Positions 1 to 38,669 of a stretch of 38,669 nucleotides of DNA are shown one piece after another. The position numbers and the translations under genes were made by a program. Source of the stretch: a bacterium (lineage in GTDB: Bacteria; Elusimicrobiota; Elusimicrobia; UBA1565; UBA9628); contig JAJZJF010000009.1 of assembly GCA_021810245.1 (NCBI GenBank), forward strand, positions 1 to 38,669, written 5' to 3'. A model generated the notes under the pieces. It made no database searches and was not told the DNA's origin. It saw only the letters and a program-made list of their open reading frames with translations. Position 1 is the stretch's first letter, and each line of letters begins with the position of its first letter.

Positions 1-2
1 CG

Positions 3-1130
3 ACCTTGCTTTCGGCCTCTCGACTTAAGTCTCCGTGGAACCACCAAATTTTCTTTGAATTGGGAGCCTTGTGGTTTTTTCAATTTTCCTGGGGCGTTTA
101 CCAAAACTCAATTCTCGGCTCGCGCCGGGACCGGGAAGTCAGAGTCAACGCTCTTAATCTTAAAATCTCCGAGGAAAAAAAAGATATTGAGTACTACCAA
201 GGCTACCGCGAAAAAGCCTTGTCCCAGATTCAAAGCGCGCAAAATCTAACCGCCAGCGCCAAAAGCCTGGCTAACACGCTGTCAGCCACGGAAGTCCATG
301 ACCGACTCACCTCGATACTCTCTTCCCGGTTTCCCGCGGCGCAAGTCGAGATTGTCGCCTCTCCTGGTCAAGACCCGCTCCTCAATTTCGCCCAAGCACG
401 AAATGGGCCAACACTGATCCGGGATGCCTGGGCGGACAAGCGCTTTCACAATCTTTTGTCTCCCTACCGTTCGGGTCTAGCCATCCCAATTAAGGTGATG
501 CGCCAAGCCGCGGGCTTTCTAAAAATCACTTCCAAAGACCCTGATGTCCTTGGAACCGAAGAAGTTAAAGCCGCCGAACTCTTCGTCGCCATGGCCGCGA
601 TGAGCCTTGAAAATATCCGCTTTTACGAGCAGGTTCAGGCCCAATCAGTGCGCGATCCCTTGACTCAACTCTACAGTCACCGGGCCTTTCAAACCCAGCT
701 TCAAGAAGAGTTGCTTAGGGCCGGCCGTAGCCAAACGCCTTTGTCTTTGATCATGATGGATATCGATCACTTCAAATCTTATAACGACCGCTACGGGCAC
801 CCGGCGGGAGACGCGCTTTTAAAAACTGTCTCCGCCATTCTCAACTCGTTTGCCCGCCCGGTCGATTACGCGGCGCGCTATGGCGGCGAAGAGTTTTGCC
901 TGATTTTGCCCAATTTCGCGCACGCGGAAGCCGTTGAAATCGCCGATCGCCTGCGATTGAGAGTCTCTTCCCAACCCTTTTTCTTCCAAGGCGAGAAAAG
1001 TTCTGTCACCATCAGCATCGGAGTGGCGAGTTTTCCGCAAGACGCGACCACCGCCAGCCAAATTATTCGGGTGGCCGATGAAAGGCTTTACCAGGCCAAG
1101 CACGGCGGGCGCAACCAGGTGGTGGGATGA
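3..1130 (+). CDS. GAF-GGDEF diguanylate cyclase, 5' end outside window
   Basis: Makes cyclic di-GMP from two GTP. The frame is open to the left edge; the only start-like codon near the edge is a TTG at position 6, so the true start is probably outside. Numbering from that TTG: one hydrophobic segment at about 12-35, a basic/coiled stretch at 45-90, a GAF-like sensor at 90-200 and a GGDEF domain at 210-374. The active-site motif is GGEEF at 293-297. An inhibitory-site motif RPVD (RxxD) lies five residues before it, so product feedback inhibition is expected. The stop overlaps the next start as ATGA, so the two cyclases are translationally coupled. The signal sensed is unknown. The family call is secure; the N-terminal length is not. 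Confidence 0.93.
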   Translation, partial: TLLSASRLKSPWNHQIFFELGALWFFQFSWGVYQNSILGSRRDREVRVNALNLKISEEKKDIEYYQGYREKALSQIQSAQNLTASAKSLANTLSATEVHDRLTSILSSRFPAAQVEIVASPGQDPLLNFAQARNGPTLIRDAWADKRFHNLLSPYRSGLAIPIKVMRQAAGFLKITSKDPDVLGTEEVKAAELFVAMAAMSLENIRFYEQVQAQSVRDPLTQLYSHRAFQTQLQEELLRAGRSQTPLSLIMMDIDHFKSYNDRYGHPAGDALLKTVSAILNSFARPVDYAARYGGEEFCLILPNFAHAEAVEIADRLRLRVSSQPFFFQGEKSSVTISIGVASFPQDATTASQIIRVADERLYQAKHGGRNQVVG

Positions 1131-2452
1131 GCTTTTTTCCCCCGGTTCCCGATTATTTTTACTGGGTCTTTTCGTTTCTTTGCGCTTCCCCGGCTCTTAT
1201 TTTCTGGAGCGCTCAATTTCCCAAAAAACGCTTAACCTGGGCTGTCTTGGGATTTATCTTTTTCTTAGGTTCTTTGACCGCTCTGGCCGTTCCGATTCAT
1301 CTCAAAGCCGCGGCCCTCTCTTGCCTTCTTTGGTCGGTAACGGCGGCTTTTTGGGCTTACACCGAATACGCCAAGGATCAGAAAAGAGATGCCACTTCCA
1401 AGTCTTCACTCGAAGAGCTCATTAAAAAATCGGAAGAAGCGTCTTCTCGCCTCTCCGATCTAAAATTAGAGATGGTTAAAATCGAACGCGAGCAAAAAAA
1501 AACCTTGGCCCTTTACGGCGCGGTCAAAAGTCTCGCCCAGGCCCTGGGCTGGGAAGACACCAAACCCATTCTTGAATCGGCCGTCGAACAATATCTCGGG
1601 GCGGCGTCTTACTCTTTCTATGTCGGCTCTTCCGGTGGAAATTCTGATTTCGACATGCTCTTATGCCGCGGCCTTCACGATTCCCCAGGCTCTTCCGCCG
1701 CGTCCTTAAAAAAGTGCCTGAGCGAACACTCCCTCTCTTACCGCCAGGTATGCGTGATCCACTCGCCGGAAGAGGCAATCGTCGTCCCCTTTGAGGATAA
1801 CGGAGAAGTTCTGGGGCTTTTTTACTCTCGGATTCCCCATGGCGCGAATTCCGATGAATTTCTGAAAAGCTCGAAAATTTTCGCCGGCGAAATCGCCTTC
1901 GCCTTCAGAAGACTCAAGCTCTTTCAGGACGTCGAGAACCTCTCTCGGATCGACGGGCTAACCGGGGCGCATCGCCGGGGAGAATTCGAGGAAAGGCTGC
2001 GCCATGAAATTATCCGCGCGCGCACTTTTAAGACGACCGTTGGAATCCTGATGCTCGACATAGACCATTTCAAGAAATTAAACGACCGCTACGGACATCC
2101 CTTTGGCGACCAGGTTTTAAAAAGAGTCGGGGAGATTTTAAACGCCTCGGTCTATGAAACCGATTTTGTCGCCCGCTACGGCGGAGAGGAATTTGTGGTG
2201 ATCTTGCCGCGCGCGGAACCCGCCGGAGCCCTGAGAAAAGCCGAGACGATTCGGGCGTCCATAGAAGCTGAGAAATTCTCCATCGCCTTTGAGACGGTTT
2301 CAGCGACAGTTTCAATTGGCATGTCGCATTTCCCCCGGGACGCCTTTGAGCCGGTGGCGCTACTCGCCGAAGCCGACAGGGCTCTTTATGCGGCCAAGGC
2401 CGGCGGAAGAAACCAAGTCGTAGACGCAAGCCAGGTCAAGAAATCGCAATAA
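1127..2452 (+). CDS. membrane-anchored GGDEF diguanylate cyclase
   Basis: A 441-residue cyclic di-GMP synthase. About three hydrophobic segments lie within residues 1-85, followed by a charged coiled coil at about 90-135, a divergent GAF-like region at 140-265 and a C-terminal GGDEF domain at 275-430. The active-site motif is GGEEF at 352-356. Where the preceding cyclase has RPVD, this one reads YETD, so the arginine of the inhibitory RxxD site is missing and allosteric product inhibition may be lost. The same downstream pattern (LYxAKxGGRNQVV) occurs in both proteins, so they are recent paralogues. It starts inside the stop of the previous gene (ATGA). Catalytic function is well supported; the input signal is unknown. 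Confidence 0.93.
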   Translation: MSFFPPVPDYFYWVFSFLCASPALIFWSAQFPKKRLTWAVLGFIFFLGSLTALAVPIHLKAAALSCLLWSVTAAFWAYTEYAKDQKRDATSKSSLEELIKKSEEASSRLSDLKLEMVKIEREQKKTLALYGAVKSLAQALGWEDTKPILESAVEQYLGAASYSFYVGSSGGNSDFDMLLCRGLHDSPGSSAASLKKCLSEHSLSYRQVCVIHSPEEAIVVPFEDNGEVLGLFYSRIPHGANSDEFLKSSKIFAGEIAFAFRRLKLFQDVENLSRIDGLTGAHRRGEFEERLRHEIIRARTFKTTVGILMLDIDHFKKLNDRYGHPFGDQVLKRVGEILNASVYETDFVARYGGEEFVVILPRAEPAGALRKAETIRASIEAEKFSIAFETVSATVSIGMSHFPRDAFEPVALLAEADRALYAAKAGGRNQVVDASQVKKSQ

Positions 2453-2509
2453 AAAAATAGGATAATGATATCGAAGGCCCTAAGCCTCGCGATAAAATAA
2501 AAGGAAAAT

Positions 2510-3526
2510 ATGGATACTCCCACTCCCTCTGAAACCAACAAACCCGAAGAAAAGCTCATTAAAAAAAAGCTCGTCAAAACTCTCATTGTCGTTTATTCTT
2601 TAACCATTCTTTTGGGCCTATTTCTGGCGTTAAAAAATCGCCCTTCGAGTCCCGCTCTTAATCTCACGAGTCAAGCCGCTGGCTTTCTTAAACTCTCAAA
2701 GAAAGGGCTCGTTGGCGTCGTCAAGATTCACGGACCCATTTATTTCTCCGACAGCGCTCAGCCCTGGGAAGACGCGGGAGCCGAGAGCTGGGAAAGGCAA
2801 ATGATCAAATTATCGAAAAGACGCGATGTGAAGGCAATCGTGCTTGACATCAATTCTCCCGGCGGAAGCGTCGGCGCGGTTCAAGAACTCTACAGTGAAA
2901 TTCTCCGAATTCGCAAGACCAAGCACATTCCCTTTGTCGCGTCTTTCGGGGATGTCGCCGCTTCCGGCGGCTATTACATCGCTTCCGCCTGCGACAAAAT
3001 CGTCGCCCATCCCGGGACCCTGACCGGATCTATCGGCGTTATTTTTGACGCGACCGACCTCCAAGGCCTGTTCCACAAGATTGGAGTCAAAATGTCTCCC
3101 ATCAAATCCGGAAAATTTAAGGATATCGGGTCTCCCGCGCGGGCGATGACGCCGGCGGAAAAAAATCTTCTCCAGAAAATTATCGACGACACCTACGAGC
3201 AGTTTTTGTCGGCGGTCAGTCTCGGGCGGAATATTCCCCTGGAAAAACTCCGCCCCATCGCCGATGGACGCATTTTTTCCGGCAATCAGGCGCTTAAAGA
3301 TCATCTCGTCGACAAACTCGGCGATTTTCACGACGCCGTCATTTTGGCGGCGCGCCTGGGCGGAATTGCGGGAAAACCCCGGGTCATTCGAGGAGGAGGA
3401 AATTTCGATCAGATTTTAGAGTTGCTCAACTCCCGATTTTTAGGAAATCCGGTTTCCGCCGCCTCTTTAATCGGAAAACTAGAGATGCCGCGCGCGGGAC
3501 TTGAATATTTATGGACGGGGTATTAA
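2510..3526 (+). CDS. sppA: signal peptide peptidase SppA (S49 serine protease)
   Basis: A membrane-bound protease of the ClpP-like S49 family that degrades signal peptides left after secretion. It has 338 residues: a cytoplasmic N-terminus, one transmembrane helix at about 23-42, then the protease domain. The nucleophile is Ser152 in the AASGGYY motif and the general-base lysine is most likely Lys204 in GKFKDIGSP; the 52-residue spacing fits the short Gram-positive-type SppA dyad. The oxyanion-region motif NSPGGS is at 115-120. The length matches the single-domain form rather than the 600-residue E. coli form. The ATG at 2510 follows an AGGAAA ribosome-binding site. It sits 57 bases after the cyclase pair and runs into the next membrane gene. 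Confidence 0.95.
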   Translation: MDTPTPSETNKPEEKLIKKKLVKTLIVVYSLTILLGLFLALKNRPSSPALNLTSQAAGFLKLSKKGLVGVVKIHGPIYFSDSAQPWEDAGAESWERQMIKLSKRRDVKAIVLDINSPGGSVGAVQELYSEILRIRKTKHIPFVASFGDVAASGGYYIASACDKIVAHPGTLTGSIGVIFDATDLQGLFHKIGVKMSPIKSGKFKDIGSPARAMTPAEKNLLQKIIDDTYEQFLSAVSLGRNIPLEKLRPIADGRIFSGNQALKDHLVDKLGDFHDAVILAARLGGIAGKPRVIRGGGNFDQILELLNSRFLGNPVSAASLIGKLEMPRAGLEYLWTGY

Positions 3527-3528
3527 AA

Positions 3529-4095
3529 ATGCCCCTTTCCGAAATTTTCTACGATTACCTGGAATCTCCCGCCGAGGCGGAAAAGGCCATTCGTGAGCGC
3601 CCTCCCATGGCCTTGGCTTTTTGCGGTTTTTTAGCCGCGGCCACGGCTTTGTCTCTTTGGGAAAACCTGGGGGCCGGAGGATTTTTCGCTTTTACCTTTA
3701 GAGCGGCCTCGATTTTCCTTTGGAGTCTTCTATCGGCATTTTTGTGGGCCGCCGTCATTCATCTCTACGCATCCATGCGGGCCCAAAGCGGGGCTTTCGC
3801 TCCCACCGCGGCGAAATCTTTAGTCGTCTATTTTGGGCTCTCCGATTTTGCCTGGGCCTTGGCCGCGCTCGCCGCCTTTTTTTCGCTGATTCCCAATCCC
3901 CTTCATTATTTGTCTTTTCTTTTGATCGCGATAGCCGCCTTTTTAAATCTCGCGCTCAAAGCCCGCGGGGTTAAAAGCGTCTACCAGTTTTCCGGGCCGA
4001 AATCCTGGCTTTTAGTGCTGGCTCCATATGTCTTAATCGCTTTTTTGGGCGTTTGTTTCATGATTCTGGGACTTTTGGGGTTTTTCTTGCGTTAA
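3529..4095 (+). CDS. small polytopic membrane protein, Yip1-like
   Basis: A 188-residue, strongly hydrophobic protein with about five membrane segments and few conserved polar residues. Its layout (a short amphipathic N-terminus, then five helices) recalls Yip1-domain membrane proteins, but I see no diagnostic motif, so this is weak inference. The ATG at 3529 is two bases after the sppA stop and has a G-rich stretch (GGACGGGG) at a usable distance; an in-frame ATG at 3511 would give 194 residues and overlap sppA by 16 bases. It lies four bases before nnrE, so it belongs to the same transcription unit as sppA and nnrE. Confidence 0.8.
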   Translation: MPLSEIFYDYLESPAEAEKAIRERPPMALAFCGFLAAATALSLWENLGAGGFFAFTFRAASIFLWSLLSAFLWAAVIHLYASMRAQSGAFAPTAAKSLVVYFGLSDFAWALAALAAFFSLIPNPLHYLSFLLIAIAAFLNLALKARGVKSVYQFSGPKSWLLVLAPYVLIAFLGVCFMILGLLGFFLR

Positions 4096-4099
4096 ACCG

Positions 4100-4840
4100 A
4101 TGGGACAAGAAATTATCTCGGAAACCTTTGGCGGACTTCCGGCGGTGACCTCTGCCGAAATGCGCCTTTTGGATCAATTGGCGGAAGAGCGCTACGGTCT
4201 TTCTTCCGAACGCCTCATGGAAAATGCCGGAGAAGCGGCCGCGCGGGAAATTGAAAATTTGAGCGGCCTTTCATCGGAAAAAACCATAACGTTTGCCTGC
4301 GGGCGCGGCCTTAACGGCGGAGACGGGCTTGCGATCGCGCGAATTCTCAAACAAAAACAATTCAAGGTTTCCGTCTTTATCTGTCCGCCCAAAAAAGATT
4401 CCAGCTATCCCGATCTCGTTTTGACTCAAATGGAAAAAGCGAAGGCGGCGGGGATTCCCATCATCACCTTTTCTGAAAGCCCGGATTTTTCCCGCGCGCT
4501 CAAAGATTCTCAACTCGTTGTAGACGCCCTTTTAGGTGTTGGATCCAGCGGAAAGCCCACGGGCTGTGCGCACTTTATGATCCAAGAAATAGCGCGAGAA
4601 AAAAAACCGGTGATCGCTATCGATATTCCCTCTGGTCTTAACCCCGACACCGGTTACCACAGCGGCGCCTTTGTCACCGCGACAGAGACCTTGACTATGG
4701 GGCTTCCCAAAAGAGGCCTCCTCTATCCCCATGCCCAAAAAAACGTCGGCATCCTTAAAGTTCTCGATATCGGATATCCCCCGGCCCTGGTTCAATCAAT
4801 ACTGGCGATGCGCGACTCTAAAAGCGGATCCAAAAAATGA
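4100..4840 (+). CDS. nnrE: NAD(P)H-hydrate epimerase (YjeF N-terminal domain)
   Basis: Interconverts the R and S epimers of hydrated NAD(P)H in nucleotide repair. The 246 residues form one Rossmann-like YjeF_N domain. Visible motifs are GRGLNGGDG at about 69-77 (phosphate-binding loop; canonical GxGNNGGDG), VDALLGVGSSG, and DIPSGLNPDTG with the conserved aspartate near the active site. The C-terminal ADP/ATP-dependent dehydratase domain found in fused NnrE-NnrD proteins is absent, so the dehydratase must be encoded elsewhere if present. The stop overlaps the xseA start (ATGA). The identification is firm from motifs and length. Confidence 0.93.
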   Translation: MGQEIISETFGGLPAVTSAEMRLLDQLAEERYGLSSERLMENAGEAAAREIENLSGLSSEKTITFACGRGLNGGDGLAIARILKQKQFKVSVFICPPKKDSSYPDLVLTQMEKAKAAGIPIITFSESPDFSRALKDSQLVVDALLGVGSSGKPTGCAHFMIQEIAREKKPVIAIDIPSGLNPDTGYHSGAFVTATETLTMGLPKRGLLYPHAQKNVGILKVLDIGYPPALVQSILAMRDSKSGSKK

Positions 4841-6060
4841 ATCCGGCGGCGGAAAGGCCAAAAACATTAAGCGTTTCGCAGCTCTGCGAGCAAATTTATC
4901 GTTCGCTTGAAGAATCTTTTCCCGACGTTTGGGTTGAAGGAGAAATCTCTAATTGCCGCCTTTATCCTTCGGGACACACCTATCTGACTTTAAAAGATGA
5001 AAACTCCCAAATCTCTTCGGTCCTTTTTCGCGGGGCCGCCAGCGGGATTAAATTCAAACCCCAAGACGGGCTTAAGGTTTTAGTCCGCGGGCGGGTGTCT
5101 GTCTATACCAAGAGAGGCGACCTGCAGCTGGTGATCTCTTACATGGAGCCTTTGGAAAAAGGCGGTTTGCAATTGGCCTTTGAACAGCTAAAAGCCAAAT
5201 TGGAAAAAGAGGGTCTTTTCGACCCCTTGAGAAAAAAGCCCTTGCCGCGCTACCCGCAAAAACTGGGGGTCATCACCTCTCTTCAGGGAGCCGCCATCCG
5301 CGATATTTTAAATATCCTTTCCCGCCGATGGCCGGAGCTTGAGATTCTGATTTTGCCGGTCCAGGTTCAGGGAGACGCGGCGGCCCCGGAAATCGCCCAA
5401 GCCGTCAAGGATTTTAATCTCCATTTTCCCGAAGCCGATGTTTTGCTGCTCGGACGCGGCGGCGGAAGCTTAGAAGATCTCTGGGCCTTTAACGAGGAAA
5501 TCGTCGCCCGGGCGATTGCCTCTTCCAAAATCCCCGTTATTTCCTGTGTCGGGCATGAAACCGATTTTACCATCGCCGATTTTGTCGCGGATTTACGCGC
5601 CCCCACTCCTTCCGCCGCGGCTGAGATGGCGGTTCCGGACATCAAGAGCGTTTTTCAGGAAATAGATTCCCACAGGCAGTCCTTAATCAGAAATATCGGG
5701 CATGCGCTTGAGGTTTTCGAGCAGAGGCTTAAGTCCTTGGCTTCCCATCCTTTTCTTAAAAGCCCGCATCGGATGATTGAAGAATTCATGCGCCGTCTGG
5801 ATGAGGCCCGGGAACTTTTATCGCGCGCGATAACGGCGAAAATAGAACTCTTAAGTAAAAACCTTGCGCTCGAAAGCGGACGCCTTGACGCGCTCAGCCC
5901 CCTTAAGGTTTTATCCCGCGGATATTCCGTCGCCCGAAGCTGGCCCAGCCTTAAAATTTTGCGCTCATCCCAAGACGTAAAAACCCGCGACATCATCCAA
6001 CTCACCCTTCACCAAGGGGAGATTTTTTGCGAGGTCACCCACAATGACAAAAGAATCTAA
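4837..6060 (+). CDS. xseA: exodeoxyribonuclease VII large subunit
   Basis: The catalytic subunit of exonuclease VII, which degrades single-stranded DNA from both ends to oligonucleotides. The protein has 407 residues: an N-terminal OB-fold at about 10-110 (motif WVEGEISN, then GHTYLTLKD), the catalytic core at about 125-290 with GVITSLQGAAIRDIL, LLLGRGGGSLEDLWAFNEE and SCVGHETDFTIADFVAD, then a long helical arm that binds small subunits. The C-terminal LSRGYSV segment is also typical. It is slightly shorter than the E. coli protein but complete. Its start overlaps the nnrE stop and its end overlaps xseB by 17 bases, so XseA and XseB are made together. Confidence 0.97.
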   Translation: MNPAAERPKTLSVSQLCEQIYRSLEESFPDVWVEGEISNCRLYPSGHTYLTLKDENSQISSVLFRGAASGIKFKPQDGLKVLVRGRVSVYTKRGDLQLVISYMEPLEKGGLQLAFEQLKAKLEKEGLFDPLRKKPLPRYPQKLGVITSLQGAAIRDILNILSRRWPELEILILPVQVQGDAAAPEIAQAVKDFNLHFPEADVLLLGRGGGSLEDLWAFNEEIVARAIASSKIPVISCVGHETDFTIADFVADLRAPTPSAAAEMAVPDIKSVFQEIDSHRQSLIRNIGHALEVFEQRLKSLASHPFLKSPHRMIEEFMRRLDEARELLSRAITAKIELLSKNLALESGRLDALSPLKVLSRGYSVARSWPSLKILRSSQDVKTRDIIQLTLHQGEIFCEVTHNDKRI

Positions 6061-6283
6061 AAAAGAATCCTTCGAAGCGGCGCTCAAAAAGCTGGAAGCT
6101 TGCGTCTCATCCCTGGAGTCGGGAGACCAGCCCCTGGAAGAAAGCCTTGAAATTTTCGAGAAAGGGGTTTCCTTGGCGCAGACCCTGACCCAGCGGCTGG
6201 AAGAAGCCAAACAAAAAGTGGAAGTTTTGATCAAGGAAGGCCGCGGCTTTTCCAAAAAGCCCCTTGCCGATTTAGACTCCTAG
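6044..6283 (+). CDS. xseB: exodeoxyribonuclease VII small subunit
   Basis: A 79-residue small subunit that wraps around the helical arm of XseA. It shows the family pattern: FEAALKKLEACVSSLESG near the N-terminus, then QPLEESLEIFEKGVSLA and a C-terminal helix. Length matches the usual 75-85 residues. The start lies 17 bases inside xseA, so translation is coupled. An 88-base gap follows; it holds a short GC hairpin (CGCCA-ACG-TGGCG) without a T-run and the -10 box of the next gene. Confidence 0.95.
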   Translation: MTKESKKESFEAALKKLEACVSSLESGDQPLEESLEIFEKGVSLAQTLTQRLEEAKQKVEVLIKEGRGFSKKPLADLDS

Positions 6284-6358
6284 CGCTTCAAGCTGAAACC
6301 GCGCCAACGTGGCGGTCAACGCCCTCATCAATTCGCCTCGGGAACTTTGAAGAAATCA

Positions 6359-6364
6359 TATAAT
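6359..6364 (+). promoter_or_regulatory. -10 box of the flippase gene, leaderless type
   Basis: A perfect TATAAT ends seven bases before the ATG at 6372, so transcription would begin at or next to the start codon. No convincing -35 box is seen 17-18 bases upstream, and no Shine-Dalgarno sequence fits between box and start. Confidence 0.5.
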
Positions 6365-6371
6365 CCAGAAG

Positions 6372-7691
6372 ATGAGCATCGCCGCGCTTCAAAAAGAGAA
6401 ATGGAAAGAGCTCTATCGCGGGCTGGCCGGCCGGCTCAATTGGGGAACCAACACCCGGTTGTTTCTCGCGGGGCTATTGACCTTGACCCCGTTTATGGCC
6501 CTATCCCGCCTCATCGCGATGTCAACCCACATTTTGGCCGGAAGATGGATGGGGCCCGACCAATACGGTTTAGTGGGGCTGACTATCGCCGCAAGCAAAA
6601 TTTGGCTCCTCTTTATCTCTTTGGGATTTCTTACCGTCGCCTATCGCATCGCGGCTCTTGCGCCAGAAAAGCGCCCCGCCGCCATTTCAACCATCGTTTT
6701 AAGCCTGGTCCTGTGGGTTGGAATTTCCTTATCCGTTCTTCTCGCGTTCCATACCCCTTTAGCCCGAATCTTTAAAGTCTCGCCTGCGGTTTATTTCTGG
6801 AGCGTTCTTTACGCCTGTTCTCAAATCTCATATAGCGTGTCCGGAAACCTCTTGCTCGGACTTCAGAAATTCAAGGCCCGGGGGATGATCGAACTTTGTT
6901 ACGCCTTATTGGTTTTATCGGCCCTGGGGCTCTCGTTTTACCTTAAGCCCCCTCTGGATTTTACCGCGCTTTTGCGCGCGATGAGTTTTGGCTGCGCGCT
7001 TGGGTTTTTTTTGTGCCTTTATGCGCTCAAGGAGTTTTTAAAACCGGTTTTTTATTTTCCCGCTATTAAAGACATTCTTGCTTACACCGGGCCCTATCTG
7101 ATGAGCTGGGGTTCCATGGTCGGCGCGGAATCCTTGGTTTCGCTGATGGTCTCATGGAATTTAACCCCGCGGGATCTGGGATATTTCAGCGCTTATCAAA
7201 CCGCGGTTTTTAGGCCGGTCTTGGTGGCCGCAACCATCGTCGGAGCGGTTTTGGGGCCTATTTCAAGCGTTCCGGAAAAACAAGAGGGATCCTGGAGAAA
7301 ATTTTTTAGACATGGCCCGCTTATTTTTCTTTTGGCTTTTCCGCTTTTTTTCTTGGCCGGAAGCGCGATGGTCAAACTCATGGGGCAAAAATACCCGTTA
7401 AACCTTTCCTGGATGGCCTTTTTCGCGGCGGCGGCGGCCTTTCTTTTTCTCTCGGCTTTTCCGGCGACCATTCTTAATTCCCGGGATTCAAAAAGCGCAT
7501 GGAAAGCGAGTTTTTCCGCGGTCTTTGGCGCTTTTCTCTGCGCCGCCATTGGGTTTTGGGCCATTCCGAAATGGGGAATTATTGGCGCCGCTTTATCCTT
7601 AGCCTTTCTCTATGCCGGTTCTCTCGCCTGGAACTGCGGCTGCGGATACCTTCAACTGGGGGAGAACCTCAACAGAGCCCCAAATCCTTGA
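6372..7691 (+). CDS. polysaccharide flippase-like membrane protein (Wzx/MATE superfamily)
   Basis: A 439-residue protein with about 12 predicted membrane helices, of the oligosaccharide flippase (MOP/MATE superfamily) type that moves lipid-linked sugars across the inner membrane. The N-terminal pattern LSRLIAMSTHILAGRWMGP followed by YGLVGL is the familiar start of these transporters (helix 1 then a G-x-x-x-Y-G turn). It stands between the housekeeping genes and the ATPase island. It has its own TATAAT box. Its last 23 bases overlap the antisense end of the DUF4143 relic. The locus to the right also has an ABC exporter, so this flippase may serve a different glycan. The substrate cannot be told from sequence. 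Confidence 0.82.
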   Translation: MSIAALQKEKWKELYRGLAGRLNWGTNTRLFLAGLLTLTPFMALSRLIAMSTHILAGRWMGPDQYGLVGLTIAASKIWLLFISLGFLTVAYRIAALAPEKRPAAISTIVLSLVLWVGISLSVLLAFHTPLARIFKVSPAVYFWSVLYACSQISYSVSGNLLLGLQKFKARGMIELCYALLVLSALGLSFYLKPPLDFTALLRAMSFGCALGFFLCLYALKEFLKPVFYFPAIKDILAYTGPYLMSWGSMVGAESLVSLMVSWNLTPRDLGYFSAYQTAVFRPVLVAATIVGAVLGPISSVPEKQEGSWRKFFRHGPLIFLLAFPLFFLAGSAMVKLMGQKYPLNLSWMAFFAAAAAFLFLSAFPATILNSRDSKSAWKASFSAVFGAFLCAAIGFWAIPKWGIIGAALSLAFLYAGSLAWNCGCGYLQLGENLNRAPNP

Positions 7692-7917
7692 GGCCGCGTT
7701 CCCAGGGCAAGCAGCGGACCCCGTCTATGATTTTTGCGGTCGGGTCCAAAGACAGGCAAAAGGCTTCGCTTTCGGGAATATCGGGGGCAAGCAAATCCAG
7801 ATAGAACATGGATTGCGGGGAGAAACAATTCTTGACTAAATGAGTTTTCCCCGATCCTCTCGGCCCAAATAAGAAAAAACTCGACTTTCCGCTGGGCTTA
7901 AATATGCGTTTAAACAT
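7669..7917 (-). pseudogene. internally deleted DUF4143 ATPase relic
   Basis: An 82-residue open frame that starts as a DUF4143/AAA_14 ATPase: MFKRIFKP, then FFLFGPRGSGKTHLVK (Walker A), then YLDLL. About 45 residues in, the sequence jumps to what looks like the extreme C-terminus of the same family (a segment ending DGVRCLPWERGL; the full-length neighbour at 9394-10539 ends GGIEFIPWREFL). Walker B, sensor, helix-turn-helix and nuclease-like parts are all missing. I read it as a full-length gene that lost about 300 codons internally while keeping frame. The frame is open further upstream to 8040, but the family's normal start is the ATG at 7917. It could still make a small Walker-A peptide. 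It overlaps the flippase end by 23 bases, tail to tail. Confidence 0.7.
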
Positions 7918-7939
7918 AACTTTAAATTTGCACGCCGTA

Positions 7940-7948
7940 TTTATAGCA
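7940..7948 (-). promoter_or_regulatory. possible extended -10 promoter of the DUF4143 relic
   Basis: On the minus strand the bases read TGCTATAAA, an extended -10 element, 22 bases before the relic's ATG. No -35 box is visible. If active, the relic would be transcribed. Confidence 0.3.
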
Positions 7949-8055
7949 TCATTTAAGCCTTTCGTCCCGCAAAATTCACCCAAGTCGTCTCGTCGTGGAC
8001 TATATGCAGGCCGGATAAGCCCGCCGCCAACATTTTCCAAAATGAAGACTTTGCC

Positions 8056-9243
8056 TCAGGGCGCCCGCCAATCCGGCATGACCCGAATCATAAAATCATT
8101 GAAAAGCGGAACCGTGAAAGCCGTATCGCCGTGAGCCGGGCTGTAGATCATTCCCTTGCCGATAAGCCCCGAGCGCAGCGGCGCGCTGGACTGAACTTTA
8201 ATGCCGAGGCGATCGGCAATCTCGCTGGAGCGATGCGCCCCCGGCCCCAATTCAGCCAAAGCTCTTAGATAGTCTTTTTCGCGCGGGGTCAAGCGGTCAA
8301 AGCGGACGCGAAAAAAGCTTCCATCGAGTTTTTTAACCGCTTCAACGTTGGCGCGCAGGATAACGCTCCTATTAATAGGCGACTCTTTCGCTAAATTCCA
8401 AGCCTGATATCCCCACTCTTGAAGGAAGTAGGGGTATCCCTGAGTCTGAAGCGCGATTTCCTTGAGCGCATCTTCCGCGAAGACGACGCCCTCCTTTTTC
8501 GCGGGGTCACGCAAAGCCGCCGCCGCATCTTTGGGCGAAAGCGGGCCAATCCGGGGAAATCGAAATAGTCGTTCCGCGTAAGATCTTGATCTTCCGGCCA
8601 AGCCGACAAGCTGGGGCAAACCCGCCGAGACAAGCGCCAGAGGCAATTGGCGCTGAGACACGCGGTGTATTGCCATGATCAGCGCGCCCATCTCTTTTTC
8701 ATTCAGATATTGGATTTCGTCTATAATGACGGCGACGGCTCTTTGTCTATCCTTGGCGGCTTCTCCCAAAGCGACAAAGAGTTCCGAAAGATCGGACTCC
8801 AAATTGCCCGAATCCGCCTTGCCCCTTTCAGGGTCAATCCCGAGTTCGACCCCGGTTTCTCCCAACTTAATCTTGAACGTCCCGATAAAACTCCGCAGAA
8901 TGCGCAATCCCAACTTCACCTTAGCGCTCACTTTCTCCATCCTGTCAAGTTCTATGAGCGCTCCCCGAAGCCCGGGGATAAGGAGTTCGGGAAGGAAACG
9001 ATCCTCCGAAATTTCGATCATCACGACGCAATATTTTTCAGCTTCGGCAATATCCTTGATGCGATTGAGCAAAACCGTTTTTCCGACGCCCCTTAATCCG
9101 ACAAGCATGAGGCTTTGCTCATAACGCCCGCGCTTGATCCTGCCAAGCGCAATAGCGGCCTCTTTGAGCAAATCATCGCGGCCAACGAGTTCCGGCGGCG
9201 GATTTCCCGCGCCTGGAGAAAATGGGTTTTGAAGCGGATCCAT
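8056..9243 (-). CDS. AAA+ ATPase, Orc1/AAA_16-like, with winged-helix C-terminus
   Basis: A 395-residue ATPase. After an N-terminal PFSPG...ELVGRDDLL box (typical of AAA_16/archaeal Orc-type ATPases) it has Walker A GLRGVGKT at 49-56, Walker B AVIIDEIQYL near 170 and a sensor-like LVSAGLPQL. A lid follows (GYPYFLQEWGYQAW), then a winged-helix region at about 310-380 (LTPREKDYLRALAELG, with EIADRLG) that could bind DNA. It differs from the DUF4143 family around it: there is no nuclease-like C-terminus. Such proteins are common and uncharacterised in bacteria. It is transcribed with, or just upstream of, the DUF4143 relic. A promoter is visible at 9262-9289. Precise function unknown. Confidence 0.85.
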   Translation of the reverse strand: MDPLQNPFSPGAGNPPPELVGRDDLLKEAAIALGRIKRGRYEQSLMLVGLRGVGKTVLLNRIKDIAEAEKYCVVMIEISEDRFLPELLIPGLRGALIELDRMEKVSAKVKLGLRILRSFIGTFKIKLGETGVELGIDPERGKADSGNLESDLSELFVALGEAAKDRQRAVAVIIDEIQYLNEKEMGALIMAIHRVSQRQLPLALVSAGLPQLVGLAGRSRSYAERLFRFPRIGPLSPKDAAAALRDPAKKEGVVFAEDALKEIALQTQGYPYFLQEWGYQAWNLAKESPINRSVILRANVEAVKKLDGSFFRVRFDRLTPREKDYLRALAELGPGAHRSSEIADRLGIKVQSSAPLRSGLIGKGMIYSPAHGDTAFTVPLFNDFMIRVMPDWRAP

Positions 9244-9261
9244 ATATAAGAAGTTTACCTA

Positions 9262-9289
9262 ATTATCTAGTGTTTATCAATATACTCAA
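9262..9289 (-). promoter_or_regulatory. sigma70-like promoter of the AAA_16 ATPase gene
   Basis: On the minus strand TTGAGT (9289-9284) and GATAAT (9267-9262) are separated by 16 bases. The predicted start of transcription is about 12 bases before the ATG at 9243. The segment is very AT-rich and has a GTTTAT/ATAAAC inverted repeat across it. Confidence 0.5.
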
Positions 9290-9393
9290 TAAACTTTCTA
9301 TAAACCTATTACGTAAACTGACGTTCCCCCATTTTTTAGGCCGTGGTCAATTGCTTATTTTTGGGGGGAGAAATGACGTTTGAGGCGCGGCGA

Positions 9394-10539
9394 TCACAAA
9401 AGGCGCAGAAACTCCCGCCACGGAATAAATTCGATTCCGCCATTGGCGTAAGGCCTGGGCGCGCGACAAACGCAAAAAGCGCGCGCGACATGGTGATCGT
9501 TTAAAAAACTGCGCAAACCGTGAAGCTCTCTTGACGAAGGCGCCGTCCCGGACTTGATTTCAATTGCCCAAACTTCCTGCCCAATCTCGATGATTAAGTC
9601 CACCTCGGTTCCGTCTCCGGTCCTAAAAAATGAGAGGCGGTATTCCCTCTCGCGATAGTCCAAAAGGCGCCGAGTCTCCAGTATCACCCAATGCTCGAAA
9701 GCCGCGCCAAAAGGAGGCGTGCCTTCAATCAACTCGGGCTCTAGGGAGCGGCGCAAGGCGGACACGACCCCGCCGTCAAAGAAGAAAAACTTCGGATGTT
9801 TGACCAGCTTGGCGCGCGGCGAACGGGCGTAAGGCTCGAGAAAAAAGCCAATCAAGGTGTCCTCCAAAATCTGAAAATAAGAGCGAACGGTTTTGGCGTC
9901 GATTCCCAATTCACGGGACAAGCCGGAGAAATGGAGCAACCGTCCGTTTTCAAATCCCGCCAGATCCAAAAAATGCGAGAAGGCGGGAGCGTTCCGAGTC
10001 AAAGCCTCCTGTTGGATTTCTTCTCTGAGATAAGTTTCGACGTAGCTGCGCAAAAGCCGAATTCGCGAGGAATAGTCCGGCTCCAAAATGATCCTTGGAA
10101 GGCTCCCAAAGCGCAAAACCGACTCCAGCGAAAACAAGTCCCCAAGTTCCTCGTGAGTCAGCGGGTGAAGCCTTAAAGTCACGGCGCGTCCGGCCAAAAG
10201 ATTGGCTCCCCCTCTCTTGAGCTTTCTCGCGCTGGAACCGGTTAATAAAAAGCGCGCGGCTTCGCGGCTTTCCATGATGGACTGGACGACATTGAGGATC
10301 TCCGGACAGCGCTGAACCTCGTCGATGACCACCAGCGGCCCCGCGCGATTAAGAGCCTGAACTTCTCTCTGAAGGATATCCGGGTTGCGGCTGTATCTCG
10401 AAAAATTTTCGTAGAGCAAAAGGTCTATGAATAAATCCGGACGGGTCTTCTCTTGAATGAGATGGGTTTTTCCGACCTGCCTCGGGCCAAGGAGAAACGC
10501 GGACTGATTGAGGGGAATTTTAAGAGTTCTAGGAATCAT
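9394..10539 (-). CDS. DUF4143-family AAA_14 ATPase
   Basis: A 381-residue member of the AAA_14-DUF4143 family: Walker A GPRQVGKT at 18-25, Walker B VVIDEVQRCPE near 70-80, and the sensor/arginine region LLTGSSARKLKRGGANLLAGRA. A helix-turn-helix-like segment follows (LSRELGIDAKTVRSYFQILED) and then a PD-(D/E)xK-like core with EVDLI and AIEIKSG near the C-terminus. The family is widespread in anaerobes and candidate phyla; its role is not established. It is divergent from the next ATPase gene, with a 320-base region between. A TATTAT box ends eight bases before the ATG; the AGGAG just before the start is too close to act as a ribosome-binding site, so translation is probably leaderless or nearly so. 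Confidence 0.9.
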   Translation of the reverse strand: MIPRTLKIPLNQSAFLLGPRQVGKTHLIQEKTRPDLFIDLLLYENFSRYSRNPDILQREVQALNRAGPLVVIDEVQRCPEILNVVQSIMESREAARFLLTGSSARKLKRGGANLLAGRAVTLRLHPLTHEELGDLFSLESVLRFGSLPRIILEPDYSSRIRLLRSYVETYLREEIQQEALTRNAPAFSHFLDLAGFENGRLLHFSGLSRELGIDAKTVRSYFQILEDTLIGFFLEPYARSPRAKLVKHPKFFFFDGGVVSALRRSLEPELIEGTPPFGAAFEHWVILETRRLLDYREREYRLSFFRTGDGTEVDLIIEIGQEVWAIEIKSGTAPSSRELHGLRSFLNDHHVARAFCVCRAPRPYANGGIEFIPWREFLRLL

Positions 10540-10547
10540 ACTCCTAA

Positions 10548-10577
10548 ATAATACGATATTTTAGGATTAAATTCCTA
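10548..10577 (-). promoter_or_regulatory. -10 box and inverted repeat upstream of the 9394-10539 ATPase
   Basis: On the minus strand TATTAT (10553-10548) ends eight bases before the start codon. Just upstream lies an inverted repeat TAGGA-TTAAAT-TCCTA (10562-10577), with a further CCTAAAT half-site nearer the gene (10543-10549). The arrangement could be an operator; short arms make this tentative. Confidence 0.4.
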
Positions 10578-10765
10578 TATTTTCGATATAAAGAAGACGA
10601 TCCAGCCTTCTCCAATTCAAGCTTTCGCGCTCCCCGTCGCGATCAATTCCATCGAGGCCCCCGTTTCCGGGAACTGAATTCAACCATTACGGGTTCGCTA
10701 AAGATACGCTGCGCCGTTTCGGCGGAGCTGCGGGCTGCGACTTTGCAATGCCTATCCTACCGCAG

Positions 10766-10806
10766 GTCTTCACTTTTTCAAAGTGTTGCAATAGCATATT
10801 GAACTT
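10766..10806. repeat. 41-base dispersed repeat, copy A
   Basis: Matches 18153-18193 at 38 of 41 positions in the same orientation. Read on the minus strand both copies begin a short frame, with codons for MLLQHFEKVKT here and MLMQQFQKVKT in copy B. Copy A contains the inverted repeat CACTTT-TTC-AAAGTG. The sequences flanking the two copies differ. Confidence 0.85.
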
Positions 10807-10823
10807 GCGGGATATTATTTGAC

Positions 10824-10858
10824 CTTGAATTATAGAAGTCTATATTCTATAATTCAAG
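10824..10858. promoter_or_regulatory. perfect palindrome forming a symmetric bidirectional promoter
   Basis: Two perfect 14-base arms, CTTGAATTATAGAA (10824-10837) and TTCTATAATTCAAG (10845-10858), flank a 7-base centre. Reading right, TTGAAT (10825-10830) and TATAAT (10848-10853) are 17 bases apart and point at the GTG at 10860, six bases beyond the -10. By symmetry the same TTGAAT-17-TATAAT promoter reads left toward the divergent ATPase gene. The palindrome could equally be an operator for a dimeric repressor or a hairpin. Confidence 0.75.
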
Positions 10859-10859
10859 A

Positions 10860-12032
10860 GTGATCCAGAGATCGGCTCGAGCGCGTCTGGCCTTTCTTAG
10901 ACGTATTTTCCCAATCGTCACGGTCATCGGTCCGCGGCAATGCGGGAAAACCACTCTCGTGCGTAGAGAACTTCCCAAGTGGCGCTACCTGGATTTGGAG
11001 AAGCCGCTGGACTGGAATATCCTGACCGAAGATCCCGAAGGCTTTCTCGCTGACAACCCAAAATCCCTTATTATTGATGAATCGCAAAGATACCCCGAGC
11101 TCTTTCCGCTATTAAGACACGTCGTAGACCTTGACCGAAAGCCCGGGCGTTTCGTTCTCACGGGCTCAGCTCAACCAAGAATGATCCGGCAAGTCAGCGA
11201 AAGCCTGGCGGGCCGCGTGGGAATACTCGAACTGACGCCTTTTACCGCGCAAGAGTTGTCCACGCGCCCCATATGGCTAAAACAACGCTGGTTCTGGGGC
11301 GGATTTCCTCCGCTCTATCAATTGAGAACTGCGGCGGAAAAAAGAGAATGGCTTGAGAGCTACATATCGACGTTTCTCTCCCAGGATTTACCGGGCCTTG
11401 GCGTCACGGTGGCCCCAACGCGCCTGCGGCGCTTCTGGACCATGGCCGCGCATCTCAATGGCCAGATACTCAGCCTGTCGGATCTGGCTCGCGCGATGGA
11501 CCTTTCTTATCACACGATCGCCCACTACCTCGACATACTCGAGGGAGCCTGCGCGATTCGCCGCCTTCAGCCCTACCATGCCAACATCGGAAAAAGACTC
11601 GTGAAAAGCCCTAAACTCTACATTCGGGATACAGGAATTCTTCATTCGCTCTTGGGCCTTCGCAGCCCGGCGGATATGGAAGGCTGGCCTGGCATTGGAG
11701 CTTCGTTTGAGGGTTTGGTGGTGGAGGAATTGTCCGCGCGTCTGGCGCTTGTTGGCGGCGCCGGCATGTTTTATTGGCGCACTCAATCCGGCGCGGAAGC
11801 CGATTTGATTTTGGAATCCGGCAGAAGGCGCCTGGCCATTGAGATTAAATTCGGGCATAGCCTTAATCCCAGGCGTTTGGCGGGCCTTAAAAGCTGCATG
11901 GCCTATCTTAAACTGCACAGAGGAGTCGTGATTTATGGCGGAAAAGAGCGCCTGACGCTCGGCCATGGAATCGAAGCGATCCCGTGGCGGGACATTGAAC
12001 GCGGCGGAAAGATTTGGCCCGGAGTGTGTTAA
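10860..12032 (+). CDS. DUF4143-family ATPase
   Basis: A 390-residue ATPase. Walker A GPRQCGKT is at 24-31 and Walker B LIIDESQRYPEL at about 70-81 (serine in place of the usual valine after DE), then VLTGSAQPRM and SLAGRVGILEL. A helix-turn-helix-like segment SLSDLARAMDLSYHTIAHYL lies near 207-226 and the nuclease-like core AEADLI...AIEIKFG near 313-333. It starts with GTG directly after the palindromic promoter, with no room for a ribosome-binding site, so a leaderless message is expected. The sequence is clearly diverged from its neighbours, so the island is not a recent tandem duplication. Family function unknown; ATP binding and a nuclease-like fold are inferred from motifs. Confidence 0.9.
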   Translation: MIQRSARARLAFLRRIFPIVTVIGPRQCGKTTLVRRELPKWRYLDLEKPLDWNILTEDPEGFLADNPKSLIIDESQRYPELFPLLRHVVDLDRKPGRFVLTGSAQPRMIRQVSESLAGRVGILELTPFTAQELSTRPIWLKQRWFWGGFPPLYQLRTAAEKREWLESYISTFLSQDLPGLGVTVAPTRLRRFWTMAAHLNGQILSLSDLARAMDLSYHTIAHYLDILEGACAIRRLQPYHANIGKRLVKSPKLYIRDTGILHSLLGLRSPADMEGWPGIGASFEGLVVEELSARLALVGGAGMFYWRTQSGAEADLILESGRRRLAIEIKFGHSLNPRRLAGLKSCMAYLKLHRGVVIYGGKERLTLGHGIEAIPWRDIERGGKIWPGVC

Positions 12033-12045
12033 TGCCGCCGGCTAT

Positions 12046-12104
12046 GACTTTTCAACGCCAATCCGATTAAAAGTCTTGACTTTTTAACGGGGGACTGATA
12101 CTCT
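12046..12104 (+). promoter_or_regulatory. promoter with GACTTTT inverted repeat upstream of the 12111 ATPase
   Basis: TTGACT (12076-12081) and TACTCT (12099-12104) are 17 bases apart; the -10 ends six bases before the ATG. The -35 lies in an inverted repeat AAAAGTC-TT-GACTTTT (12069-12084), and a third GACTTTT copy is at 12046-12052. This looks like an operator over the -35 box. Confidence 0.5.
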
Positions 12105-12110
12105 ATTATC

Positions 12111-13349
12111 ATGAAACGCCTCCTGGAAGACCTCTTGGATTTAGAGCATTTTTCCGTTTCCAGAAAAAACAAAATGGCTTTTGTCGCGGGGCCGAGACAA
12201 TGCGGAAAAACCACGCTCGCCCAAGCTCTTCAAAAAAAGCGGGGAACGGCGGAGCTTTACCGCAATTGGGATGACCTCTCTTTCCGCGCCGAGCTCGCCA
12301 AAAACCCATATGGCTTTATAGACGCCTACAGGACAATCCGCAAGCGAAAACCCTTGGCCGTTTTAGATGAAATCCATAAATTTCCCCGCTGGAAAACCTA
12401 TCTCAAGGGCCTCTGGGACACGCGCGGCGAGGGAACCGATATCATCGTCACCGGAAGCGGCCGCATGGATATTTATCAAAAAGGCGGAGACAGCTTATTA
12501 GGGCGCTACCATCAATATCGCCTGCACCCTCTCTCCGTTTCGGAGATCGCGGGAAAACGCTTTGACCCGGAAACGCATTCTCCCGAATCTATTCTCCAAT
12601 CTTTCGCCCAAAACCCGGCGCCGCCTAATTCTCAAACGCGGGAAGCCTTTGACGGGCTTCTCCTCTTTGGCGGATTTCCCGAACCGTTCATCGATCAAAG
12701 CCCCCGGAAACACAGGCTCTGGGTCAGAGAAAGACGGGAACGCCTGACCCGCGAAGATTTACGCGATCTCACCCGCATTCAAATGATATCCTCCATCGAG
12801 CAAATGGTGGAACTCCTCATTTTGCGAGTCGGGTCGCTCCTTTCATTGAATAATCTTCGCGAGGATCTCGGCGTCGCGCTTGATTCGACACGCCTCTGGA
12901 TGGAGCAATTGGAGCGGCTTTATTTCTGCTACCGCATTCGTCCCTACGCGGGAAAACTCGCCCGCTCGCTCCGCCGCGAGCCGAAACTCTATCTCTATGA
13001 TTGGTCTGAAGTGAAAGACGAAGGAGCGCGTTTTAAAAATTTGATCGCCTCGGCGCTCTTGCGCTGGAGCCATTTCACGGAAGATTGGGGCCAAACTCCC
13101 CTCGGTCTGCATTTCATCCGCGACAAGGAAAAGCGGGAAGTGGATTTTTTGCTGACCCTGGACAAAAAGCCCGCGCTTCTCATCGAAGCGAAGGTCGCGG
13201 ACTTAAACCCAAGCCCGCAGCTGCGGTATTTTTCGGAAAAACTCGGAAACATTCCGCGCATGGTCGTCGTCGCCCGATTGAATGAACCCGGGATTTCCAA
13301 CGGAACCTTGATTGTGCCGGCGGCCTCTTTTCTGGCGGCAATTCCGTAA
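12111..13349 (+). CDS. DUF4143-family ATPase, LDEIHK subtype
   Basis: A 412-residue ATPase: Walker A GPRQCGKT at 27-34, Walker B LAVLDEIHKFPRW at about 82-94, sensor IIVTGSGRMDIYQKGGDSLLGRY, then a helix-turn-helix-like LNNLREDLGVALDSTRLWMEQL and a C-terminal nuclease-like core (REVDFLLTLDK, LLIEAKVAD). The LDEIHK...W pattern groups it with the partial ATPase at the right edge of the window and apart from the IDEVQ type. The message is probably leaderless. It ends 112 bases from the convergent methyltransferase gene; no terminator with a T-run is seen in that gap. Confidence 0.9.
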   Translation: MKRLLEDLLDLEHFSVSRKNKMAFVAGPRQCGKTTLAQALQKKRGTAELYRNWDDLSFRAELAKNPYGFIDAYRTIRKRKPLAVLDEIHKFPRWKTYLKGLWDTRGEGTDIIVTGSGRMDIYQKGGDSLLGRYHQYRLHPLSVSEIAGKRFDPETHSPESILQSFAQNPAPPNSQTREAFDGLLLFGGFPEPFIDQSPRKHRLWVRERRERLTREDLRDLTRIQMISSIEQMVELLILRVGSLLSLNNLREDLGVALDSTRLWMEQLERLYFCYRIRPYAGKLARSLRREPKLYLYDWSEVKDEGARFKNLIASALLRWSHFTEDWGQTPLGLHFIRDKEKREVDFLLTLDKKPALLIEAKVADLNPSPQLRYFSEKLGNIPRMVVVARLNEPGISNGTLIVPAASFLAAIP

Positions 13350-13461
13350 GAACTCCCAAACCTCGCTTGTCATCGACAGGAGATGAAAAGGCGGAATTAT
13401 TTGCTTTCGCGCTCCCCGCCGCGCCGCAGATTCCTTCAGAATCATTACGATCCCATCCCAA

Positions 13462-14289
13462 TCAAATGCGCGGCATCATGATCTGGATGTCTCTTTTTTG
13501 CGCAAGGATCACAATTTGATTTGTTTTCAATAATTCTGAACCGTACGTCCGTGCAAGATCAGATGGAGGCTCCACCTCGTCATAGGTCTTGTAGACTCGA
13601 ATGATATCGAAATTTTCAGCTTCGATAAATTTGATAAGTTCTTCCGCCGTCAATCGGTTCAGCGACTCATACACCGCCCAAACGATATTGCGTTCCTCGA
13701 GTTTGGAACTGCCCAGCTTTACATACGCACTCCATTCGTCTTTGATTTCAGCACTACTCTCGGAGGCACCAAACAACATTTCTTTCAACTTAGATTGCTG
13801 AAGAATTAAATGCGCCCATGGCATCGGGACCCATCTATTTAGATGGGATCCATATGCCGAATAAAATAGTGGGGAAATTTGTAGAAAAAATAGACCACCA
13901 ACTTTAAGGCATCTGTTAATTGTAATCAATGCGCGACTGATTTCATCTGGATTTACGTGTTCGAATACCGACCAGCTATAAACAATGTCGAATGAATTTC
14001 TAAGCGACTCTCTTTTTGACAGGATATCTGAATGCCCAAAAGACAAATTGCCCAGGGACGAAACCTTGATGCCATTGCGCGAACATTCTGATTGCAAGTT
14101 TATATGTTGTTCAGAAATGTCGACGCCCAACACAAAATTGGGTTTATATGTGTTTGCCACGCCAAGCGCCGTTATCCCCACCCCGCATCCAAATTCCAGG
14201 ATTGATTTGGCGGACAATCCGCCATATTCGGATGTCCATTCGTTAATGATGTTTGGGACGGAAAAATATTTATTATCGAATAAATTCAT
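13462..14289 (-). CDS. class I SAM-dependent methyltransferase
   Basis: A 275-residue Rossmann-fold methyltransferase. Motif I is ILEFGCGVGITALG near residues 30-43, the motif II acidic residue is in VLGVDISEQH, and motif IV-like VYSWSVFEHVNPDEI precedes the usual RCLKVGGLFFLQISP. It resembles methyltransferases of glycan and natural-product loci and lacks motifs for rRNA or DNA substrates. It is the last gene of the epimerase-epimerase-GT2-methyltransferase run, 12 bases after the GT2 stop, so a sugar or a lipid-linked sugar is a sensible substrate. Its AT content and codon use are closer to the membrane-protein genes than to the neighbouring GT2. Confidence 0.85.
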   Translation of the reverse strand: MNLFDNKYFSVPNIINEWTSEYGGLSAKSILEFGCGVGITALGVANTYKPNFVLGVDISEQHINLQSECSRNGIKVSSLGNLSFGHSDILSKRESLRNSFDIVYSWSVFEHVNPDEISRALITINRCLKVGGLFFLQISPLFYSAYGSHLNRWVPMPWAHLILQQSKLKEMLFGASESSAEIKDEWSAYVKLGSSKLEERNIVWAVYESLNRLTAEELIKFIEAENFDIIRVYKTYDEVEPPSDLARTYGSELLKTNQIVILAQKRDIQIMMPRI

Positions 14290-14301
14290 ACCGACCTATT
14301 T

Positions 14302-15063
14302 TTATCCCTGCTTTTTGTAGTCCCCACGCGAGAAATGCTTCTCAATCCAGACATAGAGACAGATAAAAAGATACCGGCTACCCATTTCCTTAATCTTGAG
14401 CTTGGACTGTCCGGACCTTCGATTGCGCCAGGTAATTGGCATCGTGGTCCAAGAATAATCCCTGACAATCGCTTTAAGAGGAAGCTCCACCGTGATATTG
14501 AAATGGGGAGACAAAATGGGGCGGCAGCCGTCGATAACGCTTTTGCGATAGGCTTTAAAGGCGTTGGTCGTGTCATTGAGTTTAATTCCGAATAAAACGC
14601 GGATGAAAAAGTTCGCCAGGCGGTTGATGAGGAGTTTAAAGCGCGGATAATCAATGACGCCTCCGCCACGCATAAAGCGGCTTCCAAAGACGCAGTCATA
14701 TCCCTCGTTGAGCTTCTGCCAATAGCGGGCGACATCACGGCAATCATCGGACTCATCGGCCATCATGATGACGACGGCGTCCCCTTGATAAGATTCAAGT
14801 CCGCGTTGAATGGCCCGCCCGAAGCCGTTGGGGCCTTCATTGCGGACCGGATGGAGTTCCTGGATGCGCCGCGCCGTTTCTTCCAGAATCGTCCAGGTCC
14901 GGTCTTTGCTGCCATCATCGACCACGACGATTTCGTGCGGAATATTTTGAAGCCGAAGTTCCACGTGAAGATGTTCAATGGTCGCGGCGATGCAGCCTTC
15001 CTCGTCGCGGGCGGGAATGACAACCGATAAAAGTTTGAGGGACTCTCCGGCATTCTTATCCAT
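14302..15063 (-). CDS. family 2 glycosyltransferase, polyprenol-phosphate sugar synthase-like
   Basis: A 253-residue GT2 of the DPM1/polyprenol-monophosphate type. The GT-A signs are SVVIPARDEEG, EIVVVDDGSKDRTW and a DxD-like MMADESDDC, followed by FGSRFMRGGG, NRLANFFIRVLFG and TNAFKAYRK, all typical of the dolichol-phosphate mannosyltransferase group. There is no C-terminal membrane helix pair. I place the start at the ATG at 15063, which shares one base with the preceding epimerase stop (TGATG); a longer frame to 15090 would overlap more. It probably charges a lipid carrier with a sugar for a GT-C enzyme such as the membrane proteins at 18199-21907; this link is inference. Confidence 0.9.
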   Translation of the reverse strand: MDKNAGESLKLLSVVIPARDEEGCIAATIEHLHVELRLQNIPHEIVVVDDGSKDRTWTILEETARRIQELHPVRNEGPNGFGRAIQRGLESYQGDAVVIMMADESDDCRDVARYWQKLNEGYDCVFGSRFMRGGGVIDYPRFKLLINRLANFFIRVLFGIKLNDTTNAFKAYRKSVIDGCRPILSPHFNITVELPLKAIVRDYSWTTMPITWRNRRSGQSKLKIKEMGSRYLFICLYVWIEKHFSRGDYKKQG

Positions 15064-16133
15064 CAGTTTGTCGCTGAAAGGCTCATCCAATGCGGGTTTT
15101 TTTCGGCGAAACCCGCGATTTCATTTAAAATTTCTTCAATACCAAGGCGGGGTTTCCAGTTCCAGGTTTTTTGAGCGAGCGTCGAATCCAAAACCAGCCA
15201 GGGAATATCAAAAGGCCGGGTGCGATTCTCCGAAGACACTTCATGTTTCCCAAAACGATTGCGGCACCACTGTGACAATTGCGCCAACGACAGGCTATTG
15301 GGCAAGCCGCCAGAGACGTTAAAAATGCGCGGGCCTTTCTGTTTTGAGGAATTTATCTGCCGGTCTAAAAGAGCGGCTAAATCCCTTGGATGGAGGCAAT
15401 CCCGAACCTGAAAACCCTGTCCGCCAAATCCGATATAGCGCAATGCCCGCTTTTCCCGCCAGGAGTGAATCCAATAAGAAAAGATTCCCTGCTCGGCGTG
15501 CCCGAATTGCCCGGCCCCGGCCATGACCCCGCAGCGGTTGATCCAAACGGGGAAACCGAAAGATTGGGAGTATTCCAAGGCCAAGACTTCGGATGAAAAC
15601 TTGCTGGCTCCGTATAAAGACAAGGGCGGCGCGGTTGAAAAAGACTCATCAATGCCTTTTGCGCTTGTGCCTATCGGCAGAGAAACGTTCGTTTCCAGTT
15701 GAAACGCCAAGTCTTTTTCTTTGACCGGTAAATTGGACAAGGCCGTTATGGAATAAACCCGGCTTGTGCTGGGCAAAATAAATCCCGCTTGTTTTGCTTT
15801 ACAAAATTCAAGCAGGTTGAGGGTGCCCATTAAATTGTGCTCGATGAGTTGCCGGCTGCTGGTTTTCCCGTCTACGCCCGCCAAAACGCTGGGGTTGGCC
15901 GCCGCGTCAATGACCCAGTCGACCTCCGGCAAGGTCTCAAAGTCAGAGGCCAGGCGGATATCGCCGTGGAAAAGTTTGACGCCTAAATTTTTAAGAGCCT
16001 CCCGGTTACTTTCGCTTCCCGGGCGTATGAAATTGTCAAGGCCTATAATCTGATGCCGAGAGCCGGACTCCGACCAGGCTTTAATGAGGGAACTTCCCAC
16101 AAAACCGCACGCCCCGGTAATAAGTAGTTTCAC
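15063..16133 (-). CDS. NAD-dependent sugar epimerase, CDP-paratose 2-epimerase-like
   Basis: A 356-residue short-chain dehydrogenase/epimerase of extended type. The NAD loop is [15 protein letters not shown] at the N-terminus. The catalytic region reads PSTSRVYS with a YxxxK as [12 protein letters not shown], and [21 protein letters not shown] is the segment shared by CDP-paratose-2-epimerase-like enzymes. I choose the GTG at 16133, which overlaps the previous stop as GTGA and puts the NAD loop at residue 5; the longer frame to 16163 would add 10 unneeded residues. It is the second of two related epimerases in tandem and is coupled to both neighbours. Substrate is likely a nucleotide sugar; which one is not visible. 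Confidence 0.88.
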
Positions 16134-17200
16134 GCGGATACCGAATTTAGGCGTTTTTTCCACGCCGTCACGATTTCTTTAAAAATATCATCTAAGGATT
16201 TCGTGATATCCCAACTCGGATAGTGGCGCTTCATCTTGCTTAAATCGCTGTAATAACAAATGTGATCGCCGATGCGGTTTTCATCGACATAAACATATTT
16301 CTGACTCTGCCCGCTTAAGGCTTCGGCTTTTTCAAAAGCCTCTAAAACAGAACAGGCGTTGCCTTTTCCGCCGCCGAGATTATACACTTCGCCGCATCTC
16401 GGCGATTTCGAAAATTCGTGGATAAAGGCCGCGACATCTTCGGAATGGATATTGTCTCGCACCTGTTTTCCTTTATAACCGTAGACCTTGTACTGGCGGC
16501 CTTCGAGATTGCATTTGATGAGATAGCTCAAAAATCCGTGGAGTTCGACTCCGGAGTGATTGGGCCCAGTCAGGCATCCCCCGCGCAGGCAGCAGGTCGG
16601 CATCGAAAAATATCGGCCGTATTCCTGCACCATGACGTCTCCCGCGACTTTAGAGGCTCCGAAAAGGGAATGCTTGGACTGATCGATTGAAAAAGTTTCG
16701 GGAATCCCGTTTTTATACCGCGGGTCGTCATAATCCCAGCGGGTTTTGAGTTCTTTAAGCTGGATAGTGTTGGGCAGATCGCCATAGACCTTATTGGTCG
16801 ACATATGGATAAACGGGGATTCTGGACAAGCCCGGCGCGCCGCTTCCAGCATATTAAGCGTTCCCACGGCGTTGGTGTCAAAATCGTCAAAGGGTATGGC
16901 GGCGGCGCGGTCATGAGACGGCTGGGCCGCCGTGTGAACGATGACCTCGGGCCGAATCTCGGCCACGAGCTTTAACACGCCCTCGCGGTCGCGGATGTCG
17001 AGCTCGTGATGGGTAAAGCCGGAAATGGTCTCGGATAATCTCTTTTGATTCCAACGTGTGTCGCCCGAGGGGCCGAAGAAAACCGCGCGCTGATTGTTGT
17101 CAAGACCGTGAATCTCAAAGCCGCGTTTCCCAAAATAAACGCAGACCTCGGAACCAATAAGACCGGATGAGCCGGTGACTAATATTTTCCTTGATTTCAT
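16130..17200 (-). CDS. NAD-dependent sugar epimerase, CDP-paratose 2-epimerase-like, Phe in YxxxK
   Basis: A 356-residue extended SDR enzyme. The NAD loop is [14 protein letters not shown], followed by [12 protein letters not shown] and STNKVYGD, which are features of the CDP-tyvelose/paratose epimerase group. At the YxxxK position it reads SLFGASK, with phenylalanine in place of tyrosine; I recall this in related annotated epimerases, so it may be a subfamily trait rather than damage. Further motifs are [12 protein letters not shown] and [15 protein letters not shown]. The ATG at 17200 has a good AAGGAG site eight bases upstream. It is the first gene of the epimerase run, and its leader holds a structured element at 17227-17269. 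A decayed segment of a close homologue lies at 18099-18152. Confidence 0.88.
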
Positions 17201-17226
17201 ATCGTGATTCTCCTTTATTTTTATTG

Positions 17227-17269
17227 AGGAATATCAAATAACTGGACCGCAAATAAGCGGCCTATTCCT
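17227..17269 (-). promoter_or_regulatory. structured leader upstream of the epimerase operon
   Basis: Two nested stems: AGGAATA (17227-17233) pairs with TATTCCT (17263-17269), and GACCGC (17245-17250) pairs with GCGGCC (17257-17262) around a 6-base loop. An 11-base bulge lies on one side. The structure ends about 27 bases before the ATG at 17200. There is no T-run, so it is less like an intrinsic terminator than a leader fold. Confidence 0.4.
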
Positions 17270-17302
17270 CTGCTATAGTCTTACGAATTATAATCACATG
17301 TT

Positions 17303-18010
17303 TTATTGTATAAACCTAAGCCTAATCATAGTGTAGATATATGTCAGAATAAAAAGAGGAAGATTCCGCTTTGTTTGGCCGAACATGCGTTTTTTAAATA
17401 TAAAAGGAACTTCAATTATTGACAATTGGGGATTGAAGCGTTTGAGTTTAAACAGTATTTCTTCGACGATATCGAAGTTTTCACACCGCAAAGATAGGCT
17501 TCGCAGAAAGCTTCCACGATAGAGCTTGAAACTGTTGGAAACATCCTTACAAGGGAGCCCTAATATCCATGAATAGGACAGGTTAAGAACAAGACTCATG
17601 AGACGTTGCAGGAGAGTATTTTCAGAAAAACCACCATTCACATATCGTGACGCTATGATTACATCATGGTTAGGGCGTTCACTCAAAAGCCTGGATATAA
17701 ATTCGGGGGGATGAGACCCATCCGCATCCATTACTAATATCCAAGAACCACGCGCGCGTCGTATGCCAGTGCGTACAGCATCGCCATACCCATCACCGCC
17801 GTTCCGGGGGAAACAAGAGGCTCCATATTGGGCGCAAACGGCGGCGGTATTATCTAGGGGGTGTGGGGTATCCACCACTAATATCTCGAACGATTCGCTT
17901 GTCTGGCGCAAGGCTTGACGAAGACGCGGCAAAAGGATTCTGAGGTTTTCTTCCTCTAAGAAAGCCGGCATCACAACACTGATGCTAATAGCGTCGTTCA
18001 AGGGTCTCAA
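17303..18010 (-). CDS. family 2 glycosyltransferase (DPM1-like)
   Basis: A 235-residue GT2: SVVMPAFLEEENL at the N-terminus, FEILVVDTPHPLDNT (unusual, where most relatives have DDGS), GYGDAVRTGI, the DxD motif VMDADGSHPPEFI, IASRYVNGG and SNSFKLYRG. The last two motifs place it with polyprenol-phosphate sugar transferases. The frame opens after a stop shortly upstream and has no ATG or GTG before the conserved core, so TTG at 18010 is the likely start; a weakly translated or slightly truncated gene is possible. No clear ribosome-binding site is seen. It sits between the membrane-protein pair and the epimerases. Confidence 0.82.
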   Translation of the reverse strand: MRPLNDAISISVVMPAFLEEENLRILLPRLRQALRQTSESFEILVVDTPHPLDNTAAVCAQYGASCFPRNGGDGYGDAVRTGIRRARGSWILVMDADGSHPPEFISRLLSERPNHDVIIASRYVNGGFSENTLLQRLMSLVLNLSYSWILGLPCKDVSNSFKLYRGSFLRSLSLRCENFDIVEEILFKLKRFNPQLSIIEVPFIFKKRMFGQTKRNLPLFILTYIYTMIRLRFIQ

Positions 18011-18098
18011 TCCAAGCCACTGCGCTACACATATCTTCTTTCACCGACATGGTCGACAACTTCCAATCTATGATTTTAATATATCTCATTTGGGATTA

Positions 18099-18152
18099 AA
18101 AAAGTTTCAGGGAATCCCGTTTTCATACTGCGGGTCGTCGCAATCCCAACGA
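18099..18152 (-). pseudogene. scrap of an epimerase homologue
   Basis: About 57 bases matching 16690-16747 inside the intact epimerase gene at roughly 88 percent, with only transitions and a single inserted A. On the minus strand it encodes KTRWDCDDPQYENGIP where the intact gene has [16 protein letters not shown]; the insertion brings a stop at 18107-18109. It continues directly from the 41-base repeat, which supplies the start codon of a 25-codon frame (18107-18184). Confidence 0.75.
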
Positions 18153-18193
18153 GTCTTCACTTTTTGAAACTGTTGCATTAGCATATTGAACTT
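18153..18193. repeat. 41-base dispersed repeat, copy B
   Basis: Matches 10766-10806 at 38 of 41 positions. It lies just after the stop of the 18199 gene and runs straight into the epimerase scrap, so the junction may mark a recombination point. Confidence 0.85.
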
Positions 18194-18198
18194 AGATC

Positions 18199-20184
18199 CT
18201 ATTGCGATTTCTCCATCATATTGGCCGCTAACCCATATTGCTCCCCATACTTATCCAAATAGGAGTGAAGATAATACCCTCTAGTCTTCGCCTCGCCTGC
18301 AGTCCAGCGTATCAAATCACGTGTAAATGTTGGGGAACTAACAGGAAATGATTTCTGGAGGTCAGGCGCCATAAGATAAACTCGCCACAACTGTTCCAAC
18401 GCGAGACGAAACTGGGGGGTGTTTTTTTCAAATTCCAGGTAAGCCAACGGGCGACTAGGATTTCTAACAATCTCTGCCGCGAGCGAGATATATTCCGTGG
18501 CGTATTGATCCAAGTAAGGGTGAAGATAATATCCTTTTGAAATGGCATCACCGCGTGCCCAGTTAATTAAATCAGGTACAAACGTTGGAGAAGCCGGATC
18601 ATATGCCTCCTTAAGGTCAGGACTTATGAAATACACCTCCCAAAGCCGCCTCAGCGCTCCTTTATAAGTGGGATTTTCATTCATAATCGACAAGTAAGAG
18701 ATAGGCGGGAAAATCCGTTTCTGAACATCTACCGGAAGCCGCCCTTGCCCCAGATGGAATACACTCAGGTGATTACGCTCCAGAAAGGACGCTTGCTCAA
18801 AAAACTTAGGCATATTTTTATCATCGGTCAGCATTCTCTCAATTCTTATCGCTGGTTGATGGGTATAATCCAGCAACACTGAAACACTCAACCAGCGTTG
18901 CATACGAGTCTTTCGACCATTCACAATACCCCAATAGGTATTATTAGTCACCAAGGCAACAGAAAAAACAACCCAAGAAATCATCCACAATACGCTAATT
19001 CTTTTAGAGACTGAAGCAAAAAAGATGTTATGAATACTCACAAGATAAATTCCCACGATAAGAGGAATAATGAACGTCGTATAATAGGCATAGGAGCTAG
19101 AAATGGCCTCGTCTATACCGGAATGCAACCTGCCAATCAATAGAAACCCAGCATGAAGTAAGCCGAAAGCCATGAGCGCTACAGGGAAAGCATAAATCCT
19201 CCGTTTTGGCGTACGAGCGATACGCACAAGAAAAAATCCAATGGTTAGCAACAGGACGAGTCCAATCCCAACCACCCTCTTTGATGTCTGATTAATGAAA
19301 ATAGCTCCAAGCATAGCTGCGTAGAATTCAATGCTGTAAAGCGGTCGGTTGATAAGCAGATGGAAGAGATTGCCTGGGGTTAAACCGCTACCCTCTCCAA
19401 TATGATGCACCCCCAAGGTTTCTACATAAAGGATCGTAGTGGCAACAAATAAAAATGTCCAAAGAAAAAATTTCATATCTTTCCATGGAGTCGCAAAGCA
19501 CTCCTCATTACGAAACCAAAGATAAATACAGCCTGCTGGCCAAACTAAAAGCCCATCAGCTGAACAGAAAGATGCGATAAAAGCAACCACTGCGGCAAAT
19601 CCAAATGCCGCTTCAGGCAACAAGCTACTCTCCGTAGCAAATGAGAGGAGTTTTAGTGCTAAAAAAAGACAGAAAGTAATCATATACCAAGCAATACCTA
19701 GGCCCCAAAGAGCATCCCGATGCTGAGAAAATGAAAACATGAAACAAGAAAGTGGCACAAGTATCCAAAACGAATAATAGCCTTTAGGCATATCCTTAAT
19801 GGCCGATGAAACCAACAAGAAAAACGCCCCGGCCTGTAACGCAATTCCGCAATACATAACAGCCTTCATATTCATATAAGTAAGACGCTCAATCAAGACT
19901 TCAAACAACACCTTGAAAAACTCATGATGCTCCCCATTATGGCTTTGAAAAATGGCCCACCAATTAACATCACCATGAATATAGTGACGGTAAAAATCCA
20001 CATTGGCCCACTCATCCCAATGCGGAACATTGACACCAAAGGAGTATACAAAGGCAAATAACATAAGCAAGGGTATGACAACCATAATAACGGGAAGATA
20101 GACTCGCACAAACATCTCTAATGAGAGTGGGCACTTAATAGTCCTTTCCCCAAATAAGCGAGCCTTCAATTGCTCAAATTTCAT
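18199..20184 (-). CDS. polytopic membrane protein with two C-terminal repeat modules
   Basis: A 661-residue protein. About ten hydrophobic helices fill residues 20-440. The first periplasmic loop carries VNVPHWDEW and a later QSHNGEHHEFF, an acidic/His loop reminiscent of GT-C transferases that use polyprenol-phosphate sugars. The soluble C-terminus (about 490-661) holds two copies of an 85-residue module with the pattern YL...LW.VY...PDL, PTF..DLI.W and KGYYL...LD.Y. The upstream gene encodes a paralogue with one copy, and eight bases separate the two, so they form an operon. Recognisable as a family of uncharacterised membrane proteins; GT-C activity is inference from topology and context. 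Confidence 0.75.
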   Translation of the reverse strand: MKFEQLKARLFGERTIKCPLSLEMFVRVYLPVIMVVIPLLMLFAFVYSFGVNVPHWDEWANVDFYRHYIHGDVNWWAIFQSHNGEHHEFFKVLFEVLIERLTYMNMKAVMYCGIALQAGAFFLLVSSAIKDMPKGYYSFWILVPLSCFMFSFSQHRDALWGLGIAWYMITFCLFLALKLLSFATESSLLPEAAFGFAAVVAFIASFCSADGLLVWPAGCIYLWFRNEECFATPWKDMKFFLWTFLFVATTILYVETLGVHHIGEGSGLTPGNLFHLLINRPLYSIEFYAAMLGAIFINQTSKRVVGIGLVLLLTIGFFLVRIARTPKRRIYAFPVALMAFGLLHAGFLLIGRLHSGIDEAISSSYAYYTTFIIPLIVGIYLVSIHNIFFASVSKRISVLWMISWVVFSVALVTNNTYWGIVNGRKTRMQRWLSVSVLLDYTHQPAIRIERMLTDDKNMPKFFEQASFLERNHLSVFHLGQGRLPVDVQKRIFPPISYLSIMNENPTYKGALRRLWEVYFISPDLKEAYDPASPTFVPDLINWARGDAISKGYYLHPYLDQYATEYISLAAEIVRNPSRPLAYLEFEKNTPQFRLALEQLWRVYLMAPDLQKSFPVSSPTFTRDLIRWTAGEAKTRGYYLHSYLDKYGEQYGLAANMMEKSQ

Positions 20185-20191
20185 AATTTGT

Positions 20192-21907
20192 TCAATCTAG
20201 TTTTTTAGAATTTATCTGGTTGAATAACAAAACAAACTGTTTCCCATAGGGATTAAGTTGATCCTGTAAATAGTATCCCTTCTCTTTAGCTTCTCCGGAG
20301 GCCCAACGAATGAGATCATAGGAGAAAGACGCCGTCCTTACTCGAAAAGCTTTTTGCAAATCCGGAGCGATGGTATAGACATCCCAAAGTCGTTCAAGAG
20401 CTTCTTTATCGCCAGGATTGGCTTTCTCAATGTCCAAGTAGGATTCTGGCGGCCTTGCAAGATCGAGAATCTCCAACGGGAGAGAAATCCCTCCTGCCTG
20501 AAAAACATTCAAGTATCGAGAATTTAAAAATTCTGCCTGTGCCGCGACAAAATCATAACTGCCGAACACGGTTCTCTCTATTTTAAACCGTGGCTCGCTT
20601 TGGTAATGTAATACCTCAACCGCGTTAAGAGCTTGGGCGAAGCGCCACTCTCGGCCGCGCGCCACACCGCGAAATACATTCGAAAACGTGAAGGCAAGCA
20701 AAAATACTCCCAGAAGGATCTGACCGGATTTTGCCACGATGGCGGAATGGGTTTCGATGTAATTCTGATTAACAAAGCAAAGGTATATTCCCAATAAAAT
20801 CAAGAGATTATAGGCAGTGTAGTGGGATTCAAAAGCCTGACTGAAACCAAAGCTGGATCGGCCAGCCGCCAGCATGATGTCAAAGAATAATCCAAAAACA
20901 ATAAGAGCGGCTGGAACAGCGTAGGCGCTTGTGTTTTTTGAGCGAAAGAAATTGATAATTGCAAGCCCAATGAGCGCATAAAGGACAATCCCCAACAACA
21001 CAGCCCAATGGGGGCGGATTCCAATCACAACGGCACCTAAACTTGCGAGCATGAATTTAAAGGTATAAAGAGGATGTTTTAGAGCGCCCAGGACAGCCTG
21101 ATGAACGCTTTGCGGCCCAGCGTCGGCGGGATTCAGGAGTGAAAAATATACTACCCAACAGAGGAAACCTGAAACAATCCACGCGGTGAAGCGCGGGTTC
21201 TTCCAAAAATATTTTAGGCTTGACCACTCTTTAGCAAACAAAAAAACTAGGCCAGCGGGCCATACCAACAAACCCTGGACCGAAGAAAAAGATGCAACGA
21301 CTCCGCACACAATTGCGCCGAACGTGAGAGGGAGATTAGCAGAGCCACCAAACTTGTCATTTTCAAAACTCTCATCCAACAATACAAACGCCGCTAAAGA
21401 AAAAAATGTGATTATGAACCATGCGGTCTGAAAACCCCACAACATATTCTGATATTGACAGAATGAAAACATCAGACAGGCAAGGGAAACCAAATGCCAA
21501 TATTTATTTATCGTATCAGGAAGATTCTTTCGCGCTAAAAACCAAACGAGCCCTAAAGAAGCCGTTTGAAAAACGGCCCCGATATACATGAGCGCCTTAT
21601 TATTGAATCCTGTGAGAAAGTCCATGGCCAACATGAGTAGGTACGGAAAAAACATAATATTCCCATTATGCTGCGCCTCAAACAATGAAAAAAGCCCCGC
21701 ATGTCCTTCAACACAAGCCTTATAGAGTGGAACTATCTGCCACTCGTCCCAAAACAACACATTGACGCCGTAGGCATGGACATAGGCGAAATAGGAAAGC
21801 GCCAAAAATATCGTTAATGCTAGAGGAAGATAGACGTGAAATAATCGTGAACTACTTCCGCTTTTAGGTGTCAAGACAGAGGCTTTAGCGGTTTCCATAA
21901 TCATCAC
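20192..21907 (-). CDS. polytopic membrane protein with one C-terminal repeat module
   Basis: A 571-residue paralogue of the next gene. About ten membrane helices lie at 25-430; the first loop has VNVLFWDEWQIVPLY and EAQHNGNIMFFPYL, aligning with WDEW and SHNGEHHEFF in the paralogue. The C-terminus (about 488-571) carries one copy of the shared module: RPPESYLDIEKANP, LERLWDVYTIAPDLQKAF, DLIRWASGEAKEKGYYL. Start is one of three close methionines (residues 1, 2 or 4). It begins 16 bases after the stop of the giant fusion gene and is probably cotranscribed with it. A role as lipid-linked-sugar-dependent glycosyltransferase is plausible; no experimentally known homologue comes to mind. Confidence 0.75.
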   Translation of the reverse strand: MMIMETAKASVLTPKSGSSSRLFHVYLPLALTIFLALSYFAYVHAYGVNVLFWDEWQIVPLYKACVEGHAGLFSLFEAQHNGNIMFFPYLLMLAMDFLTGFNNKALMYIGAVFQTASLGLVWFLARKNLPDTINKYWHLVSLACLMFSFCQYQNMLWGFQTAWFIITFFSLAAFVLLDESFENDKFGGSANLPLTFGAIVCGVVASFSSVQGLLVWPAGLVFLFAKEWSSLKYFWKNPRFTAWIVSGFLCWVVYFSLLNPADAGPQSVHQAVLGALKHPLYTFKFMLASLGAVVIGIRPHWAVLLGIVLYALIGLAIINFFRSKNTSAYAVPAALIVFGLFFDIMLAAGRSSFGFSQAFESHYTAYNLLILLGIYLCFVNQNYIETHSAIVAKSGQILLGVFLLAFTFSNVFRGVARGREWRFAQALNAVEVLHYQSEPRFKIERTVFGSYDFVAAQAEFLNSRYLNVFQAGGISLPLEILDLARPPESYLDIEKANPGDKEALERLWDVYTIAPDLQKAFRVRTASFSYDLIRWASGEAKEKGYYLQDQLNPYGKQFVLLFNQINSKKLD

Positions 21908-21923
21908 AATTCTCAGACCTCAT

Positions 21924-24900
21924 CTATGGATGAAAGCCCCTCCTGGGCGCCGAAGATTCAAGCACTTTTTTTGTTGCCTCCAAAAAAGATCTCCCATATT
22001 TTAAATCGGGTTCTAGGTATGAACCCTCCGCCCATTCGTTCCAGGCATTGATAAACACCAGCCTCTCGTCTCCCTTAAATCTCCGCATCGTATAATGGAT
22101 ACTATTTTGAAGCCACTCCGCGTATTTTTCCGGAGAAGCGTCGTGAAAGATCACGGCATTCTTGCCATGCCTCGGAGTGTTGTCCCAGGCCAGCATCACG
22201 TCTTTATACCTCTTATAAGGAGTATCTTCTCGATCCGAATAATACCGGATGATTTTTGCATAGTCGAAAATTTTTCCTTGGAATTGAGGGCTGACATTTA
22301 ACTTATCAAGTTTATCATAAAGCAATTCGTCCGGAAGAATAAAAGTCGGGACCTCGTAAGAAGCGTCAAAGCCGATGTCATTGGGATTAGTGAAGGGATC
22401 AAAGCCTTCGCAACGCACAAGATAGATATCTCCAAACCCCGCTTTTCGGACCTCATTTCTCCAGGTCTCGGTAGTTGCTAGCGGATTCGGAAACAATTCC
22501 GTCCGGTAGACGAGCAACAAAGGCTTCCCGTCCACTCTGATATATCGGGGATCCTCAAAGGCGGGGAAAAGATGCCGGATAAAGTTCAGGTCGTCTTGGT
22601 GGGAGTGCTCCTGCGCAATCAGAATATCATTATGCATGCCGTCCCATCGTCGGGTCCAATTCTCATTTGCCCAGCAAAAACAGAAAGGAAGGTTCGGCTT
22701 CTTGGACCGCAACATATAATCTATCGGCTTATGAAGTAACCTTCTGCCTTGAAACCAATAGAGATAATAACAAAACCCTTCAATGCCATATTCCTTAGCA
22801 AGATCGGCCTGATGATCCATAACTTCAGGCACCCTTAAATCATAATGCCCCAAATCCCCAGGAAGACGCGGTTGGTATTGGCCATCATAAAAGGGGCGCG
22901 CCTTGGCGACATTGCGCCATTCCGTAAAACCTTTGCCCCAATGCTTATCGTTCTCGGGAATGGGGTGATATTGAGGCAAGTAAAACGCGATAAGACGCGG
23001 GTGTTTCAATCCCACTTCAACAGGTTGAGAAGAATTCGGCAATTTCGCATCAGGTAATTCCACGCTCAACGGATAGATTTCTTGGTCGCCTCCCTTGTGC
23101 GCCAATTGAGTTTCCAACCTTTTCATAACAGCTTGAAAAACGACATCAACGGGAATATCAGCTGCCGGACCCGCTTCATTGTATACTAAAGTAGCATTGC
23201 TCCCATCGGCATAGCCGCCTGTATACGGATTGTATTTCTTAAATTGATTGAATTGGCCCAAAAGGACCACTCCGGGAGTTTGGACTGCGTTTGCCAAGTG
23301 AGCTGGGCCGCTATCAACCCCGACAAAAAGAGCCCCACGTTTGATGACTTCAGCGGTTTCAAGCACAGAAAGGCGCCCACAAACGTTTATTTGGCCTTCC
23401 AATTCATGCAGAATGGGAACAAGGCCAACTTCTATGATTTTTAAAGCAGTTTTTTCCCGAATAAGAGCGGCCAATTCTTCCCATTTCCTAGGAGACCAAT
23501 CTTTGCTGACCTCGTTTGAAAAACAATGTAAAACGACAAATTCCTTGGGTAAATCCAAATGATCAACGTTTCTTCTCGCCTCATCTGGAATATAAACACG
23601 CGGCTGTTCGTCCAAGGGCTCAATGCCAGCGCCAATACAGAAAGACTTCAATAAACTCCCATGATTAAAATAATTGTCACCCGTGATGGAGATATCCCCT
23701 TGAAGCTTGCTGAGCGGGACACCACAGTCCTGGCAAATTCTGCCATTCACATGGAGGTCAACGACCTCATCAAAGACGCGATGATAAACCATTTTGATCC
23801 AGTCGGTCAGGCAATCAACGACGATGGCCTCGTCAATATAGGGATTATTCGAAATGATCTCACGGTAAGGGGCCTTCACGACCCAATAGAGATGTGCCTT
23901 TGGGTTTTTTGCCTTAAGGCGCCGCGCCACCGGTTCACAAGCGACAATGTCTCCCAAATGCTCAATGAGGCCAATACCAATGGTGTGGGATATATTTCGG
24001 GTTTTTGTTCTCGCTAGAAAGGATGTGGCTATGCCCACGGTTGCCCTTGGGACGTCTGCGGCCTTGCCAGCGCTAGGATTGTACAAACGCAGAAATTCCA
24101 TATGTATCTGATGCTTCGCCACAAGCGAATTTGAATCCATAGCGAGGCGCTTGAACGCCGCAATCAGCGGCGCAATCCCCTTCTTGCGCCAAACGAAATA
24201 AACCTCTCGGGCAAAGGCCCTATGGCGGAGGGGATTGCTAATCACCTTCTTAAGGTAAGGCCTTGCAATCTGATAGGCTGTCGCCAATTTTGATAGGTAT
24301 ACGATTTTAATATTGGAAATCTTAAAGCGACTTATGCTGTCAGCGGGATCTAAGCGCAATGCCACAAGACATTTTGGAAACGGTAAAACGGCCGATATCT
24401 TGCCCTGCGTCGGCATAGGTAGAAGAAAAGATCTTCCTTCGCTAAATCCATTGCCTTCATCCCAGTAGAGACGCGGGTGTCTCGGATTTTCCAGAAATTC
24501 AAGCTCAAATTCGATCTTCATCCAGCCGCCGCGTAAGCGAGACTTGCGGCGGGGGCAAAGCAGGAAACAAGGGTCGCTTCCCGTTGATTGATAGAGACAG
24601 GGTTGTTCTTCCCGCAGATGATGGATCGGCTGAGGTTCCAAATCAATACTTCCAGAGATTGCGAATAGAAATGCGCTTTGCGCTTTAAAAGTAAAATAAC
24701 GCCAACTTTTATATCCATGACGCAGCACTATTCCCAAAAGCCTTAACGAACGAGTCCAACGCCAGGATCTTGAGGAAAGAATCAAATTAAGTTCACGTTC
24801 TAGCCGCACAGACGTTTCGTGCAAAACCTTAATCTCACCATCCTTTTGCCCCAGGGCTTCCACTGATTGTTTAAGTTCACGTTCTAGCCCTTGGTTTTTC

Positions 24901-26195
24901 TCGGCAGTCTTTACTAACTCTTGCTCAAACCGCACGGAAGCTTCGCGCAAAACTTTAATTTCACCATCCTTTTGCCCCAGGGCTTCCACTGATTGTTTAA
25001 GTTCACGTTCTAGCCGCACAGACGTTTCGTGCAAAACCTTAATCTCACCATCCTTTTGCCCCAGGGCTTCCACTGATTGTTTAAGTTCACGTTCTAGCCC
25101 TTGGTTTTTCTCGGCAGTCTTTACTAACTCTTGCTCAAGTCGCGCAGACATTTCGCGTAATCTCTCAAATTGCTCTGTATAGGCAACTATATGCTGCTCG
25201 CGCTCCCCAGCGACCTCCTGCGTCATTTCAAGCTTTACCTGCAATTGGTCAATTGACGATTGCATTGAAACTAATGCTGGTGATGGATAATTTACGCCTA
25301 CAACCTTAGCTGGAGACGTGTGAACTAATATCTCGCCTGAGTACTGCGGTTTATGCAATAGCATAAGTGCCAAATCATCTGCGGTGTTAATCTCTGGCAA
25401 AGGACGTCCTTGACGATCAAAAAGCCGCTTGGCATCCTTCCAATTGATTTTTTCCAACTTTTTCAGAGATATCATCAGCAGACCGAATTCTTTTGCCCCA
25501 CTAAAAATATCATCTGAATTACCAAAGTAGTTGTCACGATTATAGGCCGAACTCAACAAACCAAACGATTGATAGCCGCGTGAACGGCAAAACTCCAACA
25601 ACTGAATTCCTGCTGATAGAGAATTGCATTCGGCAAATATAGTTGGTTGCCAGTTGGATATGGATTCCCGCGCTCCATCAATCACTTGACGCTCCATGCC
25701 CTCAACATCAATCTTAATAAAATCGATTTTCCCCAACTTCAATTGGTCAATGGTAGTTATTGGGCATTTATAACCCTTGCCAGTTTCTATGGCCGAAGGA
25801 CAATCTATCAGAGAAAAACTCCCCAGGCTTCCCTTGACCTTCAGATCAATGCTCGGCAATAAAATTTTTCCTTGGCGGTCGGACAGGGCGACATTCAGCG
25901 CGGAAATATTGTTGATTTTATTGGCCGAAATATTTCGAGATAAGAAATCAAAGATTTCCCGGCGCGGTTCAACAGCGTAGACAGAGCCCTTGTTTCCCAC
26001 GAAGCGTGAAAAAGCGAGCGCGTGCGTCCCAATATAGGCTCCAATATCCAGAACTTGATCTCCTTGAGCAATAAACGAGGACAGGACCTCCAGTTCATCT
26101 TCTGCCCATTCACCGTATATAGTTAATGACCGCGATAGGATCTCATCCGAATCGATCACGTCCATTGTTCCGTATCGAGTCTTAACAATGCTCAT
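21924..26195 (-). CDS. FkbM methyltransferase - coiled coil - GT9 - WbsX fusion protein
   Basis: A 1423-residue multidomain protein, apparently cytoplasmic. About 40-240: FkbM-type methyltransferase (VLDIGAYIGTHAL, YAVEPRREIF, IDFIKIDVEGME). About 300-475: a long coiled coil made of near-identical 28- and 14-residue units, then SRSWRWTRSLR. About 535-635: a small beta-rich region. About 730-1000: GT9/heptosyltransferase-like domain (IGLIEHLGDIVACEPV, VLHCFSNEVSKDWSPRKW, FVGVDSGPAHLANAV). About 1060-1415: WbsX/GH99-like domain (RLIAFYLPQYHPIPEND, GIEGFCYYLYWFQGRRLL, NENWTRRWDG). It overlaps wzt by ATGA, so the two are coupled. It may be a chain-modifying and chain-ending enzyme for the glycan exported by Wzm/Wzt. 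Domain calls are firm; the joint role is inference. Confidence 0.9.
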   Translation of the reverse strand: MSIVKTRYGTMDVIDSDEILSRSLTIYGEWAEDELEVLSSFIAQGDQVLDIGAYIGTHALAFSRFVGNKGSVYAVEPRREIFDFLSRNISANKINNISALNVALSDRQGKILLPSIDLKVKGSLGSFSLIDCPSAIETGKGYKCPITTIDQLKLGKIDFIKIDVEGMERQVIDGARESISNWQPTIFAECNSLSAGIQLLEFCRSRGYQSFGLLSSAYNRDNYFGNSDDIFSGAKEFGLLMISLKKLEKINWKDAKRLFDRQGRPLPEINTADDLALMLLHKPQYSGEILVHTSPAKVVGVNYPSPALVSMQSSIDQLQVKLEMTQEVAGEREQHIVAYTEQFERLREMSARLEQELVKTAEKNQGLERELKQSVEALGQKDGEIKVLHETSVRLERELKQSVEALGQKDGEIKVLREASVRFEQELVKTAEKNQGLERELKQSVEALGQKDGEIKVLHETSVRLERELNLILSSRSWRWTRSLRLLGIVLRHGYKSWRYFTFKAQSAFLFAISGSIDLEPQPIHHLREEQPCLYQSTGSDPCFLLCPRRKSRLRGGWMKIEFELEFLENPRHPRLYWDEGNGFSEGRSFLLPMPTQGKISAVLPFPKCLVALRLDPADSISRFKISNIKIVYLSKLATAYQIARPYLKKVISNPLRHRAFAREVYFVWRKKGIAPLIAAFKRLAMDSNSLVAKHQIHMEFLRLYNPSAGKAADVPRATVGIATSFLARTKTRNISHTIGIGLIEHLGDIVACEPVARRLKAKNPKAHLYWVVKAPYREIISNNPYIDEAIVVDCLTDWIKMVYHRVFDEVVDLHVNGRICQDCGVPLSKLQGDISITGDNYFNHGSLLKSFCIGAGIEPLDEQPRVYIPDEARRNVDHLDLPKEFVVLHCFSNEVSKDWSPRKWEELAALIREKTALKIIEVGLVPILHELEGQINVCGRLSVLETAEVIKRGALFVGVDSGPAHLANAVQTPGVVLLGQFNQFKKYNPYTGGYADGSNATLVYNEAGPAADIPVDVVFQAVMKRLETQLAHKGGDQEIYPLSVELPDAKLPNSSQPVEVGLKHPRLIAFYLPQYHPIPENDKHWGKGFTEWRNVAKARPFYDGQYQPRLPGDLGHYDLRVPEVMDHQADLAKEYGIEGFCYYLYWFQGRRLLHKPIDYMLRSKKPNLPFCFCWANENWTRRWDGMHNDILIAQEHSHQDDLNFIRHLFPAFEDPRYIRVDGKPLLLVYRTELFPNPLATTETWRNEVRKAGFGDIYLVRCEGFDPFTNPNDIGFDASYEVPTFILPDELLYDKLDKLNVSPQFQGKIFDYAKIIRYYSDREDTPYKRYKDVMLAWDNTPRHGKNAVIFHDASPEKYAEWLQNSIHYTMRRFKGDERLVFINAWNEWAEGSYLEPDLKYGRSFLEATKKVLESSAPRRGFHP
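24789..25137. repeat. in-frame tandem repeats in the coiled-coil region, heptad multiples
   Basis: Near-identical DNA units of 84 bases (28 residues, four heptads; KQSVEALGQKDGEIKVL core) in three copies and 42 bases (14 residues, two heptads; VKTAEKNQGLEREL) in two copies, in the order 42-84-84-42-84 along the gene. All unit lengths are multiples of 21, so gain or loss keeps both reading frame and heptad phase. Confidence 0.95.
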
Positions 26196-27565
26196 GCGAT
26201 TTTTAAATCGGCCTTTTCAATTCTTATCTTCATGCGCATGTGACATGCCCCGACTATCCCATGAACCAAGCGACTCTGAATAGACTTAATAGCAATGGCG
26301 TCGTGCATTAAATGATGCTGAAAATGTTCTTCACCTTGCCCTTCCGCGACAGCCACGGTCATGGTATAATCTCCTTGGACCAAAATGGGCATTGTAAAAG
26401 AAAATTCCGCAGTCGCCAGATCATCTTTATCTAATGCAAGCGAACTGCCTCTAAAATGAAGGTCTGTTCCCTCGGCACACAGATACTGGCCCAAACGGTC
26501 CTTAATCACAAGGCCAAGAGCCAGATGTCGAATTGGGCGCAATGCTCTCACTATAATAGAGAAACAAACGCTCTCGCCACCCAAAATCGTCGAAAGCCAT
26601 CTACCATCATCTCCTATAAATCCAGCGTTTATGATTCTGGCACCACCCGCCCCAAAGCTTTCCGCATCATGGCGTAATGGGGAGACCTGTAATACATTTG
26701 GTATTCCATCTTCCCCATCAAAAATCCTCTCAGACACGGATATAGATTGCAAAGACTTTGATCCCACGCCGTTATCAATATGCACTCTCTCGCCTTCCGA
26801 GGGAAGCGGTCTCGACCTCTCGGCATAAATTTCCTCAAGATATATCCGCGATATTTCCTCCACTGAGCCAAGAATAGGTTGTTTCTGACTTCCAAACGGC
26901 AATAAAATCGCCACATTGCATAAAGCCTTTACAGCTGACATGTCGTGACTGACAAATAGAATAGTTCCACCTTTGTCTTGAAACTCATGCAAAAAGCGCA
27001 TACACTTCTGTTGAAAAAACACGTCCCCGACGGCCAGAGCCTCATCAATTACCAAGATATCCGCGTCGACATGCGCGATGACGGAAAAGGCCAGTCGAAC
27101 CTGCATGCCGCTCGAATAGGTCTTGACCGGCTGATCGATAAAATCCCCGATATCGGCGAATTGGACGATCTCGTCATACTTTGAATCAATCTCTTCTTTA
27201 GAAAGGCCCAAAACCGAGGCGTTGAGATAAACGTTTTCCCGGCCCGTAAATTCCGGGTTAAAACCCGATCCCAATTCTAAAAGCGCGGCGACGCGGCCGT
27301 TGACCTCGATCTGCCCCTCAGTCGGAGTCAAGGTCCCGCAGATCATCTGTAAAAGAGTGGATTTGCCGGATCCATTTCGCCCGACGATGCCGAAGGTTTC
27401 TCCTTTCTTGACTTCAAAAGAGACGTTTCTCAGCGCCCAAAAATCCCGATGAAACTTTTTGCGCCCGCGCCAGAGAGATTGCTTGAGCCGGTCATGGGGC
27501 CGATCATAAATTTCATAGCGCTTGCCGATATTTTCGGCCTTGACGGCGAAACCGGAGGATGTCAT
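26192..27565 (-). CDS. wzt: O-antigen/polysaccharide ABC transporter ATPase with C-terminal glycan-binding domain
   Basis: The 457-residue nucleotide-binding subunit of an ABC exporter for lipid-linked polysaccharide. Walker A GRNGSGKS is at about 62-69, signature SSGMQ at 151-155, Walker B ILVIDEALAVGD at 170-181 and the H-loop in LFVSHDMSA. The N-terminal half includes YDRPHDRLKQSLWRG, typical of Wzt/TagH. The extension at about 290-457 is beta-rich and of Wzt-C type, which in ABC-dependent O antigens recognises the capped end of the chain. The gene overlaps the upstream nucleotidyltransferase gene (ATGA at 27562-27565) and the downstream fusion gene (26192-26195). Its usual partner wzm lies 1.3 kb upstream, separated by a toxin-antitoxin module. 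Confidence 0.95.
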   Translation of the reverse strand: MTSSGFAVKAENIGKRYEIYDRPHDRLKQSLWRGRKKFHRDFWALRNVSFEVKKGETFGIVGRNGSGKSTLLQMICGTLTPTEGQIEVNGRVAALLELGSGFNPEFTGRENVYLNASVLGLSKEEIDSKYDEIVQFADIGDFIDQPVKTYSSGMQVRLAFSVIAHVDADILVIDEALAVGDVFFQQKCMRFLHEFQDKGGTILFVSHDMSAVKALCNVAILLPFGSQKQPILGSVEEISRIYLEEIYAERSRPLPSEGERVHIDNGVGSKSLQSISVSERIFDGEDGIPNVLQVSPLRHDAESFGAGGARIINAGFIGDDGRWLSTILGGESVCFSIIVRALRPIRHLALGLVIKDRLGQYLCAEGTDLHFRGSSLALDKDDLATAEFSFTMPILVQGDYTMTVAVAEGQGEEHFQHHLMHDAIAIKSIQSRLVHGIVGACHMRMKIRIEKADLKIA

Positions 27566-27897
27566 TTCTCGTTTCTCTTTCTCGCCGACGACGAAGCGCC
27601 CGCGGAAGCGATGGTCTCATGATGGGCCTCAATGCGGGCTTTCCAGGACGGCGAAAGTCTTCCGTAATCGATCAAGTCCACCTTAAAATCCAAATCCGAG
27701 AGCTCAAAGTCCTCGGCTAATTTCGCGAGTTCGGACAAAGACAAGGGCTTATCCGACACAATCGCCAAATCCAGATCTGAAAACGGCCGCGGATTTCCGT
27801 CCACGCGAGAGCCAAAAGCCCAGACCTCAAGGCCGGGAATCCCGCGCTCAAGAATGGAACCGACGATTTCCCTTTCTCGGGGCGTCAAGTAAATCAT
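27562..27897 (-). CDS. MNT-type nucleotidyltransferase, partner lost
   Basis: A 111-residue minimal nucleotidyltransferase. The motif is GS-x10-DxD: GSRVDGNPRPFSDLDLAI at about 29-46. In the HI0073/HI0074 and MntA/HepT families such proteins act with a HEPN partner; MntA-type proteins modify or neutralise the toxin. Here the gene next upstream is only a 25-codon stub of a HEPN-type partner, so this enzyme appears orphaned unless it acts on the nearby HepT. It starts in the stub's stop (ATGA) and ends in the wzt start (ATGA). The C-terminus is basic and serine/alanine-rich. Family call is firm; biological role is uncertain. Confidence 0.88.
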   Translation of the reverse strand: MIYLTPREREIVGSILERGIPGLEVWAFGSRVDGNPRPFSDLDLAIVSDKPLSLSELAKLAEDFELSDLDFKVDLIDYGRLSPSWKARIEAHHETIASAGASSSARKRNEK

Positions 27898-27971
27898 AGG
27901 CCTTTTAAGGCCTCCTCAAGGCGCGCAATCGCCTTGGCCAAGGGAGATAAATCAATGATATCGCCGCTCAT
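27894..27971 (-). pseudogene. 25-codon stub of a HEPN substrate-binding partner (HI0074-like)
   Basis: A tiny frame too short for usual gene calling. Its core IDLSPLAKAIARLEEALKGL resembles the N-terminal helix of HI0074-like nucleotidyltransferase substrate-binding proteins (about 130 residues normally). It begins in the hepT stop (ATGA) and stops in the next nucleotidyltransferase start (ATGA). It may be a deletion relic that survives because it carries ribosomes from hepT to the genes below, or a small functional peptide. Confidence 0.6.
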
Positions 27972-28378
27972 TTTTTAACGGTGATGCCGAGTTCGCGGCA
28001 AAACCGCCTCAAATCCGCTCCGCCCGACTCTACGACCTCGCGCAAAATATCCAAATTCAGGGATTGATATTCATGGACGGCGACGTTTCTAAATCCCGTC
28101 ATGGCCCTAAGACGCTCGGCTAAATCGACGGGAATCTTTCCGGCGCGCGCCAAAAGATCGAAGCCTTCCGCCGAACTCTGCGGCACGCCCAGGCGCTCTT
28201 TCGCCGTTAGACGCATCGCCATATCAATGGCGGCTTGGCAAGCCCGCTCGATATTTAAAACGATCGCGTCTTGATGGGTTTGATTGCGGAGGCGGCTTAA
28301 TTTCCCGCCGTATTCCTCCTCCACGCGTTTGAGGCAGCGCTCGATAATGGCCGCCTTGTTAAGGAGAACGTCATCCAT
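27968..28378 (-). CDS. hepT: HepT-like HEPN toxin (DUF86)
   Basis: A 136-residue all-helical HEPN protein. The active-site motif Rx4HxY is present as RNVAVHEY near residues 103-110, so RNase activity is expected to be intact. The N-terminus MDDVLLNKAAIIERCLKRVEEEY matches the DUF86/HepT family. The frame is open to 28543 but the family start is the ATG at 28378, which overlaps the mntA-like gene by eight bases. The partner order, antitoxin first and toxin second, is the standard MntA-HepT arrangement, in which MntA AMPylates the tyrosine of the toxin motif. Its stop overlaps the stub start. Confidence 0.9.
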   Translation of the reverse strand: MDDVLLNKAAIIERCLKRVEEEYGGKLSRLRNQTHQDAIVLNIERACQAAIDMAMRLTAKERLGVPQSSAEGFDLLARAGKIPVDLAERLRAMTGFRNVAVHEYQSLNLDILREVVESGGADLRRFCRELGITVKK

Positions 28379-28790
28379 GGCGCGGGAAATAGGACTCGAG
28401 AATGGGCCGACGGTCCTCGCAGAAGCGAGCGTAATTGGACAAGACGCGCGTCTCAAACTCAAGCCGGGATTCTTCATCGGAGGAGAAAAGAACGACCCCA
28501 TCCGCGACAACTTCCTTGGCATGAACGAGAAATTCCTCGGCATTCAGGCTGGACGCCTCGACCGGAGAACCGGCGATTTTTGAAAGTTCCGCGTTGAGTT
28601 GGAGCAAAACCTTCGGGTTCAATGAATGGCCGCGCGGGAAAAGAAGGGCCAGGTCCCAATCGCTGTCCTTGCGTTCAAGGCCCAAAGCGCGAGACCCATA
28701 AAGATAGACGGCTAAAACGTCGGGAACGGTTCGGCGGATATGCGCCAACATTTTTTTGACGGCGCCGGGCATTGCGCTGAAATTTTCCAT
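28371..28790 (-). CDS. mntA: MntA-like nucleotidyltransferase antitoxin
   Basis: A 139-residue minimal nucleotidyltransferase. The GS-x10-DxD motif is complete: GSRALGLERKDSDWDLALL at about 31-49, the form found in MntA antitoxins that AMPylate HepT. The downstream gene is a HepT homologue with an intact motif, so this is a type VII-like module by gene content. The ATG at 28790 is preceded by TATAAT with a 7-base gap, so the module has its own, probably leaderless, promoter even though it lies inside the wzm-wzt run. Confidence 0.9.
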   Translation of the reverse strand: MENFSAMPGAVKKMLAHIRRTVPDVLAVYLYGSRALGLERKDSDWDLALLFPRGHSLNPKVLLQLNAELSKIAGSPVEASSLNAEEFLVHAKEVVADGVVLFSSDEESRLEFETRVLSNYARFCEDRRPILESYFPRHG

Positions 28791-28797
28791 CCCTTAC

Positions 28798-28803
28798 ATT
28801 ATA
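28798..28803 (-). promoter_or_regulatory. -10 box of the mntA-hepT-wzt run, leaderless type
   Basis: On the minus strand a perfect TATAAT ends seven bases before the ATG at 28790. No strong -35 is seen. Transcription from here would read mntA, hepT, the stub, the second nucleotidyltransferase, wzt and the fusion gene. Confidence 0.55.
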
Positions 28804-28840
28804 CACAAATCCCGACGAGGTTTCGCCCACTTTTTTCAGG

Positions 28841-28864
28841 CTCATCTTGCGTTGGAACATTCTT
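28841..28864. repeat. 24-base repeat downstream of wzm
   Basis: Matches 29836-29859 at 23 of 24 positions in the same orientation. The two copies flank the wzm gene on both sides, at 28 bases outside its start and stop codons. Confidence 0.8.
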
Positions 28865-28892
28865 CTTTTGGACGCGAAGTCAAACGGGGAAA

Positions 28893-29807
28893 TCAGAGGA
28901 CATCGGCAAACCCCTTGCGCGTTTTCTGAAACCAGACAAAACCAAGATAGGCCACGACAAGACTCGCCGCCCCGTAGATAGACAGGCCGGCCCAGTTAGG
29001 AAAACTCCCGCGCAAAACAATCGCGCGCAATTCATCCACGGGAAAAGTCAGCGGATTGAGCGCGAAGAGACGCCTCACCCAAAGGGGAAGAGAAGAATCC
29101 GGATAAAAAATGGGGCAGAGAAACATCAAGACCATCGTCACGATGCCGATCACTTGCCCGACGTCGCGTATATAAACCCCGAGCGAAGACAGAAACCAGA
29201 CCAGCCCCGCCGTCATCAAAACCAGCGGCAATAAAACCAAAGGCGACAACAAGGCCGTCCAGAAAACGCCGTGGGCGAAAAGCCCCAGGGCCGTCAATAA
29301 AATCGCCAGGCTCATTAAAAGGTTAAACAGAGCCGCCCCGACGGCAATCCAACAGAAATTCTCCAGCGGGAAAACGACTTTTTTGACGTAATTGGCGTTG
29401 CCCAGAATCAGCCCGGGCGCGCGGTTAAGGCATTCCGAAAAAAAGTTAAAAACGATAAGGCCGGTAAAGAGATTAAAGGTAAATTGCGCCATCGCCGACA
29501 AGGATTTGCGGCTCTCGGGGCTGCCCATGATATAGCCGAAAGCGAAAGTGTAGACCGCCAAAAGAAGAAGCGGGTTTAAAATAGACCATAAGAGCCCGCC
29601 GAAAGACCCGCGGTAGCGCACCGCCACGTCGCGCTTGCCCATGGTCCATACAAGAGTCCAGTTTCGCCAAAGAGAAAGAAACGGCGAGAAAAAGCCCAAA
29701 GAATAGGGCGAAACCCCGGCGCGGTAAAGGACTGTGGAACGGCGCGAAACGCCTCTTTGTCCGCCGGAAGCGCCGGTTTCGGCAATGGGGTCTATCGCGG
29801 GCGTCAT
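28893..29807 (-). CDS. wzm: polysaccharide ABC exporter permease
   Basis: The 304-residue membrane subunit of an ABC-2 polysaccharide exporter (Wzm/TagG type). After a cytoplasmic N-terminus with LWRNWTLVWTMGKRDVAVRYRGSFGGLLWSI (given here as separate parts: LWRNWTLVW and KRDVAVRYRGSFGGLLWS), it has about six membrane helices. The amphipathic segment with RYRGS...LW and the late NPLTFPVDELRA are typical of the family. It should pair with the Wzt at 26192-27565, from which it is separated by the mntA-hepT module; wzm and wzt are normally adjacent. It is flanked by a 24-base repeat on each side. The N-terminal 30 residues are polar and poorly conserved, so the true start could be a little downstream. 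Confidence 0.93.
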   Translation of the reverse strand: MTPAIDPIAETGASGGQRGVSRRSTVLYRAGVSPYSLGFFSPFLSLWRNWTLVWTMGKRDVAVRYRGSFGGLLWSILNPLLLLAVYTFAFGYIMGSPESRKSLSAMAQFTFNLFTGLIVFNFFSECLNRAPGLILGNANYVKKVVFPLENFCWIAVGAALFNLLMSLAILLTALGLFAHGVFWTALLSPLVLLPLVLMTAGLVWFLSSLGVYIRDVGQVIGIVTMVLMFLCPIFYPDSSLPLWVRRLFALNPLTFPVDELRAIVLRGSFPNWAGLSIYGAASLVVAYLGFVWFQKTRKGFADVL

Positions 29808-29835
29808 GCGCTCTTATTTTATCATTTTCCTCGTC

Positions 29836-29859
29836 CTCATCTTGCGTTGGAGCATTCTT
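29836..29859. repeat. 24-base repeat upstream of wzm
   Basis: Partner of 28841-28864, with one A/G difference. It lies within the 182-base gap between the PIN toxin gene and wzm. Confidence 0.8.
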
Positions 29860-29878
29860 TGGTTTACCATTTCAGTTA

Positions 29879-29884
29879 ATTATA
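29879..29884 (-). promoter_or_regulatory. possible -10 box for wzm
   Basis: A perfect TATAAT on the minus strand in an AT-rich patch, about 72 bases before the wzm ATG. A -35 at a usual distance is not convincing. A TAAAAT nearer the start could serve instead. Confidence 0.3.
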
Positions 29885-29989
29885 TTTAGCTATAACCTAA
29901 TGAAATGGATATCCGCTCATTCTCAAGCCTTCTGCGCGCGCACAAGCTGGCCCTTTTAAGACGGGCAAGGACCGGATAGTGGGACTTGG

Positions 29990-30406
29990 CTAGAAGCCGT
30001 AGCTTCGGAGAAACTGCTCGGGGTTTAAGATGATGATGCCACGATACCGCTTAAGGTTGATGAGATGCTTGTCTCCCGAGACTATGCAATCGGCCGAGCC
30101 CGCCAGCGCGCATTCAATGACGTGGTCATCGTCCGGGTCTTTAGCGATGATGGAAACCCTTGGAATCGGGGAAGCTGGAACCATCTGCCAAAAATTGGAC
30201 AATTCGTCGAGCGTCTGGATGGCGGCCGCCTCGCGGTTTGGGAATTTAAGCCGCATGACTCGGCGAAATTCATCAATCAGAAAGGGAGACGTCAGCCAAT
30301 CAATGTGCCCCGTCAATACCAGCGATAAAACGCGCTTTGGCGGACCTCCAAACAACAGGGCGGAGACAACGACATTGGTGTCCAAGACGGCGCAAACGAC
30401 CTTCAC
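29990..30406 (-). CDS. PIN-domain toxin
   Basis: A 138-residue PIN ribonuclease. Acidic active-site residues are visible in AVLDTNVVVSALLFGG (first Asp), LIDEFRRV (Glu) and KDPDDDHVIECALAG with VSGDKHLI (later Asp residues). This pattern belongs to the 'PIN family putative toxin' group. The frame is open to 30493, but the GTG at 30406 overlaps the antitoxin stop as GTGA and places the first Asp near residue 9, as usual. It is the second gene of an antitoxin-toxin pair and is 182 bases upstream of wzm on the same strand. Confidence 0.92.
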   Translation of the reverse strand: MKVVCAVLDTNVVVSALLFGGPPKRVLSLVLTGHIDWLTSPFLIDEFRRVMRLKFPNREAAAIQTLDELSNFWQMVPASPIPRVSIIAKDPDDDHVIECALAGSADCIVSGDKHLINLKRYRGIIILNPEQFLRSYGF

Positions 30407-30660
30407 CGATTCTTTTTCAAAGCGCGGACGCGGGCGATCGCTTTTCCCACGTCGCTCGGCTTTAATCCGCTGGCCTTGGCCTCGCCCCGCCAAAAGGCAA
30501 AGGTTCGGTTCAAGCGCCTCTTGCGCTCAATGTAAAGCCGCATCGCCTCGCGCAAAAGCTCCGATCGGCTTCGGATTTCCTCTCGCGCGACTTCATCTAT
30601 GCTTCGGAGCAGGCTTTTGGGAAAAGAAATGTTTACGGTGGATAACCCCATGTCTCTCAT
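30403..30660 (-). CDS. ribbon-helix-helix antitoxin
   Basis: An 85-residue DNA-binding antitoxin. The ribbon-helix-helix part is STVNISFPKSLLRSIDEV followed by SRSELLREAMRLYIERK; the basic C-terminal tail should bind the PIN toxin. A longer frame to 30696 would start upstream of the promoter seen at 30668-30696, so the start is the ATG at 30660, one base from the predicted transcription start, or the ATG at 30651. Its own operator candidate lies inside the promoter spacer, as expected for autoregulation by toxin-antitoxin complexes. Confidence 0.9.
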   Translation of the reverse strand: MRDMGLSTVNISFPKSLLRSIDEVAREEIRSRSELLREAMRLYIERKRRLNRTFAFWRGEAKASGLKPSDVGKAIARVRALKKNR

Positions 30661-30667
30661 AATCAAT

Positions 30668-30696
30668 AGTGTATACAAGGATTGTATGTTTGTCAA
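30668..30696 (-). promoter_or_regulatory. promoter and operator of the RHH/PIN module
   Basis: On the minus strand TTGACA (30696-30691), a 17-base spacer and TACACT (30673-30668). The spacer contains the inverted repeat ATACAA-TCC-TTGTAT (30673-30687), a likely RHH operator. The -10 ends seven bases before the ATG at 30660. Confidence 0.75.
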
Positions 30697-30759
30697 TAGC
30701 GCGCATCAAATCATGCTCAATGCGACCGAAGGGTTGCGGCCTAGCTTAGAATTGGGAAA

Positions 30760-30768
30760 TGCTATATT
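30760..30768 (+). promoter_or_regulatory. extended -10 promoter of the plus-strand glycosyltransferase
   Basis: TGCTATATT, an extended -10 element, ends six bases before the ATG at 30775. No -35 box at the usual distance. It is about 64 bases from the divergent antitoxin promoter. Confidence 0.5.
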
Positions 30769-30774
30769 TTTTAA

Positions 30775-31791
30775 ATGAGCCAAGGCTCGACCGAAATCGA
30801 GTTGCCCGAAGTTGACTGGAAAAGAGAGACGCCGGTCGCCTTTTTTATTTTCAAACGCCCGGAAACCACGGCGCGCGTTTTTAAGGCTATTTCACGGGCG
30901 CGCCCTAAAAAACTTTTCATTATCGCCGACGGCCCCAGGAAAGGCCGCGCGGATGAAGAAGAGGCCTGCCGCCAAGTCCGCAGTCTTGTCGAAGCAATCT
31001 CCTGGGATTGCGAAGTCCTGCGCAATTACGCGGAAACCAACCTGGGTCTCAATGAGCGGATTTCAAGCGGGCTTGGATGGCTTTTCAAAAACGTCGAAGA
31101 GGCAATCGTTCTTGAAGATGATTGCCTTCCATCCCCCTCTTTTTTCCGTTTCGCCGAGGAGATGCTTGAGCGCTACCGCGATCAACCGCGAATTTTCAAC
31201 ATCTGCGGAGCGAATTGCATCCCTTTTTCCTCCAAGGAAAGTTATTTTTTTTCAACCTCCTTCGCCGTTTGGGGGTGGGCGACCTGGAGAAGAGCTTGGA
31301 AATATTTCCCGGGCATAAAACCGGAGTCCGTTCGCAGCGCCTTGCCGTTTAAGGAGACAGCGTCCGCTATTAATGCGGTTTCCGCCACGCCCAGGGCCCG
31401 CAAACATCTTCTTCAGATATTGCGCCTCTTTTCACAAGGCAAAGCGGCTGGTATAACTTGGGATTATATATGGGGTCTTACTTGCTTAAAAAACCAAGGC
31501 CTTTCTATTAGGCCCCGGCGCAATCTGATATCCAATATCGGTTTCGTTCACGGAGCCACCAACCCCGCAGACCCCTCATCTCCAGCGAACAACTTCCCGC
31601 TAGATTCTTTATCCTTCCCCTTGACTCATCCTTCCTCCATTATCGTTGATAAAGCCCTGGACCTGTCTCTGGAATTGAATTTTCCGCCGCCGCGAAACCT
31701 CGAATGGAAGTTACAGGCGAAAATTCTCCTCCCCACGGGAATATACTTAAAGATGAGAGATGTCTTTAGGTTTATGAAAAGAGTTTTTTAA
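30775..31791 (+). CDS. glycosyltransferase, GT-A fold, HlpA-like
   Basis: A 338-residue putative glycosyltransferase, the only plus-strand gene in the glycan locus. Signs are PVAFFIFKRPETTARVF, LFIIADGP, NLGLNERISSGL and the metal-binding EDD motif IVLEDDCLPSPSFFRF, followed by AVWGWATWRRAW and ITWDYIWGL. This combination is that of the 'hemolytic protein HlpA-like' family of sugar transferases. The ATG at 30775 directly follows an extended -10 box, so a leaderless message is expected. It is divergent from the RHH/PIN module and ends 59 bases from the convergent GT2 gene. The acceptor is unknown. Confidence 0.85.
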   Translation: MSQGSTEIELPEVDWKRETPVAFFIFKRPETTARVFKAISRARPKKLFIIADGPRKGRADEEEACRQVRSLVEAISWDCEVLRNYAETNLGLNERISSGLGWLFKNVEEAIVLEDDCLPSPSFFRFAEEMLERYRDQPRIFNICGANCIPFSSKESYFFSTSFAVWGWATWRRAWKYFPGIKPESVRSALPFKETASAINAVSATPRARKHLLQILRLFSQGKAAGITWDYIWGLTCLKNQGLSIRPRRNLISNIGFVHGATNPADPSSPANNFPLDSLSFPLTHPSSIIVDKALDLSLELNFPPPRNLEWKLQAKILLPTGIYLKMRDVFRFMKRVF

Positions 31792-31850
31792 TGGTGGGAG
31801 ATCAGTGAAAAGACGCCCATTGGCTCTCAACAAAATCGCCCAATTCCCTT

Positions 31851-32774
31851 CTATCTGATTTTTAAGTAAGCGGGATATCCGCTAAGGCGATGGGCCCAAG
31901 AAAGCGGGAAGCGCTTATGGCTTATCCCTAACTTAAGCCCGGCATAGCGCGCGACGGCGTCCGATCCCACTCTCAATAAGCTCAAAAAATGCTTATTCTT
32001 CAAAAGGTATGAAAACTCCGAGCGAAGAAACCGAAGCCCTTCGGAGGCAAGCGGAGCCTCAGATAGTATCCACGCATTTTGTTCAAAAAAAACTCCCAAA
32101 TTAAAATAACGCTTAAATTGCGCCGTAAAAGAAAGCCGATGGGAATGAATCACGCGCGCCTCGGGAGTATAGCGAACCGCGTAGCCCGCTAAAATAAGTT
32201 TAGCCGCCATATACATATCTTCGTTTGTCAAACATGGCTCCGGGAACCTTCCCATTTTGTCAAAAAGACTGCGCCGGTAGACGGAGCAAGAATCTGACAT
32301 AAAAAAAGCTTTGATGCCAAAAGCGGAGATAAACTCTTTAGATTGCAGGCGCGGAGAATCCGGATAATTAAATACCCTGGAAAACGCCTCGAGAGGCTCG
32401 GCATTCCGCCGTGGAAGTTGGCGGGCATAACAGGCGGCGACGGAGGAATCCGCAAACGGCCTGAGCAACTCGTGAAAGGTTTCAGGACCCTCCGGAACCG
32501 CGTCATCGGTTAAAAAAAAGATAAATTCCTCATCTAAAGCCAAAGCTCCTAAATTTCGCGCCGAACCATGGTCGAAATCGTCTCGCCTTACGGAAATTAC
32601 GCGACAGCCGAATTTGCGCGCTATATCAGCAGTGCCGTCGACGGACTCGGAATCGACTACAATAACCGAAGAGGGAACAAAAGCGCGCGTCAAAATTCCA
32701 AGCAAGGTTTCTATCTTCTGGGCCGCATTCAAGGTGGGAACTACTACGCCCGCATTTTTGATGAGATTATTCAC
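31851..32774 (-). CDS. rhamnosyltransferase-like family 2 glycosyltransferase
   Basis: A 307-residue GT2. Signs are VVVPTLNAAQKIETLL, VIVVDSESVDGTADIA, the rhamnosyltransferase-type DDFDHGSARNLG, FFLTDDAVP (DxD position) and LTNEDMYMAAKLILAGY with the catalytic ED. The C-terminal third matches RfbF-type enzymes. Its ATG overlaps the stop of a decayed GT4 gene (ATGA at 32771-32774), so it was once translationally coupled to it. With that gene broken, its translation may now be reduced. Confidence 0.9.
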   Translation of the reverse strand: MNNLIKNAGVVVPTLNAAQKIETLLGILTRAFVPSSVIVVDSESVDGTADIARKFGCRVISVRRDDFDHGSARNLGALALDEEFIFFLTDDAVPEGPETFHELLRPFADSSVAACYARQLPRRNAEPLEAFSRVFNYPDSPRLQSKEFISAFGIKAFFMSDSCSVYRRSLFDKMGRFPEPCLTNEDMYMAAKLILAGYAVRYTPEARVIHSHRLSFTAQFKRYFNLGVFFEQNAWILSEAPLASEGLRFLRSEFSYLLKNKHFLSLLRVGSDAVARYAGLKLGISHKRFPLSWAHRLSGYPAYLKIR

Positions 32775-33060
32775 GCCGCGATTTCCTTGAAAATTTCAAA
32801 TGTCTCTTTTGCGCATATATCCCAAGCCCATTTCCGAGCCCGCGACAAACCTCTTTCTCTCATCTCTTGTCTCAACTGGGGATCTTCTAGAACGCGGCGT
32901 ACTTTTTCAAAAATATGCCGATTCATAAAGGGCGCGCAACTGAGGCGTGCTGGGACCGGCAAGAGTTATATGAATCATAATGTGGCGACAATCTCCTCTT
33001 TTGGAAAAATTAAAAGCCCCAAGGCGTTTTGAATCGAACACAAACTCGCCTTCATACAAT
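32771..33060 (-). pseudogene. collapsed copy of glycosyltransferase genes (GT9 tail joined to GT4 ends)
   Basis: Three scraps in transcription order. First, 33056-33001 matches 36536-36481 of the GT9-GT2 gene at 53 of 56 bases (YEGEF...DSKRL...AFNFSK). Then RHI and STPQLRALYESA, with 32955-32918 matching 34696-34659 of the GT4 gene at 37 of 38. Then, in another frame, an intact-looking GT4 C-terminus (EKVRRVLEDPQLRQEMRERG). The middle of GT4, including the ExxxxxxxE donor site, is missing. So a duplicate of the [GT9-GT2]-[GT4] segment has lost most of its interior. The final stop still overlaps the next GT2 start. Confidence 0.8.
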
Positions 33061-33071
33061 GGAACCGCAAT

Positions 33072-34223
33072 TCAGCGGATAATTCCTCCATCCCAAAGCA
33101 TTCTCAGAAATTCGCCAAGAGGCAAAATGGGAATTGTTCCATCTCCTTGAGGCCTTACCCCCCCAAAGACTCCATATGCGCGCACGCGTTGAGCGCCCAA
33201 TTCTTCGATCAACCTGGATAATCCGCGCTGAAACGCCCCTCGCCATGAGGCGGAAGATTTAACTTTCAAAGCGACATAACCGCGCGAATCTTCAACGAGA
33301 AAATCGACCTCGACGCCGTCATATGAACTCCAATAATGAACCGGGTAGTTGAGCCCCGAATAGGATAAATACGCGCGCAGTTCATTGAGAATAAGCGTTT
33401 CAAGCAGAAATCCCGTTTCTTCTTCCAAGGGCGGATAAGGAAGTCTTCCCGAGAGAGCCCGACAGACCCCGGCGTCGAAGAAATAAAATTTCGGATGACG
33501 CACTTGTTTTGTGGCGCGCTTGAGCTTCCAAGAAGGCAGCCACGAGCCGATCAATGTATCCACCAATATCTCAAAATAGGCTTCGACGGTCTGGCGGGCG
33601 ACCTGCGCATCACGCGCAATGGAGGTCATGTTCGTGACTTGGGCGTTTTGCCGCGCCGCGACTTCGAGAAATCGGGCAAAAGATCCGATATTGCGCGTGA
33701 GGGCCTCGGCTTTCACTTCTTCCTGCAAGTAACTTGTCGCGTAGGTTCGCAGATAGTCTTTTGGGTTTTCGAGGTTAAAAGCCATGGGCAGCATTCCCCA
33801 TTCTATCGGCGGGCCCTCAAGACCGATTTTAAAATCAACCTCGGAGGATACGAGCGGGAAAAAAGGCTTCATAACAGCCCTTCCGGCGAGAAGATTGGCC
33901 GCTCCGCGTTTGAGCTTTCGCGCGCTCGATCCGGAAAGAAGAAATTTTAAGCGTTTTTCCTCAATTAACCTTTGAACTTCATCAAGCACGGCCGGAGCTT
34001 TTTGAACTTCGTCGATAATGACCCAGGAGCCCGGCGCGAGATTTCTCGTTTCTTGATAGAGACTATGAGGATGGCGGTTAAAGCGCAAGGCTTCTTCCGT
34101 GTTGAGAAGGTCATAACTGACGGCATCTTTAAAATTCGCGCGAATCCATGTCGATTTCCCTGTTCCCCGCGGCCCCATGAGAAAGGCGGAATGAGTCGGC
34201 TTCTTAATCAGGCGTGTAAACAT
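33072..34223 (-). CDS. DUF4143-family ATPase with altered nuclease-like motif
   Basis: A 383-residue ATPase: Walker A GPRGTGKS at 17-24, Walker B WVIIDEVQKAP at about 67-77, LLSGSSARKLKRGAANLLAGRA, a helix-turn-helix-like MTSIARDAQVARQTVEAYFEIL and the C-terminal EVDFLVEDSRG. Where relatives have (I/V)E(I/V)K, it reads ALKVKSS, so the glutamate of the ExK motif is replaced by lysine. Nuclease-like activity, if the family has any, should be impaired. The frame is open to 34283, but the family start is the ATG at 34223. It lies inside the glycan locus, between intact GT4 and the scrap of its duplicate. Confidence 0.9.
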   Translation of the reverse strand: MFTRLIKKPTHSAFLMGPRGTGKSTWIRANFKDAVSYDLLNTEEALRFNRHPHSLYQETRNLAPGSWVIIDEVQKAPAVLDEVQRLIEEKRLKFLLSGSSARKLKRGAANLLAGRAVMKPFFPLVSSEVDFKIGLEGPPIEWGMLPMAFNLENPKDYLRTYATSYLQEEVKAEALTRNIGSFARFLEVAARQNAQVTNMTSIARDAQVARQTVEAYFEILVDTLIGSWLPSWKLKRATKQVRHPKFYFFDAGVCRALSGRLPYPPLEEETGFLLETLILNELRAYLSYSGLNYPVHYWSSYDGVEVDFLVEDSRGYVALKVKSSASWRGAFQRGLSRLIEELGAQRVRAYGVFGGVRPQGDGTIPILPLGEFLRMLWDGGIIR

Positions 34224-34356
34224 AGTTGGCGAATTTCCGGTAAATATTACAACTATTGTATAAAATAAGCAGAAATTCCGCATGCTTCGCTGACATTCCC
34301 AAGGAGGGCATCAAGTCAGCCAATCACAGACAATCGCGATTTTAGGAGATTTCATT

Positions 34357-35442
34357 TTATCCCACGACTTGCCGCATCACCTCGAGGGTTTGATCGGCAC
34401 AACGAGCCCAATTAAACTCCGCGGCTCGGCGGCGTCCCTTGTCTATCAATATAGAGCGGAGAGACAAATCGCTTAACACTCGAGACACTTGGGAGACAAT
34501 TTCTGCCGGATTTTTAGGATCAAAATAGAGAGCCGCATCGCCCAATATTTCCGGAATGGCCGCCGCGTTTGAAGCGACGACAGGGCATCCGCAGACCATG
34601 GCTTCCAAGGGCGGCAAGCCAAAACCTTCATAGAAGGAAGGAAAAACAAAGCACGCCGCCGATTCATAAAGGGCGCGCAACTGAGGAGTGCTGGGAGAGC
34701 CAATATGGCGAACCGAAGAAAGGTCTCCCCAATCGGATTTTCCGAAAACCCGCGGGTTGACTCCTCCCACCGCGACAACCTCGGCGGATTGCCCGGATTT
34801 TTTGAGCAAGTATGCCGCGCGGCTAACGGCGGGAAAATTTTTGTAGCGGTTTAACGTGCTGACAGACAAAACAAATGGCCGCCCCAGAAGGCCGCGGGCC
34901 TCTAAAATACTTGGGTCCGCGGGCTCGGCTAAAATATGCTCTGAACCCAGATAGACGACGGAAACCTTCTCATCCTTGGCGCCGCAAAGGCGAATCAACT
35001 CCTGTTTTGAAAAGAATGAATCCGTAATAATTCTCCGCGAGAATTTCGCCGCGAACTTTTGATTGATTCGCCTGGCATTGCGAAAGGCAAACGGAAAATG
35101 AGAAGGGAAAGCGAATACCACCGCGTCATGAAGAGTGGTTACCTGATTTCCATGGAAGTAAGGCATCACCCCGCACGGGTTAAATAAAAGAGACCCCCGG
35201 GCATAAAAAGGCAGTTCCAACTCCTCCCATAAATGCCCCTTTAAGCGCCCCACCAAGCGAAGAGGCATTGCGGATAAATCCAAGCCGCGCGTAATATTTC
35301 TTGGAGCCAGAATCTCAAACGCTAAAGAGCCTGCCTTGTTTTTTTGAAGCAAAACATTCAGCGCCTTGAGCAGTTCTTCCGCATAGCGTTGAACGCCGGT
35401 CAACTTCTGTGAAAGAAAGCGGCCGTTAATATAGATTTTCAT
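34357..35442 (-). CDS. family 4 glycosyltransferase
   Basis: A 361-residue GT-B enzyme of family 4. The N-terminus is MKIYINGRFLSQKLTGVQRYAEEL (acceptor domain; given here as MKIYINGRFL and GVQRYAEEL), then FNPCGVMPYF, LHDAVVFAFP, VSTLNRYKNFP, and the donor-site ExxxxxxxE in PSFYEGFGLPPLEAMVCG. These match mannosyl/rhamnosyl GT4 proteins of O-antigen loci. The frame is open upstream to 35580, but the ATG at 35442 overlaps the stop of the GT9-GT2 gene (ATGA) and is the family start. A decayed duplicate is at 32771-33060. Confidence 0.92.
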   Translation of the reverse strand: MKIYINGRFLSQKLTGVQRYAEELLKALNVLLQKNKAGSLAFEILAPRNITRGLDLSAMPLRLVGRLKGHLWEELELPFYARGSLLFNPCGVMPYFHGNQVTTLHDAVVFAFPSHFPFAFRNARRINQKFAAKFSRRIITDSFFSKQELIRLCGAKDEKVSVVYLGSEHILAEPADPSILEARGLLGRPFVLSVSTLNRYKNFPAVSRAAYLLKKSGQSAEVVAVGGVNPRVFGKSDWGDLSSVRHIGSPSTPQLRALYESAACFVFPSFYEGFGLPPLEAMVCGCPVVASNAAAIPEILGDAALYFDPKNPAEIVSQVSRVLSDLSLRSILIDKGRRRAAEFNWARCADQTLEVMRQVVG

Positions 35443-37451
35443 CCCGCGCGAGGAACCTCGGGAGGATTTCCCATGCCCAAGAGAACGCCGAAAAGCGTCT
35501 TTGCCCTGACAAATTCCCCCCTGATCAACCGATCCAATATCGCGGCCAATACCCCTAAATAAACCGTGGGCAGAGCCCAAGGAAAAAATTTCCTCGTGAA
35601 TATAATTCTGTTTCTTATTTGATAATAATCGGCAAAAAGAGATCTTTTCCTCGGAAAACGCGCGCCAGCCGCGGTCGTTTTCCCCTCTTTATGGAAAACA
35701 AGGCTTTTAGGGGCGTAGGCCAAACAATAGCGCGCGCGCGCGCGCATAGCCCAGTCTAACTCTTCATAATAGATGAAATAATTTTCATCCATGAGCCCGA
35801 TTTCTTGAAGAAATTTCCGCGACACAAGAGCCGCGGCTCCGTAGATACCGGAAAATAGCCTTTCCACTGTCTCGGGCGCTGGTAGCGCTCCTTTTTTCCC
35901 AAATCCGACCTGCGATCCGGTTCCAAGGCAGGGATTAAAGCGTAGCCCTCCACAAGCCTGAATGAACGTGGGACAATCATAATAGACGACCGTAGAGCCG
36001 CAGATTCCGGCCCGCGGCTTTTCCCGCATCCGCTCAAGCATATAAGTCAAAGCTTGCGGATCAACGACCGTATCATTATTAAGAAGCCAGCCGTAGCCGA
36101 ACTCCGGCCTATTGAGCAGATAACGAAGCCCCACATTGTAACTGGCGGCATAACCCCTATTCTTTAAAATCCTGACCAAAACAATATCGAATTGCGAAAA
36201 CTTCTCCGCGCCGCCTTTGATCGCCTCAGACTCGTCGCAACAAATAAAAGAAACGCCGCTGTCTTGAGCCCATTGAACTAGGCGCGGCCAGGAATCATTG
36301 GGAGATCCGCTATCGCAGACGATTATTTGGCGCGAGGGGTGATGAATTTTTCTTAGGCTTTCCAAACACTCCACGGTGTCTTGCCAATGGCAATAATTGG
36401 CGACAATGATTGCGACTTTTTCATCGGCGATTTTTTTCAGAGGCTTGCTCAATCCCTCTACTGCCCGCGCTATCTCTTGTTTGGAAAAATTAAAAGCCTC
36501 AAGGCGTTTTGAATCGGACATAAACTCGCCTTCATAGGGTTGAAACGGCAAGTAGCGGCAAAGAGGATGGTGATAGGGGTGATTGGGCATCACTAGGCCA
36601 TCGGGAATGGTCGCACCCCAAAAAGAAATGACCGGACAGCGGGACGCCAAGGCCAAATGAAGAAGCCCGCCGTCAATGGAAAAAACCGCGCGGCTCAACG
36701 AAAAAAGGCCGGCCAATTCCCCAAAATCACGTCTCCCGCTCCAATCAATAACGCTTTCATGCGCATCAAGGCCGAAATGCTTTGGCGCAAGATCGCCGAC
36801 AAAGACCAACTTTATTTTCCGTTCAAAACAATATTGCGCGATTCGATTGACCAGAGATTCCGGCATATTTTTTTCCGCGCGGATAGTCGCGGGATAGAGA
36901 ACCGCGTATTTCCCAGGCTCAAGGCCTCGCTCTGAAAGAAGCGGCTTGATTTTTTCCCGACAGCGGCCTAATATCGTCTCATCCAAAAAAATCGAATCGG
37001 GATTAAAATTAAGCCCGAACTGATATTCAAGACTGCGGATATAAGAGAGAGGCCGGCTATCTATGCGAGGGATTTTGGGGCTTAAGGTTTCAACCTCAAT
37101 AGTGTTCATGTAAATTATTTTTTTGATGCCTTGAAAAAAATGGAGAAAGGGAGACAAAGGCGGCGCCAAAAACCGCGACAGACCCAAAGGGTTAAGCCCG
37201 TAGCCAAAATAGCCGACAAGCAAAAAGATATCCAGATCCCGAATTTCTCGGCGCCAGCTCAAAGGAGAATGGCTTTGGTAAATCTTGGCTCCCGCTATCG
37301 CCTTTTCCTTGGCCAAGAAATCATAAAGAGAGCGCGTAGACTCATTGCCCACGCCGTAAACCTCGTGCCCCGCGTCTCTGAGGCCATACAAAAGCGGCAA
37401 CGACATCAAGATATCCCCAAGCCCCGAACCGTTATGGATGCCGATTTTCAT
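35439..37451 (-). CDS. GT9-GT2 bifunctional glycosyltransferase fusion
   Basis: A 670-residue fusion. Residues 1-330 form a GT9/heptosyltransferase-like GT-B domain (KIGIHNGSGLGDILMSLPLL, YPATIRAEKNMPE, FSIDGGLLHLALASRCPVISFWG). Residues 345-640 are a GT2 domain (VAIIVANYCHWQDTVECL, RQIIVCDSGSPNDSW, NRGYAASYNVGLRYLL, WLLNNDTVVDP, then the FIYYEELDWAMRARARY catalytic region). The GT2 part resembles rhamnosyltransferases. The gene contains a (GC)8 tract at 35730-35745. The ATG at 37451 overlaps a stop of an upstream open frame without recognisable homology. It is followed by GT4 through an ATGA overlap. Confidence 0.92.
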   Translation of the reverse strand: MKIGIHNGSGLGDILMSLPLLYGLRDAGHEVYGVGNESTRSLYDFLAKEKAIAGAKIYQSHSPLSWRREIRDLDIFLLVGYFGYGLNPLGLSRFLAPPLSPFLHFFQGIKKIIYMNTIEVETLSPKIPRIDSRPLSYIRSLEYQFGLNFNPDSIFLDETILGRCREKIKPLLSERGLEPGKYAVLYPATIRAEKNMPESLVNRIAQYCFERKIKLVFVGDLAPKHFGLDAHESVIDWSGRRDFGELAGLFSLSRAVFSIDGGLLHLALASRCPVISFWGATIPDGLVMPNHPYHHPLCRYLPFQPYEGEFMSDSKRLEAFNFSKQEIARAVEGLSKPLKKIADEKVAIIVANYCHWQDTVECLESLRKIHHPSRQIIVCDSGSPNDSWPRLVQWAQDSGVSFICCDESEAIKGGAEKFSQFDIVLVRILKNRGYAASYNVGLRYLLNRPEFGYGWLLNNDTVVDPQALTYMLERMREKPRAGICGSTVVYYDCPTFIQACGGLRFNPCLGTGSQVGFGKKGALPAPETVERLFSGIYGAAALVSRKFLQEIGLMDENYFIYYEELDWAMRARARYCLAYAPKSLVFHKEGKTTAAGARFPRKRSLFADYYQIRNRIIFTRKFFPWALPTVYLGVLAAILDRLIRGEFVRAKTLFGVLLGMGNPPEVPRAG
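35730..35745. repeat. (GC)8 dinucleotide tract inside the GT2 domain
   Basis: Eight GC dinucleotides encoding part of RARAR in the fusion enzyme. Slippage by one unit would shift the frame shortly before the C-terminus. Confidence 0.9.
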
Positions 37452-37577
37452 GACGATTCAAAAAGCTCGCGAAGCCCGCTTTGCCAAGGCCTAATAGAAC
37501 GCGGCCCAATTCTCTTGTTGCCATGGTGATTTTACGCTGTATTTTAACCTTATATCAATTTCGTATTGGAAAATACT

Positions 37578-38669
37578 TTATGCCTCTAATTGAGCCAGCC
37601 AGGCCCCGGCCGGAATAATAGAGATTGGTCCGGAGCGTCTTTCCTGACGGGCGTTATGAACTAATTGGACGGCAGAAATCTTCGGGTGACGTTCGCTGAA
37701 ATATTTCAAGTTAGGCGCCGGGCCATCATCGGAGAGTTTAACTTCGATGAAATGGGTCACCTGGTCCTTTTCGGCGAGAACAAAATCAACTTCCTTGCCT
37801 TCTTTGGTGCGAATATAGTGAAGGGAAACGTCCTTGCCTCTTGCGTCCTGTAAATAGTGGACATGTTTAAGGAGACAAGCCGCCACAGTATTTTCCAAAC
37901 GAACGCCTTCATCGGCGTCTATGTAGCCGCTGTCGTAAAAATAGATCTTGGGTTCCTTGAGCAGGGACCGGGCTATGTTCTTGTGAAACGGGCGCACGGT
38001 AAAGACGACATGAAGACTCTCGAGGATTTCGACGTATTTGCGAACGGTGTTGGCGGCGACCTCAAGATCGCGGGCCAACGAAGCATATGAGAGAGGCGCG
38101 CCCACGCGCGCGCGCAGCATTTCCACAAGCATTCGCAAAGCGCGCATCTCGCCGATGCGGCTGAAATCCAAAACATCTTCCCTGATGATGTCCGTGTAAT
38201 ACTGCCTGCGCCAGCGGTTGGCGTAATCTTCGGAGCCGGAGAGAAACGGCTCCGGAAATCCGCCAAGCTTGTTGAGCGCAGAAACCGCCTCGTAGGGAGG
38301 AGTCACACTTGAGAGTTCTTTAACTGAAAGTGGATGAAGCCGATAGAGAAAATAGCGCCCGGCAAGAGAATCTCCGGCTTGCCTAAAAGTGTCGAGACGC
38401 GCGCTGCCAGTGACCAAAAACGACTGTCGCGCAGGTCTGGTGTCGAAAGCGCCTTTTAGGAAATTCTTCCACCCCTTCATCTTATGGATTTCATCTAAAA
38501 CGACCAACTCCGCGTTGAGCGGCCAGGAGCGGCCTCGGATGATTTGAATATCCGAGATGTCATCGTTATTGAGGTAGACCGATTCCTTGAACTCGCGCCG
38601 CAAATCTTTCGCGAGGTAGGTTTTGCCTACCTGGCGCGGGCCAGTCACAAAAACCATTTTGTTTAGCAG
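37578..38669 (-). CDS. DUF4143-family ATPase, LDEIHK subtype, 5' end outside window
   Basis: At least 359 residues from an internal methionine at 38657. The frame is open to the right edge, and relatives have about 20 residues before this point (the similar protein at 12111 has KMAFVAGPRQCGKT where this has KMVFVTGPRQVGKT), so the real start is outside. Walker B is LVVLDEIHKMKGW, then FLVTGSARLDTFRQAGDSLAGRY, a helix-turn-helix-like YASLARDLEVAANTVRKYVEILES and the nuclease-like EVDFVLAEKD with FIEVKLSDD, with the ExK motif intact. It is 126 bases downstream of, and on the same strand as, an unidentified region before the GT9-GT2 gene. Confidence 0.9.
   Translation of the reverse strand: MLNKMVFVTGPRQVGKTYLAKDLRREFKESVYLNNDDISDIQIIRGRSWPLNAELVVLDEIHKMKGWKNFLKGAFDTRPARQSFLVTGSARLDTFRQAGDSLAGRYFLYRLHPLSVKELSSVTPPYEAVSALNKLGGFPEPFLSGSEDYANRWRRQYYTDIIREDVLDFSRIGEMRALRMLVEMLRARVGAPLSYASLARDLEVAANTVRKYVEILESLHVVFTVRPFHKNIARSLLKEPKIYFYDSGYIDADEGVRLENTVAACLLKHVHYLQDARGKDVSLHYIRTKEGKEVDFVLAEKDQVTHFIEVKLSDDGPAPNLKYFSERHPKISAVQLVHNARQERRSGPISIIPAGAWLAQLEA

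Follow-up and report, generated by a model that had tools for sequence, protein, structure and literature searches.

Why a perfect palindrome that reads as a promoter on both strands should lie between two divergent ATPase genes is the question raised by positions 10824 to 10858 of the window, the whole stretch of 38,669 nucleotides analysed here, which makes up one of the 152 contigs in a 2.03-Mb assembly from a bacterium of the Elusimicrobiota. The initial annotation took the site for a promoter working in both directions and added that its symmetry could also accommodate a dimeric repressor covering both promoters. The repressor idea is favoured by the comparison of sequences, in which the operator bases track residues of the encoded protein. 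The palindrome is very probably the operator of gene 10860-12032, to which a dimer of the gene's own product would bind, autoregulating the gene and most likely repressing it. The features concerned are collected in Table 1.

Table 1. Features of the palindrome, the gene downstream and the neighbouring candidate sites (offsets are counted in bp from the dyad)
Feature	Position	Strand	Details	Basis
Putative operator palindrome	10824-10858		arms 10824-10837 and 10845-10858, dyad centre 10841	inverted-repeat analysis
Outer box, left half-site	10824-10829	+	CTTGAA, offsets 17 to 12; mirror 10853-10858	site alignment
-35-like TTGAAT	10825-10830	+	predicted promoter of gene 10860-12032; register class 19	
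Mirror-image promoter	10829-10857	-	TATAAT is the complement of 10829-10834, TTGAAT of 10852-10857	
Inner box, left half-site	10833-10837	+	TAGAA, offsets 8 to 4; mirror 10845-10849	
-10-like TATAAT	10848-10853	+	6 nt before GTG 10860; predicted leaderless	
AAA_14 ATPase-wHTH-DUF4143 gene (PDC-S01)	10860-12032	+	390 aa, start GTG	domain and profile matches
Winged HTH	11415-11567	+	residues 186-236	AlphaFold helices and strand
Y217 and H218 codons	11508-11513	+	inner-box specificity residues	residue-base tests
DUF4143 loop, residues 308-312 (TQSGA)	11781-11795	+	outer-box specificity	residue-base tests
Candidate own operator of the divergent DUF4143 gene 9394-10539	10539-10569	-	TAATCCTAAAATATCGTATTATTTAGGAGTA, centred 15 bp before ATG	
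Weak candidate operator of the third DUF4143 gene, 12111-13349	12063-12090	+	CCGATTAAAAGTCTTGACTTTTTAACGG	p 0.05

The palindrome and the encoded protein

The palindrome reads CTTGAATTATAGAA-GTCTATA-TTCTATAATTCAAG, with arms that are complementary at 14 of 14 positions and 7 nt apart, and no other inverted repeat in the whole 38,669-base window has arms of at least 11 nt with a loop of at most 20. The earlier view that perfect 14-base arms lie beyond chance was borne out, as the base composition gives an analytic expectation of 0.003 repeats per window with arms of at least 14 and a loop of at most 20, and the palindrome score was not reached in any of 2,000 dinucleotide shuffles made from the surrounding 220 bp. 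The coordinates likewise confirm TTGAAT and TATAAT with a spacer of 17 bp on both strands, the symmetry itself supplying the minus-strand copy, and domain annotation agrees that the flanking genes are divergent and both of the AAA_14-DUF4143 type. An identical palindrome is found in a same-genus genome (L016).

The AlphaFold model of the product of 10860-12032 (mean pLDDT 88.6) comprises an ATPase, a wHTH-like part and a C-terminal domain, and the predicted helices 186-198, 206-213 and 217-229 with strand 233-236 are read as a winged HTH. Across 16 homologues, Walker A, D73-E74, E284, D315, E328 and K330 vary little or not at all, and the C-terminal E284, D315, E328 and K330 would make up a sequence pattern as in PD-(D/E)XK nucleases. 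The PDLC04790 profile (PADLOC PDC-S01) matches the gene with an E value of 2e-97, and the protein has the domain order of that family, with a P-loop ATPase ahead of a PD-(D/E)XK-type domain in which acidic and Lys residues are conserved. A PDB sequence search with the window protein returned no relative; the solved structures closest to the model are the archaeal AAA+ ATPases SSO1545 (2FNA) and PABY2304 (2QEN), which are its nearest folds, yet with a TM-score of just ~0.47, and the next structural matches include STAND proteins and the nuclease Cdn1.

PDC-S01 profiles also match the genes at 9394, 12111, 33072 and 37578, and the genome holds 13 DUF4143 genes, five of them on the window contig. 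The five PDC-S01/DUF4143 genes of the window lie within 8056-13349, 33072-34283 and 37578-38657 and flank a polysaccharide/glycosyltransferase cluster. Positions 21924-26195 of the window encode a 1,423-aa protein in which FkbM methyltransferase, GT9-like and WbsX glycosyltransferase domains are fused. An AAA_16 ATPase is encoded beside the DUF4143 genes at 8056-9243.

Palindromes across the family

Homologues were collected in rounds (119 from the own and related genomes, 86 from GTDB species of many phyla, 270 with paralogues, and two held-out sets), giving a total of 379 unique family genes from many bacterial phyla, with archaeal homologues outside the sample. For each gene, the 190 nt before Walker A were scanned for the best palindrome, which was set against dinucleotide-shuffled versions of that sequence. 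The initial annotation had proposed looking for the palindrome upstream of DUF4143 genes in relatives, and this search found palindromes of gene-specific sequence, with 141 of the 379 genes (~37%) reaching the shuffle minimum of p <= 1/61 and 33-41% doing so in each round; significance was reached by 2.3-2.5% of in-gene controls and, by a slightly looser cut, by 6.5% of 216 other genes in their upstream regions. A score of at least 9 was attained by 137 of the 379 family genes (36%), and by 9 of the 216 control genes, which are other genes from related loci (odds ratio 13, p 3e-21). The 190-bp scan gave no clear palindrome in ~40% of family genes, some of which may be operon-internal, have misread starts or carry imperfect sites. 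A palindrome over the gene's own promoter, conserved in relatives, is the pattern expected of autoregulation.

In 76 type A sites, pairing amounts to 86-96% at offsets 4-8 and 12-16 and is weaker at 9-11, figures that have to be judged by their excess over shuffles since the sites were picked for palindromy. The arm bases vary from gene to gene in these sites while pairing holds, so the two arms covary. The consensus half-site is CC(T/A)TG(A/C)AA(A/T)T with a gene-specific inner box after it, and the family palindromes, compared as sequences, do not represent one copied repeat. The generic outer-box pattern with a spacer of 15 N had three matches in 295 genomes, two of which lay directly upstream of DUF4143 genes.

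Several further observations concern the distribution of the family. Paralogues in the own genome carry strong and differing palindromes upstream of other DUF4143 genes, one on contig C35 (L012, TGTTTTTATTACATTTAATGTAATAAAAACA, 14/14 pairs) and one on contig C27 (L014, CATGTAATTTTTTGC...GCAAAAAATTACATG). Some genomes hold ~30 family matches (37 in G083, 30 in G076, 29 in G050 and 28 in G051), far above expectation for a single-purpose system. A full consensus palindrome lies near a contig end at 477-513 of contig C28 of genome G109 (L460), in a 2.0-kb locus with no detected DUF4143 ORF. In Thermus thermophilus HB8, TTH_RS10120 on pTT27 (L398) has TTGCTT-17-TAAATT 7 nt before its ATG and a palindrome that, judged by eye, is imperfect; the HB27 relative matches it over residues 76-387 only. 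Family members also occur on plasmids and some viral contigs. Twelve viral matches to the outer box were treated as chance because they mostly had no paired inner box and no DUF4143 gene nearby.

Position of the palindromes relative to the promoter

The distances from dyad to start codon in family genes cluster at 15, 18-20, 31 and 38 nt. A gap of 6 nt separates the best -10 hexamer from the start codon in 11 of the 19 register-19 genes and 10 of the 15 register-31 genes, and both registers look like leaderless promoters in these sequences. The palindrome spans -35 to +1 in register 19, to which the window belongs, and is centred near -35 in register 31 (for example L161). For the plus-strand gene of the window, the proposed promoter with a transcript start at or next to the GTG fits the sequence, as the -10 ends 6 nt before that codon. 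DUF4143 genes family-wide (L111, L161 and L097, for example) are apparently leaderless, with a -10 ending 6-7 nt before the start and often a good TTGAC -35.

Residues that predict the operator bases

The inner box was compared with ~340 protein columns in 120 genes, using pairs of less than 55% identity, and was best explained by Y217 (z 13.9) and H218 (z 13.1), the next column reaching 6.7. These residues are the first of the recognition helix predicted by the model. In a leave-homologues-out prediction, in which homologues of at least 45% identity were dropped, the top of ~5,400 residue-base combinations were 217 with offset 7 and 218 with offset 6, that is, neighbouring residues with neighbouring bases. 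At residue 217, H goes with G (28.5/30), D with C, Y with A, and S, V or G with T; at residue 218, P goes with A (28.5/30), K with G, H with G (10/10) and D with C. A region-level partial Mantel correlation singled out no protein region, whereas the column-level test did single out columns.

The inner-box rule was fixed before the 72 genes of the first test were fetched, among which 13 viral loci had already been named and were unread. In this first held-out set 83% of 39 predictions were correct, while shuffled operators gave 35% with a maximum of 67% in 5,000. The base at offset 7 was predicted correctly from residue 217 in 89% and 91% of cases in the two held-out sets vs 30-35% with shuffled operators, baselines that are random with respect to relatedness, kinship being partly addressed by a comparison within 42-90% identity.

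In 149 genes, the outer box tracks the DUF4143 loop just before D315. Residue 309 pairs with offset 13 (H with A, 46/52; A with C, 10.5/12) and residue 310 with offset 16 (Q or N with A; A or S with T), and the further partners are 312 for offset 17 and 308 for offset 14. These rules were fixed before the second test, which used 17 further genes of less than 85% identity to the earlier proteins. All six rules beat shuffles (p 0.0005-0.04) in this set: 217 with 91% (p 0.0005) and 218 with 68% (0.03) for the inner box, and 309 with 77% (0.004), 310 with 61% (0.04), 312 with 71% (0.0025) and 308 with 82% (0.005) for the outer box.

When the comparison was limited to homologues 42-90% identical as a control for relatedness, the best column was 218 for offsets 5 and 6, 217 for 7, 207 for 8 and 310 for 16, and at offset 13 residue 309 was level with the near-invariant 246. 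At offsets 14, 15 and 17 other columns score equally or better, a signal that may stem from phylogeny. The outer-box rule therefore rests mainly on 309 and 310, and the links of 308 to offset 14 and of 312 to offset 17 are less certain. The window gene obeys both sets of rules, with Y217/H218 facing A7, G6 and A5, and T308, Q309, S310 and A312 facing G14, A13, T16 and C17 (Q309 goes with A or T at offset 13). Across the family the inner box tracks wHTH residues 217 and 218 and the outer box chiefly DUF4143 residues 309 and 310, and the specificity residues of the DNA-binding domain covary with the operator.

Proposed mechanism

The sequence comparisons support an operator that is gene-specific, follows its gene across phyla, overlaps a predicted leaderless promoter and has bases predictable from the protein. 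From these we infer dimeric binding, repression and a nucleotide- or phage-dependent switch, the dimer being suggested by the dyad symmetry. A dimer of the AAA+ ATPase-wHTH-DUF4143 protein would use two elements to read each half-site: its wHTH recognition helix (217-218, with 207) would contact the inner box, at 4-8 bp from the dyad, and its DUF4143 loop (308-312) the outer box, at 13-17 bp. As the operator covers -35 to +1 of the predicted leaderless promoter, binding of the protein should block RNA polymerase, and the gene would be autoregulated, most likely by repression; activation in place of repression is a less likely possibility. The repression could be lifted when the ATPase changes state or on infection.

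Alternative readings

It is possible, though rather doubtful, that the site is mainly a target of the PD-(D/E)XK domain, with the protein marking, sensing or cutting its cognate palindrome. That palindrome could lie in the protein's own gene or in an incoming element that carries a related gene, and regulation would then be secondary. The loop that appears to read the outer box lies beside the catalytic motif, the E, D and ExK residues are conserved, and the family is a candidate defence family with members on plasmids and some viral contigs; with a loop of a nuclease fold used for reading, the operator could also be a substrate. The placement of the site over a leaderless promoter at discrete registers is however operator-like, the window's operator was absent from the viral contigs in which it was sought, and a protein that cut the one copy of its site would do harm unless it were restrained. 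In a wider conjecture that we hold with low confidence, PDC-S01 proteins would be address-specific ATPase-nucleases whose wHTH and PD-(D/E)XK loop read a private palindrome, the address in the promoter acting as brake, sensor and possibly nuclease target. Lost operator occupancy, or an incoming element with the same address, would then trigger the protein, and the paralogues, dozens in a genome, would act as switches that each have their own address and are insulated from one another.

The initial proposal of a symmetric bidirectional promoter shared by the two divergent DUF4143 genes is very unlikely to describe the function of the site. In its favour, -35 and -10 elements with 17-bp spacers are present on both strands, the gene pair is divergent in the window and in the same-genus genome, and bidirectional promoters are described as common in bacteria (PMC12825309). 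The expected conserved divergent pair is not seen, however: in 48 palindromic genes with enough flank, neighbours within 400 nt comprised 29 on the same strand and 12 divergent. Palindromes are kept with same-strand neighbours (L017, L020 and L021), and in the first of these, an 85% identical homologue, the palindrome has 17/17 pairs and the upstream neighbour lies in the same orientation 63 nt away. Palindromy is also kept in relatives of other registers (for example with TTGACA central and the -10 outside), where the mirror arrangement is lost. Since a mirror promoter needs both -35 and -10 within the arms, the minus-strand copy in the window is read as a by-product of symmetry. The choice of bases moreover follows the protein, and the divergent gene has its own candidate site, TAATCCTAAAATATCGTATTATTTAGGAGTA, a palindrome that is weak alone (p = 0.13 against shuffles) in register 15, which is common to the relatives of its subfamily.

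A separate repressor is the usual ligand of a palindromic operator over a promoter, which would speak for an unrelated regulator that happens to control these genes. This is highly improbable here, as a single genome carries differing sites, and the sites agree in many phyla with the residues of the protein encoded downstream. A mobile repeat (MITE or REP), a terminator or an RNA hairpin, each suggested by a perfect inverted repeat in an intergenic position and the first named from the outset as what could overturn the initial reading, is hardly credible, given a single copy in the genome with up to 3 mismatches allowed where MITE or REP elements would be multi-copy, an A+T-rich stem followed by AGTGATCC instead of a G+C-rich stem and T tract, no Rfam match, an overlap with -35 to -10 that would place the palindrome outside the plus-strand transcript, and a register locked to the promoter.

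Comparison with known systems

PDC-S01 is said to rank fourth in frequency among prokaryotic defence systems and to join an ATPase to a PD-(D/E)XK domain, and most candidates of this kind still await experimental validation (PMC12988326). The window protein shares with this PADLOC candidate its domain content (AAA_14 and DUF4143) and an HMM match. No report of an operator, autoregulation or a recognition code was found for PDC-S01/DUF4143 in the literature covered, which consisted of full-text passages with subscription journals outside its scope and in which DUF4143 is named in one paper and PDC-S01 in three. The predicted binding sites and base-choosing residues make the function of these abundant candidates directly testable, and they offer a cognate DNA ligand of many members for binding, structural, ATPase and nuclease assays. 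The family would also provide a recognition code of natural origin that is divided between two domains, and it may help to explain why numerous related defence genes in a single genome do not cross-regulate one another.

In Thermus HB27, an AAA_14/DUF4143 gene is given as up 6.6-fold in plasmid-bearing, Argonaute-positive cells (PMC4406477), which shows just that such a gene can be regulated. Control of a defence gene by a DNA-binding protein is shared with BrxR, CapW (WYL domain) and RptR, which are separate repressors of defence loci (PMC9122601, PMC9122588 and PMC12255303). In contrast to these, the reader proposed for the window is the candidate effector ATPase itself, in a single-gene system with its own site for each paralogue. 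AbiE, a toxin-antitoxin system, is described as autoregulating by binding inverted repeats in its own promoter (PMC7319586); it consists of two genes with a dedicated antitoxin, whereas the window system is one three-domain protein, apparently with two reading domains. The symmetric bidirectional promoters of Warman et al. (PMC12825309) resemble the window site in being symmetric and promoter-like, whereas the symmetry in the window family extends over ~35 bp, is conserved while its sequence is gene-specific, and is independent of a divergent gene or a mirrored -10.
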